Shown here: in pieces, positions 1 through 53,284 of the stretch
Position numbering within the stretch: the stretch's first letter is position 1
How the letters are laid out: every line of letters starts with the position of its first letter
Assembly (NCBI GenBank): GCA_016875635.1
Contig: VGPD01000011.1
Location: 1 to 53,284, forward strand
Reading direction: 5' to 3'
From: Chloroflexota bacterium
Lineage (GTDB): Bacteria > Chloroflexota > Dehalococcoidia > UBA2979
Length of the DNA stretch: 53,284 nt
The notes under the pieces: model-generated
What the model saw: only the letters and a program-made list of their open reading frames with translations
Database searches by the model: none
Told to the model about the DNA's origin: nothing
Position numbers and translations under genes: made by a program

Positions 1-1272
1 CGCGCGCACCGTCGGCGCGTCGCCCACCTCGGCGGGCGGGTCGTCGTCCAGCGCCGCCGCGATGGCGGCCGCGACCTCCTCCGCCCCGGCCAGCCCCGTG
101 GCCATCGTCTCGCCGGCCGGCCCAGCCTGGAGCGCCGCGGCGCGCGCGGCCGGGAGCCGCTCCAGCGCCTGTCGCACCTGCACCACGTGCTTCGCGTGTG
201 CCGTCCCGGCGCGGACGCGGCCGAGCAGCCGTTCGAGGTCCGGCATCCCGCGCAACGCCCGCCGCAGCGCCTCGCGCGGGAGCGTCGGGATGAACGCCTC
301 CACCTCGTCCAGCCGCGCCTCCGCCTCCGCCACGCGGCGGAGCGGCCGCCCGAGGCGCTGACGGAAGAGCCGCGCCCCCATCGGCGTCAGCGTGCGGTCG
401 AGCGCCTCCACCAGCGAGGCGCCCTCGCCCCGAGCGGTCGCAAAGAGTTCGAGGTTGCGGCGCGTCTGGGCGTCCAGCGTCACCACGTCGGCGGCGCGCA
501 CGGCGCGCGGCGGGCGGAGATTGGCGAGCGCCTGCGGCCACGAATCCTCCAGGTAGGCAACGAGCGCCCCGGCGGCCCCCACGGCGGCATCCAGCCCCTC
601 CAGCCCGAAGCCGTCGAGGCTTGCGACGCCGAGGCGTGTGCAGAGCCGTCCGTGAGCCCCATCGATCCCAAACTGACGCGATGCACGTCGCGTCAGTCGG
701 GCATCGGCAGGCAGTGCCGGCGGGGCCTCTCCAGATTCGGAAATGAGCAGTTCGCGGGGCGCGAGGCGGGCCCACTCACCCGCCAGCGCGTCGCCCCCCA
801 CCAGCTGGAGTTCGAGCTCCCCCGTGGTGACGTCGCACGCCGCGAGCCCCCAGCGCGCCTCGCCCGGTGCGGCCGCGAGGGCCACCAGCCAGTTGTGGCC
901 GCGCTCGGAGAGCAGGTCGCCCGCGTCCACGGTGCCGGGCGTGACCACCCGCACCACGCGCCGTTCCACGAGCCCCGGTGCACCCCCCTTCGAGGGCGGC
1001 AGGCTCACCTGGTCGGCGACCGCCACGCGGTGCCCGGCGGCGACCAGGGTGTCCAGGTAGCGGTCCAGCTGGTGGTACGGGATTCCGGCGAGCGGCATCC
1101 GCCCCTCGTCCTTCCCCATCGGGCGGGACGTGAGGGCGATGCCGAGGACGCGCGCGGCGGTCTCCGCGTCCTCCTCGAACGTCTCGTAGAAATCGCCCAT
1201 GCGGAAGAACAGCACCGCGTCAGGGTGCTGTGCCTTCAGGTCCAGCCACTGCTGGAGGGCCGGGGTGGCCAT
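1..1272 (-). CDS. mutS: DNA mismatch repair ATPase MutS, N-terminal 424 codons (gene runs off the left edge)
   Basis: MutS binds mispaired bases as a dimer and recruits MutL. The minus-strand reading frame from ATG at 1272 opens with a mismatch-recognition domain; the diagnostic Phe-X-Glu motif is F28-Y29-E30 inside RMGDFYETF. It continues through the connector and into the core/lever region, where RNLELF followed by the 'L.RTLTPMGARLFR' stretch is typical of the family. The frame is open to base 1, so the lever, clamp and Walker ATPase domains lie outside the window. The start is at the expected place for bacterial MutS, although no strong ribosome-binding site is visible. It is divergent from the CHAP gene, with about 150 bp between them. 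Confidence 0.95.
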   Translation of the reverse strand, partial: MATPALQQWLDLKAQHPDAVLFFRMGDFYETFEEDAETAARVLGIALTSRPMGKDEGRMPLAGIPYHQLDRYLDTLVAAGHRVAVADQVSLPPSKGGAPGLVERRVVRVVTPGTVDAGDLLSERGHNWLVALAAAPGEARWGLAACDVTTGELELQLVGGDALAGEWARLAPRELLISESGEAPPALPADARLTRRASRQFGIDGAHGRLCTRLGVASLDGFGLEGLDAAVGAAGALVAYLEDSWPQALANLRPPRAVRAADVVTLDAQTRRNLELFATARGEGASLVEALDRTLTPMGARLFRQRLGRPLRRVAEAEARLDEVEAFIPTLPREALRRALRGMPDLERLLGRVRAGTAHAKHVVQVRQALERLPAARAAALQAGPAGETMATGLAGAEEVAAAIAAALDDDPPAEVGDAPTVRA

Positions 1273-1421
1273 GCGGCATGCCGCCTGTGCGCGGGGAGGC
1301 GCGGGGTGGGTGTATCGGCGTCCCCGAGTCTACGCGCCCCCTCCGCGCCACCGCCAGCGGGAGCGGCGCTCCCCCGTCAGCGAGGCGCCCGCTACGCTTC
1401 CGGAAGGCGGAAGGCACAAGC

Positions 1422-2027
1422 ATGGCGACGCGGTTCTCTCGGCGGGGGTTCTTCGCGCGCGCGGCCGCGCTCGGCGTGACGGCCTCGGCGGCGGCGCTCA
1501 CGGGGCGCTCCCCCGCGGTCGGTGAGGCGGCGCTCGGCGGCGACTGCGACATGTCGTGGGGGCGGGATTCGAGGCCGCACAAGGGCTTCGCCAGCACGCG
1601 CGAGGGCTCCGGCGGCCAGTGCACCACCCACGCCGCGCGGCGCTTCGACACCGTCGCCCCGGAGCCCGGTGTGAATTGGAGCGGCCACGCCCGCTCGTGG
1701 CTCCGCAACGCCGCCGCCCGGGGCTGGGTCGTTACCGACGACCTGCGCGCGGCCCGGCCCGGCGCCGTGGTCGTCTGGGGCGATGGGCTCGACTGGTGGG
1801 GCCCCGGCTGGGGAAACGGGCACGTTGCTTATGTCGAGTCGATCGACGTCGACGGGTTCACCGTCTCTGAGATGAACTGGGGCTACCTCTGCCCCGGCAC
1901 GTCCCGCTTCCGCACCTCGATGTGGGGGATCGTCGGCTACACCTCGCTCACTTGGGAGGAGGCGGCGCAGCGCGGCCAGTACCGCTTCGCCGGCTTCATC
2001 TACCCGGAGCGCGTCGCCGAGGTCTGA
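1422..2027 (+). CDS. Tat-exported CHAP-domain amidase/peptidase
   Basis: This 201-residue protein is a likely secreted cell-wall hydrolase. ATG 1422 is preceded by a purine-rich GGAAGGCGGAAGG and starts a twin-arginine signal (SRRGFF, then an Ala-rich hydrophobic stretch to about residue 34). The mature part carries CHAP-type landmarks: the probable nucleophile C67 in GGQCTTHAA, and H134 in GNGHVAYVE followed by EMNWG. CHAP proteins cleave peptidoglycan cross-bridges or act as amidases. An in-frame extension upstream to 1230 exists but would bury the signal peptide, so it was not used. The substrate cannot be told from sequence. Confidence 0.85.
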   Translation: MATRFSRRGFFARAAALGVTASAAALTGRSPAVGEAALGGDCDMSWGRDSRPHKGFASTREGSGGQCTTHAARRFDTVAPEPGVNWSGHARSWLRNAAARGWVVTDDLRAARPGAVVVWGDGLDWWGPGWGNGHVAYVESIDVDGFTVSEMNWGYLCPGTSRFRTSMWGIVGYTSLTWEEAAQRGQYRFAGFIYPERVAEV

Positions 2028-2031
2028 CCCG

Positions 2032-2232
2032 CTAGCCCTCGACGGGGTCGGACGAGGGGCGTGGCGCGTCGAAGAGCGAGATCACGGCCGCGAGGACGGT
2101 GGCGGCGATCCCGGCAGGGCGCGCGATCTGGCAGGAGACGGCGCCGGAGCCGCAGGCCACGTAGGCGATGACCGCGAGCAGCGCGAAGAGCACCCAAACA
2201 CGCGGCGAGGGCAGGCGGCGCGCCATCTTCAA
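2032..2232 (-). CDS. small two-helix membrane protein
   Basis: A 66-codon frame begins with TTG at 2232, directly after the stop of the NuoF-like gene; ATG at 2226 is an alternative start. It predicts a basic N-terminus, a hydrophobic helix (about residues 12-30), a short Cys-containing loop (ACGSGAVSC), a second helix (about 37-53) and a short polar tail. No family was recognised. Position alone suggests co-translation with the upstream nuoE/nuoF pair, perhaps as a membrane tether, but this is inference. It ends 5 bp from the stop of the convergent CHAP gene. Confidence 0.55.
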   Translation of the reverse strand: MKMARRLPSPRVWVLFALLAVIAYVACGSGAVSCQIARPAGIAATVLAAVISLFDAPRPSSDPVEG

Positions 2233-4128
2233 CTAGCCGATCGGCACCATGCGCGGCGCGGCCGGCTTCGCCTCGCGCACCACTGCGCCGGGGGCGACGT
2301 CCGTGCAGGCCTGGCAGTGGATGCACTCCGCTTCGTCGATGCTGCGGGCGCCCGGGCTCCCGTGGAAGGCGCCCACCGGGCAGATCGCCACCGCCTCTTC
2401 GACGCGGGCGTCGCGCGGCTGGGCGACGCGGAAGCGGGTCGCCCCCTTCAGTGAGAGCGTGGCGTCCTCGCCGCGCATCGCGGCCTCGTACTCGGCGTGG
2501 AAGTGCTGGAGGACGTTGCGCATCGACTTCGGGCTCAACTGGCCGTGGGCGCAGTTCGAGAACTGGATCGTGCGGTCGATCATCATCAGGTTCGGCTCGT
2601 CGTCGCGGCGGCCGTTCCCGTCCATCACGCGGCGGATGATCTCCGTCTTGCGCTGGTTGCCGCCGTGGCAGGTCGTGCAGCGGCCGCACGACTCCTCTTC
2701 CACGAACTGCGCGAACATCTCCGCCAGCACCAGCACGCTGTTGCGGTCGGAGGCAAAGACGATCCCGCCGCCCCCGAGCATCGCGTCGTACGGCGTGAAC
2801 GAGGCCGGCTCAAGCGTCAGCTTCGGCAGCGCGCTCGCCGGGACGAGCGAGCCCAGCGGGCCGCCCGGCTGGATCGCGTGCAGCGCCCGTCCGCCCTCGA
2901 TGCCGCCGCACGCCTCGAGGATCTTCGCGAGCGAGGCGCCGAACGGGACCTCCATGAAGCCGGTGCGCACGATGTCGCCGGAGAAGGAGAAGATCTTCGT
3001 GCCGCTCTGCGCCTTCGTGCCCATCTCGCGGTACCACTCGGAGCCGTGCGCCGCGATCAGCGGGACGTTGGCGAAGGTCTCCACGTTGTTCACGTTGGAC
3101 GGTTTGTTCAGCGCGCCGCGCGCCGCCGGGAACGGCGGCTTCACGCGCGGCATCCCGCGCTCGTCCGAGATCGAGGCGAGCAGCCCTGTCTCGTCGCCGC
3201 AGACGTAGGCGCCCGCGCCGCGGATCACGCGCAGGTGGAACGGCATCCCCGTGCCGAAGATGTCGTCGCCGAGGATCCCCGCCGCCTCCGCGTCGCGGAT
3301 CGCGGCTTCCATCCGCGCGATCGCGAGCGGGTACTCGTCGCGCAGGTAGATGAAGCCGGCCTTCGACTTGGTGCCGTAGGCGCCGATCAGCATGCCCTCG
3401 AGCAGGAGGTGCGGGTCGCCTTCCATCACCACGCGGTTCACCCACGCGCCGGGGTCGCCCTCGTCCGCGTTGCAGACCAGGTAGTGCTCCTCGCCTGGCG
3501 CGCCGAAGAGGAAGCCCCACTTCGTGCCCGCGGGGAAGTTCGCGCCGCCGCGGCCGGTCAGGCCGGCGTCGTTCAGCGTGTTGCGCACGACCTCCTCGGA
3601 GACATGCCGGCCGAAGATGCGGGCGGAGGCGCGGTAGCCGTCGCGCGCCAGGTAGTGGTTGAGCGACTCGGGGTCCGTCAGGCCGAGGTTGCGCAGCAGC
3701 CGGCGCTCCGGCTCAAGCGCGAAGAACGGGTGCTGCCGGATCGACGGCACCCCCTCCCGCTTGCCGGTGATCGTGCCGAGGCGCAGCGTGGCAGCCGCGC
3801 CCCAGCGCCCGGTCGCCTCGTCGACGATCGCGGCGGCGTCCGCCTCGCGCACCGGGCCGTAGAGGACGGTCGCGCCGTCAGGGAAGGTGACCTGCACGCT
3901 GGGATGCACCCACTGCATGCCATAGCCGTGCACACGGCCGAAGTCGACGGCGGCGTTGCGCTCGGCGGCGACGCGTTCGAGGGCGGCGCGGGTCTTCAGC
4001 GCGCCGTTCGAGATCGACGATTGATCGATCGCGACGTCGATGCGCGGGCGGAGCGGGTTCCGCCAGGCGGCGTACTCCGCGTCGGCGGTCGTGCGGAGGG
4101 CTTCGTACCGTTCGATGGCATCAGGCAC
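2233..4128 (-). CDS. NuoF/HydB-type NADH-binding flavo-iron-sulfur subunit
   Basis: A 631-residue diaphorase subunit that would move electrons between NADH, FMN and Fe-S clusters. GTG 4128 was chosen because GAGGAG lies 8 nt upstream; the reading frame overlaps the nuoE stop. Residues about 60-110 look like the Trx-like [2Fe-2S] domain but contain no Cys at all. The FMN/NADH core has GRGGANFPAG (192-201), CNADEGDPGA (219-228), GAGAYVCGDETG (304-315) and NNVET. The N3-type [4Fe-4S] ligands are C481, C484, C487 and C526. The tail has C583 plus C602/C605/C608, enough for one ferredoxin-type [4Fe-4S] cluster. DEGDPGA resembles HydB/HoxF/FDH-type subunits more than complex I NuoF. No catalytic partner is encoded nearby. 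Confidence 0.88.
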   Translation of the reverse strand: MPDAIERYEALRTTADAEYAAWRNPLRPRIDVAIDQSSISNGALKTRAALERVAAERNAAVDFGRVHGYGMQWVHPSVQVTFPDGATVLYGPVREADAAAIVDEATGRWGAAATLRLGTITGKREGVPSIRQHPFFALEPERRLLRNLGLTDPESLNHYLARDGYRASARIFGRHVSEEVVRNTLNDAGLTGRGGANFPAGTKWGFLFGAPGEEHYLVCNADEGDPGAWVNRVVMEGDPHLLLEGMLIGAYGTKSKAGFIYLRDEYPLAIARMEAAIRDAEAAGILGDDIFGTGMPFHLRVIRGAGAYVCGDETGLLASISDERGMPRVKPPFPAARGALNKPSNVNNVETFANVPLIAAHGSEWYREMGTKAQSGTKIFSFSGDIVRTGFMEVPFGASLAKILEACGGIEGGRALHAIQPGGPLGSLVPASALPKLTLEPASFTPYDAMLGGGGIVFASDRNSVLVLAEMFAQFVEEESCGRCTTCHGGNQRKTEIIRRVMDGNGRRDDEPNLMMIDRTIQFSNCAHGQLSPKSMRNVLQHFHAEYEAAMRGEDATLSLKGATRFRVAQPRDARVEEAVAICPVGAFHGSPGARSIDEAECIHCQACTDVAPGAVVREAKPAAPRMVPIG

Positions 4129-4654
4129 GCTTGGTCTCCTCGATGCTCGCCTCGATGGTCGCGCCGTCGCGCAGCGCGCGCGCCATGCGCACGGCACGCG
4201 CGGCGTTCAGGTTGCCGACGAACTCGATGCGGTGCGTGCTCGGCTGTTCCAGCCAGACCATCGGCGCGAGCTCGCACGCGCCGTTGCACTGGCCGAGGAT
4301 CACGCCGGCACGCCCGTCCTCGGTGTCGCCCGGGATGTCGTGCAGGCCGAGCGTGGCGAGGATGGCATCGCGGATGCCGCCGCCGTTCTTCAGCCGGCAG
4401 GCGGGGCCGGAGCACCAGCGGATGTTCGTCTGCGCGGGCGGGGTGAAGCGGAACTCCTCGTAGAACGAGGCCGCGCCGTACACCTCCGCGGGGAAGAGGC
4501 CCAGCTGTTCGGCGATGACCTCCATCGCCTCGCTGGAGAGGTAGCCGAGATGGTGCTGGACGCTGTGCATGGCGGCGAGCAGGTCGCCGTGTTCGGGGCG
4601 GAATTCGGCGACGAGCGCGCGAATCTGGGCGCGTGCCTCGGTCTCCAGCGGCAT
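4121..4654 (-). CDS. NuoE-type [2Fe-2S] subunit
   Basis: This 177-residue thioredoxin-like subunit pairs with NuoF/HydB proteins and carries a [2Fe-2S] cluster. The four ligands are visible with family spacing: C81 and C86 (CSGPAC), then C123 and C127 (CNGAC). The N-terminal helical part (HHLGYLS.. EVYGAASFYEEF) is standard. ATG 4654 has a GGAG ribosome-binding site. Its end overlaps the start of the NuoF-like gene, so the two are probably translated together. A promoter lies about 45 bp upstream. Confidence 0.93.
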   Translation of the reverse strand: MPLETEARAQIRALVAEFRPEHGDLLAAMHSVQHHLGYLSSEAMEVIAEQLGLFPAEVYGAASFYEEFRFTPPAQTNIRWCSGPACRLKNGGGIRDAILATLGLHDIPGDTEDGRAGVILGQCNGACELAPMVWLEQPSTHRIEFVGNLNAARAVRMARALRDGATIEASIEETKRA

Positions 4655-4699
4655 GCAGCACTCCTAGCCCCGGGACGCTCTGGCGAGGTGTCCCCGCGC

Positions 4700-4728
4700 A
4701 CTATATGGCGGGCCGGGGGCGGCCTCAA
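4700..4728 (-). promoter_or_regulatory. sigma70-type promoter of the nuoE-nuoF pair
   Basis: On the minus strand TTGAGG (4728-4723), a 17-bp spacer and TATAGT (4705-4700) form a near-consensus promoter. Transcription would start near 4693, giving a leader of about 40 nt with a GGAG site before the nuoE ATG. It separates the diaphorase pair from the upstream FAD-oxidoreductase gene. Confidence 0.7.
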
Positions 4729-4750
4729 ACCGGCCGAATCTGAGTGGAAG

Positions 4751-6088
4751 CTACCCCTCGCCGCCACGGTCAGCCTCGAGCAACTGCGCCACGCGGCGTC
4801 CGAGGCGGATCGAGTAGTTCTGTCCCCGGTCCTCCGGGTAGATCTGCGTCGTGTTCGCCAGGTAGAGGCCGGCCACAGGGGTGCGGTGCGGCGGGATGTT
4901 CTCGTGGTAGCGGGAGTGGACGATCGGCTGCCCGGCGCGGTCCTTGAAGAGCCACTGGCCCTTGATCCACGAGCGGTCGAACGCCGGGTTGATCCGACGG
5001 ATGTGCGCCTCGTACCGGTCGAGGACCGCGGCGGCGTCCTCTTCGATGATCGGGTCGCCGGGGTCGACGTAGTTCGAGAAGTAGACCGGGTGCAGCCCGC
5101 CGTAGGTCGAGGGCGGCACTAGGTTCGTCTGCTCCACGGCGACGACGAACGGGCAGTCGTGCTCCGTCATCGTGAGCCAGTAGATCGGCGAGAGCGGCCG
5201 GTCGAGGGCGAGCACCAGCACCGTCGCCCACTGGTATCGCACCGCGCCGAGCATCCGCGCGTACTCCGGCGACGCCTCGCCGACCTCGGGCGCGATCTGC
5301 GCGAACAAGCCGCTGGGCACCGTCGCGATCACGGCGCCCGCGGCGATCACCTCGCCGCTGCGCGCGCCGCCGAGGCGCACGCCGGCGACGCGGCCGTCTG
5401 CCACGACCACGCGCTCCACGGGTGCGTTGAGGTGCAGACGTCCGCCGCGCGCCTCGATCTGTGTGGCCAGCGCGTCGACCATCCGGCCGAACGATCCGCG
5501 CAGGTAGCCGAGCTGCTCCTTCGCGAAGAGCCCGCCCTGACGGCTGGCGAAGCGCAGGTAGATCTTCCCCCAGAACCAGACGAGGGAGACGTCTTCTGCA
5601 TGCTCACCGAACTTCGCGCGCAGCAGCGGCCCCCACACCTTGTCGTAGCCCTGTCTGCCGACGGCGCGCCGGATCCACGTCGCCGCGCGCTGGCCCTCGT
5701 ACTTCGTCCAGTCCGCCTGCCGGCGCAGCAAGAGCGCGGCGAGGCCGAGCCGCACGCGCGTGAGCAGCGAGACGCGGTCGAACTTCAGCAGGTCCACCGG
5801 CCCGACGAACGGGTAGGACTTCCCGTCCGCGTGCAGCCCGACGTTCGAGTCGATCCACTGGAGGTCGTCGCCGAGGCCCAGCTCTCCGAGGAGCGTCCCG
5901 ATCTCGGTGTCCGAGAGGAAGAGGTGGTGGTAGAACGACTCCAGCCGCCCCCCGCCGACCTCGAAGGTGCGCACCTGGCCGCCGAGCACCGGGCCCGCCT
6001 CCACGACATCGACCTCGTGTCCGCGCCCCGCGAGGTCATAAGCCGCCGCCAGGCCCGCGACGCCCGCGCCGATGATCACGATCTTCAC
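4751..6088 (-). CDS. FAD-dependent amine-oxidase/protoporphyrinogen-oxidase-like oxidoreductase
   Basis: A 445-residue flavoprotein. The Rossmann dinucleotide site is at the very N-terminus (KIVIIGAGVAGLAAAYDL), with the FAD-ribose acidic residue in VDVVEAG and a GG-R motif following. The C-terminus has the second FAD contact (GLYLANTTQIYPEDRGQNY). The family (Amino_oxidase fold) includes carotenoid and hopanoid desaturases, PPO and UDP-galactopyranose mutase-like enzymes; the substrate is not resolved. GTG 6088 (GGGGAG 7 nt upstream) overlaps the stop of the membrane-protein gene as GTGA, so the two are translationally coupled. The link to an LPG-synthase-like membrane protein and to Agl23/YYY genes suggests a role in lipid or envelope glycan metabolism (inference). 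Confidence 0.82.
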   Translation of the reverse strand: MKIVIIGAGVAGLAAAYDLAGRGHEVDVVEAGPVLGGQVRTFEVGGGRLESFYHHLFLSDTEIGTLLGELGLGDDLQWIDSNVGLHADGKSYPFVGPVDLLKFDRVSLLTRVRLGLAALLLRRQADWTKYEGQRAATWIRRAVGRQGYDKVWGPLLRAKFGEHAEDVSLVWFWGKIYLRFASRQGGLFAKEQLGYLRGSFGRMVDALATQIEARGGRLHLNAPVERVVVADGRVAGVRLGGARSGEVIAAGAVIATVPSGLFAQIAPEVGEASPEYARMLGAVRYQWATVLVLALDRPLSPIYWLTMTEHDCPFVVAVEQTNLVPPSTYGGLHPVYFSNYVDPGDPIIEEDAAAVLDRYEAHIRRINPAFDRSWIKGQWLFKDRAGQPIVHSRYHENIPPHRTPVAGLYLANTTQIYPEDRGQNYSIRLGRRVAQLLEADRGGEG

Positions 6089-7086
6089 GATGCGCTCCCC
6101 GCGGGTTCCGGCGGCAGTTCGGTCGTCGCCAGCGTGCGCAGCCCGAGTTGCTCGCGCCACAGCAGCACGACCCCGGCCAGCGCCACCGGGACCAGCACCA
6201 CGGCGTGCAGCACGAGCGCGTACGCCGTCGCCAGCGCGCCCGCGACGCCGAGTGCGACCGCGACCTCGCGCGCGAAGAACTCGTAGGGGCCGATGCCGCC
6301 CGATGTGCTCGGTGCGGCGATCGCGAGGTTCGCGGCGGCGCAGATGCCGAGGTACGCCCACGCGCTGAGCCCCATCCCGAACGCCTCACCCACCGCCCAG
6401 TAGCACGCCGCCTCCAGTGCCCATGAGGTCGCCGTCAGCGCGAGGACGAGCGTCCACGTCCGGAGGCCGCGCACCAGCACGAGGCCGTCGAGGAACTTCG
6501 CCGCGAGCGCGTCGAGCCGCGCGTGCAGGCGGCCCGGTGCGATCCGAAGGACGCGGTCGATCAGTCGCCAGACGCCGCGCGGCCACGCCGAGAGCGCCGC
6601 AAGCCCGACGAGCAGCCCCGTGAACCCCGCCCCCGCGACGAGCGCGAGGGCGCGCAGCGGCCCGCTCGTCGTGCCGTCCGCGATCACCGCCGCGAGGAAG
6701 ACGGCGAGCACCGCGCCGTCGAACACGCGCTCGACCACAATCGTCGCGAGCGCGGTCAGCGCGGAGCCGCCGTGGCGACGCTGGAAGAGGACGCTGCGCA
6801 CCACCTCGCCGGCGCGAGCCGGCAGGACGTTGTTCGCGGCGTAGCCGATCACCAGGAGCGAGGCGGCGTCCGTCGTGCGGACCGCGCGCACCGGCCGCAG
6901 GATCACCGCCCAGCGTGCGGCGCGCACCCAGAGCGCGGCGGCGAGCAGGATCAGCGCCGGGATCAACCAGCCGGGCCGCACCTCGCGCAACGCGTCGAGG
7001 AGTTCGTGCCGGTCGACGCGGATGAGGAGCAGGGCGATGCAGAGCGCGCTGACGCCGAGGCCGATCCAGGTGCGAGCGTGGCGCAT
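6085..7086 (-). CDS. lysylphosphatidylglycerol-synthase-like polytopic membrane protein (UPF0104/AglD family)
   Basis: A 333-residue integral membrane protein with about eight hydrophobic segments. The family signature is clear: a loop with RAARWAVILRPV, then IGYAANNVLPARAGEVVR and a downstream VVERVFDG. These occur in the membrane part of MprF and in AglD/YbhN proteins, thought to move or position lipids. It lacks the soluble aminoacyl-transferase domain of full MprF, so it is unlikely to make lysyl-PG by itself. ATG 7086. Its stop overlaps the start of the FAD oxidoreductase (GTGA). Confidence 0.87.
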   Translation of the reverse strand: MRHARTWIGLGVSALCIALLLIRVDRHELLDALREVRPGWLIPALILLAAALWVRAARWAVILRPVRAVRTTDAASLLVIGYAANNVLPARAGEVVRSVLFQRRHGGSALTALATIVVERVFDGAVLAVFLAAVIADGTTSGPLRALALVAGAGFTGLLVGLAALSAWPRGVWRLIDRVLRIAPGRLHARLDALAAKFLDGLVLVRGLRTWTLVLALTATSWALEAACYWAVGEAFGMGLSAWAYLGICAAANLAIAAPSTSGGIGPYEFFAREVAVALGVAGALATAYALVLHAVVLVPVALAGVVLLWREQLGLRTLATTELPPEPAGSAS

Positions 7087-7168
7087 GGCGCTCCTCCGCC
7101 CGCCGCGGGCGCGTCACCAGTGTCCGGCATCGCGCGGCACTCGTCACGCTGCAGGCGGCCTTCAGCGG

Positions 7169-9139
7169 TCAGGGGGCGGTGTTCGTCAGCGGGAAGAGCA
7201 CCTCGCCCTCCAGCGCGCCGAGGGTGTCTGGCGACGTGCGGTGGCGTGCGAACTCCAGCCAGCGGCGCGGGAGTGAGCCGTCGCGGAGGCCGGCGCCGAG
7301 GCTCGCCCACGTCGTCGCGCGGTAACCGTCCTCGACGAACCACCAGCGGTGCAGGTAGTAGACCGGCGGCTCCGCTTGCTTCCTCGACGGCGCGAGGTCA
7401 TGGAGCGTGCCGCGCGCCAGGACGTAGATCGCGCCCGGTTCGAGGTCAGCCTGGCGGAAGAAGTCGCCGTCGGCATACCGGACGTTGAGGTCGCGCAGGT
7501 ACCACGCCCATGGCCACGTCAGTGAATCGGTGTTGTCGACGTAGACCACGGTCGCTCGCCTGTCCGCCATCCGCGCGCGGATCTTGGTGGCGAGGGGCGG
7601 CAACTGCGGCGTGGTCTGCACGTAGATCAACGGCTCGACGGCAGTGTCAGGGTGGCGGTGGTTCAGTCCGATGTCCGCGTCCACGGTGTACGCGGCCAGC
7701 AGGAGCATCGCGGCGGCGGCGAGCCCGGTGCCCGCCCACGCGAGCGGATGCCCGTGCCTCGTCCGCGCCGCCTTCGCCGCCGCGGGGACCGCGCGGCCGA
7801 GGCCATACGCGGCGAGGATCGCGAGCGGGATCGCCAGGTGGACAGTGAGCCACGGCATCTTCTCGCCCGCGTACGAGAAGGCCACGAGCGAACCGAGGAA
7901 CCACCATCCGACGAAGATCGCGAACGCGTCGCGCCGCCGCGCGATGAGCCATGCGGCTGCGACGGCGGCGGGGATCAACACCATCATTTCGTATGCGGGC
8001 AGCATCATCAGGTAGTAGAAGGGTGGCTGCTCGCCGCGTTGGACCGAGTGCTGCTCGAGCCAGTAGTCGAGCGAGTTCCAGGGCAGCCCCCAGATCCCTC
8101 GCGGGTTCGTCCCGAAGGTGGTGAACAGCGGGACGGTGATGACGAGGAACACCCCGACCGCGATCGCCCACCAGCCGGGTCGCCATCCGGTCCCCACCCA
8201 CGCCGCGGCGATCATCGATACCCCGACCGTCACCACGCGGACCCGCCACTCGAGGTCGCCGGTGAGCGGCCCGCCGTTCAGCCGCTCCGCCGGGACGCTC
8301 ACGAGCGCGGCCAGCAGCGGCAGCGTGATCGTGCCGACGAGGATCAGCAGTCCACCCTCACGTGGGAGTCGCTCCCATCCGAAGCGTGCGCGGACGCGGG
8401 CCAGTGGATCCCAGAACGCCACGACCAGCCAGGCGAAGGGGATCGTGAACAGGCCCCGGAGCCACTGCGCCCGCGTGACCGGCTGGCCCTCGTGGGCGTC
8501 CCAGAACAGCCGGTGCGCCGTCGCGCCGTTGAGGTAGAGCAGCAGCATCGCCACGTAGATATACGCCGTCTCCTTTGTTGAGAAGGCGAACGCGAGGGCA
8601 GCGGAGAGCGTGACGGCCCAGCGCAGCCGTCCCTCGTGGATGTAACGCCAGACGGCGATCGAGGCCACGGTGAGGAACAGCGCGACGTACGAGTCCTCGC
8701 GCGCGAAGCGGGAGTAGTACATGAGCGACGGCGAGACCGCGAGTAACGTGGCTGCGGCGATCGTCCCCACGGGGCCGAAGGTGCGCCGCAGCAGCAGCGG
8801 CGTGAGGACGAGGGCCGTGCCGAAGAGCGCCGCAGGGATCCGCGCGGTGGCGTCCGAGTCACCGAACAGGAGGAACGAGAGCGCCATGATGTGGAACTGG
8901 AACGGGCCGTGCGTCAGCGGGTCGTGCGCGTACCCTCGTCCCTCCACCAGGTACCAGGAGAACGTCGCGTGCAGCGATTCGTCGTGGTGTAACGCGCGCA
9001 CGTCGAGTCCGACGATCCGCGTGATCAACGCGACGAGGGCGATCGCGATGACGGTGCCCTCGATGCGGTCAGGCCGCCAGCGCGTCACACGGTCGAGCAC
9101 GGGGATCTCTGAGGTGTCCGCGGTGGCCTCGTCCGTCAT
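7169..9139 (-). CDS. Agl23-like (TIGR03663) GT-C-type membrane glycosyltransferase
   Basis: A 656-residue protein with a short cytosolic head and about a dozen membrane helices. LHHDESLHATFSWYL (D53, E54) is the acidic first-loop motif of GT-C/PMT-type transferases, and FAREDSY follows near residue 150. The family was named for an association with flippase or glycan-export loci. The true start is ATG 9139, which overlaps the stop of the YYY-domain gene as ATGA; a longer in-frame extension is non-coding. Chloroflexi and archaea carry this gene next to the YYY gene, as here. The likely role is transfer of sugar from a lipid-linked donor outside the membrane; acceptor unknown. Confidence 0.87.
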   Translation of the reverse strand: MTDEATADTSEIPVLDRVTRWRPDRIEGTVIAIALVALITRIVGLDVRALHHDESLHATFSWYLVEGRGYAHDPLTHGPFQFHIMALSFLLFGDSDATARIPAALFGTALVLTPLLLRRTFGPVGTIAAATLLAVSPSLMYYSRFAREDSYVALFLTVASIAVWRYIHEGRLRWAVTLSAALAFAFSTKETAYIYVAMLLLYLNGATAHRLFWDAHEGQPVTRAQWLRGLFTIPFAWLVVAFWDPLARVRARFGWERLPREGGLLILVGTITLPLLAALVSVPAERLNGGPLTGDLEWRVRVVTVGVSMIAAAWVGTGWRPGWWAIAVGVFLVITVPLFTTFGTNPRGIWGLPWNSLDYWLEQHSVQRGEQPPFYYLMMLPAYEMMVLIPAAVAAAWLIARRRDAFAIFVGWWFLGSLVAFSYAGEKMPWLTVHLAIPLAILAAYGLGRAVPAAAKAARTRHGHPLAWAGTGLAAAAMLLLAAYTVDADIGLNHRHPDTAVEPLIYVQTTPQLPPLATKIRARMADRRATVVYVDNTDSLTWPWAWYLRDLNVRYADGDFFRQADLEPGAIYVLARGTLHDLAPSRKQAEPPVYYLHRWWFVEDGYRATTWASLGAGLRDGSLPRRWLEFARHRTSPDTLGALEGEVLFPLTNTAP

Positions 9140-11406
9140 CGCGAACCCTCCGGTACCTCGAAGATCGTCCCGTGCTCGTCGGCGTATGCCACGCGCCATC
9201 CGGCGAAGCGGCTGACGACCCCGAAACCGTACTCGCCCCGTTCGAGGATGCCCACATAGACATGGGTCACCCCGGCCGCACGGGCAGCCACCGTCGGATC
9301 GTCTTCGCCGGCATAGATCCGGTCGGTCTGGTCGCGCCGTTCGACGACCGGGGGGTCGGCACGCCACTGTCGTTCATGCCCCGGCCAGCCGAGGAGCGTC
9401 GGGACGCCGCTCACGGCCGAGAGCTGGCCCGCCTCGCTGTAGGAATCTCCGATCGCCTGCAGCACGACGGCCTTCCGGGGGTCGAGCGTGGCGCGCGCCC
9501 GGGCGGCCGCGGGGCGGATCCCGGGGAGGTCGGCATCGAGGTAGGCCGTGGCATCGAGCCCGGGCGTCTGCCCCTCCTGCGTCCGGCTGATCGCGATCGC
9601 CACCGGCGTCACCGTCGACGCGATCGCCACCACGACGCACGCGGTCGCCAGCCCAATGCGCCATGGCCGGAGCATGGAGGCCCGGGCACGTTCGACCGCC
9701 AGCCCGGCGAGCGCACCCGCGGCGATCGCGAGGGCGATCCAGGCGAGCAGCCAGAGCTTAAAGACGGTGTTGAGCCGGTAGCCGAAGGAGTCGTCCACCC
9801 GCACGAGCTCCGTGAGGAGGACGAGCGTTGCCGCCGCCCCGGCGAGGAAGAGCGCGGTCGAGAGCCCTCGGTCGCGCTGCTGATCCGCCGCGCGCGCCCA
9901 GCCGGCGAGGAGCGCGATCACGCATCCAATGCCGCCAATGACCATCCAGCCACTGCCGCGTGTGCCCAGTTCGGCGGGCACGCGCCCCGCGACGCCGATC
10001 GCCCACCCGAGGACGGCGACGACGGCGACGCCCCCGCCGATCGCGGCGGCGGCGCGGTCCAGTCGCGGACGGAGGATGGACACCGCGGCCGCGAGCGGAA
10101 GCGCCGGGGCGAGCCAGAAGGCGAGCCAGCGCGCGGGGTCGGAGTGTTCGCCGGTGACGAGGGCAAGGCCGGTCGGGGGCGGGTCGATCTGGCCCAGCAG
10201 CGGCCACGCGAGGGCGATCGCGGCGCCCGTGGGGATCGCGCCCCAGCGCGCCACCAGGATCAGTGATGCCGGCGGCCTCCAGCCCGCGCGCGCCGCGGCG
10301 AGCAGGGCGGCGGCCGCCCAGATGAGCCCCAGCGTCACCACATCCCACGCGTTGGTCATCGCGATGCCGGCGAAGATCAGCCCTGTCAGCAGAAGTCGCG
10401 CCGGGTCGCGCAGCCAGCCACGCCAGGTGAGCGGCCGCCCCCCCTCGAACACCTGCGCGGCGAGCGCGAGCGCGAGGACGGCGAGCGGCATCCCGAGCAG
10501 GTGCGCGTGGACGTCGCCGAGCAGGAACGTGAATGCGGGGTACTCGGTGATGGTCCCGGGCAGGATCCGCGTCGTCCACCACCACCACCAGAATTGCTCC
10601 GGCACGAACCCCACTGTCTCGGCTGGTGGCGGGACGCCCTCGACGCCGAGCGCGCTGATCGCGTCGCGCGCGATGCCGTGCGCGCCGGCGACGCTCGCGA
10701 GGCCGACGAGGGGCGCGACGAGCAGCAGCGATGCGATGGCCAAGCCACCCGCCACCCAGCGCGAGGCGCGCCGTCGCAGTCCCCCGAGGAGCGCCACATC
10801 GACCGCGAGGCCTGCGACGGCGACGGCGGCGGCGGCGCCCGTGGACGCGGCAACGAGGTTGAACGCGACGCCTGGTTGCTGATGCGCGAGACGCGCGAGC
10901 ACGTCCGCACCCGCGTGTCCGAGGTGGTAGTAGGAGACGGCATAGCCGGCGAGCCACGGGTCGGGCGGCGGCATCGTCGTCGCCTCATGCACGGCCGTAA
11001 TCAGCATCAGGTCCATTGGTTTCTCGGTGCCCGACGAGGCGGGGGTCTGCGCGCGCAGGAGCACGAGGAGCGCGAAGAGCGCGAGGAATGCCGCCTCTCC
11101 CGCGAGCAGAGCGCCGCGCTGCGCCTGGATGGCGCGCAGCGTCTCGGGCCGCCGCCACACGAGGACACCCCCGAGCGTGAGCGACACGGCGAGTGCGAGG
11201 CCGACGAGCGGCGTCCCCCATGGCGCGAGGCCGAACCGTGCGGCTGTCCAGGCGAGCCACGTCGTGAGCAGCAGGCCGAGGGCGCGCGCGGACAGCACGG
11301 CGCGCAGCGGCAGACGGTCGAAGAGGTAGGCGGACGGGATCAGGCCGGCGGACATGACCGCCAGCGAGGCGAGATACCAGGCGGCGGCGGACTGGAACGC
11401 CGCCAT
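9136..11406 (-). CDS. DUF2298/Chlor_Arch_YYY-domain membrane protein
   Basis: A 756-residue polytopic membrane protein with about 15 hydrophobic segments. TEKPMDLMLITAVHE (about residues 127-141) and the YHLGH loop near residue 160 are family landmarks. ATG 11406 lies 10 nt after the ftsY stop and fits the usual N-terminus of the family; the frame's extension inside ftsY is not coding. Proteins of this family occur with the TIGR03663 partner encoded immediately downstream (ATGA overlap). A function as a polyprenyl-phosphate-sugar-dependent transferase is plausible but not proven. Confidence 0.87.
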   Translation of the reverse strand: MAAFQSAAAWYLASLAVMSAGLIPSAYLFDRLPLRAVLSARALGLLLTTWLAWTAARFGLAPWGTPLVGLALAVSLTLGGVLVWRRPETLRAIQAQRGALLAGEAAFLALFALLVLLRAQTPASSGTEKPMDLMLITAVHEATTMPPPDPWLAGYAVSYYHLGHAGADVLARLAHQQPGVAFNLVAASTGAAAAVAVAGLAVDVALLGGLRRRASRWVAGGLAIASLLLVAPLVGLASVAGAHGIARDAISALGVEGVPPPAETVGFVPEQFWWWWWTTRILPGTITEYPAFTFLLGDVHAHLLGMPLAVLALALAAQVFEGGRPLTWRGWLRDPARLLLTGLIFAGIAMTNAWDVVTLGLIWAAAALLAAARAGWRPPASLILVARWGAIPTGAAIALAWPLLGQIDPPPTGLALVTGEHSDPARWLAFWLAPALPLAAAVSILRPRLDRAAAAIGGGVAVVAVLGWAIGVAGRVPAELGTRGSGWMVIGGIGCVIALLAGWARAADQQRDRGLSTALFLAGAAATLVLLTELVRVDDSFGYRLNTVFKLWLLAWIALAIAAGALAGLAVERARASMLRPWRIGLATACVVVAIASTVTPVAIAISRTQEGQTPGLDATAYLDADLPGIRPAAARARATLDPRKAVVLQAIGDSYSEAGQLSAVSGVPTLLGWPGHERQWRADPPVVERRDQTDRIYAGEDDPTVAARAAGVTHVYVGILERGEYGFGVVSRFAGWRVAYADEHGTIFEVPEGSR

Positions 11407-11416
11407 GCGCGGCCTG

Positions 11417-12409
11417 CTAGGCCCCCGCCGCCGCGGGGTCGGCGAGGAGTGACTCCACGAACGCGCGAGGGTCGAAGGGGGCCAGGTCGCCCTCATGCTG
11501 GCCGACGCCGACGAAGCGCACCGGCAGCCCGAACTCGCGCGCGATGGCGAAGACGATGCCGCCCTTCGCGGTACCGTCCAGTTTTGTGAGCATGACACTA
11601 GTCACCTGAGCGGACTCCGCGAAGTGCCGCGCCTGCGAGAGGCCGTTCTGTCCGGTGGAGGCGTCAAGGACGAGCAGCACCTCATCCGGGCCACGCTCGA
11701 CGTGGCGCTCGATTACGCGGCGTACCTTCGACAGCTCGTCCATCAGGTTCTGCTTGTTCTGCAGCCGCCCCGCGGTGTCGATCAGCACGACGTCGTGGCC
11801 ACGCGCACGGGCCGCCTCGATCGTGTCGAACGCCACGGCGGCCGGATCGGCGCCCGACCCCTGCGCGACGACGTCGAAGCCGAGCCGATCGCCCCAGGCC
11901 TGGATCTGCTCGATGGCTGCAGCGCGGAAGGTGTCGCCCGCTGCGGCGATCACGCGGCGTCCCTCCTGCTGGTAGGCATACGCGAGCCGGCCGATCGCGG
12001 TCGTCTTGCCGCTGCCGTTCACGCCGACGACGAGTACCACCCACGGCCGCTCCGGGAGCGGTGCGTCCGGCGGCAGGCCCCACAGCCGTCCACGTGGGGC
12101 ATCGGCGCGCTCGAGGATCGCCGTCAGTTCCGCGGCCAGCGCGGCGCGCACCTCCTCGGCGCGGCGGGGGTTGCGGGCCCGCACCTTGCCGATGACCTCG
12201 AGCGCGGTCTGCACACCGGCATCCGCGCCGATCAACACCTCTTCGAGCGACTCGTAGAGTTCCTCGGTGACGTCCGATCCGCCGAACAACCCGACGACCT
12301 TGCCGAAGATCGACGAGCGGGTGCGTTCCAGCGCCTGCTCGGTCGCCTGCTTCGCCTCGCGGTCGTCCTCGCGTGCGCCATCCTTGTCTCGTTGTCCGAA
12401 CAGCCGCAT
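11417..12409 (-). CDS. ftsY: signal recognition particle receptor FtsY
   Basis: A 330-residue SRP GTPase that docks SRP-ribosome complexes at the membrane. It has a short charged A region (1-45), an N domain (about 45-110) and a complete G domain: G1 GVNGSGKTT (129-137), DTFRAAA, DTAGRLQN, TKLDGTAKGG and the closing GVGQHEGDLAPFD. The A domain is short, as in many non-enterobacterial FtsY proteins. ATG 12409 has a strong GGAGGT site. It lies between smc and the YYY-domain gene, the classical rnc-smc-ftsY order; the RNA partner of SRP is encoded at 25704-25806. Confidence 0.97.
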   Translation of the reverse strand: MRLFGQRDKDGAREDDREAKQATEQALERTRSSIFGKVVGLFGGSDVTEELYESLEEVLIGADAGVQTALEVIGKVRARNPRRAEEVRAALAAELTAILERADAPRGRLWGLPPDAPLPERPWVVLVVGVNGSGKTTAIGRLAYAYQQEGRRVIAAAGDTFRAAAIEQIQAWGDRLGFDVVAQGSGADPAAVAFDTIEAARARGHDVVLIDTAGRLQNKQNLMDELSKVRRVIERHVERGPDEVLLVLDASTGQNGLSQARHFAESAQVTSVMLTKLDGTAKGGIVFAIAREFGLPVRFVGVGQHEGDLAPFDPRAFVESLLADPAAAGA

Positions 12410-12510
12410 CTGACCTCCGTGTGGCCGGGGCGCGCTCGCAACAGGTGGTGAGGGCCGCGCAGGGATCGTACCTGAGCGGCCCTCCGCCGTCCGTCCATGT
12501 GTCCGGAGGG

Positions 12511-15500
12511 CTACCCCGCTTTCGGGAGGTCGGCGAGGCGGAGCGAGAGCACCTGGCTCGTGGAGTCGTCCCCCATCGAGATCCCGTAGATCGCGTCAGC
12601 GGCCTCGATCGTTCGGCGGTTGTGCGAGATCAAGACGAACTGCGTGCGCTCGCGCAGTTCGAGGAGCGTGTCCACGAACCGCCCGACGTTCGCCTCGTCC
12701 ATCGCGGCGTCTACCTCGTCCAGCACGACCACCGGTGCGGGGTTGACGGAGAGCAGCGCGAACAGCAGCGCCACCGAGGTCATCGAGCGCTCACCGCCCG
12801 AGAGCACCGCGAGGTTGCTGATCCGCTTGCCAGGCGGCTGCGCCACGATCTCGACGCCTGCCTCACGCTCCTGCTCCTCGCCCTCGACTTCCTCGGGGAC
12901 GATCAGACGAAGCTCGGCCTGGCCGCCGCCGAAGAAGCGGCGGAAGTACTCGCCGAACCGCTCATTGACGACCTCGAAGGTCTCGACGAAGCGGACGCGG
13001 ATCAGTTTCTTCAGGTCGCGGATCGCCTCGCGCAGTTCGACCTCCGCGGCCTCCAGATCGGCAACCTGGGTGGAGAGGAAGGTGTGCCGCTCTTCCTCGG
13101 AAGCGAGGTCTTCAACGGCCTCGACGTTCACCGGCCCGAGCGACCGGATCTCGGCGCGCAGGTCGTTGATCCTCGTGCGCACGTCTTCGAGCACCAGTTC
13201 GGCGCCGCCGCGCACCGGTGCCGGTAGTTCAAGTTCTGACTCGACGCCGTCCTCGTCGCCGGCGACGGCGGCGACGGGCGCGGGCAGCGGGTTGAGCGGA
13301 CGGACCGTCCCGTCCGGCTGCACCACCATCCCCTCCGTCTCGATCTCCTCGAGGAGTCTGGTGACCCGCTCGGCCGCCTGCCGCAGGGCGTGCTCGCTCT
13401 CCATCAGCTCCCGTTCAGTGGCGAGGAGCGTGCGCTGCTGGTCGCCACGGGCGGCGGCGAGGGTGCGCTCCTCCTCGGCCAGTTCCGCAACGGCGGCGTG
13501 CGCAGGGCCGACGGCGGCCTGCGCCTCGGTGCGGAGCGCGCGGTTGTTGGCCTGGCGCTCGCGGCGGTCACGGAGCGAGAGTGTCAGGTCCTCCTGCTCG
13601 CGTCGGATCGCGTCCAGCGACTCGCGCTGCTTCGTGAGGAGTTCGAGGGCGTTCCGGCGTGCGGCGACCCGCTCGTCCCGCTGCGCGGCGAGGGCGCGGC
13701 GTTCCGCCTCCACGCCTGCCAGCGACTGCGTGGCGATCGTGGACCGTTCGGCCGCGGCGTCTCGTTCAGCGCCCACCGCCTCGGAGCGGTCCCGGAGGGC
13801 GGCGATCCGTGCGGCGACCTCCGCGATGGCCGCGCGGGCAGCGTTCAGCCGCTCCGCGAGCCCGCCCTCTGCCTCGTCCGGCAGCGGCTGCAGCCGCAAC
13901 TCGACCGCGCGGAGTTCGCCGCTGATCTCGGTCTGGCGGCGCTCGATGGCGGCCCGTGCTGCATCGTGGTGACGTCGCCGTTCGGTCGCCTCGTCTACGG
14001 CGCGACGGGTCTGAGTGACGCCATCCCTCGCGTCCGCCACGACTTCGGCGGCGTGGGCTAGGCGTCCCGTCGCGGGGTCGAGGGCCGCACGGGCCTCGGC
14101 GATCTGCGCGGGGAGCGCATCCAGTTCACGCTGCAGGGAGAACCGTTCCGCGCTGCCGCCCGCGCGGCCGCCGTAGACGCCGCCACCCGGCCGCAGCAGG
14201 ATGCCGTCACGCGTGACGACCGCGCCGAGGCCGCGCGTGATCATCTGCTCCGCGACGCGCAGGTCCTCCACCACGATCACCCGCCCGAGCAGCGTGTCGA
14301 TCAGCGGTCGCACCTTCTGGTCGCATCGCACCAGGCGCGACGCGATGCCGACGACGCCGCGTTCGTTGAACAGGTTGAGCGGGTACTTCGGGTCCATCCC
14401 CTGGAGTGGCAGGACGGTCGCGACGCCCGCGCCCTGCTCGCGCAGGTAGGCCACGGCGGCGATCGCATCGTCGTACGACTCCACCACGACCGCGCCGAGG
14501 TGCTCGGCGAGCGCGGACTCAATCGCAGCCTCCAGCCCATCCGGCACACGGATCAGCCGCGAGACGGCGTCGACGATGCCAGCGAGGCCTTCTTCCGGAT
14601 TCAGCATCTTCGTGCGGCCAGCCTCGATCAGCGCTTCAGTGCCGGCGCTTCCCGCCGGGACGGAGTCGCGCAGCATCTCGATCAGGCGGAGGCGGTCTTC
14701 CAGTTGCGCGAGGTGGGATTCCATCGCCAGGAGGGCTTCCTGCGCGGCCTGCTGCGCGCGCTGGTCTTCCTCCATCCGGCGTTCCGCGGCCTCGCGGCGG
14801 TCCCGCGCGAGCCGCAGCGCATCGTCCAGCGCCTGCGCCTCCTGCTGGTGCCGGGCGAGCGCCGCCTCCTGCTCTGCGGCGGACGCGAGGAGCGTCGTGC
14901 GCTGTTCACCGGCCGCGGCACGGTCCTGGGCGCGCTGCTTGGCGCGCCGCTGTGCCTCCACGATCCGGCGCTGAGCGTCCTCCGCCTCCGCCTCCAGGCG
15001 GGCGCGCCGCGCTTCGGCCTCGGAGAGTTCACGGAGGACACCGCGGGTCGCCTCGTCCGCGGAGGCCAGCGCCTCGCGGGCGCGGGCGAGCGCCGTCTGA
15101 GACTCGGTGACCCGTGCGTCGAACGCCGAGATGGTCGCGTCGATCGCGTCCGCGTCGTCCGCGGGCAGGTCGGTCGCCGCGACCGCGGCCTCGAGCTCTG
15201 CGCGCCGCTCGGCGAGCAGTTCTAGCCGCTGCTCCGCGAGGGCGACCGCCTGCTCCAGCCGCAGTCCTTCCTCGGAGAGTTCACGCTCGCGCCCCTGCGC
15301 CGTCTCCAGCGCCGTACGCCGTTCACGCAGCACGGTCTCGACCTCGCGGAGCCGCGTCTCGACGGCGGCCATCGCCTCGCGTGCGACGTTGAATGCCTGC
15401 GCCCGCTGGTCGTGTCGTGCCTGCGTGGAGGTCTGCGCTTCACGTGCCGCGCGGAGTTCCGCTTCGAAGTAGACCTCGAGGGCGTCTGCCAGTTCGCGGG

Positions 15501-16155
15501 CGAGCTCGCGGTAGCGGGCGGCGCGCCGCGACTGGCGCTGCAGCGCCTTGATGCGCGGTTCCACCTCGCGGATCAACATCCGCACGTGGCCCAGGTTGTC
15601 CCGCGTCTCGACGAGGCGCCGCTCCGAGAGCGTCAGCTGGTGGCGGTGACGGCGGAGGTCAGCGGCCTCCTCTATCAGTTCGCGTCGTTCTTGAGGACGG
15701 AGCGCGAGGACCTCGTCGACGAGACCCTGCGACATGTGGGCGTAGGAGTTCTGGCCGACCTGCGCCTGCCGGAAGAGGTCGAGCACGTCCGCGAGCCGGC
15801 ACGAGGTGCCGTTGATCGCGTATTCGTTCTCGCCGGACCGGTGGGCACGCCGGGTGACCGCGACCTCGGAGTAGTCGATCGGCATCCAACCGTCCGTGTT
15901 GTCGAGGGTGAGCGTGACCTCCGCCATGCCCATGGGGCGACGCTTCTCCGAACCGGAGAAGATGATGTCCTCCGTCTTGCGCGCGCGGATCTGCCGTGCG
16001 GAGGTCTCGCCCAGCGCCCAGCGCAGCGCGTCCGCCACGTTCGACTTGCCGGAGCCGTTCGGCCCGGCGATCACGGTCATGCCCGGGCCGAACTCGAACC
16101 GCTGGCGCTCGGCGAACGCCTTGAACCCGTGGACTTCCAGTCGCCTGAGGTACAC
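12511..16155 (-). CDS. smc: chromosome segregation ATPase SMC
   Basis: A 1214-residue condensin ATPase. Walker A is GPNGSGKS (31-38). Two long coiled coils rich in Arg/Glu/Ala flank a hinge near residues 500-670 with the usual Gly-rich patches (VVEDLRVAEQMI, GGGVYGGRAGGSAERFS). The C-terminal head has signature LSGGERSMTSVALLFA and Walker B VVVLDEVDAAMDEAN. GTG 16155 follows the rnc stop without a gap, so the two are co-translated. ScpA and ScpB are not in this window. Confidence 0.97.
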   Translation of the reverse strand: MYLRRLEVHGFKAFAERQRFEFGPGMTVIAGPNGSGKSNVADALRWALGETSARQIRARKTEDIIFSGSEKRRPMGMAEVTLTLDNTDGWMPIDYSEVAVTRRAHRSGENEYAINGTSCRLADVLDLFRQAQVGQNSYAHMSQGLVDEVLALRPQERRELIEEAADLRRHRHQLTLSERRLVETRDNLGHVRMLIREVEPRIKALQRQSRRAARYRELARELADALEVYFEAELRAAREAQTSTQARHDQRAQAFNVAREAMAAVETRLREVETVLRERRTALETAQGRERELSEEGLRLEQAVALAEQRLELLAERRAELEAAVAATDLPADDADAIDATISAFDARVTESQTALARAREALASADEATRGVLRELSEAEARRARLEAEAEDAQRRIVEAQRRAKQRAQDRAAAGEQRTTLLASAAEQEAALARHQQEAQALDDALRLARDRREAAERRMEEDQRAQQAAQEALLAMESHLAQLEDRLRLIEMLRDSVPAGSAGTEALIEAGRTKMLNPEEGLAGIVDAVSRLIRVPDGLEAAIESALAEHLGAVVVESYDDAIAAVAYLREQGAGVATVLPLQGMDPKYPLNLFNERGVVGIASRLVRCDQKVRPLIDTLLGRVIVVEDLRVAEQMITRGLGAVVTRDGILLRPGGGVYGGRAGGSAERFSLQRELDALPAQIAEARAALDPATGRLAHAAEVVADARDGVTQTRRAVDEATERRRHHDAARAAIERRQTEISGELRAVELRLQPLPDEAEGGLAERLNAARAAIAEVAARIAALRDRSEAVGAERDAAAERSTIATQSLAGVEAERRALAAQRDERVAARRNALELLTKQRESLDAIRREQEDLTLSLRDRRERQANNRALRTEAQAAVGPAHAAVAELAEEERTLAAARGDQQRTLLATERELMESEHALRQAAERVTRLLEEIETEGMVVQPDGTVRPLNPLPAPVAAVAGDEDGVESELELPAPVRGGAELVLEDVRTRINDLRAEIRSLGPVNVEAVEDLASEEERHTFLSTQVADLEAAEVELREAIRDLKKLIRVRFVETFEVVNERFGEYFRRFFGGGQAELRLIVPEEVEGEEQEREAGVEIVAQPPGKRISNLAVLSGGERSMTSVALLFALLSVNPAPVVVLDEVDAAMDEANVGRFVDTLLELRERTQFVLISHNRRTIEAADAIYGISMGDDSTSQVLSLRLADLPKAG

Positions 16156-16980
16156 CTAGGCCCCGATTCCAGCGCCGGTGGCGCCTGTGTCGTCCGTCGT
16201 TCTGTTCTCGGTGGTCTGTGCGAGGCGCGCGCGGAGCAGCGGCAGCGCCTGGAGGGCCGCCTGTTTCTCCGCCTCCTGGCGACTGTTGCCGGTGCCCCGG
16301 CCGAGCGCCTCACCGCCCACGCGTACCTCCACCTCGAACCGCCGGCTGTGATCCGGCCCTTCCTGCGAGATCACCACGTACTCCGGACGGCCGCGGCCGT
16401 CCTGCGCCAGCTCCTGCAGCAGACCCTTCGCATTCAAGACCGCAGCCTCATCGGCAAGGCGGTCGAATTCACCGCTGAGGGTGCGTGTGACGAAGCTGCG
16501 TGCCGCCTCAAGCCCCTGGTCGAGGTACAGCGCCCCGATGATCGCCTCGTAGGCCCGTTCTAGGTTCCCGTCGCGCTCGCGCCCGCCGGTCAGCTCTTCG
16601 CCGCGGCCGAGGCGCAGCGCGGGGCCGAGGTTCACCTGCTCGTTCGCGACGCGCGCGAGCGTGGGGCCCTGCACGACATGGGAGCGCCACTCGGTCAGAC
16701 GCCCCTCCTGTACGCCCGGGAACCGCTCGTAGAGCGCCTCCGCGACGACGAGGGACAGCGTCGCGTCACCGAGGAACTCGAGCCGTTCGTTGGTCGGGAT
16801 GGGATCGGACGGGTGTTCGTTCGCGTAGGACGGGTGTGTGAGTGCCGCGAGGAGCAGCGATCGGTTACGGAATGTCACGCCAAGCCGCGCCTCGAGCGAG
16901 GTCAGGAAGTCCGGAGCGTGGGAGGTCGAGGCGGGTTCTGCGGTCACGAGCACCACGCCTGAGCCTTTCCCATCGGACAC
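16156..16980 (-). CDS. rnc: ribonuclease III with an altered catalytic position
   Basis: A 274-residue double-stranded-RNA endonuclease. The N-terminal catalytic domain has the signature NERLEFLGDA with E65, E68 and D72 in place. The second motif, normally (A/x)D-x2-E, reads LERAYEAIIGALYLD: E145 is kept, but the preceding metal-ligand Asp is R142. A dsRNA-binding domain follows (NAKGLLQELAQDGRGRPEYVV to about residue 250), then a short acidic/Gly tail. GTG 16980 is used; about 20 residues precede the domain, so a slightly later start is possible. Directly followed by smc. The substitution may lower or change cleavage activity. Confidence 0.93.
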   Translation of the reverse strand: MSDGKGSGVVLVTAEPASTSHAPDFLTSLEARLGVTFRNRSLLLAALTHPSYANEHPSDPIPTNERLEFLGDATLSLVVAEALYERFPGVQEGRLTEWRSHVVQGPTLARVANEQVNLGPALRLGRGEELTGGRERDGNLERAYEAIIGALYLDQGLEAARSFVTRTLSGEFDRLADEAAVLNAKGLLQELAQDGRGRPEYVVISQEGPDHSRRFEVEVRVGGEALGRGTGNSRQEAEKQAALQALPLLRARLAQTTENRTTDDTGATGAGIGA

Positions 16981-17089
16981 GCCCCGCCGCGCGTACGATG
17001 TCGACGCTGTGCGCCTTGAAAGCCCAGCAAACGGCCTGACACTGGGGAGAGTCAGCCGGGTCTGCGAATCCTAGGGAGACCGTTGAACA

Positions 17090-18382
17090 GTGTCAAGAAT
17101 TGTTCACGCGTATACACGGGATAGCCGCAAGGCATCGACTTCTGTCAACTCCCAGATTACCGCACGAATCTCCGCTGCGGCGCTGCGCCGCTCGCTCCCC
17201 TCCCACCTCCGAAGCCTTCTGACCGCCGCCGAGGCCACCGCGACGGATCGTCGGATCACCCTGTGGGCGGTTGGCGGCGCGCCGCGCGACCTGGCACTCG
17301 GCGTGCCGATCAACGACCTCGACCTCGCCATCGACGGCGACACGGGGCGCTTTCTGCGCGACCTCGCCTCGCGCCTGCCGGCCGCGACGACGAGTTCGGT
17401 GACGGTGTTCGGGACAGCGAGTGTCACGCTCACGACCCCGGCGGGCACGGCGCGTCTCGACCTCTCTCGGCTCCGTGCCGAGACGTACCGGTGTCCGGGA
17501 GCGTTGCCGGAGGTGCGGTGGACGCGATCCGTCGAGCGAGACCTTGCGCGGCGCGACTTCACCGTCAACGCGGTCGCCCTCGGCCTCACGGGGACACAGC
17601 GGAATCGCGTGGTCGACCCTTTCGATGGCCTCGCGGATATCGCCGCCCGGCGATTGCGTGTGCTCCATGCCCGGTCGTTCGAAGACGACGCGACCCGGCT
17701 TTGGCGTGGCGCCCGGGTCGCGTCCGAGCGGCAGCTCCGCCCTGATGCGGAGACCGCCTTCCTGATCGTGCAGGGCGGTCAGTGGGCCTCCACGGTCTCC
17801 GGTGACCGGTGGTCCGGTGAACTTGACCTGACTGCGCGTCGGGGTCACGGCGCCGGTGTGATGCGACTGCTGAACCGGTGGGGCGTCCTGCGCTCCATCC
17901 ATCCAGCGTGGGCGCTCGACCCTCGCAGCAGCCGCGCGCTCGCACGCCACCCGGAGCCGATGCCCGCAGCGAGGCTCGCGGCGCTGGTGCTCGCGCCGCT
18001 GCCGGAAGCGGTCGCGGTGCTGGCGCGGCTGGACGCCTCGGGCGAGACGCGCGAGGCGGTGCGTGACACGGCACGCCTGCTCGCGTCGCCGCCGGCGCCC
18101 GCGCCGGAGGTGCTGGCCACGCTGGAGCGTGCCGGTGCGGACGCCCGCCTGGCGGCCCGCTGGTTGGTGCCCGATCGGGGCGCGGACTGGCGAGCGCTCG
18201 ACCGGTGGGGACGGACGAAGCCGGCGTTGAGTGCGGAGGAAATCGTTGCGCTGGGGGCGCCGCGCGGTCCGGCGCTGGGGCGCATCCTGCGCGAGTTGCG
18301 TCGCGCCCGCTTCGAGCGCACCCTGACCGCAAAGGCCGCCGAGCGCGAGTTCGTGCGGCGCGCCCTGGAGCGCGAGGAGTAG
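17090..18382 (+). CDS. CCA tRNA nucleotidyltransferase / poly(A) polymerase-family protein
   Basis: A 430-residue class II nucleotidyltransferase. The head has the VGGAPRDLALG loop (G62, G63) and catalytic D76-x-D78 (NDLDLAI). RRDFTVNAVAL and FEDDATRLWRGAR (the FxxDPxRxxR-type motif) are the later family motifs. The C-terminal half is helical and rich in Ala, Arg and Leu. GTG 17090 has GGGAG about 11 nt upstream. All three tRNA genes in the window already encode CCA, so the enzyme may act mainly in repair, or the gene could be a related A-adding enzyme. It is followed at 2 bp by the zinc-finger gene. Confidence 0.85.
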   Translation: MSRIVHAYTRDSRKASTSVNSQITARISAAALRRSLPSHLRSLLTAAEATATDRRITLWAVGGAPRDLALGVPINDLDLAIDGDTGRFLRDLASRLPAATTSSVTVFGTASVTLTTPAGTARLDLSRLRAETYRCPGALPEVRWTRSVERDLARRDFTVNAVALGLTGTQRNRVVDPFDGLADIAARRLRVLHARSFEDDATRLWRGARVASERQLRPDAETAFLIVQGGQWASTVSGDRWSGELDLTARRGHGAGVMRLLNRWGVLRSIHPAWALDPRSSRALARHPEPMPAARLAALVLAPLPEAVAVLARLDASGETREAVRDTARLLASPPAPAPEVLATLERAGADARLAARWLVPDRGADWRALDRWGRTKPALSAEEIVALGAPRGPALGRILRELRRARFERTLTAKAAEREFVRRALEREE

Positions 18383-18384
18383 CG

Positions 18385-18795
18385 ATGGACGATGCGACGG
18401 TCTGCGGTATCTGCGGCGACGCCAGCGATCCATCGCCGATCGTGAAGTGCATCCAGTGCCGGACTCCGTTTCACCTCCGTCTACGGGACGACCTCCCCGG
18501 CCGGGACTGCGGCGATGCGATCATGGGCGAGTCCATGGGCATCGAAATGATCTGCAACGGCTGCATTGACCTCCAGCGCGCCGGAGCGGATCCGGACGAG
18601 GACATGCTGTCGATGTTCGCGGCGATGACCGAGGGCCGGCTCGAGTTGCCCAACTCCGCGCCGCCCCAGCGTGCTCAGCCCGCTCCACGGCCGCAGCCGT
18701 CGGCATCCACCCCTCCGCCCCCTCCGGTCCGTCCCCCCGCGAAACCCGTGGACGATGACCGCCCGCGACGCCGGTTCCGCCGGATCGACCGGTGA
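18385..18795 (+). CDS. small protein with a PHD/RING-like C4HC3 zinc-finger pattern
   Basis: A 136-residue protein from ATG 18385, just after the CCA-enzyme stop and with GAGGAG upstream. The first 62 residues hold eight potential metal ligands: C7-x2-C10, C22-x2-C25, H30, C42 and C57-x2-C60. This is the order C4-H-C3 of treble-clef/PHD-type fingers, though the gap between His and the next Cys is longer than in eukaryotic PHD domains. Residues about 92-125 are Pro/Ala-rich and disordered, ending in a basic RPRRRFRRIDR tail. No bacterial family was recognised; a nucleic-acid or protein-binding adaptor is possible. The stop overlaps the next gene (GTGA). Confidence 0.75.
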   Translation: MDDATVCGICGDASDPSPIVKCIQCRTPFHLRLRDDLPGRDCGDAIMGESMGIEMICNGCIDLQRAGADPDEDMLSMFAAMTEGRLELPNSAPPQRAQPAPRPQPSASTPPPPPVRPPAKPVDDDRPRRRFRRIDR

Positions 18796-19046
18796 GCGAG
18801 GCGCCCACGGTGCGTCCGCGGCGGATCGTTTCGCCCCTGCTCATCCTCGCGCTGGGCTTGCTGCTGGGCCGCATGGCTTCACAGCTTCCGGAATGGCCGC
18901 GCGGCCTTGTCGATCTCCTGATCGCGGTGCTCGTCGCCGTCTCTGTCACGACGATGTGGCGGCGCTGGGCGCGGCGTGCGATGGAGCAGCGACGGCTGGA
19001 GCAACAGCAGCGTCGCGAGCGTGCGCGGGGCTCGAAGCAGCCGTAG
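18792..19046 (+). CDS. small two-helix membrane protein with basic coiled tail
   Basis: An 84-residue protein starting at GTG 18792, overlapping the preceding stop by 4 nt. Two hydrophobic segments (about 13-31 and 36-54) are followed by a strongly charged Arg/Gln/Glu tail that probably forms a cytoplasmic helix. Not recognised. The translational coupling suggests that it works with, or anchors, the zinc-finger protein. Confidence 0.65.
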   Translation: MSEAPTVRPRRIVSPLLILALGLLLGRMASQLPEWPRGLVDLLIAVLVAVSVTTMWRRWARRAMEQRRLEQQQRRERARGSKQP

Positions 19047-19050
19047 CCCG

Positions 19051-19554
19051 TCAGGACGCGCGGGCGCGCCGTGCGAACCAAGTGGCGTCGCCTGTCTCGG
19101 CGGGAGCGCCGTCGCCGGTGACGGGGACGAAGCCGCAACGGAGCATGCAGTAAAGTCCGCGCCCATTGGTGCGGGGCACGCGCGCCCACACGCGCGTCAC
19201 GCCCTCCTCGATCAGCCGTCGCTCGACCAGCAGCAGCGCCTTCGTGGCCAACGCGTGCCCACGCGAGGCAGGTGCGACGACGACGGCCAGCAGCGCAGCC
19301 TCGCCGGGCATTGGCCAGCCGCGCGCGACTGCGACGAGTCCGTCCGCCGCCCCCGCCGTGCGGCGCCCGTCGCGTAGCGCGTAGACAGAGGCGGCCTCGG
19401 GGATCGCGGGCGGGTCACCGGTGAGACCACGGTCCACGCCGTCGAGGAGCGCCTGTCGGACCCTGGCGTCGGTCATGAGCGTGTCCCGTTCCGCGCCGCG
19501 CACCTCGACCAGCGTGACGCCGAGGCCACTCGCCCACGGTCGCGTCGCGGCCAC
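19051..19554 (-). CDS. GNAT-family N-acetyltransferase
   Basis: A 167-residue acetyltransferase. GTG 19554 overlaps the DinG stop (TAGTG). The acetyl-CoA-binding block is clear: LLAVVVAPASRGHALATKALLLVERRL corresponds to motif A with R-G-x-A, and it is followed by a GVTRVWARVPRTNGRGLYCMLRCGFVP segment typical of strands 5-6. Substrate unknown. It is probably the last gene of the DinG operon and ends 4 bp from the convergent small-membrane-protein gene. Confidence 0.85.
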   Translation of the reverse strand: MAATRPWASGLGVTLVEVRGAERDTLMTDARVRQALLDGVDRGLTGDPPAIPEAASVYALRDGRRTAGAADGLVAVARGWPMPGEAALLAVVVAPASRGHALATKALLLVERRLIEEGVTRVWARVPRTNGRGLYCMLRCGFVPVTGDGAPAETGDATWFARRARAS

Positions 19555-22379
19555 TAGCGCGGCTCGAGCCAGCGGGCGACGGCGGCGGGCATGTCGTCCG
19601 CGCGCAATCGGCGGACCTCGCAGTCCGGGAGGGCGTCGAGGAAGGTCGGCCCGTACTCTCGGCGCGTGATCCGGCTGTCGAGGACGACGAACACACCGCG
19701 ATCCTTCGATCCGCGGATCAGACGGCCGAAGCCCTGACGGAAGCGCAGGACGGACTGCGGCAACGCGAACTCGTCGAACGGGCTGTCGAATTGCTCGGCG
19801 CGTCCGGCGTAGACCGGGTCGCTGGGTACGGGGAAGGGCAGCCGCGCCACGGCGATCTGCGACAGCGCCTCGCCCTGTACGTCGATCCCCTCCCAGAACG
19901 CCGCGGTCCCGAGCAGCAACGTCCGGGGACGCTCCATCAACAGCCGCAGCAGGCGCGCGGGGGAGCCATCGACTCCCTGCGCGAGGACGGTGAGGTCGTC
20001 CGCCTGGAGCGGTTCGCGCAGTGCGTTCGCCGTCGATCGGACAGCCTGATGCGAGGTGAACAGGCCGAGCGTGCGTCCCTGCGCCGCCCGTGCGAGCGCC
20101 GCCAGCGTCTCCTGCACCGCGCGGTCGTATCCCGGCATACCGGGCTCCGGCAGGTCGGTGGCGACAAGGACGAGGACGGCCCGCCGGTAGTCGTACGGCG
20201 ACGGCACCTCCAGCGTCCGAGGCTCGCCCAGGCCAAGGCGCTGCACGGCGAATTCGAACGACCCGGCCGCCGTCAGCGTGGCCGAGGTGACCATGACGGA
20301 ATCGCGTCCACCGTACAGGTCGACCGCAAGCCGTCCCGAGACCTCCAGCGGCGCGAGGTTCAACCGCACATCCCCGTCGCCCGAGGTGACCCACGCGATG
20401 TCGTCGCGGTCGGGACGCAGCACGGTGCGGCGGAGCGAGTCGCGAGCGCCGGCCAGGGCCTCGGCCGCATGCGCGACTTCGCCACGGAGCACCTCGACCT
20501 CCGGGGCATCCTCGATGGCGGCGAGCCCGTCGCGGATGGCGCCGAGGCGTTCAAGCGTCACGGCAAGGCCCATGTCAGCGGTCACGGCGACACCTTCCAC
20601 GTCTTCCCACGCGGGCTGGGTACGACGCGCCGAGGTGAGGGAGACCTCCGACCGTCCTCCGCGGCTGCCCGCCCGCGTCTCCTCCTGGTCGTCGATGAAG
20701 CGCCGCACGGCCTCTACCAGCTCGCGGACGTGCTCGCGTGCGCCGGTCGTCGCGGTGTCGAGGTTCGCCGCCGCAGGCGCGAGGCCGGCGGTGGGCGCGA
20801 GTGCCTGCACCGGGCCGCGCGCCAACCCCTGCACCCGCCGCGCGAGGCCCGGTGCGCCATGCCGGTCCTGCGCGCCGAGTGCGTCCAGGCGGTCGCGTAG
20901 CTCACGCAGCGACAGCGTCGCGCCGTAGTGCTGCGTCGCCACGTCCTCGAGGCGGTGCGCCTCGTCCAGGATCAGATGACGGAACGGCGGCAGCACCTGG
21001 TCGCCTCGGGCGGCGTTGGCGAGCAGCAGCGAGTGGTTGGCGACTACGACGTGCGCGGCGGCGGCACGCTGCCGCGCACGCAGCAGGAAGCAGGAGCCGT
21101 CGCGCACGTAGGCACAGCGGCCGGCGAGGCAGTCGGTGTCGCCGGCGGACACCTGATCCCAGGCCGGCTGTTCCGGCGAGGTCATGTACAGCTCGCCCCG
21201 CTCGCCTGTCTCGGTCTCTGGCAGCCATGCCGCGATGCGCGCGAAGAGGCGCGCCTCCGGCTCCGTGCAGGGCGACGGGTCAAGGCGGATGGCTGCCCAG
21301 CGTTCCAGGCAGAGATAGTTCGCGCGTCCCTTCAGGAGTGCGGTGCGCAACGTCGCCTCCGGTACGCCCGCATACCCCTCCACGATCGCCGAGGCGAGCG
21401 GGAGGTCCTTTGTGGCGAGCTGGTCCTGCAGGTTGAGGGTGTGCGTGGAGACGACGACGCGGTCGTTGTTGCGCAACGCATGGAGCAGGGCGGGGAGCAG
21501 GTAGGCGAGCGATTTTCCGGTGCCGGTCCCTGCCTCGACCGCCAGGTGGCCTCCCTCGCCGAGGTTTCCTGCGACAGCGCGCGACATCTCCTCCTGGCCG
21601 GGGCGGCGTTCATACCCTGGGAAGAGGTCGGTCCGCGCTGCTGCTGCCGCGAACAGCGCGTCCACGTCCAGCGCGGTGACCGGGGCGCGCTCGATGTTCG
21701 GGGTGAGCGTCGCGGGGGCAGCAGCCGAGGGCGGGAGCGGCATCCGCGCGAGGATCTCGCGTACTTCGGTCTCGGTCGGTGGGGCGTCGTGGCGGCGCTC
21801 CAGGGCGTCGTCGATCAGCCGTGTGACGCGCCACCCGGCTCGCTCGGCGAAGATGCGGACCTCCAGGAGCACGGAGCGTGGCATCGCCTCGAGCCGGTCG
21901 AGGAGGGCCAGGAAGATGTCGCGTGTCGCCTCGGCGTCTGAGAGCGCGCGGTGCGCGACCGACATCTTGACGCCCACGGCCTCCGCGAGCGAGCCGAGGT
22001 TCAGCCGGTGCGCGGTCGGGAGCAGGACCGAGGCGAGCTCCCAGGTGTCGTATGACGGCCCGCTCGGGACGATCCGTTCCGCCGCGAGAAACGCGAGGTC
22101 GAACGCGATGTTCTGGCCGACGATCGCACGGTCCCCGATGAACTCCTGGAGTCGGACAGCGACCTCGTGGAAACGCGGCGCGCTCGCCACGTCGGCGTCG
22201 GAGATGCCGGTGAGCGCACGGATCTCGGGCGGGATCGGGCGGCCAGGATTGATGAAGGTCGTGAACGTCTCGGCAGCACCCTGCCGGTCGAAGCGCGTGG
22301 CTCCGACCTCGATGATGACGTCGGAGTCGAGGCTCAACCCCGTGGTTTCGAGGTCAAGTGCGACATATGACTCGGGCAT
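19554..22379 (-). CDS. dinG: DinG-family Fe-S helicase with N-terminal DnaQ-type exonuclease domain
   Basis: A 941-residue fusion. The N-terminal DEDDh 3'-5' exonuclease (about 1-170) has D9-x-E11 (ALDLETTG), NIAFDLAFL and HRALSDAEAT. After a linker comes an XPD/DinG-type superfamily 2 helicase: Walker A EAGTGTGKS, four Cys for a [4Fe-4S] cluster (one in NYLCLERW and three in the stretch from DCLAGRC to GSCF), DEAH box LILDEAH, and C-terminal motifs FTSHQAVRSTA and WEGIDVQGE. The organisation is that of Bacillus-type DinG. In Staphylococcus the homologue acts as a nuclease with little helicase activity, so the biochemical role here stays open. ATG 22379 was preferred over the longer frame. 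Confidence 0.92.
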   Translation of the reverse strand: MPESYVALDLETTGLSLDSDVIIEVGATRFDRQGAAETFTTFINPGRPIPPEIRALTGISDADVASAPRFHEVAVRLQEFIGDRAIVGQNIAFDLAFLAAERIVPSGPSYDTWELASVLLPTAHRLNLGSLAEAVGVKMSVAHRALSDAEATRDIFLALLDRLEAMPRSVLLEVRIFAERAGWRVTRLIDDALERRHDAPPTETEVREILARMPLPPSAAAPATLTPNIERAPVTALDVDALFAAAAARTDLFPGYERRPGQEEMSRAVAGNLGEGGHLAVEAGTGTGKSLAYLLPALLHALRNNDRVVVSTHTLNLQDQLATKDLPLASAIVEGYAGVPEATLRTALLKGRANYLCLERWAAIRLDPSPCTEPEARLFARIAAWLPETETGERGELYMTSPEQPAWDQVSAGDTDCLAGRCAYVRDGSCFLLRARQRAAAAHVVVANHSLLLANAARGDQVLPPFRHLILDEAHRLEDVATQHYGATLSLRELRDRLDALGAQDRHGAPGLARRVQGLARGPVQALAPTAGLAPAAANLDTATTGAREHVRELVEAVRRFIDDQEETRAGSRGGRSEVSLTSARRTQPAWEDVEGVAVTADMGLAVTLERLGAIRDGLAAIEDAPEVEVLRGEVAHAAEALAGARDSLRRTVLRPDRDDIAWVTSGDGDVRLNLAPLEVSGRLAVDLYGGRDSVMVTSATLTAAGSFEFAVQRLGLGEPRTLEVPSPYDYRRAVLVLVATDLPEPGMPGYDRAVQETLAALARAAQGRTLGLFTSHQAVRSTANALREPLQADDLTVLAQGVDGSPARLLRLLMERPRTLLLGTAAFWEGIDVQGEALSQIAVARLPFPVPSDPVYAGRAEQFDSPFDEFALPQSVLRFRQGFGRLIRGSKDRGVFVVLDSRITRREYGPTFLDALPDCEVRRLRADDMPAAVARWLEPR

Positions 22380-22434
22380 GATGCCCGGCTTCCCAGGCGG
22401 CGACGTGGCCGCGGTTACACGAACTGGACGGAGG

Positions 22435-23289
22435 TTACTCCTGGCGGGCCGAGACCGCCTCGCTGGAACCCTCGGCGAACCGCACCCAGCGTCCGCCCTT
22501 CGTCTTGTGGACGGCCTCGAACCGGCCGGCGTGCAGTTCTTCGAGGAACTCCTCCGGCGTCGCGATCTGCTTCTCGAACCCGGTGGCGAAGGTGCCGATG
22601 CCGCTGGTGGAGTGGGCGTCCGAGCCACCGGTGCCGCGGATCCCCAGCAGGCGGGCCACCTCCAGCGCGAACTCATTCTCCTGCGGAGTGTTCGCGCCGT
22701 TGGCGACCTCCACGGCGTGGACGAGTTTGAAAACGGGCATCCGTTCGGCTGCCTCGGCCGGGGTCATCTCGAACTTCACACCTGTGCGCATCGCCGTCAC
22801 CGGGTCGAACAGGCGGCGGAACGGGTGGGCGACGACGAGGAAGCCGCCGACCTTGTCCAGTTCCTCGCGCAACTTGGCGGCCCTGCGGATGCCAGGCAGA
22901 TAGGTCTTCAGCCCCACGGCGATCATATGGCCCATGTCCGTGGAGACTTCCATGCCGAAGTTCACGAAGAAGCTCGGGTGCTGTTCGCGGAACGCCTTCT
23001 GGACGTGGAACTCATGCACGTTGTCGTGCTCGGTCATGTTGACGCCGGACAGCCCGATGCCCTGGGCGATCTGCACGAGCTCGTGTGGGTCGAGCATCGA
23101 ATCGGACGAGGTCGGTTTGGTGTGGACGTGCATCTCAATGATTGAGCCGCGCAGTCCGTCGTGGAGTTCCAGCAGAGCCTCCTCATCCGTCCGCGCCCGA
23201 GTCGGGTAGCGGCGGGGTTCGCCCGGAGGATACCGACCACCCGTCTTCCCGTCACGGTCGCCGTCGAGGGCCTCAGGCGCGGGCGGCAA
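22435..23289 (-). CDS. PHP-domain metal-dependent phosphoesterase-like protein
   Basis: A 284-codon frame with the four PHP metal-site motifs: HVHT (HxH), a GVNMTEHDN motif, GMEV / VVAHPF in the middle, and GGSDAH near the C-terminus. PHP proteins are often phosphoesterases for nucleotides or histidinol phosphate; the substrate here is unknown. TTG 23289 is the most upstream start and overlaps the next gene by 17 nt; the N-terminal 50 residues are polar and the domain begins at IIEMHVHT, so a later start is possible. Confidence 0.8.
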   Translation of the reverse strand: MPPAPEALDGDRDGKTGGRYPPGEPRRYPTRARTDEEALLELHDGLRGSIIEMHVHTKPTSSDSMLDPHELVQIAQGIGLSGVNMTEHDNVHEFHVQKAFREQHPSFFVNFGMEVSTDMGHMIAVGLKTYLPGIRRAAKLREELDKVGGFLVVAHPFRRLFDPVTAMRTGVKFEMTPAEAAERMPVFKLVHAVEVANGANTPQENEFALEVARLLGIRGTGGSDAHSTSGIGTFATGFEKQIATPEEFLEELHAGRFEAVHKTKGGRWVRFAEGSSEAVSARQE

Positions 23290-23689
23290 GGAACGGGAGA
23301 AGACCGAGGAACACCCCGAGTGACGTGAGCAGGGTGGCCCAGACGACGCGCGCCTCGCCGCTGCCGGGCCGTCCTCGCGCGATCACGTAGGCCAGGGTCG
23401 CCAGCAGGTGGAGTGCGGCGATCCCGGCGGCGGACCTCTCCGGCCCGGCGACGTGGAGGGCGACGCCCGCGCCGATCCCGGCCAGCGTCCAGGCGATGAC
23501 CAGCGCATTGATCGCCACGATTCCGAAGATGGGGAGTGAGACATTCAAATTCGGGAGCGGGCGGAACCGCGTCCGTGAGAGGCCGAACATCACATACGCG
23601 GTGCTGGCGAGCGCCATCGCGAACCCGCAAACCCAACCGGCAAGGACGGCCGCGAAGAGCGACGGTTCCGCTTCGATGAGGGCGGTCAC
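23273..23689 (-). CDS. four-helix membrane protein
   Basis: A 138-residue protein with four predicted membrane helices (about 10-35, 50-75, 82-102 and 112-135). GTG 23689 overlaps the ispE stop as GTGA. No family was recognised. It sits between ispE and the PHP gene in one operon. Confidence 0.7.
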   Translation of the reverse strand: MTALIEAEPSLFAAVLAGWVCGFAMALASTAYVMFGLSRTRFRPLPNLNVSLPIFGIVAINALVIAWTLAGIGAGVALHVAGPERSAAGIAALHLLATLAYVIARGRPGSGEARVVWATLLTSLGVFLGLLPFLAARA

Positions 23690-24615
23690 ACGCCACCCTC
23701 GGCGGGCAGGACCTCGACGGCGAGCGCGGCGGCGCGGGGAAGCGTGTTCGCCTCAATCACCGTTGCACCTTCGGTACGGAACGTGCGTCGCAACTCTTGC
23801 AGCTTCGCGCCCTCAAGGACCAGCATGAACACAGCGGGCCCGGATCCACAGAGGTGAAGCCGGGGCGCACCGGCGGCGTGGTACCTCGCATAGTGCGCGA
23901 TCAGTTCGGGCTCACTGCGCTCGACGACCGCCTCGAACGTGTTGATCAGATCAGCGGACGGCGGCGGCGCATTTCGGGCGATGCGCTGGGCAAGACGCCG
24001 AGTCCGGTGGCCGTCCGTGAAGTCGTGTGGGTGGAGGGCAGCGTAGCGGAACGCGGTCTTGGACACACGTTGCGGCACGGGCGGGATCAGTAGCAGCATC
24101 CGCATCGGACGCAGATCCTTCAGCGGCTCCACCACCTCTCCGCGGCCGGAGCAAAACGCGGTGCCGCCGTAGAGGAAGAATGGGACGTCGGAGCCGATGG
24201 TCGCGGCGAGCGCTTCCAGGCGTCCCGGTTGCCAGTCGACCGCCCAGAGTCGCGATAGTCCACGGAGCACCGCCGCAGCGTCCGACGAACCGCCGCCGAG
24301 CCCCCCCGGCGACGGGATCCGCTTCTCGACCTCGACCCGCACGTCGGGCGAACGGCCCAGCGTCTCGGCCATTCGGACGGCGGCGCGGCGGGCCAGGTCG
24401 CCGGCGGGATCGATGCCCGCGGCGTAGGTCCCCGTGAGGATGACTTCGAGTCCTGCCCCTGCCGGGCGGGGCCATAGGGAGACCCGGTCGGCGAGGTCGA
24501 GCGTCGTCATGACGGTGGCGATCTCGTGGAAGCCGTCCGGGCGGCGACGGAGGATCTCCAGTGCGAGGTTGATCTTCGCCGGGGCAAGCAGGCGCAGTCC
24601 GTCGCCGTTACTCAT
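23686..24615 (-). CDS. ispE: 4-diphosphocytidyl-2-C-methyl-D-erythritol kinase
   Basis: IspE phosphorylates CDP-methylerythritol in the non-mevalonate isoprenoid pathway. This 309-residue GHMP kinase starts with LLAPAKINLALEI, has the ATP-binding PSPGGLGGGSSDAAAVL loop and GSDVPFFLYGG, and closes with LCGSGPAVFML. ATG 24615 lies inside the rsmA 3' end, overlapping it by 8 nt; an ATG five codons upstream is also possible. It shares the operon with rsmA and a membrane protein. Confidence 0.95.
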   Translation of the reverse strand: MSNGDGLRLLAPAKINLALEILRRRPDGFHEIATVMTTLDLADRVSLWPRPAGAGLEVILTGTYAAGIDPAGDLARRAAVRMAETLGRSPDVRVEVEKRIPSPGGLGGGSSDAAAVLRGLSRLWAVDWQPGRLEALAATIGSDVPFFLYGGTAFCSGRGEVVEPLKDLRPMRMLLLIPPVPQRVSKTAFRYAALHPHDFTDGHRTRRLAQRIARNAPPPSADLINTFEAVVERSEPELIAHYARYHAAGAPRLHLCGSGPAVFMLVLEGAKLQELRRTFRTEGATVIEANTLPRAAALAVEVLPAEGGV

Positions 24616-25612
24616 CGTCGAGGTCTTCATCGAAATCGTCGTCAGGCTCGTCATCCTCGACGACACCCGCATCCCGGGCCTCGAGGAGTGCAGGATGGCG
24701 GCTTTTGATCAAGCCATAGAGGCGCTCCCAGTCCTCGACCTGCAGATGCTGGGCACGCGCGGTCGCTTCGATGCCCGCCTCCGCGAGGAGCGCGAGGACC
24801 GGGGCACGCTCCAGCGTGAATTCGTCCGTGAGCACGTTGTGCAGTTGCTTCCGCGGCTGCGCGAACCCCGCGCGGACGAGGTGGAGGAACGGCTCGATCT
24901 CCTCGGCCGGAATGTCGAGGGCGGGCGCGGGCAATTTCTCGATCGCGACGACTGCGGACTGCACCTTGGGCGGTGGCCAAAACGCCGTATGCGGCACTTC
25001 GAACAGCAGTTTCGGTGCGCCGTACACCTTCACCGAGATCGAGAGCAGCGACTCGTGTCCAGGCCCGCCCACAATCCGCTGAGCGACCTCGCGTTGGACG
25101 AGGACGACGACCCGCTCCGGCCCTGGCTGAGCCTCGAGCAGCCGTCGGACGATCGGCTGCGTGATGTAGTACGGGAGGTTGCCGCAGGCGGTGTACGGTG
25201 GTTCCGCGCCGCCTTCCGCCAGCAACTCGTCCGGTTCATAGTCCATGACGTCAGCCGCGATGATCTGCAGGTGCTCGAACTCCTTCAGTCGCTCCCGCGT
25301 GGAGGCAGCCAGATCTTCATCCAGTTCGACGGCGACAACGCGTCCCGCGAGGCGCGCGAGTTCTTCTGTCAGCCCCCCCGGCCCCGCGCCGATCTCCAGC
25401 ACGGTCTCGCCGCCCTGCGGGCAGCAGGCGCGGGCGATGTCCGCCAGGATGAATTGGTCGATCAGGAAATGCTGGCCTAGCGATTTCCTTGGCTGGACAC
25501 CGAGGCGCCGGAGATATTCCGGCGGATCCGGGATCGGCGGCTTCGGCCGCTTCGCCTTCGGCACCGAGGGGCGCCGCCGCGAAGCCACCGAGGAGCGTTT
25601 ACGCGGGCTCAT
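24608..25612 (-). CDS. rsmA: 16S rRNA dimethyladenosine transferase
   Basis: RsmA (KsgA) dimethylates two adjacent adenines near the 3' end of 16S rRNA. The 334-residue protein has the AdoMet motifs VLEIGAGPGGLTEELA and VAVELDED, the catalytic NLPYYI motif and PPPKVQSAVV, then the C-terminal helical domain. Two additions are unusual: a basic, Pro-rich N-terminal extension of about 33 residues before RRLGVQPRKSLGQHFL, and a very acidic tail (14 of the last 17 residues are Asp or Glu). The start is ATG 25612; a later start is possible but not marked by an obvious ribosome-binding site. Confidence 0.94.
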   Translation of the reverse strand: MSPRKRSSVASRRRPSVPKAKRPKPPIPDPPEYLRRLGVQPRKSLGQHFLIDQFILADIARACCPQGGETVLEIGAGPGGLTEELARLAGRVVAVELDEDLAASTRERLKEFEHLQIIAADVMDYEPDELLAEGGAEPPYTACGNLPYYITQPIVRRLLEAQPGPERVVVLVQREVAQRIVGGPGHESLLSISVKVYGAPKLLFEVPHTAFWPPPKVQSAVVAIEKLPAPALDIPAEEIEPFLHLVRAGFAQPRKQLHNVLTDEFTLERAPVLALLAEAGIEATARAQHLQVEDWERLYGLIKSRHPALLEARDAGVVEDDEPDDDFDEDLDDE

Positions 25613-25703
25613 GCCCGGCCTCGGTGGCAGATCGCCGCGGAAATTCGGGGGTGGCCGTGCCCCGCCTTCGCTCGGTTGCGCCGGCTTGCTCCTGCTGGCT
25701 GGC

Positions 25704-25806
25704 TCAAGCCCGGCGATCCCGTGGCACCCGACGTCATCGACTTACCGTTGCTGCCTTCCGGCCCTGGCGGGGTTCGCCGCGCGCCGCCGCACGGGACCAG
25801 GCTCTC
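25704..25806 (-). ncRNA. ffs: signal recognition particle RNA, small bacterial type
   Basis: The minus strand carries the conserved SRP helix-8 core: GAACCCCGCCAGG, then the GGAAGG tetraloop region and GCAGCAACGGUAAG at about 25775-25741. Flanking arms pair to close the hairpin: AGCCTGGTCCCGTG on the 5' side with CACGGGA and CCGGGCT on the 3' side. The size is about 100 nt, as in E. coli 4.5S RNA. The ends are estimated from base pairing. A possible promoter lies upstream (TTGAGC, 18 bp, TAGAAC at 25846-25841), which would leave a short 5' leader to be processed. The 419-bp gap between rsmA and the next gene holds this RNA; nothing else was seen there. Confidence 0.92.
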
Positions 25807-26031
25807 AACACTGCCCGGCGCTCGCAGTCCCTTCGCCACCGTTCTATGGCGGGCATTCAGCCCCGCTCAAGCGGATTGCGGGTACAGGGCGCCGCTAACT
25901 CCCCGCCTAGCACGACCGTGTCCAGCGTAGCAGCCGTCCACCTTGGCGGCAGCGAGCACGCGGGCCGCTCCGCCGTTCCGGCGATACACTCGCCTTCTGC
26001 TGTCACCTGACGTCCACGGACGGAGGAGCGC

Positions 26032-27363
26032 GTGCGCGTCCTGTCGCTGAGTCACCGCCTGCAGCATCGTCAGGTGGACAACCACACCATCCTGAATGCG
26101 CCCAATATCGCTGACTATGACGCCATCGTCATGGATATCGCAGGGACGGCGGAGGTCATCCGGCTCGCCGCGCAGGGTGAGGGGCACCTGTTCACCCACG
26201 CGGATGCCCCCGTCGTGAACGGGGATGGGGCGGACGGCCAGGCACCGCTTGCCGCCCTGCTGGACCGCCGTCGCGAGGAATTCGCGCGCGCCCTCGAGCG
26301 CGGGGCGATCGTCGCCGTGTTCCTCGCGCCGCAGTCACGGATCACCGGGGTGGTGGAGAAGCAGGGGCTGGACCGCTACTTCCTGCTCCCGGCCCCACTT
26401 GGGATGGCGTGGGACGCCTCGACCGTGCGGGCGTCGGAGGGGTCGCGCGGGGCGGTGGTGGACCACGCACACCCGTTTGTCCGCGTCTACGAGACCTTCG
26501 CTCAGCAGATGCTCTACCGCGCCGTGCTGGACGACCGCGCACCTGGTTTCGGCGATCACGCGCACGTTTTCCTACGTTCTGCCGGCGGTTCCGCGATCGG
26601 TGTGGACGTCCGCGTGTCGCGGGGGCGGCTGATCTTCCTGCCGTCGCCTCAGCACCTCGAATCGGAGTGGCTGCCCCCGATCGAGGCGCAAGCGATGCTC
26701 GACGCGTTCGCGGATGCGCTGGCGATCGCGGACGAGGATCCACCGTACTGGCACGGCGAGATGAAGGTCCCGGGCCTGGAGGCGCAGGAGGCCCGTGTGC
26801 GGGAACTGGCGTTTGCGGTCGAGCAGGCGGAGGACGCGCGGGCCCAGGCGGCGCGTATCGCCAAGAGCCTCTCCCGCGTGCGTCAGGTCCTGTGGGCTGG
26901 GAGCGAGAGTGCCCTGACCGAGGCAGCCGCCGCCTGTGCCCTGACACTTGGGTTTGAAGTCGCGAAGTCCGAAGACGGGGATCCGGTCTGGCTCGACGGC
27001 GACCGCTCGGTGGAGGTGGTGGTCGCTGCCAGCGACGGTGCCGTGGAGATGAGCCCGCACTATCGACTGCGCCAGCGGCTGGAGGCGATCATCGCGGCGC
27101 GCGCCGTCGCCCCACGTGGTGTGGTCGTGGTCAACGGACAGCGACTCACCCGGCCGGACGAGCGTTCGCGCGAAGTGAGCGACGCGCTGCGTGTGGCAGC
27201 GGAGTCTGTCGGATACGCGCTGTTGCCATCGCGGTTGCTCTACCGTTGCGCGCTTGCCGCCCTCGAAGGCGCGCCGCAGAAACGACTGGAGGCGATGCGC
27301 GCGCGCATCGCCTCAACCGACGGCCTGGTGGAACTCGACGACCTGCTGGGCGAGGGCGCCTAG
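26032..27363 (+). CDS. unknown protein with a restriction-endonuclease-like C-terminal domain lacking the catalytic Lys
   Basis: A 443-residue protein with an excellent ribosome-binding site (GGAGGAG) before GTG 26032. Residues 1-230 look like an alpha/beta domain (early hydrophobic strands, RVYETFAQQMLYRAVL, RGRLIFLPSP). A coiled segment rich in Ala/Glu/Gln occupies about 245-285. The last 145 residues resemble the domain found in many bacterial proteins as '(E)VK..xG....RQL...GVLVxNxxR..PPxER..F...A...ALL....L': here SVEVVVAASDGAVEMS, RLRQRLE, RGVVVVNGQRLTRPDERSRE and YALLPSRLLY. The catalytic Lys of the E-x-K motif appears to be missing. It stands alone between SRP RNA and fabV. Function unknown. 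Confidence 0.7.
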   Translation: MRVLSLSHRLQHRQVDNHTILNAPNIADYDAIVMDIAGTAEVIRLAAQGEGHLFTHADAPVVNGDGADGQAPLAALLDRRREEFARALERGAIVAVFLAPQSRITGVVEKQGLDRYFLLPAPLGMAWDASTVRASEGSRGAVVDHAHPFVRVYETFAQQMLYRAVLDDRAPGFGDHAHVFLRSAGGSAIGVDVRVSRGRLIFLPSPQHLESEWLPPIEAQAMLDAFADALAIADEDPPYWHGEMKVPGLEAQEARVRELAFAVEQAEDARAQAARIAKSLSRVRQVLWAGSESALTEAAAACALTLGFEVAKSEDGDPVWLDGDRSVEVVVAASDGAVEMSPHYRLRQRLEAIIAARAVAPRGVVVVNGQRLTRPDERSREVSDALRVAAESVGYALLPSRLLYRCALAALEGAPQKRLEAMRARIASTDGLVELDDLLGEGA

Positions 27364-28559
27364 ACCAGCGGGCGGTCGACCTCGGTCGGCGCGGAGTAGT
27401 CGACGCCGTCCACGCCGAAGCCGAAGAGGCGCAGGAAGTCGGCCTTGAACCCAGCGTAGTCCGTGGTCAATGCCAGGTTCGCGGTCGTGGTGGCGCTCCA
27501 CAATTCCTCAACCACGGTCTGCACCGGTGCCGCCATCTCCCAGTCGTCGAGGCGGATGCGTCCCTCCCTATCCACTTCGGGCGTGTGGCCAGGACTGATC
27601 TGGTCGCGGAAGAGCCTCACCATTTGCTCGATCGTGCCCTCGTGGCTCCCCTGCGTTTTCATCACCTTGTACAGAATGCTGAGATACAGCGGGACTGCCG
27701 GGATCGCGCTCGATGCCTGCGTCACCAGCCCCTTGTTCACGCTGACCCAGGCGCCGCCACCCTTGCCGTCGTCGAGGAGCCGGTGCAGGGCGTGCGCGGT
27801 GCGCTCCAGATCTTCTTTTGCGCGCCCGATGGTGCCACGGCGGTAGATCGCGGAGGAGACTTCCGGGCCGATGTAGGAGTAGGCAACGGCGCGTGCGCTG
27901 GGCGCGAGGAGCCCCTCCTCGCGGAGCAGCATGATCCACTCGGCCCAGTCCTCGCCCCCCATCACCTTGATGGTGCCCGCGATCTCTTCGTCCGTGGCCG
28001 CCTCGATCGATGATTCCGTGACCGCCTCGTTGCGGAGGTCGAACCCCTTGCCGCGATACGGGGCGCCGATCGGCTTCAGTGTGGAGTTCCACACGTTCCC
28101 CTGCGCATCCTTCCGGCGCGGTGCAGCCAGGGAGTAGATCACAAGGTCGACAGGCCCGATCTGGTCGCGCAGTGCTCGTACGGTTTCGGCCTTCACCTCC
28201 GGGGAGAACGCGTCCCCATTGATCGTCCGGAAGGTGAGCCCCTGCTCCCTCGCGAGGCGATGCGCCTCCGCGAGGTTGTACCAGCCTGCGGAGGCGGTCT
28301 TGTCGCCCTCGGGTGGCTTCTCGAAACAGACACCGAGCGTCTTCGCGCCGTAGCCAAAGCAGGCGACGATCGCGCTCGCCAGGCCATAGCCAGTGGAGGA
28401 GCCGAGGACGAGGACGGAGTTGATATGGCCGGCGGCATGTCCCGCGATGCCCGCGCGCGCGACGGCCACCTGCTCGCGCACGTTCGCGGCACAGCCCTCG
28501 GGGTGGGCCGTGAGCGAGATGAACCCGCGGACGCGCGGCTCCACGACGACCTGTGGCAT
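27360..28559 (-). CDS. fabV: enoyl-ACP / trans-2-enoyl-CoA reductase FabV
   Basis: FabV reduces the enoyl intermediate of fatty-acid synthesis with NADH. The 399-residue length is typical. It has the family N-terminus (RVRGFISLTAHPEGCAANV), the NAD site VLVLGSSTGYGLASAI, the YSLAAPRRKD segment and the catalytic Y239-x8-K248 pair that distinguishes FabV from FabI. ATG 28559 was chosen by homology and the GAGGGT site upstream. It is close behind lepA, and its 3' end overlaps the converging unknown gene by 4 bp. Confidence 0.95.
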   Translation of the reverse strand: MPQVVVEPRVRGFISLTAHPEGCAANVREQVAVARAGIAGHAAGHINSVLVLGSSTGYGLASAIVACFGYGAKTLGVCFEKPPEGDKTASAGWYNLAEAHRLAREQGLTFRTINGDAFSPEVKAETVRALRDQIGPVDLVIYSLAAPRRKDAQGNVWNSTLKPIGAPYRGKGFDLRNEAVTESSIEAATDEEIAGTIKVMGGEDWAEWIMLLREEGLLAPSARAVAYSYIGPEVSSAIYRRGTIGRAKEDLERTAHALHRLLDDGKGGGAWVSVNKGLVTQASSAIPAVPLYLSILYKVMKTQGSHEGTIEQMVRLFRDQISPGHTPEVDREGRIRLDDWEMAAPVQTVVEELWSATTTANLALTTDYAGFKADFLRLFGFGVDGVDYSAPTEVDRPLV

Positions 28560-28626
28560 ATCCGTACCCTCGTTCCCGGCCTCGCGCACGGATGCTAACG
28601 CACCGTGAGGCCCGCGTGGACGCCCT

Positions 28627-30444
28627 CTACTCGTGCATCTTCAGGACGGCCATGAACGCCTCCTGAGGCACTTCCACGGAGCCGAGCATCTTCATCCGCT
28701 TCTTGCCGGCCTTCTGCTTCTCCAGCAGCTTCCGTTTCCGCGTGATGTCGCCGCCGTAGCACTTTGCCAGGACGTTCTTCCGCATCGCCTTCACCGTCTC
28801 GCGCGCCACGATACGGCCGCCAATGACGGCCTGAAGGGGGACGTCGAACATCTGGCGCGGGATCAGTTCTTTCAGCGCGCTGACGAGCTTGCGTCCCTGG
28901 TGGGCCGCGTTCTCCGTCGGCACGATGGAGGAGAGCGCGTCCACCGGCTCCCCGTTTACGAGGATCTCCAGCTTGGAGACACGGGCGGCCCGGTACGCTT
29001 CCAGCTGGTAGTCCATCGCCGCGTAGCCGGCGGTGCGCGACTTCAGCTGGTCGTAGAACTCCGTGAGGATTTCGGCCAGTGGCAAGTGGTACGTCGTCAG
29101 CACGCGCGACTCGCCCTCGTCCTCAGCGTGGTCGAGGTACTCGGTGTGGTCGAACTCGCCGCGGCGTTCCGCCACCAGCCCCATGACGCTGCCGATGTAG
29201 CGCGCGGGGACGGTGACGGAGACCTTCACCCACGGCTCGCGGACCTCCTCGATCTCCGTGGTCGGCGGCAGTTCCGCGGGCGAGTCGATCTCGATCTCCG
29301 TGCCGTTCGTCCTCGTCACCTGGTACTCGACGGACGGAGCCGTCGCGATCAGGTCGAGGCTGAATTCTCGCTCCAGTCGCTCCTGGACGATCTCCATGTG
29401 GAGGAGTCCGAGGAAGCCGCACCGGAAGCCGAAGCCGAGCGCGGTGCTGGTCTCCGGCTCCCACTGGAGTGCCGCATCGTTCAGTGACAGTTTCTCGAGG
29501 GCCTCGCGGAAGGCGCTGTACTGGTCCGGATCGGTGGGATATATGCCGGCGAACACCATCGCTTTCGCGGGCTGGTATCCGGCCAGCGGGTCGGTCGCGC
29601 CGTCCACGTCGAAGGTGATCGTGTCGCCGACTCGGGTCTGCTGGACACCCTTCAGGCCGGTGGCGATGTAGCCGACCTCACCGGCGTCCAGAAATCCGGT
29701 GGTCGTGAGCGCCGGGTGGAAGTAGCCGACCTCGACCGGTTCGAACCGCGAACCGTGCTGGATCAGGCGGAGGCGACGGCTCATGTCGACCCGGCCATCC
29801 ACGACGCGCACGTACGCCATCACGCCTTTGAACGTGTCGTACTTCGCATCGAAGATCATCGCCCGCAGCGGGGCGTCCCGGTCGCCCGCGGGTGGCGGGA
29901 CTCGTTCGACGACGGCCTGGAGCACGTCCCTGACGCCGATGCCGGACTTGCCAGAGGCGTAGAGGACCTCGTCCAGGTCGAAGCCGATGATGTCGGTGAG
30001 CTGCTTCGCCACCCGCTCCGGCTCGGCGGACGGCAGATCCACCTTGTTCACCACGGGGATCAATCGCAGGTTCAGGTTCATCGCGAGGTAGACGTTGGCG
30101 AGCGTCTGCGCCTGGATCCCCTGCGTGGCGTCGACGACCAGGACCGCTCCCTCGCAGGCGGCCAGGGCGCGCGAGACTTCGTACGTGAAGTCGACGTGGC
30201 CGGGGGTGTCGATCAGGTTCAGTTCGTAGTGCTGGCCGTCGGCGGCGGCGAAGTCCATCCGCACGGCCTGCGCCTTGATCGTGATCCCCTTCTCGCGCTC
30301 CAGGTCCATGGAGTCGAGCATCTGATCGCGCATGTCGCGCGGGTCGACCGCGCCCGTGATCTCAAGCATCCGGTCGGCGAGCGTGGATTTGCCGTGGTCG
30401 ATGTGGGCGATGATCGAGAAGTTACGGATGCGTGACTGTTCCAC
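28627..30444 (-). CDS. lepA: translation elongation factor 4
   Basis: LepA/EF4 is a ribosome-binding GTPase. The 605-residue protein has G1 [14 protein letters not shown]3 [13 protein letters not shown]4 NKVDLP and the EF4-specific C-terminal domain ending in [34 protein letters not shown]. Residue order and length match the family. GTG 30444. Confidence 0.97.
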
Positions 30445-30490
30445 CGTCCCATCCTACCGGGCGGTGGAGGTAGGCGCGTCCGGACAAGAC

Positions 30491-30515
30491 GAAGCCCCGC
30501 CGATGGCGGGGCTTC
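30491..30515 (-). terminator. Rho-independent-like terminator after oppF
   Basis: A perfect 11-bp stem, GAAGCCCCGCC / GGCGGGGCTTC, with a 3-nt loop lies 24 bp after the oppF stop and before lepA. In the minus-strand direction it is followed by GTCTTGTCC, a weak T-tract. It separates the oppDF unit from lepA. Confidence 0.75.
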
Positions 30516-30538
30516 GCGTTCGTCTCGGGGGCGCGAGC

Positions 30539-31552
30539 CTAGACGCGGTGGCAGGCGATCCAGTGGTTCGGGACGGCCTCGCGCCACTCCGGAACGCGCT
30601 CGCGGCACTCGTCGACCGCGATCGGGCACCGGGTGTTGAACACACAGCCCGGAGGGGGCCGCAGCGGCGACGGCACATCGCCGGTCAGGATGATCCGCTC
30701 GCGCTTCCGTTCGACCTCCGGGTCGGTGATCGGCACGGCGGATAGCAGTGCCTTCGTGTACGGGTGCAGCGGGTTCTCGTAGAGCTCGATGGAATCGGCG
30801 AGCTCCATCATCTTACCCAGGTACATCACCGCCACGCGGTCGGAGATGTGCTTGACGACGGCGAGGTCGTGGGCAATGAAGAGGTAGGTCAGGCTGAACT
30901 GCGACTGGAGGTCCTCCAGCAGGTTGATGACCTGCGCCTGGATTGACACGTCCAACGCCGAGACCGGCTCGTCGCAGGCGATGAAGTCGGGCTCGACCGC
31001 GAGCGCGCGGCCGATGCCGATACGCTGGCGCTGCCCGCCCGAGAACTCATGCGGGTACCGCTTCACGAACAACGGGTTCAGGCCGATGGCCTGCATGATG
31101 TACTGAACCCGCTCCGTGCGCTCCGCGCCCTTGTACAGGCCGTGGATCGCCATCGGCTCCCCGATGATCTGGCCGACGCTCATGCGCGGGTTCAGCGAGG
31201 AATAGGGGTCCTGAAAGATCATCTGCATCCGGCGGCGGAACCGACGAAGGGCGGCGCCCTTGAGCTCGGTCAGCTCGGTGCCGTCGAAGTTGATCTTCCC
31301 GGCAGTCGGACGGTAGAGCTGGAGCACTGCGCGGCCAGTGGTGGACTTGCCACACCCTGACTCGCCAACGAGGCCCAGCGTTTCGCCGCGCCTGACCTCG
31401 AAGTCCAGACCGTCAACGGCGCGGACATCCGCGATCTTTCTCTGGATGAAGAGCCCGGACGTCACCGGGAAGTACATCTTCAATCCGCTGATTTTGACCA
31501 GCGTCTCGCCAGATTTGCTGGAGCCGGCACTCGGAGCGGTTTGAGTTGTCAT
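30539..31552 (-). CDS. oligopeptide/dipeptide ABC transporter ATP-binding subunit (OppF type)
   Basis: A 337-residue ABC ATPase. Walker [10 protein letters not shown], the Q-loop [13 protein letters not shown], the signature [17 protein letters not shown], Walker [15 protein letters not shown] and the H-loop IAHDLAVV are all intact. The C-terminal oligo_HPY segment with [17 protein letters not shown] is diagnostic for Opp/Dpp transporters. It is the second gene after an OppD-type partner. No permease or solute-binding protein is in the window. Confidence 0.93.
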
Positions 31553-31570
31553 GGCTGTCCCCCCTCCGGA

Positions 31571-32584
31571 CTACGCGACGCCGGCGCCGGCCGGCGTCTT
31601 GGTCTTCTGGTCGGTGCGCGGGTCACGGAAGCAGCGCGCCGTGTGGCCGGGTTCTCTGGTCTCCAGCTCCGGGTGGGTCGTCCCACACTGGTCGACCGCC
31701 CAGTCGCAACGCGGCTGGAACGGGCAGCCCGGAATCGGGGCGATCAGCAGCGGCGGCTGCCCCTCGATGGTGGTCAGGCGGACGTGTTCAGTCTCGTCCA
31801 GGCGCGGTACGGAGGCCATCAGGCCGACTGTGTACGGGTGACGCGGGTTCTTGAAGATGTCGACGGCCGAACCGCTCTCGACGATCTCGCCGGCGTACAT
31901 CACGTTGACGCGGTCCGCGTAGCGAGCGACTACGCCCAGGTTGTGCGTGATCACCAGGACGGCGGTCCCGAACTCTCGCGCCAAACGCGCCATGATCTCC
32001 AGGACCTGTGCCTGGATGGTCACGTCGAGGGCGGTCGTGGGTTCGTCCGCGATAAGCAGTTTCGGGTTGCAAGAGAGCGCCATCGCGATCATCACGCGCT
32101 GGCGCATTCCGCCGGAGAACTGGTGTGGGTATTCCTTCAGCCGCTGTGGGGCCTCCGGGATACCGACCAGTTCGAGCAGCTCGACCGCGCGAGCGTTGGC
32201 CTCCTCCTCGCCCAGGCCAAGGTGCAGCGTGATCGACTCGCGAATCTGCGCGCCAATCGTGAGCACCGGGTTCAGCGATGTCATCGGCTCCTGGAAGATC
32301 ATTCCGATGCGGTTGCCCCGGACGGAGCGCATCTCCGCGTCGGTGATCTTCAACAGGTCGCGGCCCTCGAACATGATCGAGCCGTCGACGATCCGCCCCG
32401 GAGGGTTCGGAATCAACCGCAGGATCGACATCGCCGTGACGGATTTGCCGCAGCCTGACTCACCGACGAGGCCGAGTGTCTCGCCCTCGTCCAGGTGCCA
32501 GGTCACGCCGTTTACCGCCCGGACCACTCCATCGTCGGTGAAGAAGTAGGTTTTGAGATTCGTCACCTCAAGCAATCTTGCCAT
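31571..32584 (-). CDS. oligopeptide/dipeptide ABC transporter ATP-binding subunit (OppD type)
   Basis: A 337-residue ATPase, similar in length to its OppF partner. Walker [12 protein letters not shown]-loop MIFQEPMTSLNPV, signature HQFSGGMRQRVMIAMAL, Walker B LLIADEPTTALDVT and H-loop ITHNLGVV are intact, and IPGCPFQPRCDWA is the Cys-rich tail of the OppD/DppD group. It is followed by the OppF-type gene with an 18-bp gap. It lies about 90 bp downstream of the tRNA-Leu gene on the same strand. Confidence 0.93.
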   Translation of the reverse strand: MARLLEVTNLKTYFFTDDGVVRAVNGVTWHLDEGETLGLVGESGCGKSVTAMSILRLIPNPPGRIVDGSIMFEGRDLLKITDAEMRSVRGNRIGMIFQEPMTSLNPVLTIGAQIRESITLHLGLGEEEANARAVELLELVGIPEAPQRLKEYPHQFSGGMRQRVMIAMALSCNPKLLIADEPTTALDVTIQAQVLEIMARLAREFGTAVLVITHNLGVVARYADRVNVMYAGEIVESGSAVDIFKNPRHPYTVGLMASVPRLDETEHVRLTTIEGQPPLLIAPIPGCPFQPRCDWAVDQCGTTHPELETREPGHTARCFRDPRTDQKTKTPAGAGVA

Positions 32585-32668
32585 GGATCACCTTCACGCC
32601 CCGAGGGCGCGACCCCTCTCGGTAGTCCCTGACTGGTTCCCGAACCACTCCCCCACGAGCGGTCCGGT

Positions 32669-32753
32669 TGGTGGGGAAGAGGAGACTCGAACTCCTACGC
32701 CTTGCGGCACGCGGTTCTAAGCCGCGCTCGTCTGCCGATTCCGACACTTCCCC
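32669..32753 (-). tRNA. tRNA-Leu(UAG)
   Basis: A complete cloverleaf: the acceptor stem GGGGAAG pairs with CTTCCCC, discriminator A, and CCA is encoded at the 3' end (32671-32669). The anticodon loop CTTAGAA is closed by CGCGG/CCGCG and gives UAG. A long variable arm is present, as expected for tRNA-Leu. The T arm contains GTTCGAGTC. Confidence 0.95.
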
Positions 32754-32829
32754 GGTGCCTGGAACCGCGCCCCTCCGAATCTCCGACTCTCCGCCATCCG
32801 CCCCGGCACGAAGGCCGGATTGATGTAGT

Positions 32830-32904
32830 TGGTGAGCCCCCTGGGATTCGAACCCAGAACCGGCTGATTAAGAGTCAGCTGCTCTGCCATTGAGCTAGAG
32901 GCCC
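32830..32904 (-). tRNA. tRNA-Lys(CUU)
   Basis: The acceptor stem GGGCCTC pairs (one G-U pair near the end) with GGGGCTC, followed by A and an encoded CCA (32832-32830). The anticodon loop CTCTTAA, closed by GCTGA/TCAGC, gives CUU. D and T arms (GGTTCGAATCC) are normal. It lies upstream of tRNA-Leu on the same strand. Confidence 0.95.
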
Positions 32905-33139
32905 GCGCAGCAGCAGGACGGTAGCAATGGCCCGATCCCGTGTCAACGAATCCGAAACGGATGTGATTGCCGCACGTACGGGTGATTAGTCCGTAGACGC
33001 GTTGCGCGGGGCCAATCACGGTCTCGTCTCCGCCGCGCGCGCCATCCGAGCGCCCCGCCCGATTGACCCTCTGCGCAAGGCTGACATAGCCTGCGAGAGT
33101 GCCTCCGAGCGACGCGCATGCGTCCCTCGATCATCGGCC

Positions 33140-33216
33140 GGGTGGTTAGCTCAGTTGGTTAGAGCGCAGCGTTGACATCGCTGAGGTCACTGGTTCGAAT
33201 CCAGTACCGCCCACCA
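33140..33216 (+). tRNA. tRNA-Val(GAC)
   Basis: The acceptor stem GGGTGGT pairs with ACCGCCC; the anticodon loop TTGACAT, closed by CAGCG/CGCTG, gives GAC; the T arm has GGTTCGAATCC; and CCA is encoded at 33214-33216. It is on the plus strand, divergent from the tRNA-Lys/Leu pair, with the thrS T-box leader downstream. Confidence 0.95.
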
Positions 33217-33289
33217 CTTGCCTTCGCAGTGTCTCATGCCCGCCGGACTGGCGGTCTGGGGCGTGTTGCGCGTTATGATGCGAGGGATC

Positions 33290-33560
33290 CGCGCCGGAAG
33301 GCGCGAAAGATGAGCGTCGAAGGGGACACGTCCCCCGCATCGCTCGCACCGTCAGAGACCGGGGCCAGTGGCTGGAAGTCCCGGGGTGTCGAGGCGGCGG
33401 GATACCACCCCGGAGCCCGCGGGCGAACCCGCGGCGGTCACGCCCTCGTTACGGGCGCTTGAGCCTCGACCGCGCATGCCCGCGGCCGGGGGAAGCCGGG
33501 TGGAACCACGAGCGCGCCTCTCGTCCCGCAGGACGGAGGCGCGTTGTTGTACCCGGGGAT
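33290..33560 (+). promoter_or_regulatory. T-box riboswitch controlling thrS by transcription attenuation
   Basis: The 370-bp leader between tRNA-Val and thrS has the conserved T-box GGGTGGAACCACG (33498-33510), with UGGA to pair with the acceptor end of uncharged tRNA-Thr. CGGG at its 5' edge can pair with CCCG in TCGTCCCG downstream to form the antiterminator, which excludes the terminator at 33513-33550. An upstream stem-I-like region lies near 33290-33380; ACC at 33348-33350 is a plausible Thr specifier (inference). A -10-like TATGAT is at 33274-33279. Low charged tRNA-Thr should allow read-through into thrS. Confidence 0.88.
33513..33550 (+). terminator. intrinsic terminator of the thrS T-box
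   Basis: CGCGCCTC (33513-33520) pairs with GAGGCGCG (33536-33543), and CGTCC/GGACG extends the stem inside around a CGCA loop. A T-rich run (TTGTTGT, 33544-33550) follows. The 5' arm also overlaps the antiterminator, as expected for a T-box switch. Confidence 0.85.
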
Positions 33561-33585
33561 CCCGGGCAGTCGAGGAGCTCCAGGC

Positions 33586-35361
33586 ATGACGACTCACCAG
33601 TCTGGCCACGATGTCCCCTTCGCCCAGTTGCCACCGGAGGAGCGGCTGTTCCGGATGCGCCACTCCGCCGCCCATGTCCTGGCGGAGGCCGTCCTGGAGA
33701 TGTTCCCGGAGGCGAAGTACGCCATCGGCCCCCCGGTGGAGAACGGCTTCTACTACGACTTTGACCTCCCCCGTCCGCTCACGCCGGAGGATCTCCCCCG
33801 GCTGGAGGCGCGGATGAAGGAGTCCGTCGCAAAGGACCACCCGATCCAGGGTGAGCAGATCTCGAAGGACCGCGCCCGCGAGATCTTCCGTGACCAGCCG
33901 TACAAACTCGAACTCATCGACGGCATCGAGGACGCGACCGTCGGGCACTTCCAGCACGCGGGGTTCCAGGACCTCTGCCGCGGCGGGCATACCGCGTCCA
34001 CCGGGCAAATCGGGGCGTTCACGCTGACCCATGTCGCGGGTGCGTACTGGCGAGGCGATGAGAAGAACCCGATGCTCCAGCGCGTCTACGGAGCGCTCTT
34101 CCCCACGCAGCAGGAACTCGATGACTACCTGAAGATGCGGGGGGAAGCCGAGAAGCGCGACCACCGTCGCCTGGGGCGTGAACTGGACCTCTTCCACATC
34201 GACCCGATCGCTCCGGGATCGCCCTTCTGGCACCCGAAGGGCACGATTCTGTACAACGGCCTGGTCGACTACATGCGTGAGCTGTACGAGGAGTACGGCT
34301 ATCGCGAGGTGATCACGCCCCAGATCTTCGGCGTCGACCTCTGGAAGACATCCGGGCACTACCAGAATTTCTCGGACGACATGTTCCTCTTCCAGAGCGG
34401 CGACGAGGAACTCGGCGTGAAGCCGATGAACTGCCCGGGCCACTGCCACTACTTCGCCAGCGGCCACCACTCGTACCGGGAGCTACCGCTGCGGCTGGCA
34501 GAGTTCTCCCGCCTCCATCGCAACGAGCGGTCCGGCGTGCTGCACGGGCTGACGCGCGTGCGGGCGTTCTCGCAGGACGACTCCCACATCTACTGCACAC
34601 CGGAGCAATTCGACGGGGAGATCTTCTCGGTCTTCCGGATGCTGGAGCAGGTCTACTCGGACCTGGGCCTCGGTGATCCGGTGATCCGGCTGGCGACGCG
34701 ACCTGCGAAGGCGATCGGGAGCGACGAGGACTGGGAGCGGGGCGTGCGGCTGCTGGGCGAGGCCGTCACCGGCGCGGGCAAGCAGTTCGTGCTGGCGCCC
34801 GGTGAGGGGGCGTTCTACGGCCCGAAATTGGAGTTCCACTTCAAGGACGCCATCGGCCGGTTCTGGCAGCTGGGCACGGTCCAGGTGGACCTCGGCATGC
34901 CTCAGTCGTTCGGCCTCACCTACATCGGCGAGGACGGTGCGGAGCACTCTCCGATGATGATCCATCGCGCGATCCTCGGTTCGCTCGAACGGTTCATCGG
35001 CGTCTACATCGAACACACGGGCGGGCACTTCCCGCTCTGGCTGGCGCCGGTGCAGGCAGTGGTGATCCCGATCGCGGATCGTCATGCGAACTACGCGCAC
35101 CGGGTGCGTTCGTCGCTGCGGGGTCGCGGGTTGCGGGTTGAGGTGGATGACGCGTCCGAGCGGATGAACAACAAGATCCGCAAGGCACAGACGCAGCGTG
35201 TCCCGTACATGCTCGTCGTGGGTGACCGTGAGGCAGAGGCCGAGGCGGCGGCGGTGCGCGACCGGACGGGCGATGACCTGGGGGCGTTGCCGATCTTCCA
35301 GATCGCGGACCGTCTCGTGGACGAGCGGGACTCCCGGAGCATCCAGGCGCACCGCCTGTAG
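33586..35361 (+). CDS. thrS: threonyl-tRNA synthetase lacking the TGS domain
   Basis: A 591-residue ThrRS that attaches Thr to tRNA-Thr. ATG 33586 has GAGGAG 8 nt upstream; the slightly longer frame from 33544 lies inside the terminator and is rejected. The N-terminal TGS domain (about 60 residues in E. coli ThrRS) is absent. The editing domain is intact: H26-x3-H30 and C130-x3-H134 (CRGGH). The catalytic core has the motif 2 region (LHRNERSGVLHGLTRVRAFSQDD), a Zn Cys in MNCPGHCHYF and motif 3, followed by the anticodon-binding domain. Regulated by the T-box leader. Confidence 0.97.
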   Translation: MTTHQSGHDVPFAQLPPEERLFRMRHSAAHVLAEAVLEMFPEAKYAIGPPVENGFYYDFDLPRPLTPEDLPRLEARMKESVAKDHPIQGEQISKDRAREIFRDQPYKLELIDGIEDATVGHFQHAGFQDLCRGGHTASTGQIGAFTLTHVAGAYWRGDEKNPMLQRVYGALFPTQQELDDYLKMRGEAEKRDHRRLGRELDLFHIDPIAPGSPFWHPKGTILYNGLVDYMRELYEEYGYREVITPQIFGVDLWKTSGHYQNFSDDMFLFQSGDEELGVKPMNCPGHCHYFASGHHSYRELPLRLAEFSRLHRNERSGVLHGLTRVRAFSQDDSHIYCTPEQFDGEIFSVFRMLEQVYSDLGLGDPVIRLATRPAKAIGSDEDWERGVRLLGEAVTGAGKQFVLAPGEGAFYGPKLEFHFKDAIGRFWQLGTVQVDLGMPQSFGLTYIGEDGAEHSPMMIHRAILGSLERFIGVYIEHTGGHFPLWLAPVQAVVIPIADRHANYAHRVRSSLRGRGLRVEVDDASERMNNKIRKAQTQRVPYMLVVGDREAEAEAAAVRDRTGDDLGALPIFQIADRLVDERDSRSIQAHRL

Positions 35362-35453
35362 CCTCTCGACTGACCGGTGCGTAGGGCGGGGACTCCGGTA
35401 GAGTCCTCGGCGGCGGCTCGAGGCTGGCAGTACATGGTCGTTAGGGGGCAGAC

Positions 35454-36005
35454 ATGCGCAACACAGCAGGACGGTTCGCCATGCTGGCAGGGTTTGCGAT
35501 GGCGCTCGCTGTGGTTGCGGCATGCGGCAGCGACAAGGATGAGACGTTCGACATCAACAAGGGCGGCTCGGACGCTGATGTCGCCGTGAATGGCTTCATG
35601 GACGGTTGGGCGCAAGCCTCCGGGCCTACTCCCGATCAATTTGAGGCAGGCCAGACTCGACGGTTCCTGGGCGGCGACCTCGGCGCGATGGTGGCGAACA
35701 TCCGGACCGGCGGCACGGCCGGGCAGAAGCCAGTGGAGCAGGTCTTCAACGACATCATGAAGACGCCGCTCCCGCCGGACCTCGGGTATGACGTCATCGA
35801 GAGCGCCAAGCAGGGTGACGCCGGTGCCGTCGTGAAGATCAAACTCAAGTACTCGGTCGAATCGGTCAACAACATGGTCAAGGCGGGGAAGATCCAGCCG
35901 GAGGATGCCGCCAAGGCGTTCGACGAGGTGAAAGTGGGTCCCGTCCGAACCCTCACCCTCGCCAGGGGGGAGGGTGGCTGGCAGATCACGAAGGTCGAGG
36001 GCTAA
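35454..36005 (+). CDS. small exported lipoprotein
   Basis: A 183-residue protein from ATG 35454, with AGGGGGC upstream. It has a short basic start, a hydrophobic stretch and a lipobox VVAAC (about residues 20-24), so it is probably lipid-anchored outside the membrane. The mature part is polar, with a short predicted alpha/beta domain ending in GWQITKVEG, a pattern seen in NTF2-like domains; this is only a suggestion. No family was recognised. It sits between thrS and the biotin carboxylase gene. Confidence 0.75.
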   Translation: MRNTAGRFAMLAGFAMALAVVAACGSDKDETFDINKGGSDADVAVNGFMDGWAQASGPTPDQFEAGQTRRFLGGDLGAMVANIRTGGTAGQKPVEQVFNDIMKTPLPPDLGYDVIESAKQGDAGAVVKIKLKYSVESVNNMVKAGKIQPEDAAKAFDEVKVGPVRTLTLARGEGGWQITKVEG

Positions 36006-36103
36006 CCGGCCGCCGAGTCTCCCGCCGCGCTTGCCGTCGGTGGAGCGCCATGACAGTCTGACTCGCTGACCGGCACGCCAGCCGGTCCAGGGAAGGGTCG
36101 CGC

Positions 36104-37663
36104 GTGTTCCGTCGAGTGCTCATCGCGAACCGGGGCGAGATCGCGTTGCGTGTCCAGCGCACCTGCCGCGAGATGGGGATCGAAACCGTCGCGGTCTACT
36201 CCGACCCCGACCGGAACGCCCTCCACGTCCGGAACGCCGATCACGCCGTGCTTATCGGCCCGGGCCCGGCCCTCGAGTCGTACCTCGTCATCGGCAAGAT
36301 CATCGCCGCGGCGAAGGCCACCGGCGCGGACGCCATCCACCCGGGTTATGGCTTCCTCTCCGAGAACCCGCGATTCGCGGATGCCTGTGCCGAGGCGGGC
36401 ATCACCTTCATCGGCCCACCGGCGGACGCGATGCGCGCCCTGGGCGGCAAGATCTCCGGCCGCCGCCTGATGCAGGAGGCGGGCGTCCCCGTCGTCCCCG
36501 GTGCGGACAACATCAGCGTCGACGACTTCGCTACCGCGAAGCGCGAGGCGGAGCGTATCGGCTTCCCGCTCCTCGTGAAGGCGTCGGCGGGCGGCGGCGG
36601 GCGCGGCATCCGCCTCGTCCAGCGCGCCGAGGACCTCGAGAACGCGATGCGCGCCTCCGGTTCGGAGGCCTCCACCTCGTTCGGCGACGCGACGATCTTC
36701 CTCGAGAAGTACGTCTCTCCCGCCCGGCACATCGAGGTGCAGATGATCGCGGACGCGCACGGCAACGTGCGTGCCTTCGGCGAGCGCGAATGCTCGATCC
36801 AGCGGCGGAACCAGAAACTCGTCGAGGAAGCACCCTCGGTGGCCGTGACGCCGGAGATCCGGAAGCGGCTGTGCGACGCCGCCGTCGCGGCGGCGAAGTC
36901 CTGCGGCTACCGGAACGCCGGCACCGTCGAATTCCTCATGGACCGCGAGGGGAACTTCTACTTCCTCGAGGTGAACGCCCGCCTCCAGGTCGAGCACCCG
37001 GTCACCGAACTCGTCTACGGGGGTGTCGACCTCGTCGCGCTCCAGTTGCGGGTGGCGGCGGGAGAGGTGCTCCCCGACCTCGATGCCCCGCTGGAGCCGA
37101 CGGGCTGGGCGATCGAGTGCCGGATCAACGGTGAGAACCCGTACGCGAACTTCGCCCCTTCCGTGGGGCTCATCGACTACCTGCAGGTGCCGGCCGGGCC
37201 GGGCGTGCGCTTCGATTCGATGCTCTTCGAGGGCCTCGACGTCCCGGTCTACTACGACTCGCTGCTCGGCAAGCTGATCGTGTGGGCGGAGACGCGGCCG
37301 CAGGCGATCGAGCGGATGAAGCGTGCGCTGAAGGACCTCATCGTCTCCGGCGTGGACAGCAACGTCCCGTTCCACCTCGCGCTCTTCGACGAGCCCGACT
37401 TCCGCTCCGGCAACTTCAGCACCTCCTGGCTGGAGGCGAACTTCAAGATGCCGGAGCCGCCCGCGGACGACCCCCGGCTGGAGACGGCGCTGATCGCCGG
37501 CGCGTTGGCGGCCACGCTGATCGCTGGTTCCTCGGGCGGAGGCGCGACCGCGGCCGCTCAGGGCCCCAACCGCTGGGTGCAGGCATCGCGGGCGCAGGCC
37601 AGGCGAGGCATTCGTGTCGAAGGAGGGGGGCGAGGATGGCGACGCGGCATCGCTTCTCGGTAG
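36104..37663 (+). CDS. accC: biotin carboxylase subunit of a biotin-dependent carboxylase
   Basis: A 519-residue biotin carboxylase that would carboxylate biotin on the carrier protein using ATP and bicarbonate. Family motifs: VLIANRGEIALRV, the ATP-grasp glycine loop KASAGGGGRGIR, RHIEVQMIAD and EVNARLQVEHPVTE. GTG 36104 has GGAAGGG upstream. The C-terminal 70 residues beyond the domain are Ala/Gly-rich (LIAGALAATLIAGSSGGGATAAA) and look like a linker. The carrier gene overlaps the 3' end by 28 nt. No carboxyltransferase genes are in the window, so acetyl-CoA versus acyl-CoA or pyruvate carboxylase cannot be decided. Confidence 0.93.
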   Translation: MFRRVLIANRGEIALRVQRTCREMGIETVAVYSDPDRNALHVRNADHAVLIGPGPALESYLVIGKIIAAAKATGADAIHPGYGFLSENPRFADACAEAGITFIGPPADAMRALGGKISGRRLMQEAGVPVVPGADNISVDDFATAKREAERIGFPLLVKASAGGGGRGIRLVQRAEDLENAMRASGSEASTSFGDATIFLEKYVSPARHIEVQMIADAHGNVRAFGERECSIQRRNQKLVEEAPSVAVTPEIRKRLCDAAVAAAKSCGYRNAGTVEFLMDREGNFYFLEVNARLQVEHPVTELVYGGVDLVALQLRVAAGEVLPDLDAPLEPTGWAIECRINGENPYANFAPSVGLIDYLQVPAGPGVRFDSMLFEGLDVPVYYDSLLGKLIVWAETRPQAIERMKRALKDLIVSGVDSNVPFHLALFDEPDFRSGNFSTSWLEANFKMPEPPADDPRLETALIAGALAATLIAGSSGGGATAAAQGPNRWVQASRAQARRGIRVEGGGRGWRRGIASR

Positions 37664-38154
37664 CAGGCGTCATCCACACCGTCTCCGTCGACGACGCGGG
37701 CGACCGCCTCGTCGTCCGGATCGACGACGGCGACCCCATCGAGGTGGACGCGACGACGGAGGGCGTCCCCGGGCTGTTCTCGATCGTGCGAGACGGCCGG
37801 CCCAGCCGCGCCTACGTGGCGCGTGACGGGAAGAACCTCCGGGTCCTCGTGGACGGCCGGTCCTTCCACCTGGCGCCGGGCTCCGGGAGCCGCGAGCGCG
37901 GCGCCGCTGGAGGCCTGACCGACCCGCCCGGGAAGATCACCGCCCCGCTCGCCGGCGTCGTGGTCGACGTCCGGGTGAACGTGGGCGACCGGATCGAGCC
38001 CCGCCAGGTCGTCGTCGTCGTCGAGGCGATGAAGATGCAGAACGAAGTGCAGGCGCCCCACGGCGGCATCGTGACCGCCGTGAAGGTGCAGCAGGGCGGC
38101 CGCGCCGAAAAGGGCGAACTGCTCGTGGAATACACGCCGGACGCGACCGCGTAG
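37636..38154 (+). CDS. biotin carboxyl carrier protein
   Basis: A 172-residue protein with a C-terminal biotinyl domain. K133 in VVVEAMKMQNEV is the biotinylation site, and the Pro/Gly-rich segment before it (LTDPPGKITAPLAGVV) is the usual hinge. The N-terminal half is a beta-rich domain as in MCC or PC alpha-chain 'BT' regions rather than the classical AccB linker. ATG 37636 has a GGAGG site. Translation overlaps accC by 28 nt, so the two form a unit. Confidence 0.92.
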   Translation: MATRHRFSVAGVIHTVSVDDAGDRLVVRIDDGDPIEVDATTEGVPGLFSIVRDGRPSRAYVARDGKNLRVLVDGRSFHLAPGSGSRERGAAGGLTDPPGKITAPLAGVVVDVRVNVGDRIEPRQVVVVVEAMKMQNEVQAPHGGIVTAVKVQQGGRAEKGELLVEYTPDATA

Positions 38155-38210
38155 TCCCCGGCGGAGCGTCCCCGGCCCGCCCCGGACCGTCGGGGCGCCC
38201 CCTGACGCGC

Positions 38211-38234
38211 ATTCGTACATTCGTACTGTAGAAT
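38211..38234 (+). promoter_or_regulatory. tandem repeat and -10 element in front of infC
   Basis: Two perfect copies of ATTCGTAC (38211-38218 and 38219-38226) are directly followed by TAGAAT (38229-38234), a good -10. No well-spaced -35 is visible (CTGACG at 38202 is 21 bp away), so activator or regulator binding to the repeats may substitute. The transcript would start near 38241. Confidence 0.5.
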
Positions 38235-38270
38235 GTGGGCTTGTGGCGGCCGCTTTTGGGGCTGCACGGG

Positions 38271-38870
38271 ATGAGGAGCGCTTCGATCGCGAAGGAACTG
38301 CGGATTAACGAGCAGATTCGGGTCCCCCAGGTCCGGGTGATCCGGGGGGACGAACAGCTCGGGATCATGTCTGGCTGGGACGCCCTGCGCCTCGCCGAGG
38401 AATCCGGAATGGACCTCGTTGAGATTGCGCCGACGGCCTCACCGCCCGTGGTCAAAATCATGGACTACGGCAAGTTCAAGTACGAACAGGCCAAGAAGGA
38501 ACGGGACGGCCGCCGCGGCTCCAAGCAGGTGGAGTTGCGCGAAGTCCGGATGAAAGTGAAGATCGACCGGCACGACCGTGACTTCAAGATCCGCACCGCC
38601 CGCAAGCTCCTGCTTGATGGCGACAAGGTCAAAGTCTCCGTGATGTTCCGGGCGCGAGAGATCACGCATCCGGAGGTCGCCCAGGCGCTCCTGACGGAGT
38701 TCCACGAGGCCCTGAAGGACGTCTCCGACCTGGAGAAGTCCCCCGGCCTTGAAGGGCGCTTCATGACGATGGTGCTGGACCCGAGCAAGAAGGCGGCCGC
38801 GGCCGCGCTCGTGCGGGCCCGCGAAGAGAAGAAGGTGGCTGTCGAGGCCACTCCTGGCGCCGCCGACTAG
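38271..38870 (+). CDS. infC: translation initiation factor IF-3
   Basis: IF-3 binds the 30S subunit and controls start-site choice. The frame from ATG 38271 covers the N-terminal domain (RINEQIRVPQVRVI, LAEESGMDLVEIAP), the lysine-rich linker (DYGKFKYEQAKKER) and the C-terminal domain with KIDRHDRDFKIRTARKLL and VSVMFRAREITHPE. The family usually begins near IAKELRINE, and GAGGAG at 38273-38278 lies 7 nt before an ATC at 38286 that would start exactly there. The true start may therefore be AUC 38286; the ATG at 38271 overlaps that ribosome-binding site and lacks its own. Followed by rpmI and rplT. Confidence 0.95.
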   Translation: MRSASIAKELRINEQIRVPQVRVIRGDEQLGIMSGWDALRLAEESGMDLVEIAPTASPPVVKIMDYGKFKYEQAKKERDGRRGSKQVELREVRMKVKIDRHDRDFKIRTARKLLLDGDKVKVSVMFRAREITHPEVAQALLTEFHEALKDVSDLEKSPGLEGRFMTMVLDPSKKAAAAALVRAREEKKVAVEATPGAAD

Positions 38871-38904
38871 GCGCGGTCGTTCGAGGCCCTGAGGGAGCGT
38901 TCCT

Positions 38905-39096
38905 GTGCCGAAGATGAAGACCCACAAGGGCACCGCGAAGCGCGTGCGCGTCACTGCTACCGGCAAGCTGATGCTCCGCACGTCCAACCCGAAGCGCGCC
39001 AAGCGCTCTCGCCCGCACATGTACGACAACCGTCGTGACTCCGTGGCGGACAGCACGCTGGTCCGCGCCCTGAAGCGCAACCTCCCGTACGCCTAG
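38905..39096 (+). CDS. rpmI: 50S ribosomal protein L35
   Basis: 63 residues starting MPKMKTHKGTAKRVRVT from GTG 38905, with GGGAG upstream. Lys/Arg content and length match L35. It is the middle gene of the conserved infC-rpmI-rplT cluster. Confidence 0.97.
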   Translation: MPKMKTHKGTAKRVRVTATGKLMLRTSNPKRAKRSRPHMYDNRRDSVADSTLVRALKRNLPYA

Positions 39097-39137
39097 CACG
39101 GCTCCGGCCCTGACCCCCAGCACGAAGGACTGATCCC

Positions 39138-39497
39138 ATGCCCCGAACCCGTAACCGCGTCCAGACCCGCGAGCGCCACCGGAAGATCTTCGAGGTCACC
39201 AAGGGCCACCGCGGCAAGAAGCGCTCGAACATCAAGGTCGCCCACCAGGCGATGATGCACGCGCTGCGCTACGCGACCATCCACCGCCGCGACAAGAAGA
39301 ACGACTTCCGCGAGCTCTGGATCGTCCGCATCAACGCCGCCGCCCGCCTGCACGGCCTCACCTACAGCCGGCTGATGGACGGCCTGAAGAAGGCCGGCGT
39401 CGACCTCAACCGCAAGATCCTCGCCGACCTCGCCGTCCGCGACGACGCCGCGTTCGCCCAGGTCGTCGCCCAGGCGAAGGCCGCCCTCGGCCAGTAG
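39138..39497 (+). CDS. rplT: 50S ribosomal protein L20
   Basis: 119 residues with the L20 signature: [21 protein letters not shown], then [37 protein letters not shown]. An early rRNA-binding 50S assembly protein. ATG 39138. It is the last gene before a strong terminator. Confidence 0.97.
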
Positions 39498-39521
39498 GCC
39501 CCCTACCCTCGAGGTGAACGC

Positions 39522-39550
39522 GAGGCCGCCTTCGGGCGGCCTCGTTGTCT
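39522..39550 (+). terminator. intrinsic terminator of the infC-rpmI-rplT operon
   Basis: GAGGCCGCC (39522-39530), TTCG tetraloop, GGCGGCCTC (39535-39543): a perfect 9-bp stem with a stable UUCG loop, followed by GTTGTCT. It lies 24 bp after the rplT stop. Confidence 0.9.
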
Positions 39551-39575
39551 GAAACGCACTTGAGGAGTCGCCGCC

Positions 39576-40187
39576 ATGAACACACGCCTGCGCTGGGCCG
39601 TGGCCTCCGCCGTCGTCCTCGCCCTTTCGCTCGCCGCCTGCGACTCCGAATCCGACACCCCCGCCAGCACCTCGACGCCCGCGCCGGCGGCCACCGCCTC
39701 CCCGGCAGCGTCCACCCCGACCAGCACCGCGACGCCCACAGCCACGGCCGCCGCGGTCTCCCCGACCGGCTACAAGGACGCGACGTACGAGATCGCCGGG
39801 AAGCCCGTCACGCTGAAGAACGGCCTCTCCGAGGTGGAAGCGGCGCCCGGCTCGGCCTCGAAGATCACGACGCGCTACTTCGGCAACGAGGCGCAGGTCG
39901 ACCTGAACGGCGATGGGCTCGTCGACGTCGCGTTCCTGCTGACACAGAGCACCGGCGGCAGCGGCACCTTCTACTACTCCGTGGTCGCGCTCCGCACAGC
40001 CGACGGCTGGAAGGGCACGAACGCCATCCTCCTCGGCGACCGGATCGCCCCGCAGACCACGAACATCAAGGACGGCAAGGTCATCGTGAACTACGCCGAC
40101 CGAAACCCCGGAGAGCCGATGACGACTCGCCCCTCGCTCGGCGTCTCGAGGTATCTGTCGGTCGTGGACGGCCGGCTCACCGAGTAG
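39576..40187 (+). CDS. exported lipoprotein with Ala/Thr/Pro-rich spacer
   Basis: A 203-residue protein. A Lys/Arg-poor signal ends at lipobox LSLAAC (about residues 17-22); a 40-residue Thr/Ala/Ser/Pro-rich linker follows (STSTPAPAATASPAAS and so on), probably spanning the wall. The C-terminal 130 residues form a compact domain with QVDLNGDGLVDVAFLL, which resembles a calcium-binding DxDxDG-like loop, and KDGKVIVNYADRN. No family was recognised. ATG 39576, with TGAGGAG upstream. Confidence 0.75.
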   Translation: MNTRLRWAVASAVVLALSLAACDSESDTPASTSTPAPAATASPAASTPTSTATPTATAAAVSPTGYKDATYEIAGKPVTLKNGLSEVEAAPGSASKITTRYFGNEAQVDLNGDGLVDVAFLLTQSTGGSGTFYYSVVALRTADGWKGTNAILLGDRIAPQTTNIKDGKVIVNYADRNPGEPMTTRPSLGVSRYLSVVDGRLTE

Positions 40188-40235
40188 GCCGGCCTGTCGA
40201 GGCAGATGGCCTCGACCGATGGACGGATTCGTCGT

Positions 40236-40643
40236 CTAGGACGGACGCCGCAGGTCGATCTCCCCCGACGGAAACCGCCGGTCCAGCGAGTAGACGACGG
40301 TGTCCTGTCCGGCCGCGCGGGCCGCGGCCCACACGAGTGCGTCGGGGAACGAGACGCGGCCCGACGGACGGACAAGCGCCAGTGCCTCGACGACCACGTC
40401 GACCGGCAGGCCCTCTACCGTCACGTTCTCCCGGGTCACGAGGTCAGAGAGTGCGTCGACGACGTCGGTCCTCCCCATCAGGTAGCGGGAGGTCAGTACG
40501 AAGGCCGTTTCGGCCAGCACCACCGGCAAGAGCGTCAACACCTCGGTGCCATCCTCGATGAGGGCTCGAGCGCTCGCGGCCAGCGCAGGCGGTTCCCCCG
40601 TGAGGTATCGCACCACAACGGAGGTGTCCAGGAACGAGGTCAC
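40236..40643 (-). CDS. PIN-domain toxin
   Basis: A 135-residue PIN nuclease. The acidic site is complete: D6 (FLDTSVVVR), E45 (VVLAETAFVL), D101 (SFPDALVWA) and D121 (SLDRRF). PIN toxins are Mg-dependent RNases that cut tRNA or rRNA. GTG 40643 overlaps the stop of the AbrB-type antitoxin (GTGA), giving a two-gene module. It is convergent with the lipoprotein gene. Confidence 0.88.
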   Translation of the reverse strand: MTSFLDTSVVVRYLTGEPPALAASARALIEDGTEVLTLLPVVLAETAFVLTSRYLMGRTDVVDALSDLVTRENVTVEGLPVDVVVEALALVRPSGRVSFPDALVWAAARAAGQDTVVYSLDRRFPSGEIDLRRPS

Positions 40644-40927
40644 GACTCGGCGGTCCCATCCGGCGGCTCACCGAATCGCTCGCGGACGTGGGCCTTCCAT
40701 GCCGCCTCTTTCGCTTCGTGAAAGGAGTCCTCGTCGTCCGGGATGGAGACTCCCGGAGCCGGCTTCAGGATCCCGTACAGCGACCGCTGGTGCCGGGGTG
40801 GCAGGAACGTGATCTCCACCTTCCCGTCCACCACCCGCTCGACCGCCATCGACCCCGGCACAATCCCGAGGCGATCCCGGATCTCTTTGCTGATGACGAC
40901 CTGGCCCTTCGGCCCGACCTTTGGCAC
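40640..40927 (-). CDS. AbrB/SpoVT-type antitoxin
   Basis: A 95-residue swapped-hairpin AbrB protein from GTG 40927 (GGAGGT 7 nt upstream). The DNA-binding part KVGPKGQVVISKEIRDRLGI PGSMAV is canonical. The C-terminal half (LYGILKPAPGVSIPDDE, then an amphipathic WKAHVRERFGE helix) should wrap the toxin. It is translationally coupled to the PIN gene and faces a promoter/operator region at 40953-41008. Confidence 0.88.
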   Translation of the reverse strand: MPKVGPKGQVVISKEIRDRLGIVPGSMAVERVVDGKVEITFLPPRHQRSLYGILKPAPGVSIPDDEDSFHEAKEAAWKAHVRERFGEPPDGTAES

Positions 40928-40928
40928 G

Positions 40929-41008
40929 GTATGACCTCCGCACGGAAGTAAGACTCTGGTGCTCAGTATAATCACAGAGTGAAGTCCAACTCTGATGAGC
41001 GGTCATAC
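40929..41008 (-). promoter_or_regulatory. repeat-rich promoter/operator of the AbrB-PIN module
   Basis: On the plus strand three half-sites occur: ACTCTG (40953-40958), CAGAGT (40975-40980) and ACTCTG (40989-40994); the last two form an inverted repeat with an 8-bp spacer. TATACT (minus strand 40970-40965) is a -10 between them. An outer inverted repeat, GTATGACC (40929-40936) and GGTCATAC (41001-41008), brackets the region. This fits autoregulation by the antitoxin. Confidence 0.55.
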
Positions 41009-41016
41009 AATGCGGC

Positions 41017-41751
41017 TTATGCCCCGGTAGACGTGTCGTTATGTCTCTCGCTCCCCCACCGGCCGCGCCCGGTTGAGGTCGAGCTCCACCCCTGCCACCT
41101 CATCGGCAGCACCGGATCCGGCCACGCCGGATCGGGACGCCAGGTGGCCCGCGAACCATCGAAGGGGTGGGCGCGGGACTCGATGGCGGCGATGAGGCGT
41201 TCGGCCTCCGCGTGGAAGAGCGCGGACTCCCACTCGTACGTGAGGCCGGAGGCGACGGCTGCCGCCAGTTGCTCGACGTCTTTGCGTGACCACTCGAGGG
41301 TCGGGGGCATGACGAGGTCGAGGTGGTTGTCGGTGGTATCGATGCCGATCGGGGTGCGGATGTAGCGCGATTGGATGTTCACCTTGTAGCCGCGCAGATG
41401 GCCCTCGGACGCCTGCCACTGCGGGCTGCGAGAACCATCGAGGCCTGCGTAGTGGACCTCGACGGCGTGCTCGGCGTCGTTCGGGAGGATCCGCAGGGGC
41501 GGGGCGCGCGGCGTGTACGTTGGCGGCAGGACGCCCTCGTTCCCCAACTGGCCGAGGGGGATCGCGGCGGCACGGAGGTTCACCTCTGTGAAGCGGCGGT
41601 TCTCGACCGTGACGCCGGCAGGCTGGAATAGGACGAGGTGCGCTTCGGAGTCCTCGACCACGATCTGTGGCCAGCCTTGCGCGATGCCGTCATCGTGCCC
41701 CACGAAGCGTAGCACGATCGTGTCGCCGGAAGACCATCGAGCGTTGGCCAT
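41017..41751 (-). CDS. DUF402 / FomD-like domain protein
   Basis: A 244-residue protein from ATG 41751, which has a GGAGGCGG site. The N-terminal part GDTIVLRFVGHDDG and VVEDSEAHLVLFQPAGV, and the C-terminal block YIRTPIGIDTTDNHLDLVM, EWSRKDVEQLAAAV, AEAERLIAAIESRAHPFDG and WRPDPAWP are the DUF402 pattern; members include phosphohydrolases such as FomD. Catalytic residues were not checked. It follows the HTH antitoxin at a 24-bp gap and may be co-transcribed. Confidence 0.75.
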   Translation of the reverse strand: MANARWSSGDTIVLRFVGHDDGIAQGWPQIVVEDSEAHLVLFQPAGVTVENRRFTEVNLRAAAIPLGQLGNEGVLPPTYTPRAPPLRILPNDAEHAVEVHYAGLDGSRSPQWQASEGHLRGYKVNIQSRYIRTPIGIDTTDNHLDLVMPPTLEWSRKDVEQLAAAVASGLTYEWESALFHAEAERLIAAIESRAHPFDGSRATWRPDPAWPDPVLPMRWQGWSSTSTGRGRWGSERHNDTSTGA

Positions 41752-41775
41752 ACCGCCTCCTTGCAGAGGCAGGGT

Positions 41776-42102
41776 CTACGCGACGTCGCGTGGATGGATA
41801 TCGAGTGTCACCGTCCGATCCGCGAATCGCGCGGAGAGCTCGAGGTGTCCACCGAGCGCCTCGATATACTGGCGCAGCGTGGAGAGCCGCATGTCGTCGG
41901 AGTGTTCGAACTTCGACACAGCCGCCTGCGTGATGTCGAGCCTGGCGGCAAGGTCTGTCTGCGAGACATCCTGCGACCGGCGAAGTTCGAAGAGCCCGAC
42001 CTCGGCGAGGGCCTCCTCACGAAGGGCTGCAACGCGCTCCTTCGCACCGGGGCGGGCGATCACTTGCTCATGGAGCGAGCGGTAGGGCCTGGTCTTCGGC
42101 AT
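41776..42102 (-). CDS. HigA/XRE-type helix-turn-helix antitoxin
   Basis: A 108-residue protein. The HTH is VSQTDLAARLDITQAAVSKFE (about residues 46-66), followed by STLRQYIEALGG and a short beta C-terminus (LELSARF, VTLDIHPRD). It starts at ATG 42102, 4 nt after the toxin stop, with GGGGAG upstream. The toxin-first order is typical for HigBA-like modules. Confidence 0.85.
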   Translation of the reverse strand: MPKTRPYRSLHEQVIARPGAKERVAALREEALAEVGLFELRRSQDVSQTDLAARLDITQAAVSKFEHSDDMRLSTLRQYIEALGGHLELSARFADRTVTLDIHPRDVA

Positions 42103-42106
42103 CGTG

Positions 42107-42460
42107 TTACTCCCCTCGTTCCAGAGCGGCGAGATGTTCATCCATGAGTTCGTCCGCGATCGGGACAGCGATGCGATACCACTCATCCCACTGACCGGTC
42201 TTGTTCCCACCGATGAGGAGAATCGCCGCGCGTCGGGGATCGAAGGCAAAGAGCACACGGAGGGCGCCATCGCTCGAAGCCCGCAACTCCTTCATGTTGG
42301 GATGCCTGGACGAGGCGACCACATCAACCAGAGGACGGCCGAGCGCCGGACCGGCTTCCGCGAGCAATGAGACGCGCGCGTCGAGGGCTTCCTGCTGTGC
42401 CACGGAGATCACTTCCCACCACACTTCGAACTGTTCCGTGAACTCGACTTCCCAGGCCAA
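42107..42460 (-). CDS. RelE/HigB-like toxin (phage Gp49-like)
   Basis: A 117-residue mRNA-interferase-like protein. EVEFTEQFEVWWE, GRPLVDVVASSRHPNMKELRA, LRVLFAFDPRRAAILLIGGNKTGQW and WYRIAVPIADELMDEHL correspond to the Gp49-like toxin pattern. TTG 42460 was taken as start because GAGGT lies 6 nt upstream. First gene of the module. Confidence 0.87.
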   Translation of the reverse strand: MAWEVEFTEQFEVWWEVISVAQQEALDARVSLLAEAGPALGRPLVDVVASSRHPNMKELRASSDGALRVLFAFDPRRAAILLIGGNKTGQWDEWYRIAVPIADELMDEHLAALERGE

Positions 42461-42473
42461 GGTATTACCTCGT

Positions 42474-42499
42474 GGATATAGTCGTTAAGAGTTATATCC
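42474..42499 (-). promoter_or_regulatory. inverted-repeat operator of the HigBA-like module
   Basis: GGATATA (42474-42480) and TATATCC (42493-42499) form a perfect 7-bp inverted repeat separated by 12 bp, directly upstream of the toxin start. TATA-rich arms could also act as the -10. The antitoxin is the probable binder. The same bases overlap the pheT stop. Confidence 0.6.
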
Positions 42500-44961
42500 T
42501 ATGTCCGCTGCTCCGCGCCGAATTCGCGTTCGAGGCGCTTGAGGATGCGCGCCTGTTCCTTGTTCGCGTCGTCCGAGGTCAGGGTGCGGTCGGCGGCCTG
42601 GTAGCGGATGGAGAGGGCCACCGACTTCTTGCCGGCCGGCAGGCGGCCGCCCTTGAAGACGTCGAACACTGAGGCGGAGACCACCAGCGAGGACTGCTCG
42701 ATGATCGCCCGGAGCGCGCCGGCGGTGACGCTGTCGTCGACCACCACGGCGAGGTCCTGCGTGACGGCGGGGAAGCGGGAGAGCGAGCGCGTCGCGCGGC
42801 GCTTCGGCAGGTGCGGGAGCAGCCGCGCGAGGTCGATCTCGAAGAGCAGCACGGGCGCGTCGATGCCGAAGGCGTCGAGGGTGTCCGGGTGGACCTCGCC
42901 CAGGATGCCGAACGCGTCACCACCTGCCTCGAGGCGCGCGACGTGGCCGGGGAGCAGGCCGTACTCCTCGTGGCTGACGTATGCGGTCGTGACGCCGAGG
43001 GCGCCCAGCGCCACCTCCAGCGCGCCCTTCGCGTCGAAGAAGTCGAGGCGGCGCGTGGTCGGGCGGCCCCAGCGGTCGACCTCGAAGCCGGCGAGCGCGC
43101 CCGTGACCTGCTCGTGCTCCTCGGGGAGGACGTGGCCGCCGTCGCGCACAGGGATGAAGGCGCGTGCCGCCTCGAAGATCGCGACCTGCTCCGCGCCGGC
43201 GTTGAGGTTGCGCGCGACGGTCTCGAGGAGCGAGTGGCGCAGCGTCGGGCGCATCAGTTCGCGGTCGGCGGACTGCGTGTTCTTCAGCCGCAGCGGGCGG
43301 ATCACCGCGAGGTCCTCGCGCGGGATCACGCGCTCCAGCACCTCGGTCGTCGTCAGGCTGTACGAGATGATCTCCTGCAGCCCCGCGGCCACGAGGGCGT
43401 CCGAGAGGCGGTTCCGCAGGTCGAGGATGGGCGCCGGCTCCCATGCCGGGATCGCGCCGACCATCCCCGTCGCCGGGAGGCGGTCGAAGCCGGCGAGGCG
43501 CACCACCTCTTCCGCGAGGTCGTCGGGGATGCTGATGTCGGTGCGCCACCACGGGACGCGCGCGACGAAGAGGCCTCCCGCCGATCCGCCGTCGGCCAGA
43601 TCCCCGTCAGATCGCACGAGGTCGAAGCCGAGCGTGGTGAGGATCGCTTCGACCTCGCTGGTCGGGACGTGGAAGCCGATCACGGTGTCCAGGCGCGCGC
43701 GCGTGATGCTCACCTCGGGCGCGACGTGCGGCGCGGGGTAGGCGTCGACGCGCCCGACGCGCGCGGTGCCGCCCGCGACCTCGACCAGCAGTTGCGTGGC
43801 GCGCTGCGAGGCCGCCAGCGCCAGTTCCGGGGAGAGCCCGCGCTCGAAGCGGGCGGAGGCCTCGGAGCGCAGTGCGAGGCGTGTGCCAGTGCGGCGGATG
43901 CTCACCGGGTCGAAGCGCGCCGACTCCAGCAGGATCCGCTTCGTGTCCGCCGTGACCTCGGTCGCCTCGCCGCCCATGACGCCCGCGAGGGCGATCGGCC
44001 CACTGGCGTCCGTGATCAGCAGCGTGTCCGCCGTCAGCGTGCGTTCGACGCCATCGAGGGTGCGCAGGGTCTCGCCGGGCTTCGCCGTGCGGACGCCGAC
44101 TTCGCCCTTGCTTGATGGTGCGACCTTGTCGAGGTCGAAGGCGTGCAGCGGCTGGCCGAGTTCGAGCATGACGTAGTTCGTCACGTCGACGACGTTGTTG
44201 ATCGGGCGCATGCCTGCGGCGCGCAGCCGTGCCTGCAGCCACTCCGGCGACGGGCCGACCGTCACGCCCTCGATCACCGTCGCGATGTAGCGCGCGCAGA
44301 GGGCAGGGTCGTCGATGCGGACCGTAACGGCCTCGGAGGCCGCGCCACCCGACTCGCGGTAGGCCGAGTCCGGCATCGAGAGCGTGCCGCCGACGATCGC
44401 GGCGACCTCGCGGGCGACGCCGGTCATGCTCATCATGTCGGCGCGGTTCGGCCAGACGTGGACGTCGAGGATCACGTCGCCCAGGTAGTCGACGAGCGGC
44501 GTGCCGACGGGGGCGTCGGCGGGCAGCACGATGATCCCCTCGTGGTTCTGGGAGAGGCCGAGTTCCATCTCGGAGAGCACCATCCCGGACGACTCGATGC
44601 CGCGGATCACGCCCTTCTTCAGCACGGACGGCTTGCCCGAGTGGCCGTCGATGACCTTCGCGCCCTCGCGGGCGAAGGCGATGTGCTGGCCCACCGCGAG
44701 GTTCGGCGCGCCGCAGACGACCTGCTGCGGCGCGTCCCCGCCGAAGTCGACGGTCGCGAGGCGGAGGCGATCCGCGTTCGGGTGCGGCTGCACGTCGAGG
44801 ACGTGGCCGACGACGACGAGCGCGCGGTCCCACTCTCCGCCCACGCGGTGGATGCCGTCCACCTCGGCGCTCGCCATCGTCAGGCGGTGCGCGAGGTCGT
44901 AGATGTCGAGGTCAGCCGGGAGCGAGACGTAGTCGCGCAGCCACTTGAGGGAGACGAGCAT
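42499..44961 (-). CDS. pheT: phenylalanyl-tRNA synthetase beta subunit
   Basis: An 820-residue beta subunit. It has the EMAP-like tRNA-binding domain near the start (VVGHVLDVQPHPNADRLRLATVDFG, VVCGAPNLAVGQ), B1/B5 regions (LDVHVWPNRADMMSMTGVAREVAAI), catalytic-like modules and the anticodon-binding FDX-ACB domain at the end (SRFPAVTQDLAVVVDDSV). ATG 44961. It is 24 bp after pheS; its last codons overlap the operator of the HigBA-like module. Confidence 0.96.
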   Translation of the reverse strand: MLVSLKWLRDYVSLPADLDIYDLAHRLTMASAEVDGIHRVGGEWDRALVVVGHVLDVQPHPNADRLRLATVDFGGDAPQQVVCGAPNLAVGQHIAFAREGAKVIDGHSGKPSVLKKGVIRGIESSGMVLSEMELGLSQNHEGIIVLPADAPVGTPLVDYLGDVILDVHVWPNRADMMSMTGVAREVAAIVGGTLSMPDSAYRESGGAASEAVTVRIDDPALCARYIATVIEGVTVGPSPEWLQARLRAAGMRPINNVVDVTNYVMLELGQPLHAFDLDKVAPSSKGEVGVRTAKPGETLRTLDGVERTLTADTLLITDASGPIALAGVMGGEATEVTADTKRILLESARFDPVSIRRTGTRLALRSEASARFERGLSPELALAASQRATQLLVEVAGGTARVGRVDAYPAPHVAPEVSITRARLDTVIGFHVPTSEVEAILTTLGFDLVRSDGDLADGGSAGGLFVARVPWWRTDISIPDDLAEEVVRLAGFDRLPATGMVGAIPAWEPAPILDLRNRLSDALVAAGLQEIISYSLTTTEVLERVIPREDLAVIRPLRLKNTQSADRELMRPTLRHSLLETVARNLNAGAEQVAIFEAARAFIPVRDGGHVLPEEHEQVTGALAGFEVDRWGRPTTRRLDFFDAKGALEVALGALGVTTAYVSHEEYGLLPGHVARLEAGGDAFGILGEVHPDTLDAFGIDAPVLLFEIDLARLLPHLPKRRATRSLSRFPAVTQDLAVVVDDSVTAGALRAIIEQSSLVVSASVFDVFKGGRLPAGKKSVALSIRYQAADRTLTSDDANKEQARILKRLEREFGAEQRT

Positions 44962-44985
44962 CGGTGGTCCTTCGTCCCTACTCGG

Positions 44986-46032
44986 TTAGAACTGTGACAG
45001 GAAGCGGAGGTCGTTCGCGTGGAGGTCGCGGATGTCGGTGATGCCGAACTTCAGCATCGTGATCCGCTCGACGCCCATGCCGGCGGCGAAGCCGGTGTAG
45101 CGCGCCGGGTCGTACCCCGCGGCGGCGATGATCTCCGGGTGGACCATCCCCGCGCCCATGATCTCCAGCCAGCCCGCGCCGCGACAGACCGGGCACGCGG
45201 GGTTGTCGCCCGGGCAGGCGAAACAGTCGACGGCCAGCTCGACGCCCGGCTCGACGAAGGGGAAGTAGGAGTTGCGCATCAGCACGCGCCGCTCCGGCCC
45301 GAACATCTGCCGCGCGAACTCCTGCAGCGTCCCCTTGAGGTTCGCGAGGCTCAGCCCCTCATCGATCGCGAGGAGTTCCACCTGCTCCAGCATCCACTCG
45401 TGCGTGGCGTCGGTCGCCTCGTAGCGGTAGCAGCGCCCCGGCACCGCGACGCGGATCGGCGGCTCGTGGGTGTCGATGTGCCTGATCTGCATCGGGCTGG
45501 TGTGGGTGCGGAGGAGGAGCGGCTGGCGGCCGTCGACCTCTTCGTCCAGCCAGAAGGTGTCCCACATGTCGCGCGCGGGGTGGTGCTCCGGGATGCGCAG
45601 CCGCCCGAAGTTGTACTCGTCCAGCTCGACCTCGGGCCCCTCCACCGTGGCGAAGCCGAGACGCGCGAAGATGTCGAGGATCTCCCGCCGCACCTGGGTC
45701 ACCGGGTGCAGCCGGCCACGGCGCAGTGGCCGGCCCGGCAGCGTGACGTCGAGGGCGTCCGCCGCCGACGCCGCGAGCGAGGCGGCCTTTTGGCTCTCGC
45801 GGAGCCGGGCTAGCGCTGCTTCCAGGGACAGCTTCAGAACATTGGCGGCGGCCCCCACGGACTTCCGCTCCTCGGGCGGAAGGGTCCCCAGCCCGCGCAG
45901 GATTACCGTGAGCCTGCCGTTCTTCCCGAAGACACCGTTCTGCCAAGTGACGAGGACGGCTTCACTTGCCGGGGCGGCGAGTAACGCCCGCGCTTCGGCC
46001 TCAATGGCGGCAATCTGCTCGATGGCGTTCAT
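44986..46032 (-). CDS. pheS: phenylalanyl-tRNA synthetase alpha subunit
   Basis: A 348-residue catalytic subunit. After an N-terminal coiled coil, class II motifs 2 and 3 are clear: HTHTSPMQIRHI to RVAVPGRCYRYEATDATHEWMLEQVE, and TGFAAGMGVERITMLKFGITDIRDLH. CFACPGDNPACPVC is a four-Cys knuckle (C-x2-C-x6-C-x2-C) that many PheS proteins carry. ATG 46032. The pheST pair makes the active (alpha-beta)2 enzyme. Confidence 0.97.
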   Translation of the reverse strand: MNAIEQIAAIEAEARALLAAPASEAVLVTWQNGVFGKNGRLTVILRGLGTLPPEERKSVGAAANVLKLSLEAALARLRESQKAASLAASAADALDVTLPGRPLRRGRLHPVTQVRREILDIFARLGFATVEGPEVELDEYNFGRLRIPEHHPARDMWDTFWLDEEVDGRQPLLLRTHTSPMQIRHIDTHEPPIRVAVPGRCYRYEATDATHEWMLEQVELLAIDEGLSLANLKGTLQEFARQMFGPERRVLMRNSYFPFVEPGVELAVDCFACPGDNPACPVCRGAGWLEIMGAGMVHPEIIAAAGYDPARYTGFAAGMGVERITMLKFGITDIRDLHANDLRFLSQF

Positions 46033-46073
46033 GAGACGGAAGTTTAGCGGGGGCGGCGGTTAGGGGGATTACG

Positions 46074-46079
46074 TATAAT
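46074..46079 (+). promoter_or_regulatory. -10 element (TATAAT) of a leaderless gene
   Basis: A consensus TATAAT ends 6 bp before the ATG at 46086, so transcription would start at or next to the start codon. No Shine-Dalgarno sequence precedes the ATG. A recognisable -35 is not seen. Confidence 0.65.
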
Positions 46080-46085
46080 CGGATC

Positions 46086-47513
46086 ATGCGAGTATCCGGT
46101 TACTTCAATCTCGCCCGTACCCAACCCGAACTCGACTTCGTGGACGTAGATGTGGCAACTGACATCCCGGTCTTCGTTGACCATCGCGCCCTCCTGCTTC
46201 TGGACAGCGACTGGTCCGACGAATGTCAGCACCTGATTCAGAACTTCTTCCATGAGGTGCTGGCAGCGGCGAAGAACAGGAACCGCTCCCGTGGCCTCCA
46301 GTTGTTGACCGTGTTGAGGGAACCTAACGAAACGCATCTGGGGTTCTCGCACGGTCGGCCGCGCGGCCGGGGCTTGGGGCCAGAGTCGGCGAAGGATATC
46401 TGGGAGGCGCTCGCGCGCAGTCAGGCTGTGGCCAGCGGACTGCTACAGGATCTCGAAGACACGATCTTGACCACCGAGGGCGTGGGTCCTGATCTGATTT
46501 CGGACATTGCAACTAAGGTCATTCGTGCGCCTCTTCTTCGGTACACACAGAGCATGGCGGAGTACTACGGCATCGCACTAACGAAAGGAGTCAACTCTGG
46601 GGCGGTCTGGAACCCAGTCACAACCACGTGGGACGCGTTCTTCACCGAAATGCCAATCGTCGACGGAGCGCCGCTACTCCTTGTCCCCAAGTCAATTGTT
46701 CGCCGGCGCATGGACTTCGACCTGGACGAGTATTACGACCACTACCTGCTTGAGGAGCTGCAACAGTTGGAACTGGCAGATCCTGCGTCAGGCTTGGTCA
46801 CTGTCCTCAAGAAGGGTCGCCGCGTCGTCTATAAGAAGGATCTCGTCAGTCGGTATGGCCGAGGTAAGCATGCAGTTGTGGAACTCACACTCCAACATCC
46901 GTCTGTGCTGACTCGTTACCGAGCGGCGAAAGCCCGGCCGCGGCCAGCCATCGACAGCCTCTCGTTCGCCGAGATCAGCGGAACTCCGGCCCCTCAGTGG
47001 GACGACCTGCTGGCGGACATCAAGAAGATTCCGCCCGGAGCCGATGGTGCGACAGAGTTTCATCGTGCAGTCGAGCGACTAATCTCAACGGTGTTCAGTA
47101 GCGTTCTGACGTTTCCTCAGATCGAACGACACATCCACGGAGGCCGTAAGCGCATTGACATCTCGTACACGAACGTGGCGGGACGTGGGTTCTTCGCGTG
47201 GCTTCGCGCCAACCACCCCGCATCGAACATCTTCGTCGAATGTAAGAACTACTCATCTGATCCCAAGAACCCCGAGCTGGATCAGATCGCCGGGCGTTTC
47301 TCTCCAAGTCGTGGAAAATTCGGGATCGTTGTCTGCCGGAAGGTCGAGGATCGCGAGAAGGTCACAGCCATCTGTAGAGATCACGCACAGGATGATCACG
47401 GCTTCATCTTGGTTTTGGACGACGACGATCTCGCCACGCTGGTCGAGTCTGCGCGGTCAGGTACAGATAGCTTCCAGTGGCTGAAGTCGAGGTTCGATGA
47501 GCTCGTCATGTAG
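46086..47513 (+). CDS. PD-(D/E)XK nuclease-like protein of unknown system (probably horizontally acquired)
   Basis: A 475-residue protein. The C-terminal 150 residues read GRKRIDISYTN (D358), a variable loop and NIFVECKNYSSD (E385-x-K387), the D-(E)xK core of a restriction-like nuclease, with a helix before it (E324/E330). The N-terminal 300 residues form a separate helical domain with PLLLVPKSIVRRRMDFDLDEYYDHYLLEEL; no family was recognised. It is richer in Asn, Ile and Lys and clearly lower in GC than its neighbours. It is divergent from pheS. A DNA or RNA nuclease in a defence role is plausible, but no partner such as a methylase or helicase is seen. Confidence 0.75.
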   Translation: MRVSGYFNLARTQPELDFVDVDVATDIPVFVDHRALLLLDSDWSDECQHLIQNFFHEVLAAAKNRNRSRGLQLLTVLREPNETHLGFSHGRPRGRGLGPESAKDIWEALARSQAVASGLLQDLEDTILTTEGVGPDLISDIATKVIRAPLLRYTQSMAEYYGIALTKGVNSGAVWNPVTTTWDAFFTEMPIVDGAPLLLVPKSIVRRRMDFDLDEYYDHYLLEELQQLELADPASGLVTVLKKGRRVVYKKDLVSRYGRGKHAVVELTLQHPSVLTRYRAAKARPRPAIDSLSFAEISGTPAPQWDDLLADIKKIPPGADGATEFHRAVERLISTVFSSVLTFPQIERHIHGGRKRIDISYTNVAGRGFFAWLRANHPASNIFVECKNYSSDPKNPELDQIAGRFSPSRGKFGIVVCRKVEDREKVTAICRDHAQDDHGFILVLDDDDLATLVESARSGTDSFQWLKSRFDELVM

Positions 47514-47529
47514 CGTTGCGACCTCAGGC

Positions 47530-47535
47530 TAGACT
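47530..47535 (+). promoter_or_regulatory. -10 element of the RAM-domain gene (leaderless)
   Basis: TAGACT lies 6 bp before the ATG at 47542 and no ribosome-binding site is present, as with the neighbouring gene. No convincing -35. Confidence 0.45.
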
Positions 47536-47541
47536 CCTCGC

Positions 47542-47793
47542 ATGCCAATCCGAGGCTACGTACTTGTCGAGACCGGAGTCGGGCACACCCGAGCGGTGGC
47601 CGACGCCATGCGCGCCGTCCGCTCGCGGAACGCCTCGATCATCGGGGTGGACACCGTCACCGGGCCGTACGACGTCATCGTGACCCTGGAAGCCGAGGAC
47701 CTGAACCGGCTGGGGAAGGCGATCACGGAAGAGATCGCGACGGTGGCGGGCGTCTCGCGCACCACGACCTGCCTGAGCGTGGATCTGTCATGA
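47542..47793 (+). CDS. stand-alone Lrp/AsnC ligand-binding (RAM) domain protein
   Basis: An 83-residue protein. GYVLVETGVGHTRAVADAM, GVDTVTGPYDVIVTLEAED and VAGVSRTTTCL correspond to the RAM/ACT-like fold of Lrp/AsnC regulators, without the HTH. Such proteins bind amino acids and oligomerise; they may modulate full-length Lrp or act in metabolite sensing. ATG 47542. The last codons overlap the next ORF (ATGA). Confidence 0.87.
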   Translation: MPIRGYVLVETGVGHTRAVADAMRAVRSRNASIIGVDTVTGPYDVIVTLEAEDLNRLGKAITEEIATVAGVSRTTTCLSVDLS

Positions 47794-47945
47794 AGCAAGA
47801 ATCATCCCAGCCGACACCGCCCCCGAGCGGGTTCCTCGCTCGGTTCGGGACGGTCACGCCGCTGAATCGCCCCGAGGACTGGGCGGCCATCCGGCGGGCA
47901 GTCGCCAGAGCAGTAGGTCTGCGTGCCGCTGAGAGGGGTCAGTAG
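47790..47945 (+). CDS. 51-residue ORF resembling an antitoxin C-terminal tail
   Basis: A short frame coupled to the RAM gene by ATGA: MKQESSQPTPPPSGF, then LARFGTVTPLNRPEDWAAI and RRAVARAVGLRAAERGQ. The 'FGTVTPLNRPEDWAAIRRA' stretch looks like the toxin-binding tail of AbrB/MazE-type antitoxins as remembered; there is no DNA-binding domain. It might be a free toxin-neutralising peptide or a truncated remnant. Confidence 0.5.
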   Translation: MKQESSQPTPPPSGFLARFGTVTPLNRPEDWAAIRRAVARAVGLRAAERGQ

Positions 47946-48034
47946 CCCGCCCCGCCCGGCTCGCGCACCACGACTTGCTCGCTGGCTTTGTCGTAGCCCT
48001 CGGCGTCTGAACTGGCGAGGCCCCGGACGATGTG

Positions 48035-48044
48035 CTACATGTAG
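48035..48044 (+). promoter_or_regulatory. palindromic operator of the Phd/VapC module
   Basis: CTACATGTAG, a perfect 10-bp palindrome ending 4 bp before the antitoxin ATG, is of the kind bound by Phd/YefM antitoxins (TGTA/TACA cores). The antitoxin gene has no ribosome-binding site between this element and its start. Confidence 0.55.
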
Positions 48045-48048
48045 ACAC

Positions 48049-48342
48049 ATGGCCATCCGCATCGGCATCCGCGAACTGCGGCAGAACGCCAGCCTCTACC
48101 TCCGGCGCGTCCGCGCGGGCGAGACGATCACGCTGACCGACCGTGGCGAGGCGTTCGCGGAGATCCGACCAATCAGGCAGGCGGGTGGCATCCTCGACCG
48201 GCTGGTCGCGGAGGGACGTGCGCGGCTGCCCGAGGCCGACCTGGCCGCGTTTCTCGCGCAGCCGCTGCCGCCCCCCTCGAAGCGGGGCAAGCGTGCACTG
48301 AGCGATGAGGTCATCAGGGCGCGGGCGGACGAGCGGTTCTAG
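48049..48342 (+). CDS. Phd/YefM-type antitoxin
   Basis: A 97-residue protein. MAIRIGIRELRQNASLYLRRVRAGETITLTDRGEAFAEIRPI is the classical Phd/YefM N-terminal DNA-binding fold; the rest is a polar helix-rich tail (LVAEGRARLPEADLAAFL) for toxin contact. ATG 48049 is preferred over longer frames. The toxin follows directly after the stop. Confidence 0.92.
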   Translation: MAIRIGIRELRQNASLYLRRVRAGETITLTDRGEAFAEIRPIRQAGGILDRLVAEGRARLPEADLAAFLAQPLPPPSKRGKRALSDEVIRARADERF

Positions 48343-48729
48343 GTGCTCTACGCCGACACCTCGGCGCTTGTGAAACTGGTGTTGACGGAGCCCGAATCCG
48401 CCGCCCTCCTCGCGTACCTCGACGGTCGAGGCGACGTCGTGACATCGGCGCTGGTCACCACCGAACTCGTCCGCGCGGTGCGACGCCTGCAGCCCGACCT
48501 CGAGCCTCGCGCACACGCACTGATCGCCGGGCTGACTCGGATCGAGGTCGACCGCGAGGTGCTGACCACTGCGGCAGGACTGTCACCTTCCGAGATGCGC
48601 TCACTCGATGCGATCCACCTCGCGACCGCCCTCACGCTCGGCGCCGAACTCGACGCGCTCGTCACGTACGACGTCCGCATGGCCGAAGCCGCCCGCGCGG
48701 CGGGCCTGCGCGTGGAGGCGCCGGCGTAG
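48343..48729 (+). CDS. VapC-type PIN toxin
   Basis: A 128-residue PIN nuclease with D5 (YADTSALVKL), E41 (VTTELVRAV), D89 (SLDAIHLATAL) and D110 (VTYDVRM). GTG 48343 abuts the antitoxin stop. Type II toxin, RNase activity expected. Confidence 0.93.
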   Translation: MLYADTSALVKLVLTEPESAALLAYLDGRGDVVTSALVTTELVRAVRRLQPDLEPRAHALIAGLTRIEVDREVLTTAAGLSPSEMRSLDAIHLATALTLGAELDALVTYDVRMAEAARAAGLRVEAPA

Positions 48730-48815
48730 CGCAGACGCCGCACACGACGTGCCACCATCGGCCTCCTCGTACGGTTACCGAGACAACGACTAGCCTGACT
48801 CCGGGAGCGTGCACC

Positions 48816-50297
48816 GTGAGCGATGGTTCGAACGATGGTCGACATGTCCTGGTCCTCGGCGCGAGCGGCTACGTCGGCTCGCACCTCGTCCCCCGGCTGA
48901 TCGAGCGGGGGTTCCGCGTCCGTGCCTCCGCGCGGGACGCCGAGGTGCTGGCGGCGCGCGGCTGGGGCTGCGAGGTGGTCGCGGCCGACGCGCTGCGGCC
49001 GGAGACGCTCGCGTCCGCCCTCGAGGACATCGACGTCGCGTACTACCTCGTGCACTCGATGGCCGCCGGGCGGGACTTCGCCGAACGGGACCGCCGCGCG
49101 GCCGACAACTTCCGCAAGGCCGCCGAGGCCGCCGGGGTGCGGCGGATCATCTACCTCGGCGGGCTGCAGGCGGAGGGCGAGGCGTCGGAGCACCTCGCCT
49201 CGCGGCGCGAGACCGGCGAGCACCTGCGCGCCGGCCCGATCCCGGTGACCGAACTGCGCGCGGGGATCATCGTCGGCGCCGGCTCCGCCGCCTTCGAGGT
49301 GATCCGCGACCTCGTCTTCCACCTCCCGGTGATGACGACGCCGCGTTGGGTGCGCTCGCGCACGCAGCCGATCGCCCTCGACGACCTGGTCGAGTACCTC
49401 GTGCGCCTGCCCGACGTAGAGGAGAGCGCCGGGCGCACCTTCGACGTCGCGGGGTCGGAGACGCTCTCCTACGCCGACCTGATGCGGACCTTCGCCCGCG
49501 TGGTGGGACGCCGCATCCGCATCCTGCCGCTGCCCGTGCTGACACCGCGACTCTCCTCGTACTGGCTGGACCTCGTCACCTCGGTGCCTGCGAACGTCGC
49601 CCGCCCGCTGATCGACGGCCTGCGGCAAGACCTGCTCGCCGACGACGCGGTGATCCGGACGCTGATCCCGATCCCGCTGCGCGGCTACGAGGACGCCGTG
49701 CGCGCCGCGCTCGATGCGGAGGCGAACGACGCCGTCACCGCGCGCTGGGCGGAGGGATCGCTGGTGCTCCGCCGCTACCGTCGCGACGTCGCGTTCTACA
49801 GCAAGCGGGCGACGGCCCATGCCGAGGCGCGGGCCTCCTCGGAGCGGCTGTGGACGGCGGTCGCCGCGGTCGGCGGAGCGCGCGGCTGGTACTACCTCGA
49901 CTGGCTGTGGGAGCTGCGCGGCCTGCTCGATCGGCTGATCGGCGGCGTGGGGATGCGGCGCGGGCGGCGTCAGTCGCTCGCCGTCCGGGTGGGCGACGCG
50001 ATCGACTTCTGGCGGGTGGTTGGCGTCGAGCCCGGGAAGCGCCTCGTGCTGCTGGCGGAGATGAAACTGCCGGGGGCCGCCTCGCTCGACCTCGAGGTGG
50101 AGCCGATGGGGCCGGAGCGGTCGGCGCTGACGGTGACGGCGCGGTTCCACCCGGCGGGGGTGCTGGGTCTGCTGTACTGGTACGTCCTCTGGCCGGTCCA
50201 CGGCCGCCTCTTCCGGGGGATGGCCCGGGCGATCTGCGCGGCCGCCGAGGCCCCCGCCCCACCCTCGACGGCAGCCGGTCCGGCCGGCCGCGCCTAG
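48816..50297 (+). CDS. SDR/NAD(P)-binding epimerase-like protein with C-terminal DUF2867-like domain
   Basis: A 493-residue protein. The N-terminal Rossmann fold (VLVLGASGYVGSHLVPRLIERG) is an atypical SDR (YLVHSM, IIYLGGL, no clear Tyr-x3-Lys). Residues from about 330 on (VAFYSKRATAHAEARA, RGWYYLDWLWELRGLLDRLIGGVGMRRGRR, DFWRVVGVEPGKRLVLLAEM) match a START-like/DUF2867 domain. Such two-domain proteins (YlbE/UbiB-type neighbours) are common in high-GC bacteria; function not known. GTG 48816, GGGAG upstream. Confidence 0.8.
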   Translation: MSDGSNDGRHVLVLGASGYVGSHLVPRLIERGFRVRASARDAEVLAARGWGCEVVAADALRPETLASALEDIDVAYYLVHSMAAGRDFAERDRRAADNFRKAAEAAGVRRIIYLGGLQAEGEASEHLASRRETGEHLRAGPIPVTELRAGIIVGAGSAAFEVIRDLVFHLPVMTTPRWVRSRTQPIALDDLVEYLVRLPDVEESAGRTFDVAGSETLSYADLMRTFARVVGRRIRILPLPVLTPRLSSYWLDLVTSVPANVARPLIDGLRQDLLADDAVIRTLIPIPLRGYEDAVRAALDAEANDAVTARWAEGSLVLRRYRRDVAFYSKRATAHAEARASSERLWTAVAAVGGARGWYYLDWLWELRGLLDRLIGGVGMRRGRRQSLAVRVGDAIDFWRVVGVEPGKRLVLLAEMKLPGAASLDLEVEPMGPERSALTVTARFHPAGVLGLLYWYVLWPVHGRLFRGMARAICAAAEAPAPPSTAAGPAGRA

Positions 50298-50390
50298 GAA
50301 CGGCCCGGGGAGCGCTTCGGGCGAGCGCGAGCCGAGGGCGTACTCTGTCCATAACGTTGGGGAACGCCCCCGAGCGAAGCGAGGTAGGCC

Positions 50391-50735
50391 ATGCCCAAGA
50401 CCCAGAAAGAAATCGACCGCGAGATCCAGCGCGGACGGGATGATGAAGCGCTCCGGACGCCGGTGGACATGCACCGGGTCACCGCGGTCCTCGCGCTGAA
50501 CTCCTCGGAGTTCGCGCAGTGGTACACGGACCACGGCAAGAACCCGCGCGACCGCAATCTCCTCATGATCACGCCGGCGACCACCCGCAACCTGAAGGAC
50601 GCCCACCTGGAGATCACGCCGCGCGGCATGTGGCGGTCGGACATCCACATCCTGATGCAGGGACTCGTCCCCGCGCTCGACGCGCCCTCGCAGCGTCGCC
50701 TCGGCGGCATGGGCTGGGGTCAGCCGGTCCCCTGA
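50391..50735 (+). CDS. small hypothetical protein
   Basis: A 114-residue polar protein (MPKTQKEIDREIQRGRDDEA...). No signal, membrane segment or family was recognised. ATG 50391, with GAGGTAG upstream. High Arg/Asp content suggests a soluble cytoplasmic protein. Confidence 0.6.
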   Translation: MPKTQKEIDREIQRGRDDEALRTPVDMHRVTAVLALNSSEFAQWYTDHGKNPRDRNLLMITPATTRNLKDAHLEITPRGMWRSDIHILMQGLVPALDAPSQRRLGGMGWGQPVP

Positions 50736-50792
50736 CTCTGGGCGCTCCTCAGGTCTCGAACTCAAGTCGAAGCAGGTCCTGTCGCGCCGGAG

Positions 50793-50840
50793 CCCTCACT
50801 CTCTGCCCGCTCTCCCGCATGGCGGGAGCGGGGGAGTGAG
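50793..50840. repeat. REP-like imperfect palindrome
   Basis: The convergent spacer 50736-50936 contains CTCACTC / GAGTGAG arms around CCGCTCTCCCGC, an ATG loop and GCGGGAGCGG. The structure can form a long hairpin in either orientation, so it may terminate both flanking genes or be a member of an interspersed repeat. A second hairpin follows at 50857. Confidence 0.55.
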
Positions 50841-50856
50841 AACCTCCACTCCCTAA

Positions 50857-50878
50857 CCCCTCCCCTCACGGGGAGGGG
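50857..50878. terminator. bidirectional hairpin in the convergent spacer
   Basis: CCCCTCCCC (50857-50865), TCAC loop, GGGGAGGGG (50870-50878): a perfect 9-bp stem between two convergent genes. No T-tract. Confidence 0.5.
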
Positions 50879-50936
50879 CGCTGGCTTAGCTTTGCTTGCG
50901 AGAGCCGGGCTTCGGGTCGGGCGCCGGCGTGTCCGA

Positions 50937-51959
50937 CTACCGCGCCCAGGTGATCGGCGACTCCCCCGCAACGCTCACCGCGGCCACGCCGACGTTCCCG
51001 CCGGGGCGGCACGGCTGCAGCGGGCCGTACTGGCGGTCGGTGGCTTTGACCTCGATCGCGTTCCCGACAGGCACGCCGGAGCAGTCGCGCTGGTAAATGC
51101 GGAACCCCGTCACCGCGAGCGATGACTCCCACGACACCGTCACGCGCCCTCGCTCGGCCTCGCCGGCCGGGACGGTCATCGTCAGGTCGGAGATCGAGCC
51201 GGAGAGGCGCGCGTTCGTCGGCGCGGGCGGGCCGCCGACCGGGATCGTCGTCGAGCCGGCGATGAACGTCTTCGTGGTGTCGTTCACGTTCACGGTGATC
51301 GTGCGCCCGAGGACGAAGTCGCCGGTGAGCTGGATGCGGTTGCTCGTCCAGCCGATGATCGCGGGGCAGGCCACGAGTGTCTGGGGGACCCGGTTGTAGA
51401 CCGTGACCTCGAACGTGTCGCCGGTGCGCTTCGTGTCGATGCGCTCGAACTTATCGCAACCGGCCACGACGGAGGTGACCACGGCCCAGTACGACGGCTC
51501 CGGGGAGTCGCTGCGCACGACCTCGATGGTGGTGATCGAGGCAAGCGCGAGGCCGGTCGGGAGCGGCGCGGGTTCGCAGCGCACGAAGAAGCCGGTGCCG
51601 GCGGTGAGCGTCGGGTAGGCGGCGAGGAACGGCGTGTTCACGAAGGTCGGCGCGGCCGGAGCGGCGACGAATGTCTGCCACTGCCCGCCCACCGTCACGG
51701 CGATCACGCCGGGCGTGCAGCCCGCCACCCTCAGCCCGGAGGAGAGGTCTGCCGGCGTCACGGTGCGCGAGGTGCGCAGCAGCGCGAGCTCGCCCGGCTT
51801 CGGCGCGACGCCCTCGAAGGGTGCCGGGAGCGGCAACGTCGTGGGCGCCTCCTGGGCCTCGATTGGCCTCGGAAGGAGGAGCGTGGCAGCCAGCGTGGCC
51901 ACGACGAGCGCCACCGCCCAGCCACGCATCGAAGTCATGTGAGCCGTCATGTGGGACAT
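50937..51959 (-). CDS. secreted protein with FN3-like C-terminal domain
   Basis: A 340-residue protein with a cleavable signal: a long basic start, hydrophobic stretch about 14-30, and EAQEAP near the cleavage site. Four Cys lie in the mature part. The C-terminal region (PPAPTNARLSGSISDLTMTVP, VTVSWESSLAVTGFRIYQRDC, GVAAVSVAGESP) reads like a fibronectin-III-type beta sandwich. The central part is unknown. ATG 51959; in-frame ATGs at 51947 and 51938-51926 are alternatives. It is divergent from the cupredoxin gene. Confidence 0.78.
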   Translation of the reverse strand: MSHMTAHMTSMRGWAVALVVATLAATLLLPRPIEAQEAPTTLPLPAPFEGVAPKPGELALLRTSRTVTPADLSSGLRVAGCTPGVIAVTVGGQWQTFVAAPAAPTFVNTPFLAAYPTLTAGTGFFVRCEPAPLPTGLALASITTIEVVRSDSPEPSYWAVVTSVVAGCDKFERIDTKRTGDTFEVTVYNRVPQTLVACPAIIGWTSNRIQLTGDFVLGRTITVNVNDTTKTFIAGSTTIPVGGPPAPTNARLSGSISDLTMTVPAGEAERGRVTVSWESSLAVTGFRIYQRDCSGVPVGNAIEVKATDRQYGPLQPCRPGGNVGVAAVSVAGESPITWAR

Positions 51960-52130
51960 CTGGAACCTCTCAGGTACGCCGTCCTGACCTCGATGGAGGC
52001 GTCGGCAGCGACCTCAACATGACGCAGAGGCAGGCCTGACAGTTCCCGGGGGGGAGATCGCCTCGTCGGATCCGACTCATGCATTATGTCGAAAGAAGGC
52101 GTGGGAGGGTGACCTTCGCGGCACGAAACC

Positions 52131-52155
52131 GGGACGTTTGGTACCCGAACGTCCC
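52131..52155. promoter_or_regulatory. 25-bp dyad in the divergent intergenic region
   Basis: GGGACGTT (52131-52138) and AACGTCCC (52148-52155) form a perfect 8-bp inverted repeat with GGTACC at the centre. It lies about 85 bp before the cupredoxin gene and 170 bp from the secreted-protein gene, in a 280-bp spacer otherwise without genes. A transcription-factor site is likely; it matches no operator recalled. Confidence 0.6.
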
Positions 52156-52182
52156 TAAGTGACCGACTTAACATTCCGTCGT

Positions 52183-52208
52183 CCGGAAGGCACGCACCGT
52201 CCTTCCGG
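52183..52208 (+). promoter_or_regulatory. leader hairpin of the cupredoxin/NirK-like gene
   Basis: CCGGAAGG (52183-52190) and CCTTCCGG (52201-52208) form an 8-bp inverted repeat with a 10-bp loop, ending about 31 nt before the ATG. Role unknown; possible mRNA stabiliser or second operator. Confidence 0.4.
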
Positions 52209-52239
52209 TTCGGCCGTTCCGGTTGCGAGGGAGACGATT

Positions 52240-53284
52240 ATGGATTCTGGCTACGAGATGATGGCGTCGTTCGGCGCCATCCTGGCCGCGGGGGCGTTGC
52301 TGGTCGCCTCGGTCGCCCTCGTCAGCGATGGCGGAGGTGGGACGTCCGGCGAGGCGAAGGATGTGGCCGCCGCCACCCTGCCCCCGCCGACGACGAAGGC
52401 GATCGACGTCGAGCTCGGCGACCTGTTCGTGAAGCCGAAGTCGATCGAGGTGGCCTCGAACACCACGCTCGAGATGACCGTCACGAACAATGGGGCGCTC
52501 CCGCACAACCTGAAGCAGGGCACGGCGGGGACGAAACTCCTCACCCCCGGCGAGTCCGAGAAGGTGACGTTTGGTCCGTTCACGAAAAGCGTCCAGTTGA
52601 TCTGTGACGTGCCGGGCCATGCTGCCGCGGGCATGACCATGGACGTGAAGGTGGCGGCTCCGGCCGGATCGCACACGACCTCCACGACCGCGCTGGCAGC
52701 AGCCTCCAACGGCCTCGGCGCGAAGATCGACGCGGCGGCGACGCCGGGCGCGAACTGGAAGCGACGCGACCCCCTCGCGCCCGCGGCCTCCACCGGCACG
52801 ACCGGGGTGACGCACAAGATCAACCTCGACGCTGTCGAGTCGGTGATCGAGGTCGCCCCCGGGGTGACGCAGGAGTTGTGGACGTTCAACGGCCAGGCGC
52901 CGGGCCCGGTGCTGCGCGGCAAGGTCGGCGACACGTTCGAGGTGACGCTGACGAACAAGGGCAAGCTCGGCCACTCGATCGACTTCCACGCGAGCAAAGT
53001 CGCCTGGAACGACGAGATGCGGACGCTGAAGCCGGGCGAGAGCCTCGTCTACAAGTTCGAGGCGAAGCATTCCGGGATCTACATGTACCACTGTGGCACG
53101 GCCCCAGCGCTTCACCACATCGGCAACGGCATGTTCGGTGCGATCATCATCGACCCGCCCGGCCTCGCGGCGGTGGAGCGTGAGTTCTTCTTCGTGCAGT
53201 CGGAGATCTACACCGGCCCGATGGGCCAGCCCGGCGACCTGACGAAGATGACGACTGAGGCCTGGGACGACGCGGCTGACACGG
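52240..53284 (+). CDS. membrane-anchored cupredoxin fused to a NirK-like multicopper domain (C-terminus outside the window)
   Basis: A partial protein of 348 codons. Residues about 8-29 form a signal anchor. Domain 1 (about 50-140) is a plastocyanin-like cupredoxin with a full type 1 copper set H89, C122, H127, M132. Domain 2 starts near 190 and matches NirK-type multicopper oxidases: H245-x4-H250 with D248 between them (GHSIDFHA), then H284-C285 and HHIGNGM with H293 and M298. In Cu nitrite reductases these are the type 1 and type 2 copper ligands and the catalytic Asp. The remaining type 2 His, in the next cupredoxin domain, is off the window. ATG 52240, with GAGGGAG upstream. An electron-transfer domain fused to nitrite reductase is known elsewhere. 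Confidence 0.87.
   Translation, partial: MDSGYEMMASFGAILAAGALLVASVALVSDGGGGTSGEAKDVAAATLPPPTTKAIDVELGDLFVKPKSIEVASNTTLEMTVTNNGALPHNLKQGTAGTKLLTPGESEKVTFGPFTKSVQLICDVPGHAAAGMTMDVKVAAPAGSHTTSTTALAAASNGLGAKIDAAATPGANWKRRDPLAPAASTGTTGVTHKINLDAVESVIEVAPGVTQELWTFNGQAPGPVLRGKVGDTFEVTLTNKGKLGHSIDFHASKVAWNDEMRTLKPGESLVYKFEAKHSGIYMYHCGTAPALHHIGNGMFGAIIIDPPGLAAVEREFFFVQSEIYTGPMGQPGDLTKMTTEAWDDAADT

Follow-up and report, generated by a model that had tools for sequence, protein, structure and literature searches.

The 475-aa protein encoded at positions 46086–47513 (plus strand) of the window, a 53,284-nt stretch of Dehalococcoidia (UBA2979) DNA, is by its profile matches a further member of an already catalogued candidate family, PDC-M36A / phrog_27295, and its gene occupies a variable slot between pheS and an AsnC-like gene. 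We consider it likely that this horizontally acquired gene has a defence function, and give a probability of about 0.6 to the narrower reading that it is a one-gene anti-phage effector of this family, acquired horizontally, in which an N-terminal module (N-module) serves as the sensor of a nuclease. The defence reading is based on the family matches, the nuclease fold with its triad, carriage by phages, defence genes as neighbours, the cargo of the slot and the sporadic distribution. The absence of the second PDC-M36 gene, M36B, and a non-defence cargo in the slot were counted against the effector reading.

The PADLOC profile PDLC04597 (PDC-M36A) matched residues 2–455 over profile positions 7–432 of 457 (E 6.1e-33), and phrog_27295 matched end to end, residues 1–473 over profile positions 1–468 of 469 (E 4.4e-121). 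In PADLOC, PDC-M36 consists of M36A (PDLC04597 and PDLC04598) and M36B (PDLC04599 and PDLC04600). A guilt-by-embedding study (Payne et al. 2024, as cited in PMC12988326) put forward the PDCs as candidates, and they are largely unvalidated (PMC12988326); we found no publications naming PDC-M36 or phrog_27295. The Pfam search of the whole protein returned Mrr_cat (PF04471) alone, at 12.8 bits and below the gathering cut-off of 21, and searches of NCBIfam and the PDB gave no match. The original prediction had described a new N-terminal domain of no recognised family. The second part of this description holds for Pfam, NCBIfam and the PDB but not for PADLOC (PDC-M36A) or PHROGs (phrog_27295), and the newness of the domain is not supported, as it is part of both families and occurs alone on plasmids.

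Like PDC-M36A, which it matches over nearly its whole length, the protein has an N-module and a nuclease-like C-terminus. However, no M36B gene adjoined it or was found elsewhere in the window's genome (assembly 90% complete), while the identical search was positive in two other genomes (G441 and G043) and M36B lies directly upstream of M36A in L053, a prophage-like contig, and in L075. The protein therefore belongs to the M36A family but, lacking the second gene, does not make up a complete PDC-M36 system. Members of phrog_27295 on phage contigs have the same architecture, but the copy studied here lies in a bacterial chromosome with no phage genes around it. No cognate methyltransferase, by which a classical restriction-modification system would be recognised, was seen among the neighbouring ORFs.

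The C-terminal domain (residues 300–475, positions 46983–47510, plus strand) is predicted to be a PD-(D/E)XK nuclease. The residues named in the original prediction were found at their places, with D358 as the first acidic residue of the motif (codon at 47157–47159, plus strand) and E385-C386-K387 as the ExK motif (47238–47246, plus strand). R356, D358, E385, K387, N388 and Q400 were invariant across 11 aligned C-terminal domains, so the D358/E385/K387 pattern appears to be more than chance. A structure model from five sequences had a pLDDT of only 52, which did not suffice for the N-module, and the AlphaFold2 model used here was built from 12 sequences (mean pLDDT 85.2, pTM 0.84). The C-terminal order in this model was a helix, strands bearing D358 and the ExK motif, a helix, a strand, a helix and a strand (strands 341–346, 359–363, 381–387 and 412–417; helix 395–402), which is the alpha-beta core of PD-(D/E)XK enzymes. 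Foldseek searches of the PDB with the 12-sequence model ranked FokI, AspBHI (rank 2) and EcoT38I highest, with Cap4 lower in the list. The two leading hits had probabilities of 0.92 and 0.98; the best E-value was 1.5e-3, none being below 1e-3, and the TM-scores were low because the alignments cover just part of the protein. In BFVD, "restriction endonuclease" and Mrr-type proteins of phages and giant viruses matched with probability 1.00 (best E 3.2e-4). Over the two databases the Foldseek probabilities for restriction enzymes were 0.77–1.00. A PDB profile search with the domain gave chance hits only. A non-nuclease fold did not appear, and the model together with Foldseek supports the restriction-endonuclease-like C-terminus that had been predicted. 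Type IV / Mrr-like and MspJI-family enzymes (AspBHI, MspJI) share this core but differ in that Mrr_cat stays below its cut-off here and the N-module resembled no reader domain in the searches run. A Paenibacillus plasmid protein (L010, WP_338709056.1) has a homologous nuclease domain with the same triad but another N-terminal part.

The N-module (residues 1–286, positions 46086–46943, plus strand) was delimited by an alignment of 18 sequences, standalone copies included, and was modelled with pLDDT mostly at 80–95. Over its ~285 residues, D26, E79, G86, G94, D136, S139, D140, T154 and P201 were invariant. It had no match in Pfam, NCBIfam or the PDB, a PDB profile search with it gave chance hits only, and the Foldseek lists held nothing that would name it. 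Bacillus, Rhodococcus and Acinetobacter plasmids carry standalone N-module proteins of ~290–315 aa, as does a phage contig (L083), and on small plasmids such proteins stand next to toxin-antitoxin genes. In four proteins (L006, L011, L054 and L073, phrog_30194-type) a homologous N-module is joined to a second type of C-terminus, which differs from that of the 475-aa protein and by eye has its own D...ExK pattern. The alignments show the 475-aa protein to be built of two units, with the N-module inherited as a separate one. Phage contigs L054, L055, L073 and L074 carry the N-module with the second, phrog_30194-like C-terminus, and the L055 copy seems to be split into two frames. On L083 (1–2909), an AbiLi-like ATPase gene followed by the standalone N-module stands at the end of phage tail and lysis genes.

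The distribution of the gene was sporadic. PDC-M36A matches were found in 3 of 201 Chloroflexota genomes, and the gene was present in one of 44 genomes of the family and one of five of the genus, several of these genomes being incomplete. A profile built from ten relatives matched 11 of 400 genomes, seven with the N-module (G000, G384, G005, G043, G422, G441 and G468) and four (G033, G157, G424 and G244) with a nuclease-like stretch only. These four weak matches were not counted, since by eye they had the nuclease-like core alone in common. Housekeeping conservation across Chloroflexota, against which the original prediction was to be judged, was not seen, and a housekeeping gene was rejected on this distribution. 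Full-length relatives came from a Chloroflexi MAG (L001, 51%), Verticiella (L002, 45%) and G384 (L059, 52%). Five more, with identities of 37–47%, lie on IMG/VR contigs (L082 and L084–L087), detected with a DNA pattern that encodes EPNETHLG. Of these, L085, L086 and L087 have genes for portal, capsid, terminase or integrase nearby, some of them named by sequence reading. There was no match to the protein among 50,697 named phage genomes.

The slot extends from 46065 to 47541, between pheS (44986–46032, minus strand) and a gene for an AsnC/Lrp ligand-binding domain (47542–47793, plus strand; Pfam AsnC_trans_reg, 4.8e-10), which are mostly divergent neighbours in the relatives. DNA identity to same-genus genomes was 88–92% over pheT-pheS and 84–94% over the AsnC-like gene. 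This homology stops at ~46040–46064, within ~32 bp upstream of pheS, and restarts at 47541–47542, at or one base before the AsnC-like start. Such a clean replacement between conserved flanks, together with the rarity of the gene in its genus and family, supports the earlier view that it was acquired.

In other genomes the same slot holds unrelated genes. The cargoes include PDC-M34A with M34B (G516), a PDC-M34A-like gene with HEPN (G536), a CBASS-type cyclase with a CAP12 TIR (G281), with AAA/STAND (G512) or alone (G509), and a GajB-like helicase (G530). Cargoes without recognised identity are two ORFs in G518, a partial ORF in G517, the content of the G513 slot and a 676-aa protein in G531. 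G519 has a coiled-coil protein, and by-eye reading gave a sortase for G514 and an oxidoreductase for G315. The cargo of G235 is an MFS transporter, which is not a defence gene and counts against the defence reading. Eight genomes (G295, G528, G529, G505 and G520–G523) have a nearly empty slot with a gap of ~97–384 bp. Defence or candidate-defence models matched in 7 of the 15 occupied slots, the window included, and no integrase or transposase was seen in the slots read. We infer that cargoes are exchanged by homologous recombination through the conserved flanks. Other intergenic sites near the slot vary too, so an excess of exchange at pheS/AsnC over this background is not proven.

The slot cyclases of three sister-genus genomes (L043, 8024–10223; L111, 1055–3472; L113, 1713–2843) have different companions, namely a CAP12 TIR, an AAA/STAND ATPase and none seen. 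The pair in the same-genus genome G516 (L107, 1434–2632), PDC-M34A (DUF5343) and PDC-M34B (Swt1-like HEPN), has a GC content of about 0.55. Four cargoes (L108, 1427–3083; L109, 3239–4720; L112, 3942–4802; L115, 465–2492) had no PADLOC match, or a weak one in the case of L109, and are possibly unrecognised defence genes. Only tentatively do we propose the joint reading that the N-module is an unrecognised sensor or enzyme domain, which mobile elements use alone (on small plasmids and a phage) or with at least two nuclease C-termini, and that the pheS/AsnC junction is an integrase-free exchange slot for defence cassettes. Should the N-module prove to be a domain of either kind, this would account for a set of plasmid "hypothetical proteins" made up of nothing but the module.

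Several further sites in the window were variable. A VapBC-like pair (40188–41026; AbrB/PIN genes at 40236–40975) is a clean small insertion, and the genes flanking it abut in the same-genus genome G519. Downstream of pheT there is an HTH and RelE/Gp49-like toxin-antitoxin pair (41776–42460), and the matching site in G516 holds about 1.9 kb of other sequence. The stretch with a PHD/PIN pair and an NmrA/DUF2867 gene (48066–48729 and 47790–50380) varies between same-genus genomes.

The 475-aa gene had a GC content of 0.580 and a GC3 of 0.689, compared with 0.696–0.744 and 0.92–0.95 for pheS, pheT and the NmrA-like gene, and the drop was confined to about 46.0–47.5 kb, centred on this gene; the base composition and codon use thus differ from those of the neighbours as had been noted. 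Its ATG is preceded by a -10-like box, TATAAT (46074–46079, plus strand), with a spacer of six bases (cggatc) and no Shine-Dalgarno-like stretch, as first described, and a consensus scan did not find a complete -35/-10 promoter. A leaderless start was taken from this layout, but it was rejected as a distinguishing mark. Within the window, TAAACT stands eight bases before the ATG of pheS and TAGACT six bases before that of the AsnC-like gene, and pheS of the relatives G281, G315 and G235 has TAAACT, TAGACT or TACACT six bases before its ATG. By heuristic gene calls and in small samples, -10-like boxes stood 5–8 nt before the start in 7 of 27 gene-like ORFs of the relatives' loci (control 7.4%) and in 3 of 25 ORFs of the window (control 2.7%). 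The literature also describes leaderless genes in Chloroflexi (PMC3160421). The leaderless start is the local norm in this lineage and host-like, and is therefore uninformative on a foreign origin of the gene.

Several members of the wider family lie beside defence genes. A type I methyltransferase, M36B, a broken M36A and a ThsB-like TIR stand together in L075, and type III R-M (L079), a type II methyltransferase (L077), AbiLi (L083) and BsuBI/PstI R-M (L121) adjoin other members. The earlier inference of an acquired, solitary nuclease-like gene as a candidate single-gene defence is supported by the slot, the fold and the family matches. In the mechanism we propose, the N-module would use its invariant acidic and polar residues to detect, or act on, something specific to infection, and this would license the metal-dependent nuclease. 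The predicted nuclease would then cut the DNA of the phage or, in abortive infection, that of the host, and so block a competing phage; phage-borne copies may exclude rival phages in the same way. The sensing step is guesswork, as the fold of the N-module matched nothing.

The structural matches also suit a modification-dependent, type IV-like restriction enzyme acting by itself, whose N-module would directly read a modified base or DNA structure and whose C-terminus would cut nearby, with no suicide of the cell. The best solved matches are restriction enzymes, including the modification-dependent AspBHI with the good model and MspJI at rank 1 with the poor one, viral Mrr-type proteins match in BFVD, and no methyltransferase adjoins the gene. 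However, it is probably the nuclease core that produces the restriction-enzyme matches, the N-module has no profile match to any solved structure, Mrr_cat scored under its gathering threshold, and standalone N-modules would lack a nuclease to direct. We regard this explanation as unlikely.

The standalone N-modules bear on two other explanations as well. A selfish gene of phage origin (for example a nuclease of the homing or competition type) that inserted next to pheS and the AsnC-like gene, between the two, and is useless to the cell would agree with phage copies that adjoin structural genes and with its lack in nearly all host relatives. Homing accounts for neither the N-modules that stand alone nor the second type of C-terminus, the reading frame is intact, the start is host-like, and in relatives the slot is occupied by unrelated defence genes; we regard a selfish gene as improbable. 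It is very improbable that the gene encodes a toxin-like or stress-response nuclease that stabilises plasmids and phages instead of giving anti-phage immunity. Standalone N-modules do adjoin toxin-antitoxin genes on small plasmids, and toxin-antitoxin-like modules lie near the gene in the window, but the gene itself has no adjoining antitoxin partner and several neighbours of the family are defence systems.

We still favour the reading of an anti-phage effector that belongs to PDC-M36A / phrog_27295. The analysis links an untested family of candidate defence genes with copies on phages and with a chromosomal slot in which known defence genes are swapped, which makes the 475-aa gene a good and cheap candidate for plaque assays.

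Follow-up and report, generated by a model that had tools for sequence, protein, structure and literature searches.

An anchored cupredoxin-NirK fusion and its promoter element in a Dehalococcoidia-related bacterium

Fusions of an electron-donor domain to the copper nitrite reductase NirK occur in some bacteria, as the earlier note on this DNA stated, and the architecture has been published (Decleyre et al., 2016; PMC4770552). In the accessible part of that study, all actinobacterial NirKs considered bear an N-terminal cupredoxin with the motif CX4HX4M in front of a clade II-like NirK, and the role of the extra domain is called unknown. A homologue with the same tethered cupredoxin has been solved from Hyphomicrobium denitrificans (2dv6, 6tfd/6tfo). 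According to the available text of PMC7201279, its N-terminal cupredoxin copper lies approximately 24 Å from the core copper, and pulse radiolysis, cited there, suggests that electrons enter first at the N-terminal copper; a mutant in the type 1 copper of this cupredoxin is reported to have higher activity (PMC4770552). The architecture is thus known, and its part in electron transfer is disputed.

The window analysed here is a stretch of 53,284 nucleotides (G000:C11:1-53284) from a genome of 2.09 Mb in 85 contigs that is 90% complete. It ends within a gene that encodes, in this order, a hydrophobic anchor, a cupredoxin and the first domain of a NirK, the latter two with their copper ligands, downstream of a promoter with an element conserved in some near relatives. 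Its domains follow one another as in the Hyphomicrobium enzyme, and the copper sites and catalytic residues, read in part from orthologues, agree as well. It differs from that enzyme in sequence (27–28% identity in the Foldseek rows of the orthologue L035), in its N-terminal membrane helix and in the modelled domain arrangement of L035, which is unsure. It differs from the NirKs of PMC4770552 in its Dehalococcoidia-related host, and it lacks the long transmembrane domain reported there for Propionibacterium and seemingly present in L057. The literature searched, with most subscription papers outside it, yielded no account of a cupredoxin-NirK from Dehalococcoidia and none of a regulator for one, and a search on nirK-cupredoxin genes of Acidimicrobiia returned no paper. 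We are confident in the joint reading of a membrane-anchored three-domain NirK with a promoter element that is likely the site of a regulator. As such, the gene encodes an ordinary enzyme of published architecture, and the promoter is modestly interesting.

Reading frame, domains and the missing C-terminal half

The gene (52240..53283, +) begins at ATG 52240 and is cut by the end of the contig at 53284 after 348 codons. Its open frame extends upstream of this ATG, and the coding start is 52240, not 52131; the start is common to three congeners (L006, L007 and L025), the four proteins beginning MDSGYEMM, MDAGYKML, MDSGYKMM and MDSGFKMM. A ribosome-binding-site-like GGGAG can be read at 52229..52233 (+). 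A TIGR02376 search of the genome found no second piece of the gene, Rfam at gathering threshold gave no match in 51900-53284, and a plasmid search with the last 7.3 kb of the window gave a single short match, to a DUF2867 gene.

The anchor is a single hydrophobic segment at residues 11-29 (52270..52326, +), with a mean Kyte-Doolittle value of 2.29 compared with 1.28 for the best segment past residue 40. The only charged residues before it are two acidic ones, so that charge gives no prediction of topology. Relatives differ in their anchors: some have a hydrophobic helix, and L008, L038 and L056, judged by eye, a lipobox-like Cys. The N-terminal cupredoxin spans residues 56-138 (52405..52653, +; PF00127, Copper-bind, E 3.5e-11) and has the type 1 ligands H89, C122, H127 and M132, the last three within a CX4HX4M motif, CDVPGHAAAGM (residues 122-132), N-terminal to the NirK core. 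The first NirK domain spans residues 203-307 (52846..53160, +; PF07732, Cu-oxidase_3, E 8e-17) and contains HSIDFH (H245, D248, H250), YHC (H284, C285) and HHIGNGM (H293, M298), providing core type 1 ligands H245, C285, H293 and M298, type 2 ligands H250 and H284, and the catalytic D248. Judged by their E values, including that of TIGR02376 (6.5e-32), the predicted domains are clearly beyond chance. The earlier note had named the complete ligand set of the extra cupredoxin, NirK-type ligands in the next domain and a membrane anchor; all three were confirmed from the sequence, by Pfam and by a check of positions. Together, domains, ligands and anchor support its reading of a membrane-anchored cupredoxin-NirK fusion.

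The remainder of the protein has to be read from relatives. Three of four other genomes of the genus carry the gene, with identities of 86% (G003), 79% (G004) and 87% over the part present (G002); the frames of G003 and G004 are whole (488 and 479 aa), and that of G002 is apparently split across two contig ends. In named genomes 24 nirK loci were found, the nearest being the Dehalococcoidia bins L035 (85% identical to the window), L036 and L040, and CX4HX4M lies within the nirK frame in 20 of the 24. Nineteen full-length relatives were aligned, leaving out L040 (a fragment), L052 (an N gap), L058 (frame breaks), and L057 and L055, which differ in ligand or domain; in L057 (Actinomadura, 956-aa frame) Leu replaces the core type 1 Met. 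Throughout the alignment (19/19) the four cupredoxin ligands are invariant, as are core type 1 H243/C283/H291/M296, type 2 H248/H282/H435 and the catalytic D246 and H381 (L035 numbering). In the window the contig stops short of the catalytic His and the third type 2 His, which are among these residues invariant in the 19 relatives, L035 included. The last type 2 His had been proposed as a check on the enzyme, its lack being an argument against a nitrite reductase: it is kept in all orthologues aligned, and the window's own allele ends before it. Alignments of L035 to Geobacillus NirK and AniA extend through SSFHV and this His; in the PDB alignments they cover SSFHVVGT and, on the side of Geobacillus NirK, the histidine of YPIVTH. 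By the SSFHV motif of its orthologues, the window protein appears to be clade II-like.

A structure model of L035 is of middling quality (pLDDT 71.6, pTM 0.63) and comprises a helix at residues 2-27, a cupredoxin and a NirK core. Its top Foldseek match is the three-domain NirK of Hyphomicrobium, 2dv6 (E 9.4e-29, 444 columns), and this match is good per domain and not in arrangement (rmsd 18.9 Å, TM 0.54-0.59); we do not trust the placing of the cupredoxin in the model. The core of L035 has the two-cupredoxin fold: VIA gave Z 29.0 with an rmsd of 2.6 Å over 277 residues, and the 50 matches listed (Z 27.2-29.2) are nearly all NirKs.

The best NCBIfam match of the window protein is TIGR02376 (copper nitrite reductase), below the curated cut-off; three full-length relatives reach 146, 149 and 157 bits against a curated equivalog threshold of 296.3. 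The earlier note had allowed for a related oxidase. That the gene encodes a two-domain laccase or other multicopper oxidase is highly improbable: the Pfam domains are named after multicopper oxidases, and the genus and its family also contain cupredoxin-laccase fusions of similar length (L026, L027, L067 and L066), but the motifs of these laccase-like paralogues are HFH/HSH/HLH/HCH and those of the window HSIDFH/YHC/HHIGNGM, catalytic Asp included. Its orthologues add SSFH and THKF, so that the residues form the NirK set (HxxDxH, HC, SSFH, THxF) and not the HxH pairs of laccases, and solved nitrite reductases head the lists of structure and sequence matches. The sequence, with the last type 2 His kept in orthologues, instead supports a membrane-bound nitrite reductase. 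We infer that, in its Dehalococcoidia-related host, the NirK would sit on the outer side of the membrane and act as a trimer in which a type 2 copper between subunits converts nitrite to NO, with electrons probably passing through the core type 1 copper.

Kinship and the role of the extra cupredoxin

A tree was built from 32 catalytic cores (with L058 and L040 left out, the latter being the same gene as L009, which is included), and in it the window and its congeners form four rows with support 100/100. They fall within a 25-row clade (100/99) of Actinomycetota and Chloroflexota NirKs, 17 rows of which are Actinomycetota, and this clade is separate from the cupredoxin-free NirKs of the window's own family (L013, L014, L064 and L065). 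With 10 of 29 inner branches weak, the tree suggests a transfer of nirK between phyla, in either direction. A swap of modules between cupredoxin-NirK and cupredoxin-laccase was also considered; a 98-column tree of the N-domains, with 14 of 29 inner branches open, showed none, and in it the window's domain groups with four other NirK modules (99/98). The second type of fusion in the family joins a CX4HX4M cupredoxin to a laccase-like two-domain oxidase (HFH, HSH, HLH, HCH). It was seen at L026, L027, L067, L066, L063, L011, L012, L017 and L028, and a C-terminal piece of 140 codons lies in the window's own genome (G000:C9; L106 4229-4651).

All rows of the 25-row clade have the cupredoxin except L009 (a fragment), L052 (the N gap) and L055, where it is absent. 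The latter (L055 7581-8894), an Actinomycetota NirK, has anchor and core without the cupredoxin, and no CX4HX4M frame of >80 aa occurs elsewhere in its 16.5-kb locus; it is an apparent natural loss of the domain. This case bears on the idea that the cupredoxin is a dispensable structural or tethering module and not an electron port, which we rate at somewhat below even chances. The distance between the coppers and the more active mutant of the Hyphomicrobium enzyme point the same way as L055, but all four copper ligands of the cupredoxin are invariant in 19 relatives, where a mere spacer would need none, and the pulse radiolysis likewise argues for a role in electron entry. The same distance, mutant and L055 leave the earlier description of the reductase as self-sufficient unsupported. 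We favour a cupredoxin on a linker rich in Gly, Ala, Ser and Thr as the likely port for electrons from a membrane donor.

The promoter element

The earlier note placed a 25-bp dyad upstream of the gene, and it is real: at 52131..52155, GGGACGTTTGG TAC CCGAACGTCCC (GGGACGTT-TGGTACCCG-AACGTCCC) pairs at 10 of 11 arm positions in an 11-3-11 layout. Such a dyad alone is not rare. A repeat of equal quality occurs in 3/100 control upstream regions, or 9/100 with any loop of 0-10. It is credible because it is conserved in near relatives. Compared with L006 it matches at 19/25 positions, is the best-conserved 25-mer of the promoter, and was equalled in 0/2000 shuffles. The match to L025 is weaker (17/25; 11/2000 shuffles as good, or 13/200 if any promoter 25-mer is allowed), and a shift of the 25-mer by one or two bases raises the score to 18. 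The 12/25 positions shared with L036 (1749/2000 shuffles as good) amount to absence. The full dyad is likewise absent in L008, a cupredoxin-NirK locus from a different genus within the family, and a third congener keeps a half-site and not the full dyad. Allowing three mismatches or fewer in five genomes of the genus, the dyad pattern was found at the nirK sites of G000 and G003 and at one other place in each, and in none of the other three, the L025 site of G002 falling below the cut.

The half-site has a wider distribution. An extra copy, GTGACCTTCG, lies at 52109..52118 (+), 22 bp upstream of the left arm of the dyad; by eye, half-site copies 22-23 bp apart can be read as a direct repeat. 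Downstream, a -10-like hexamer, TAACAT (52169..52174, +; a pattern match only), begins 38 nt after the first base of the dyad; a sigma-70 scan of 50700-52300 gave no match. A half-site GTGACSTTYG (at least 8/10) precedes TANNNT by 36-38 nt in 6/14 nirK promoters (the window, L006, L007, L025, L013 and L014), in 0/2 laccase-type promoters and in 3/354 window chunks, the window's own promoter included, with a consensus that was drawn from the tested nirK promoters themselves. When a matrix built from the genus only was applied to nirK promoters of the other lineage, 0, 3, 3 and 11 of 100 controls were as good or better for L014, L013, L065 and L064, respectively, these controls being partly dependent, since the top one is a nirK promoter itself (L036) and the next two are one site at the same locus. 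For L041, L016, L044, L015, L008 and L010 the figures were 6, 15, 24, 94, 100 and 100. A 16-mer around the half-site (one mismatch or none) occurs at seven places in nine genomes, two of them exact and both before nirK, compared with two for the reversed control; this search is circular in that the consensus comes partly from the two exact sites. As a separate observation, a small palindrome that shares the GTGAC core, GTGAC[CT]TTCGTCAC, lies ahead of the genes for cytochrome c oxidase in G000 and G002 (L104 4761-4774 and L075 99-112).

On these comparisons the promoter element looks real in part of the family, and several relatives lack it. The leader hairpin of the earlier note (CCGGAAGG/CCTTCCGG; 52183..52208, +) is present and its fold is not conserved, with z -2.8 in the window against -0.8 and -0.5 in the leaders of L035 and L036. 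One possibility, which we find rather unlikely, is that the dyad reflects chance or an RNA-level hairpin such as a terminator or attenuator, and not an operator. The frequency of equal repeats in controls, the absence in L036 and the RNA at 52100-52245, which folds better than shuffles (z -2.9), would fit this, but a terminator scan of 50700-52300 gave no match, the 25-mer is the part of the promoter best conserved in L006, and the half-site also stands before nirK genes of the other lineage. We prefer to view the element as most simply the binding site of a regulator, which would overlap the -35 region: its half-site, GTGAC[CG]TT[CT]GG, takes the form of an 11-3-11 dyad in three congeners, and it lies immediately before the -10-like hexamer.

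Candidate regulators and the genomic setting

The proposed dedicated regulator did not emerge from the vicinity of the gene. Five further ORFs of the window were searched, at 47.5-52 kb and in one case at 46 kb; only one of them resembles a regulator, an 83-aa Lrp/AsnC ligand-binding domain encoded at 47542-47793, which is 4.4 kb from the gene. A regulator of Nnr/Fnr type, suggested earlier, fared no better: no Crp/Fnr helix-turn-helix (PF13545, E 0.001) was found in the window's genome, at its 90% completeness, nor in G001 or G004, with weak matches in G003 and two over the cut-off in G002.

Rrf2 proteins, on the other hand, occur in 10/10 genomes searched. One type, CX6CX5C, shares a contig with nosZ in G002, G003 and G004, lies next to an NnrS-like gene in G000, and is encoded divergently from nirK in G032 and G062. 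At L106 5908-7863 (G000:C9) the Rrf2 gene (5908-6438), one of three in that genome, is paired with a gene for a membrane protein that resembles NnrS (PF05940 at 6.8e-4, under the cut-off), and the pair at L102 5178-9879 (G003:C33) lies beside the nos operon. There is precedent in NsrR, an Rrf2 protein that controls nirK in Nitrosomonas; in the accessible part of PMC1274295, Rrf2 is tied to nirK and nnrS in Nitrosomonas and Neisseria, also where DNR is missing. The published NsrR motif, gATGyAT-N5-ATrCATc, is a different sequence from the window dyad. In geometry the window resembles the class 1 operators of RsrR, another Rrf2 protein, which as described in the available text of PMC5015018 combine 11-3-11 repeats with lone half-sites. 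An 11-3-11 repeat also precedes the Rrf2 gene in four members of the genus (10, 10, 11 and 10 of 11 positions; arms A[AT]TGTGTAG[CT]G), in an operator scan covering 14 of 27 Rrf2 loci, and differs in sequence from the window dyad. Sought in nirK promoters of the genus, this repeat reached at best 7-8/11 (the window, L006, L036 and L025) and was rejected there; in the nirK promoter of L008 it reaches 10/11. Geometry and precedent agree and the operator sequence differs, so Rrf2 is only a candidate, though a better guess for the nirK regulator than Crp/Fnr or the Lrp/AsnC-like ORF. A bolder and improbable extension is that two unrelated nirK lineages in this Dehalococcoidia-related family, the cupredoxin-NirK shared with Actinomycetota and the two-domain NirK, might share the GTGACSTTYGG element, as 11-3-11 dyad or half-site, and an iron-sulphur regulator of Rrf2 type might read it; of five genomes of the genus, four are without a Crp/Fnr helix-turn-helix over cut-off.

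A denitrification chain is not demonstrated in the window's genome, since no NO reductase (the sole PF00115 match is a CtaD-type haem-copper oxidase), no NosZ beyond a weak cupredoxin match, and no NarG over cut-off were found in this 90% complete assembly. NosZ passes the cut-off in G002 and G003, and G004 has it in two pieces. None of 18 frames tested around nirK in L035, L036 and L040 belongs to denitrification; an ABC transporter, MoeA, an FAD-binding reductase and a beta-CASP nuclease are among those encoded there. Elsewhere in the genome, an operon resembling DMSO-reductase type II (G000:C2; L103 4183-10642) encodes a 1175-aa molybdoenzyme, an iron-sulphur subunit, an EB_dh-like subunit and a chaperone. 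The window also contains two toxin-antitoxin-like pairs, a Phd/YefM-like (below cut-off) and a PIN-domain protein at 47923-48729 and a Gp49-like and an HTH_3 protein at 41776-42460 (- strand).

In conclusion, the published NirK architecture is extended to uncultured Dehalococcoidia-related bacteria, in a protein whose clade also takes in NirKs from Actinomycetota, Acidimicrobiia among them. Within this clade, L055 lacks the cupredoxin and so allows the disputed role of the domain to be examined by comparison in nature. The promoter element provides a testable entry to the control of nitrite reduction in bacteria without an evident FNR-type regulator.
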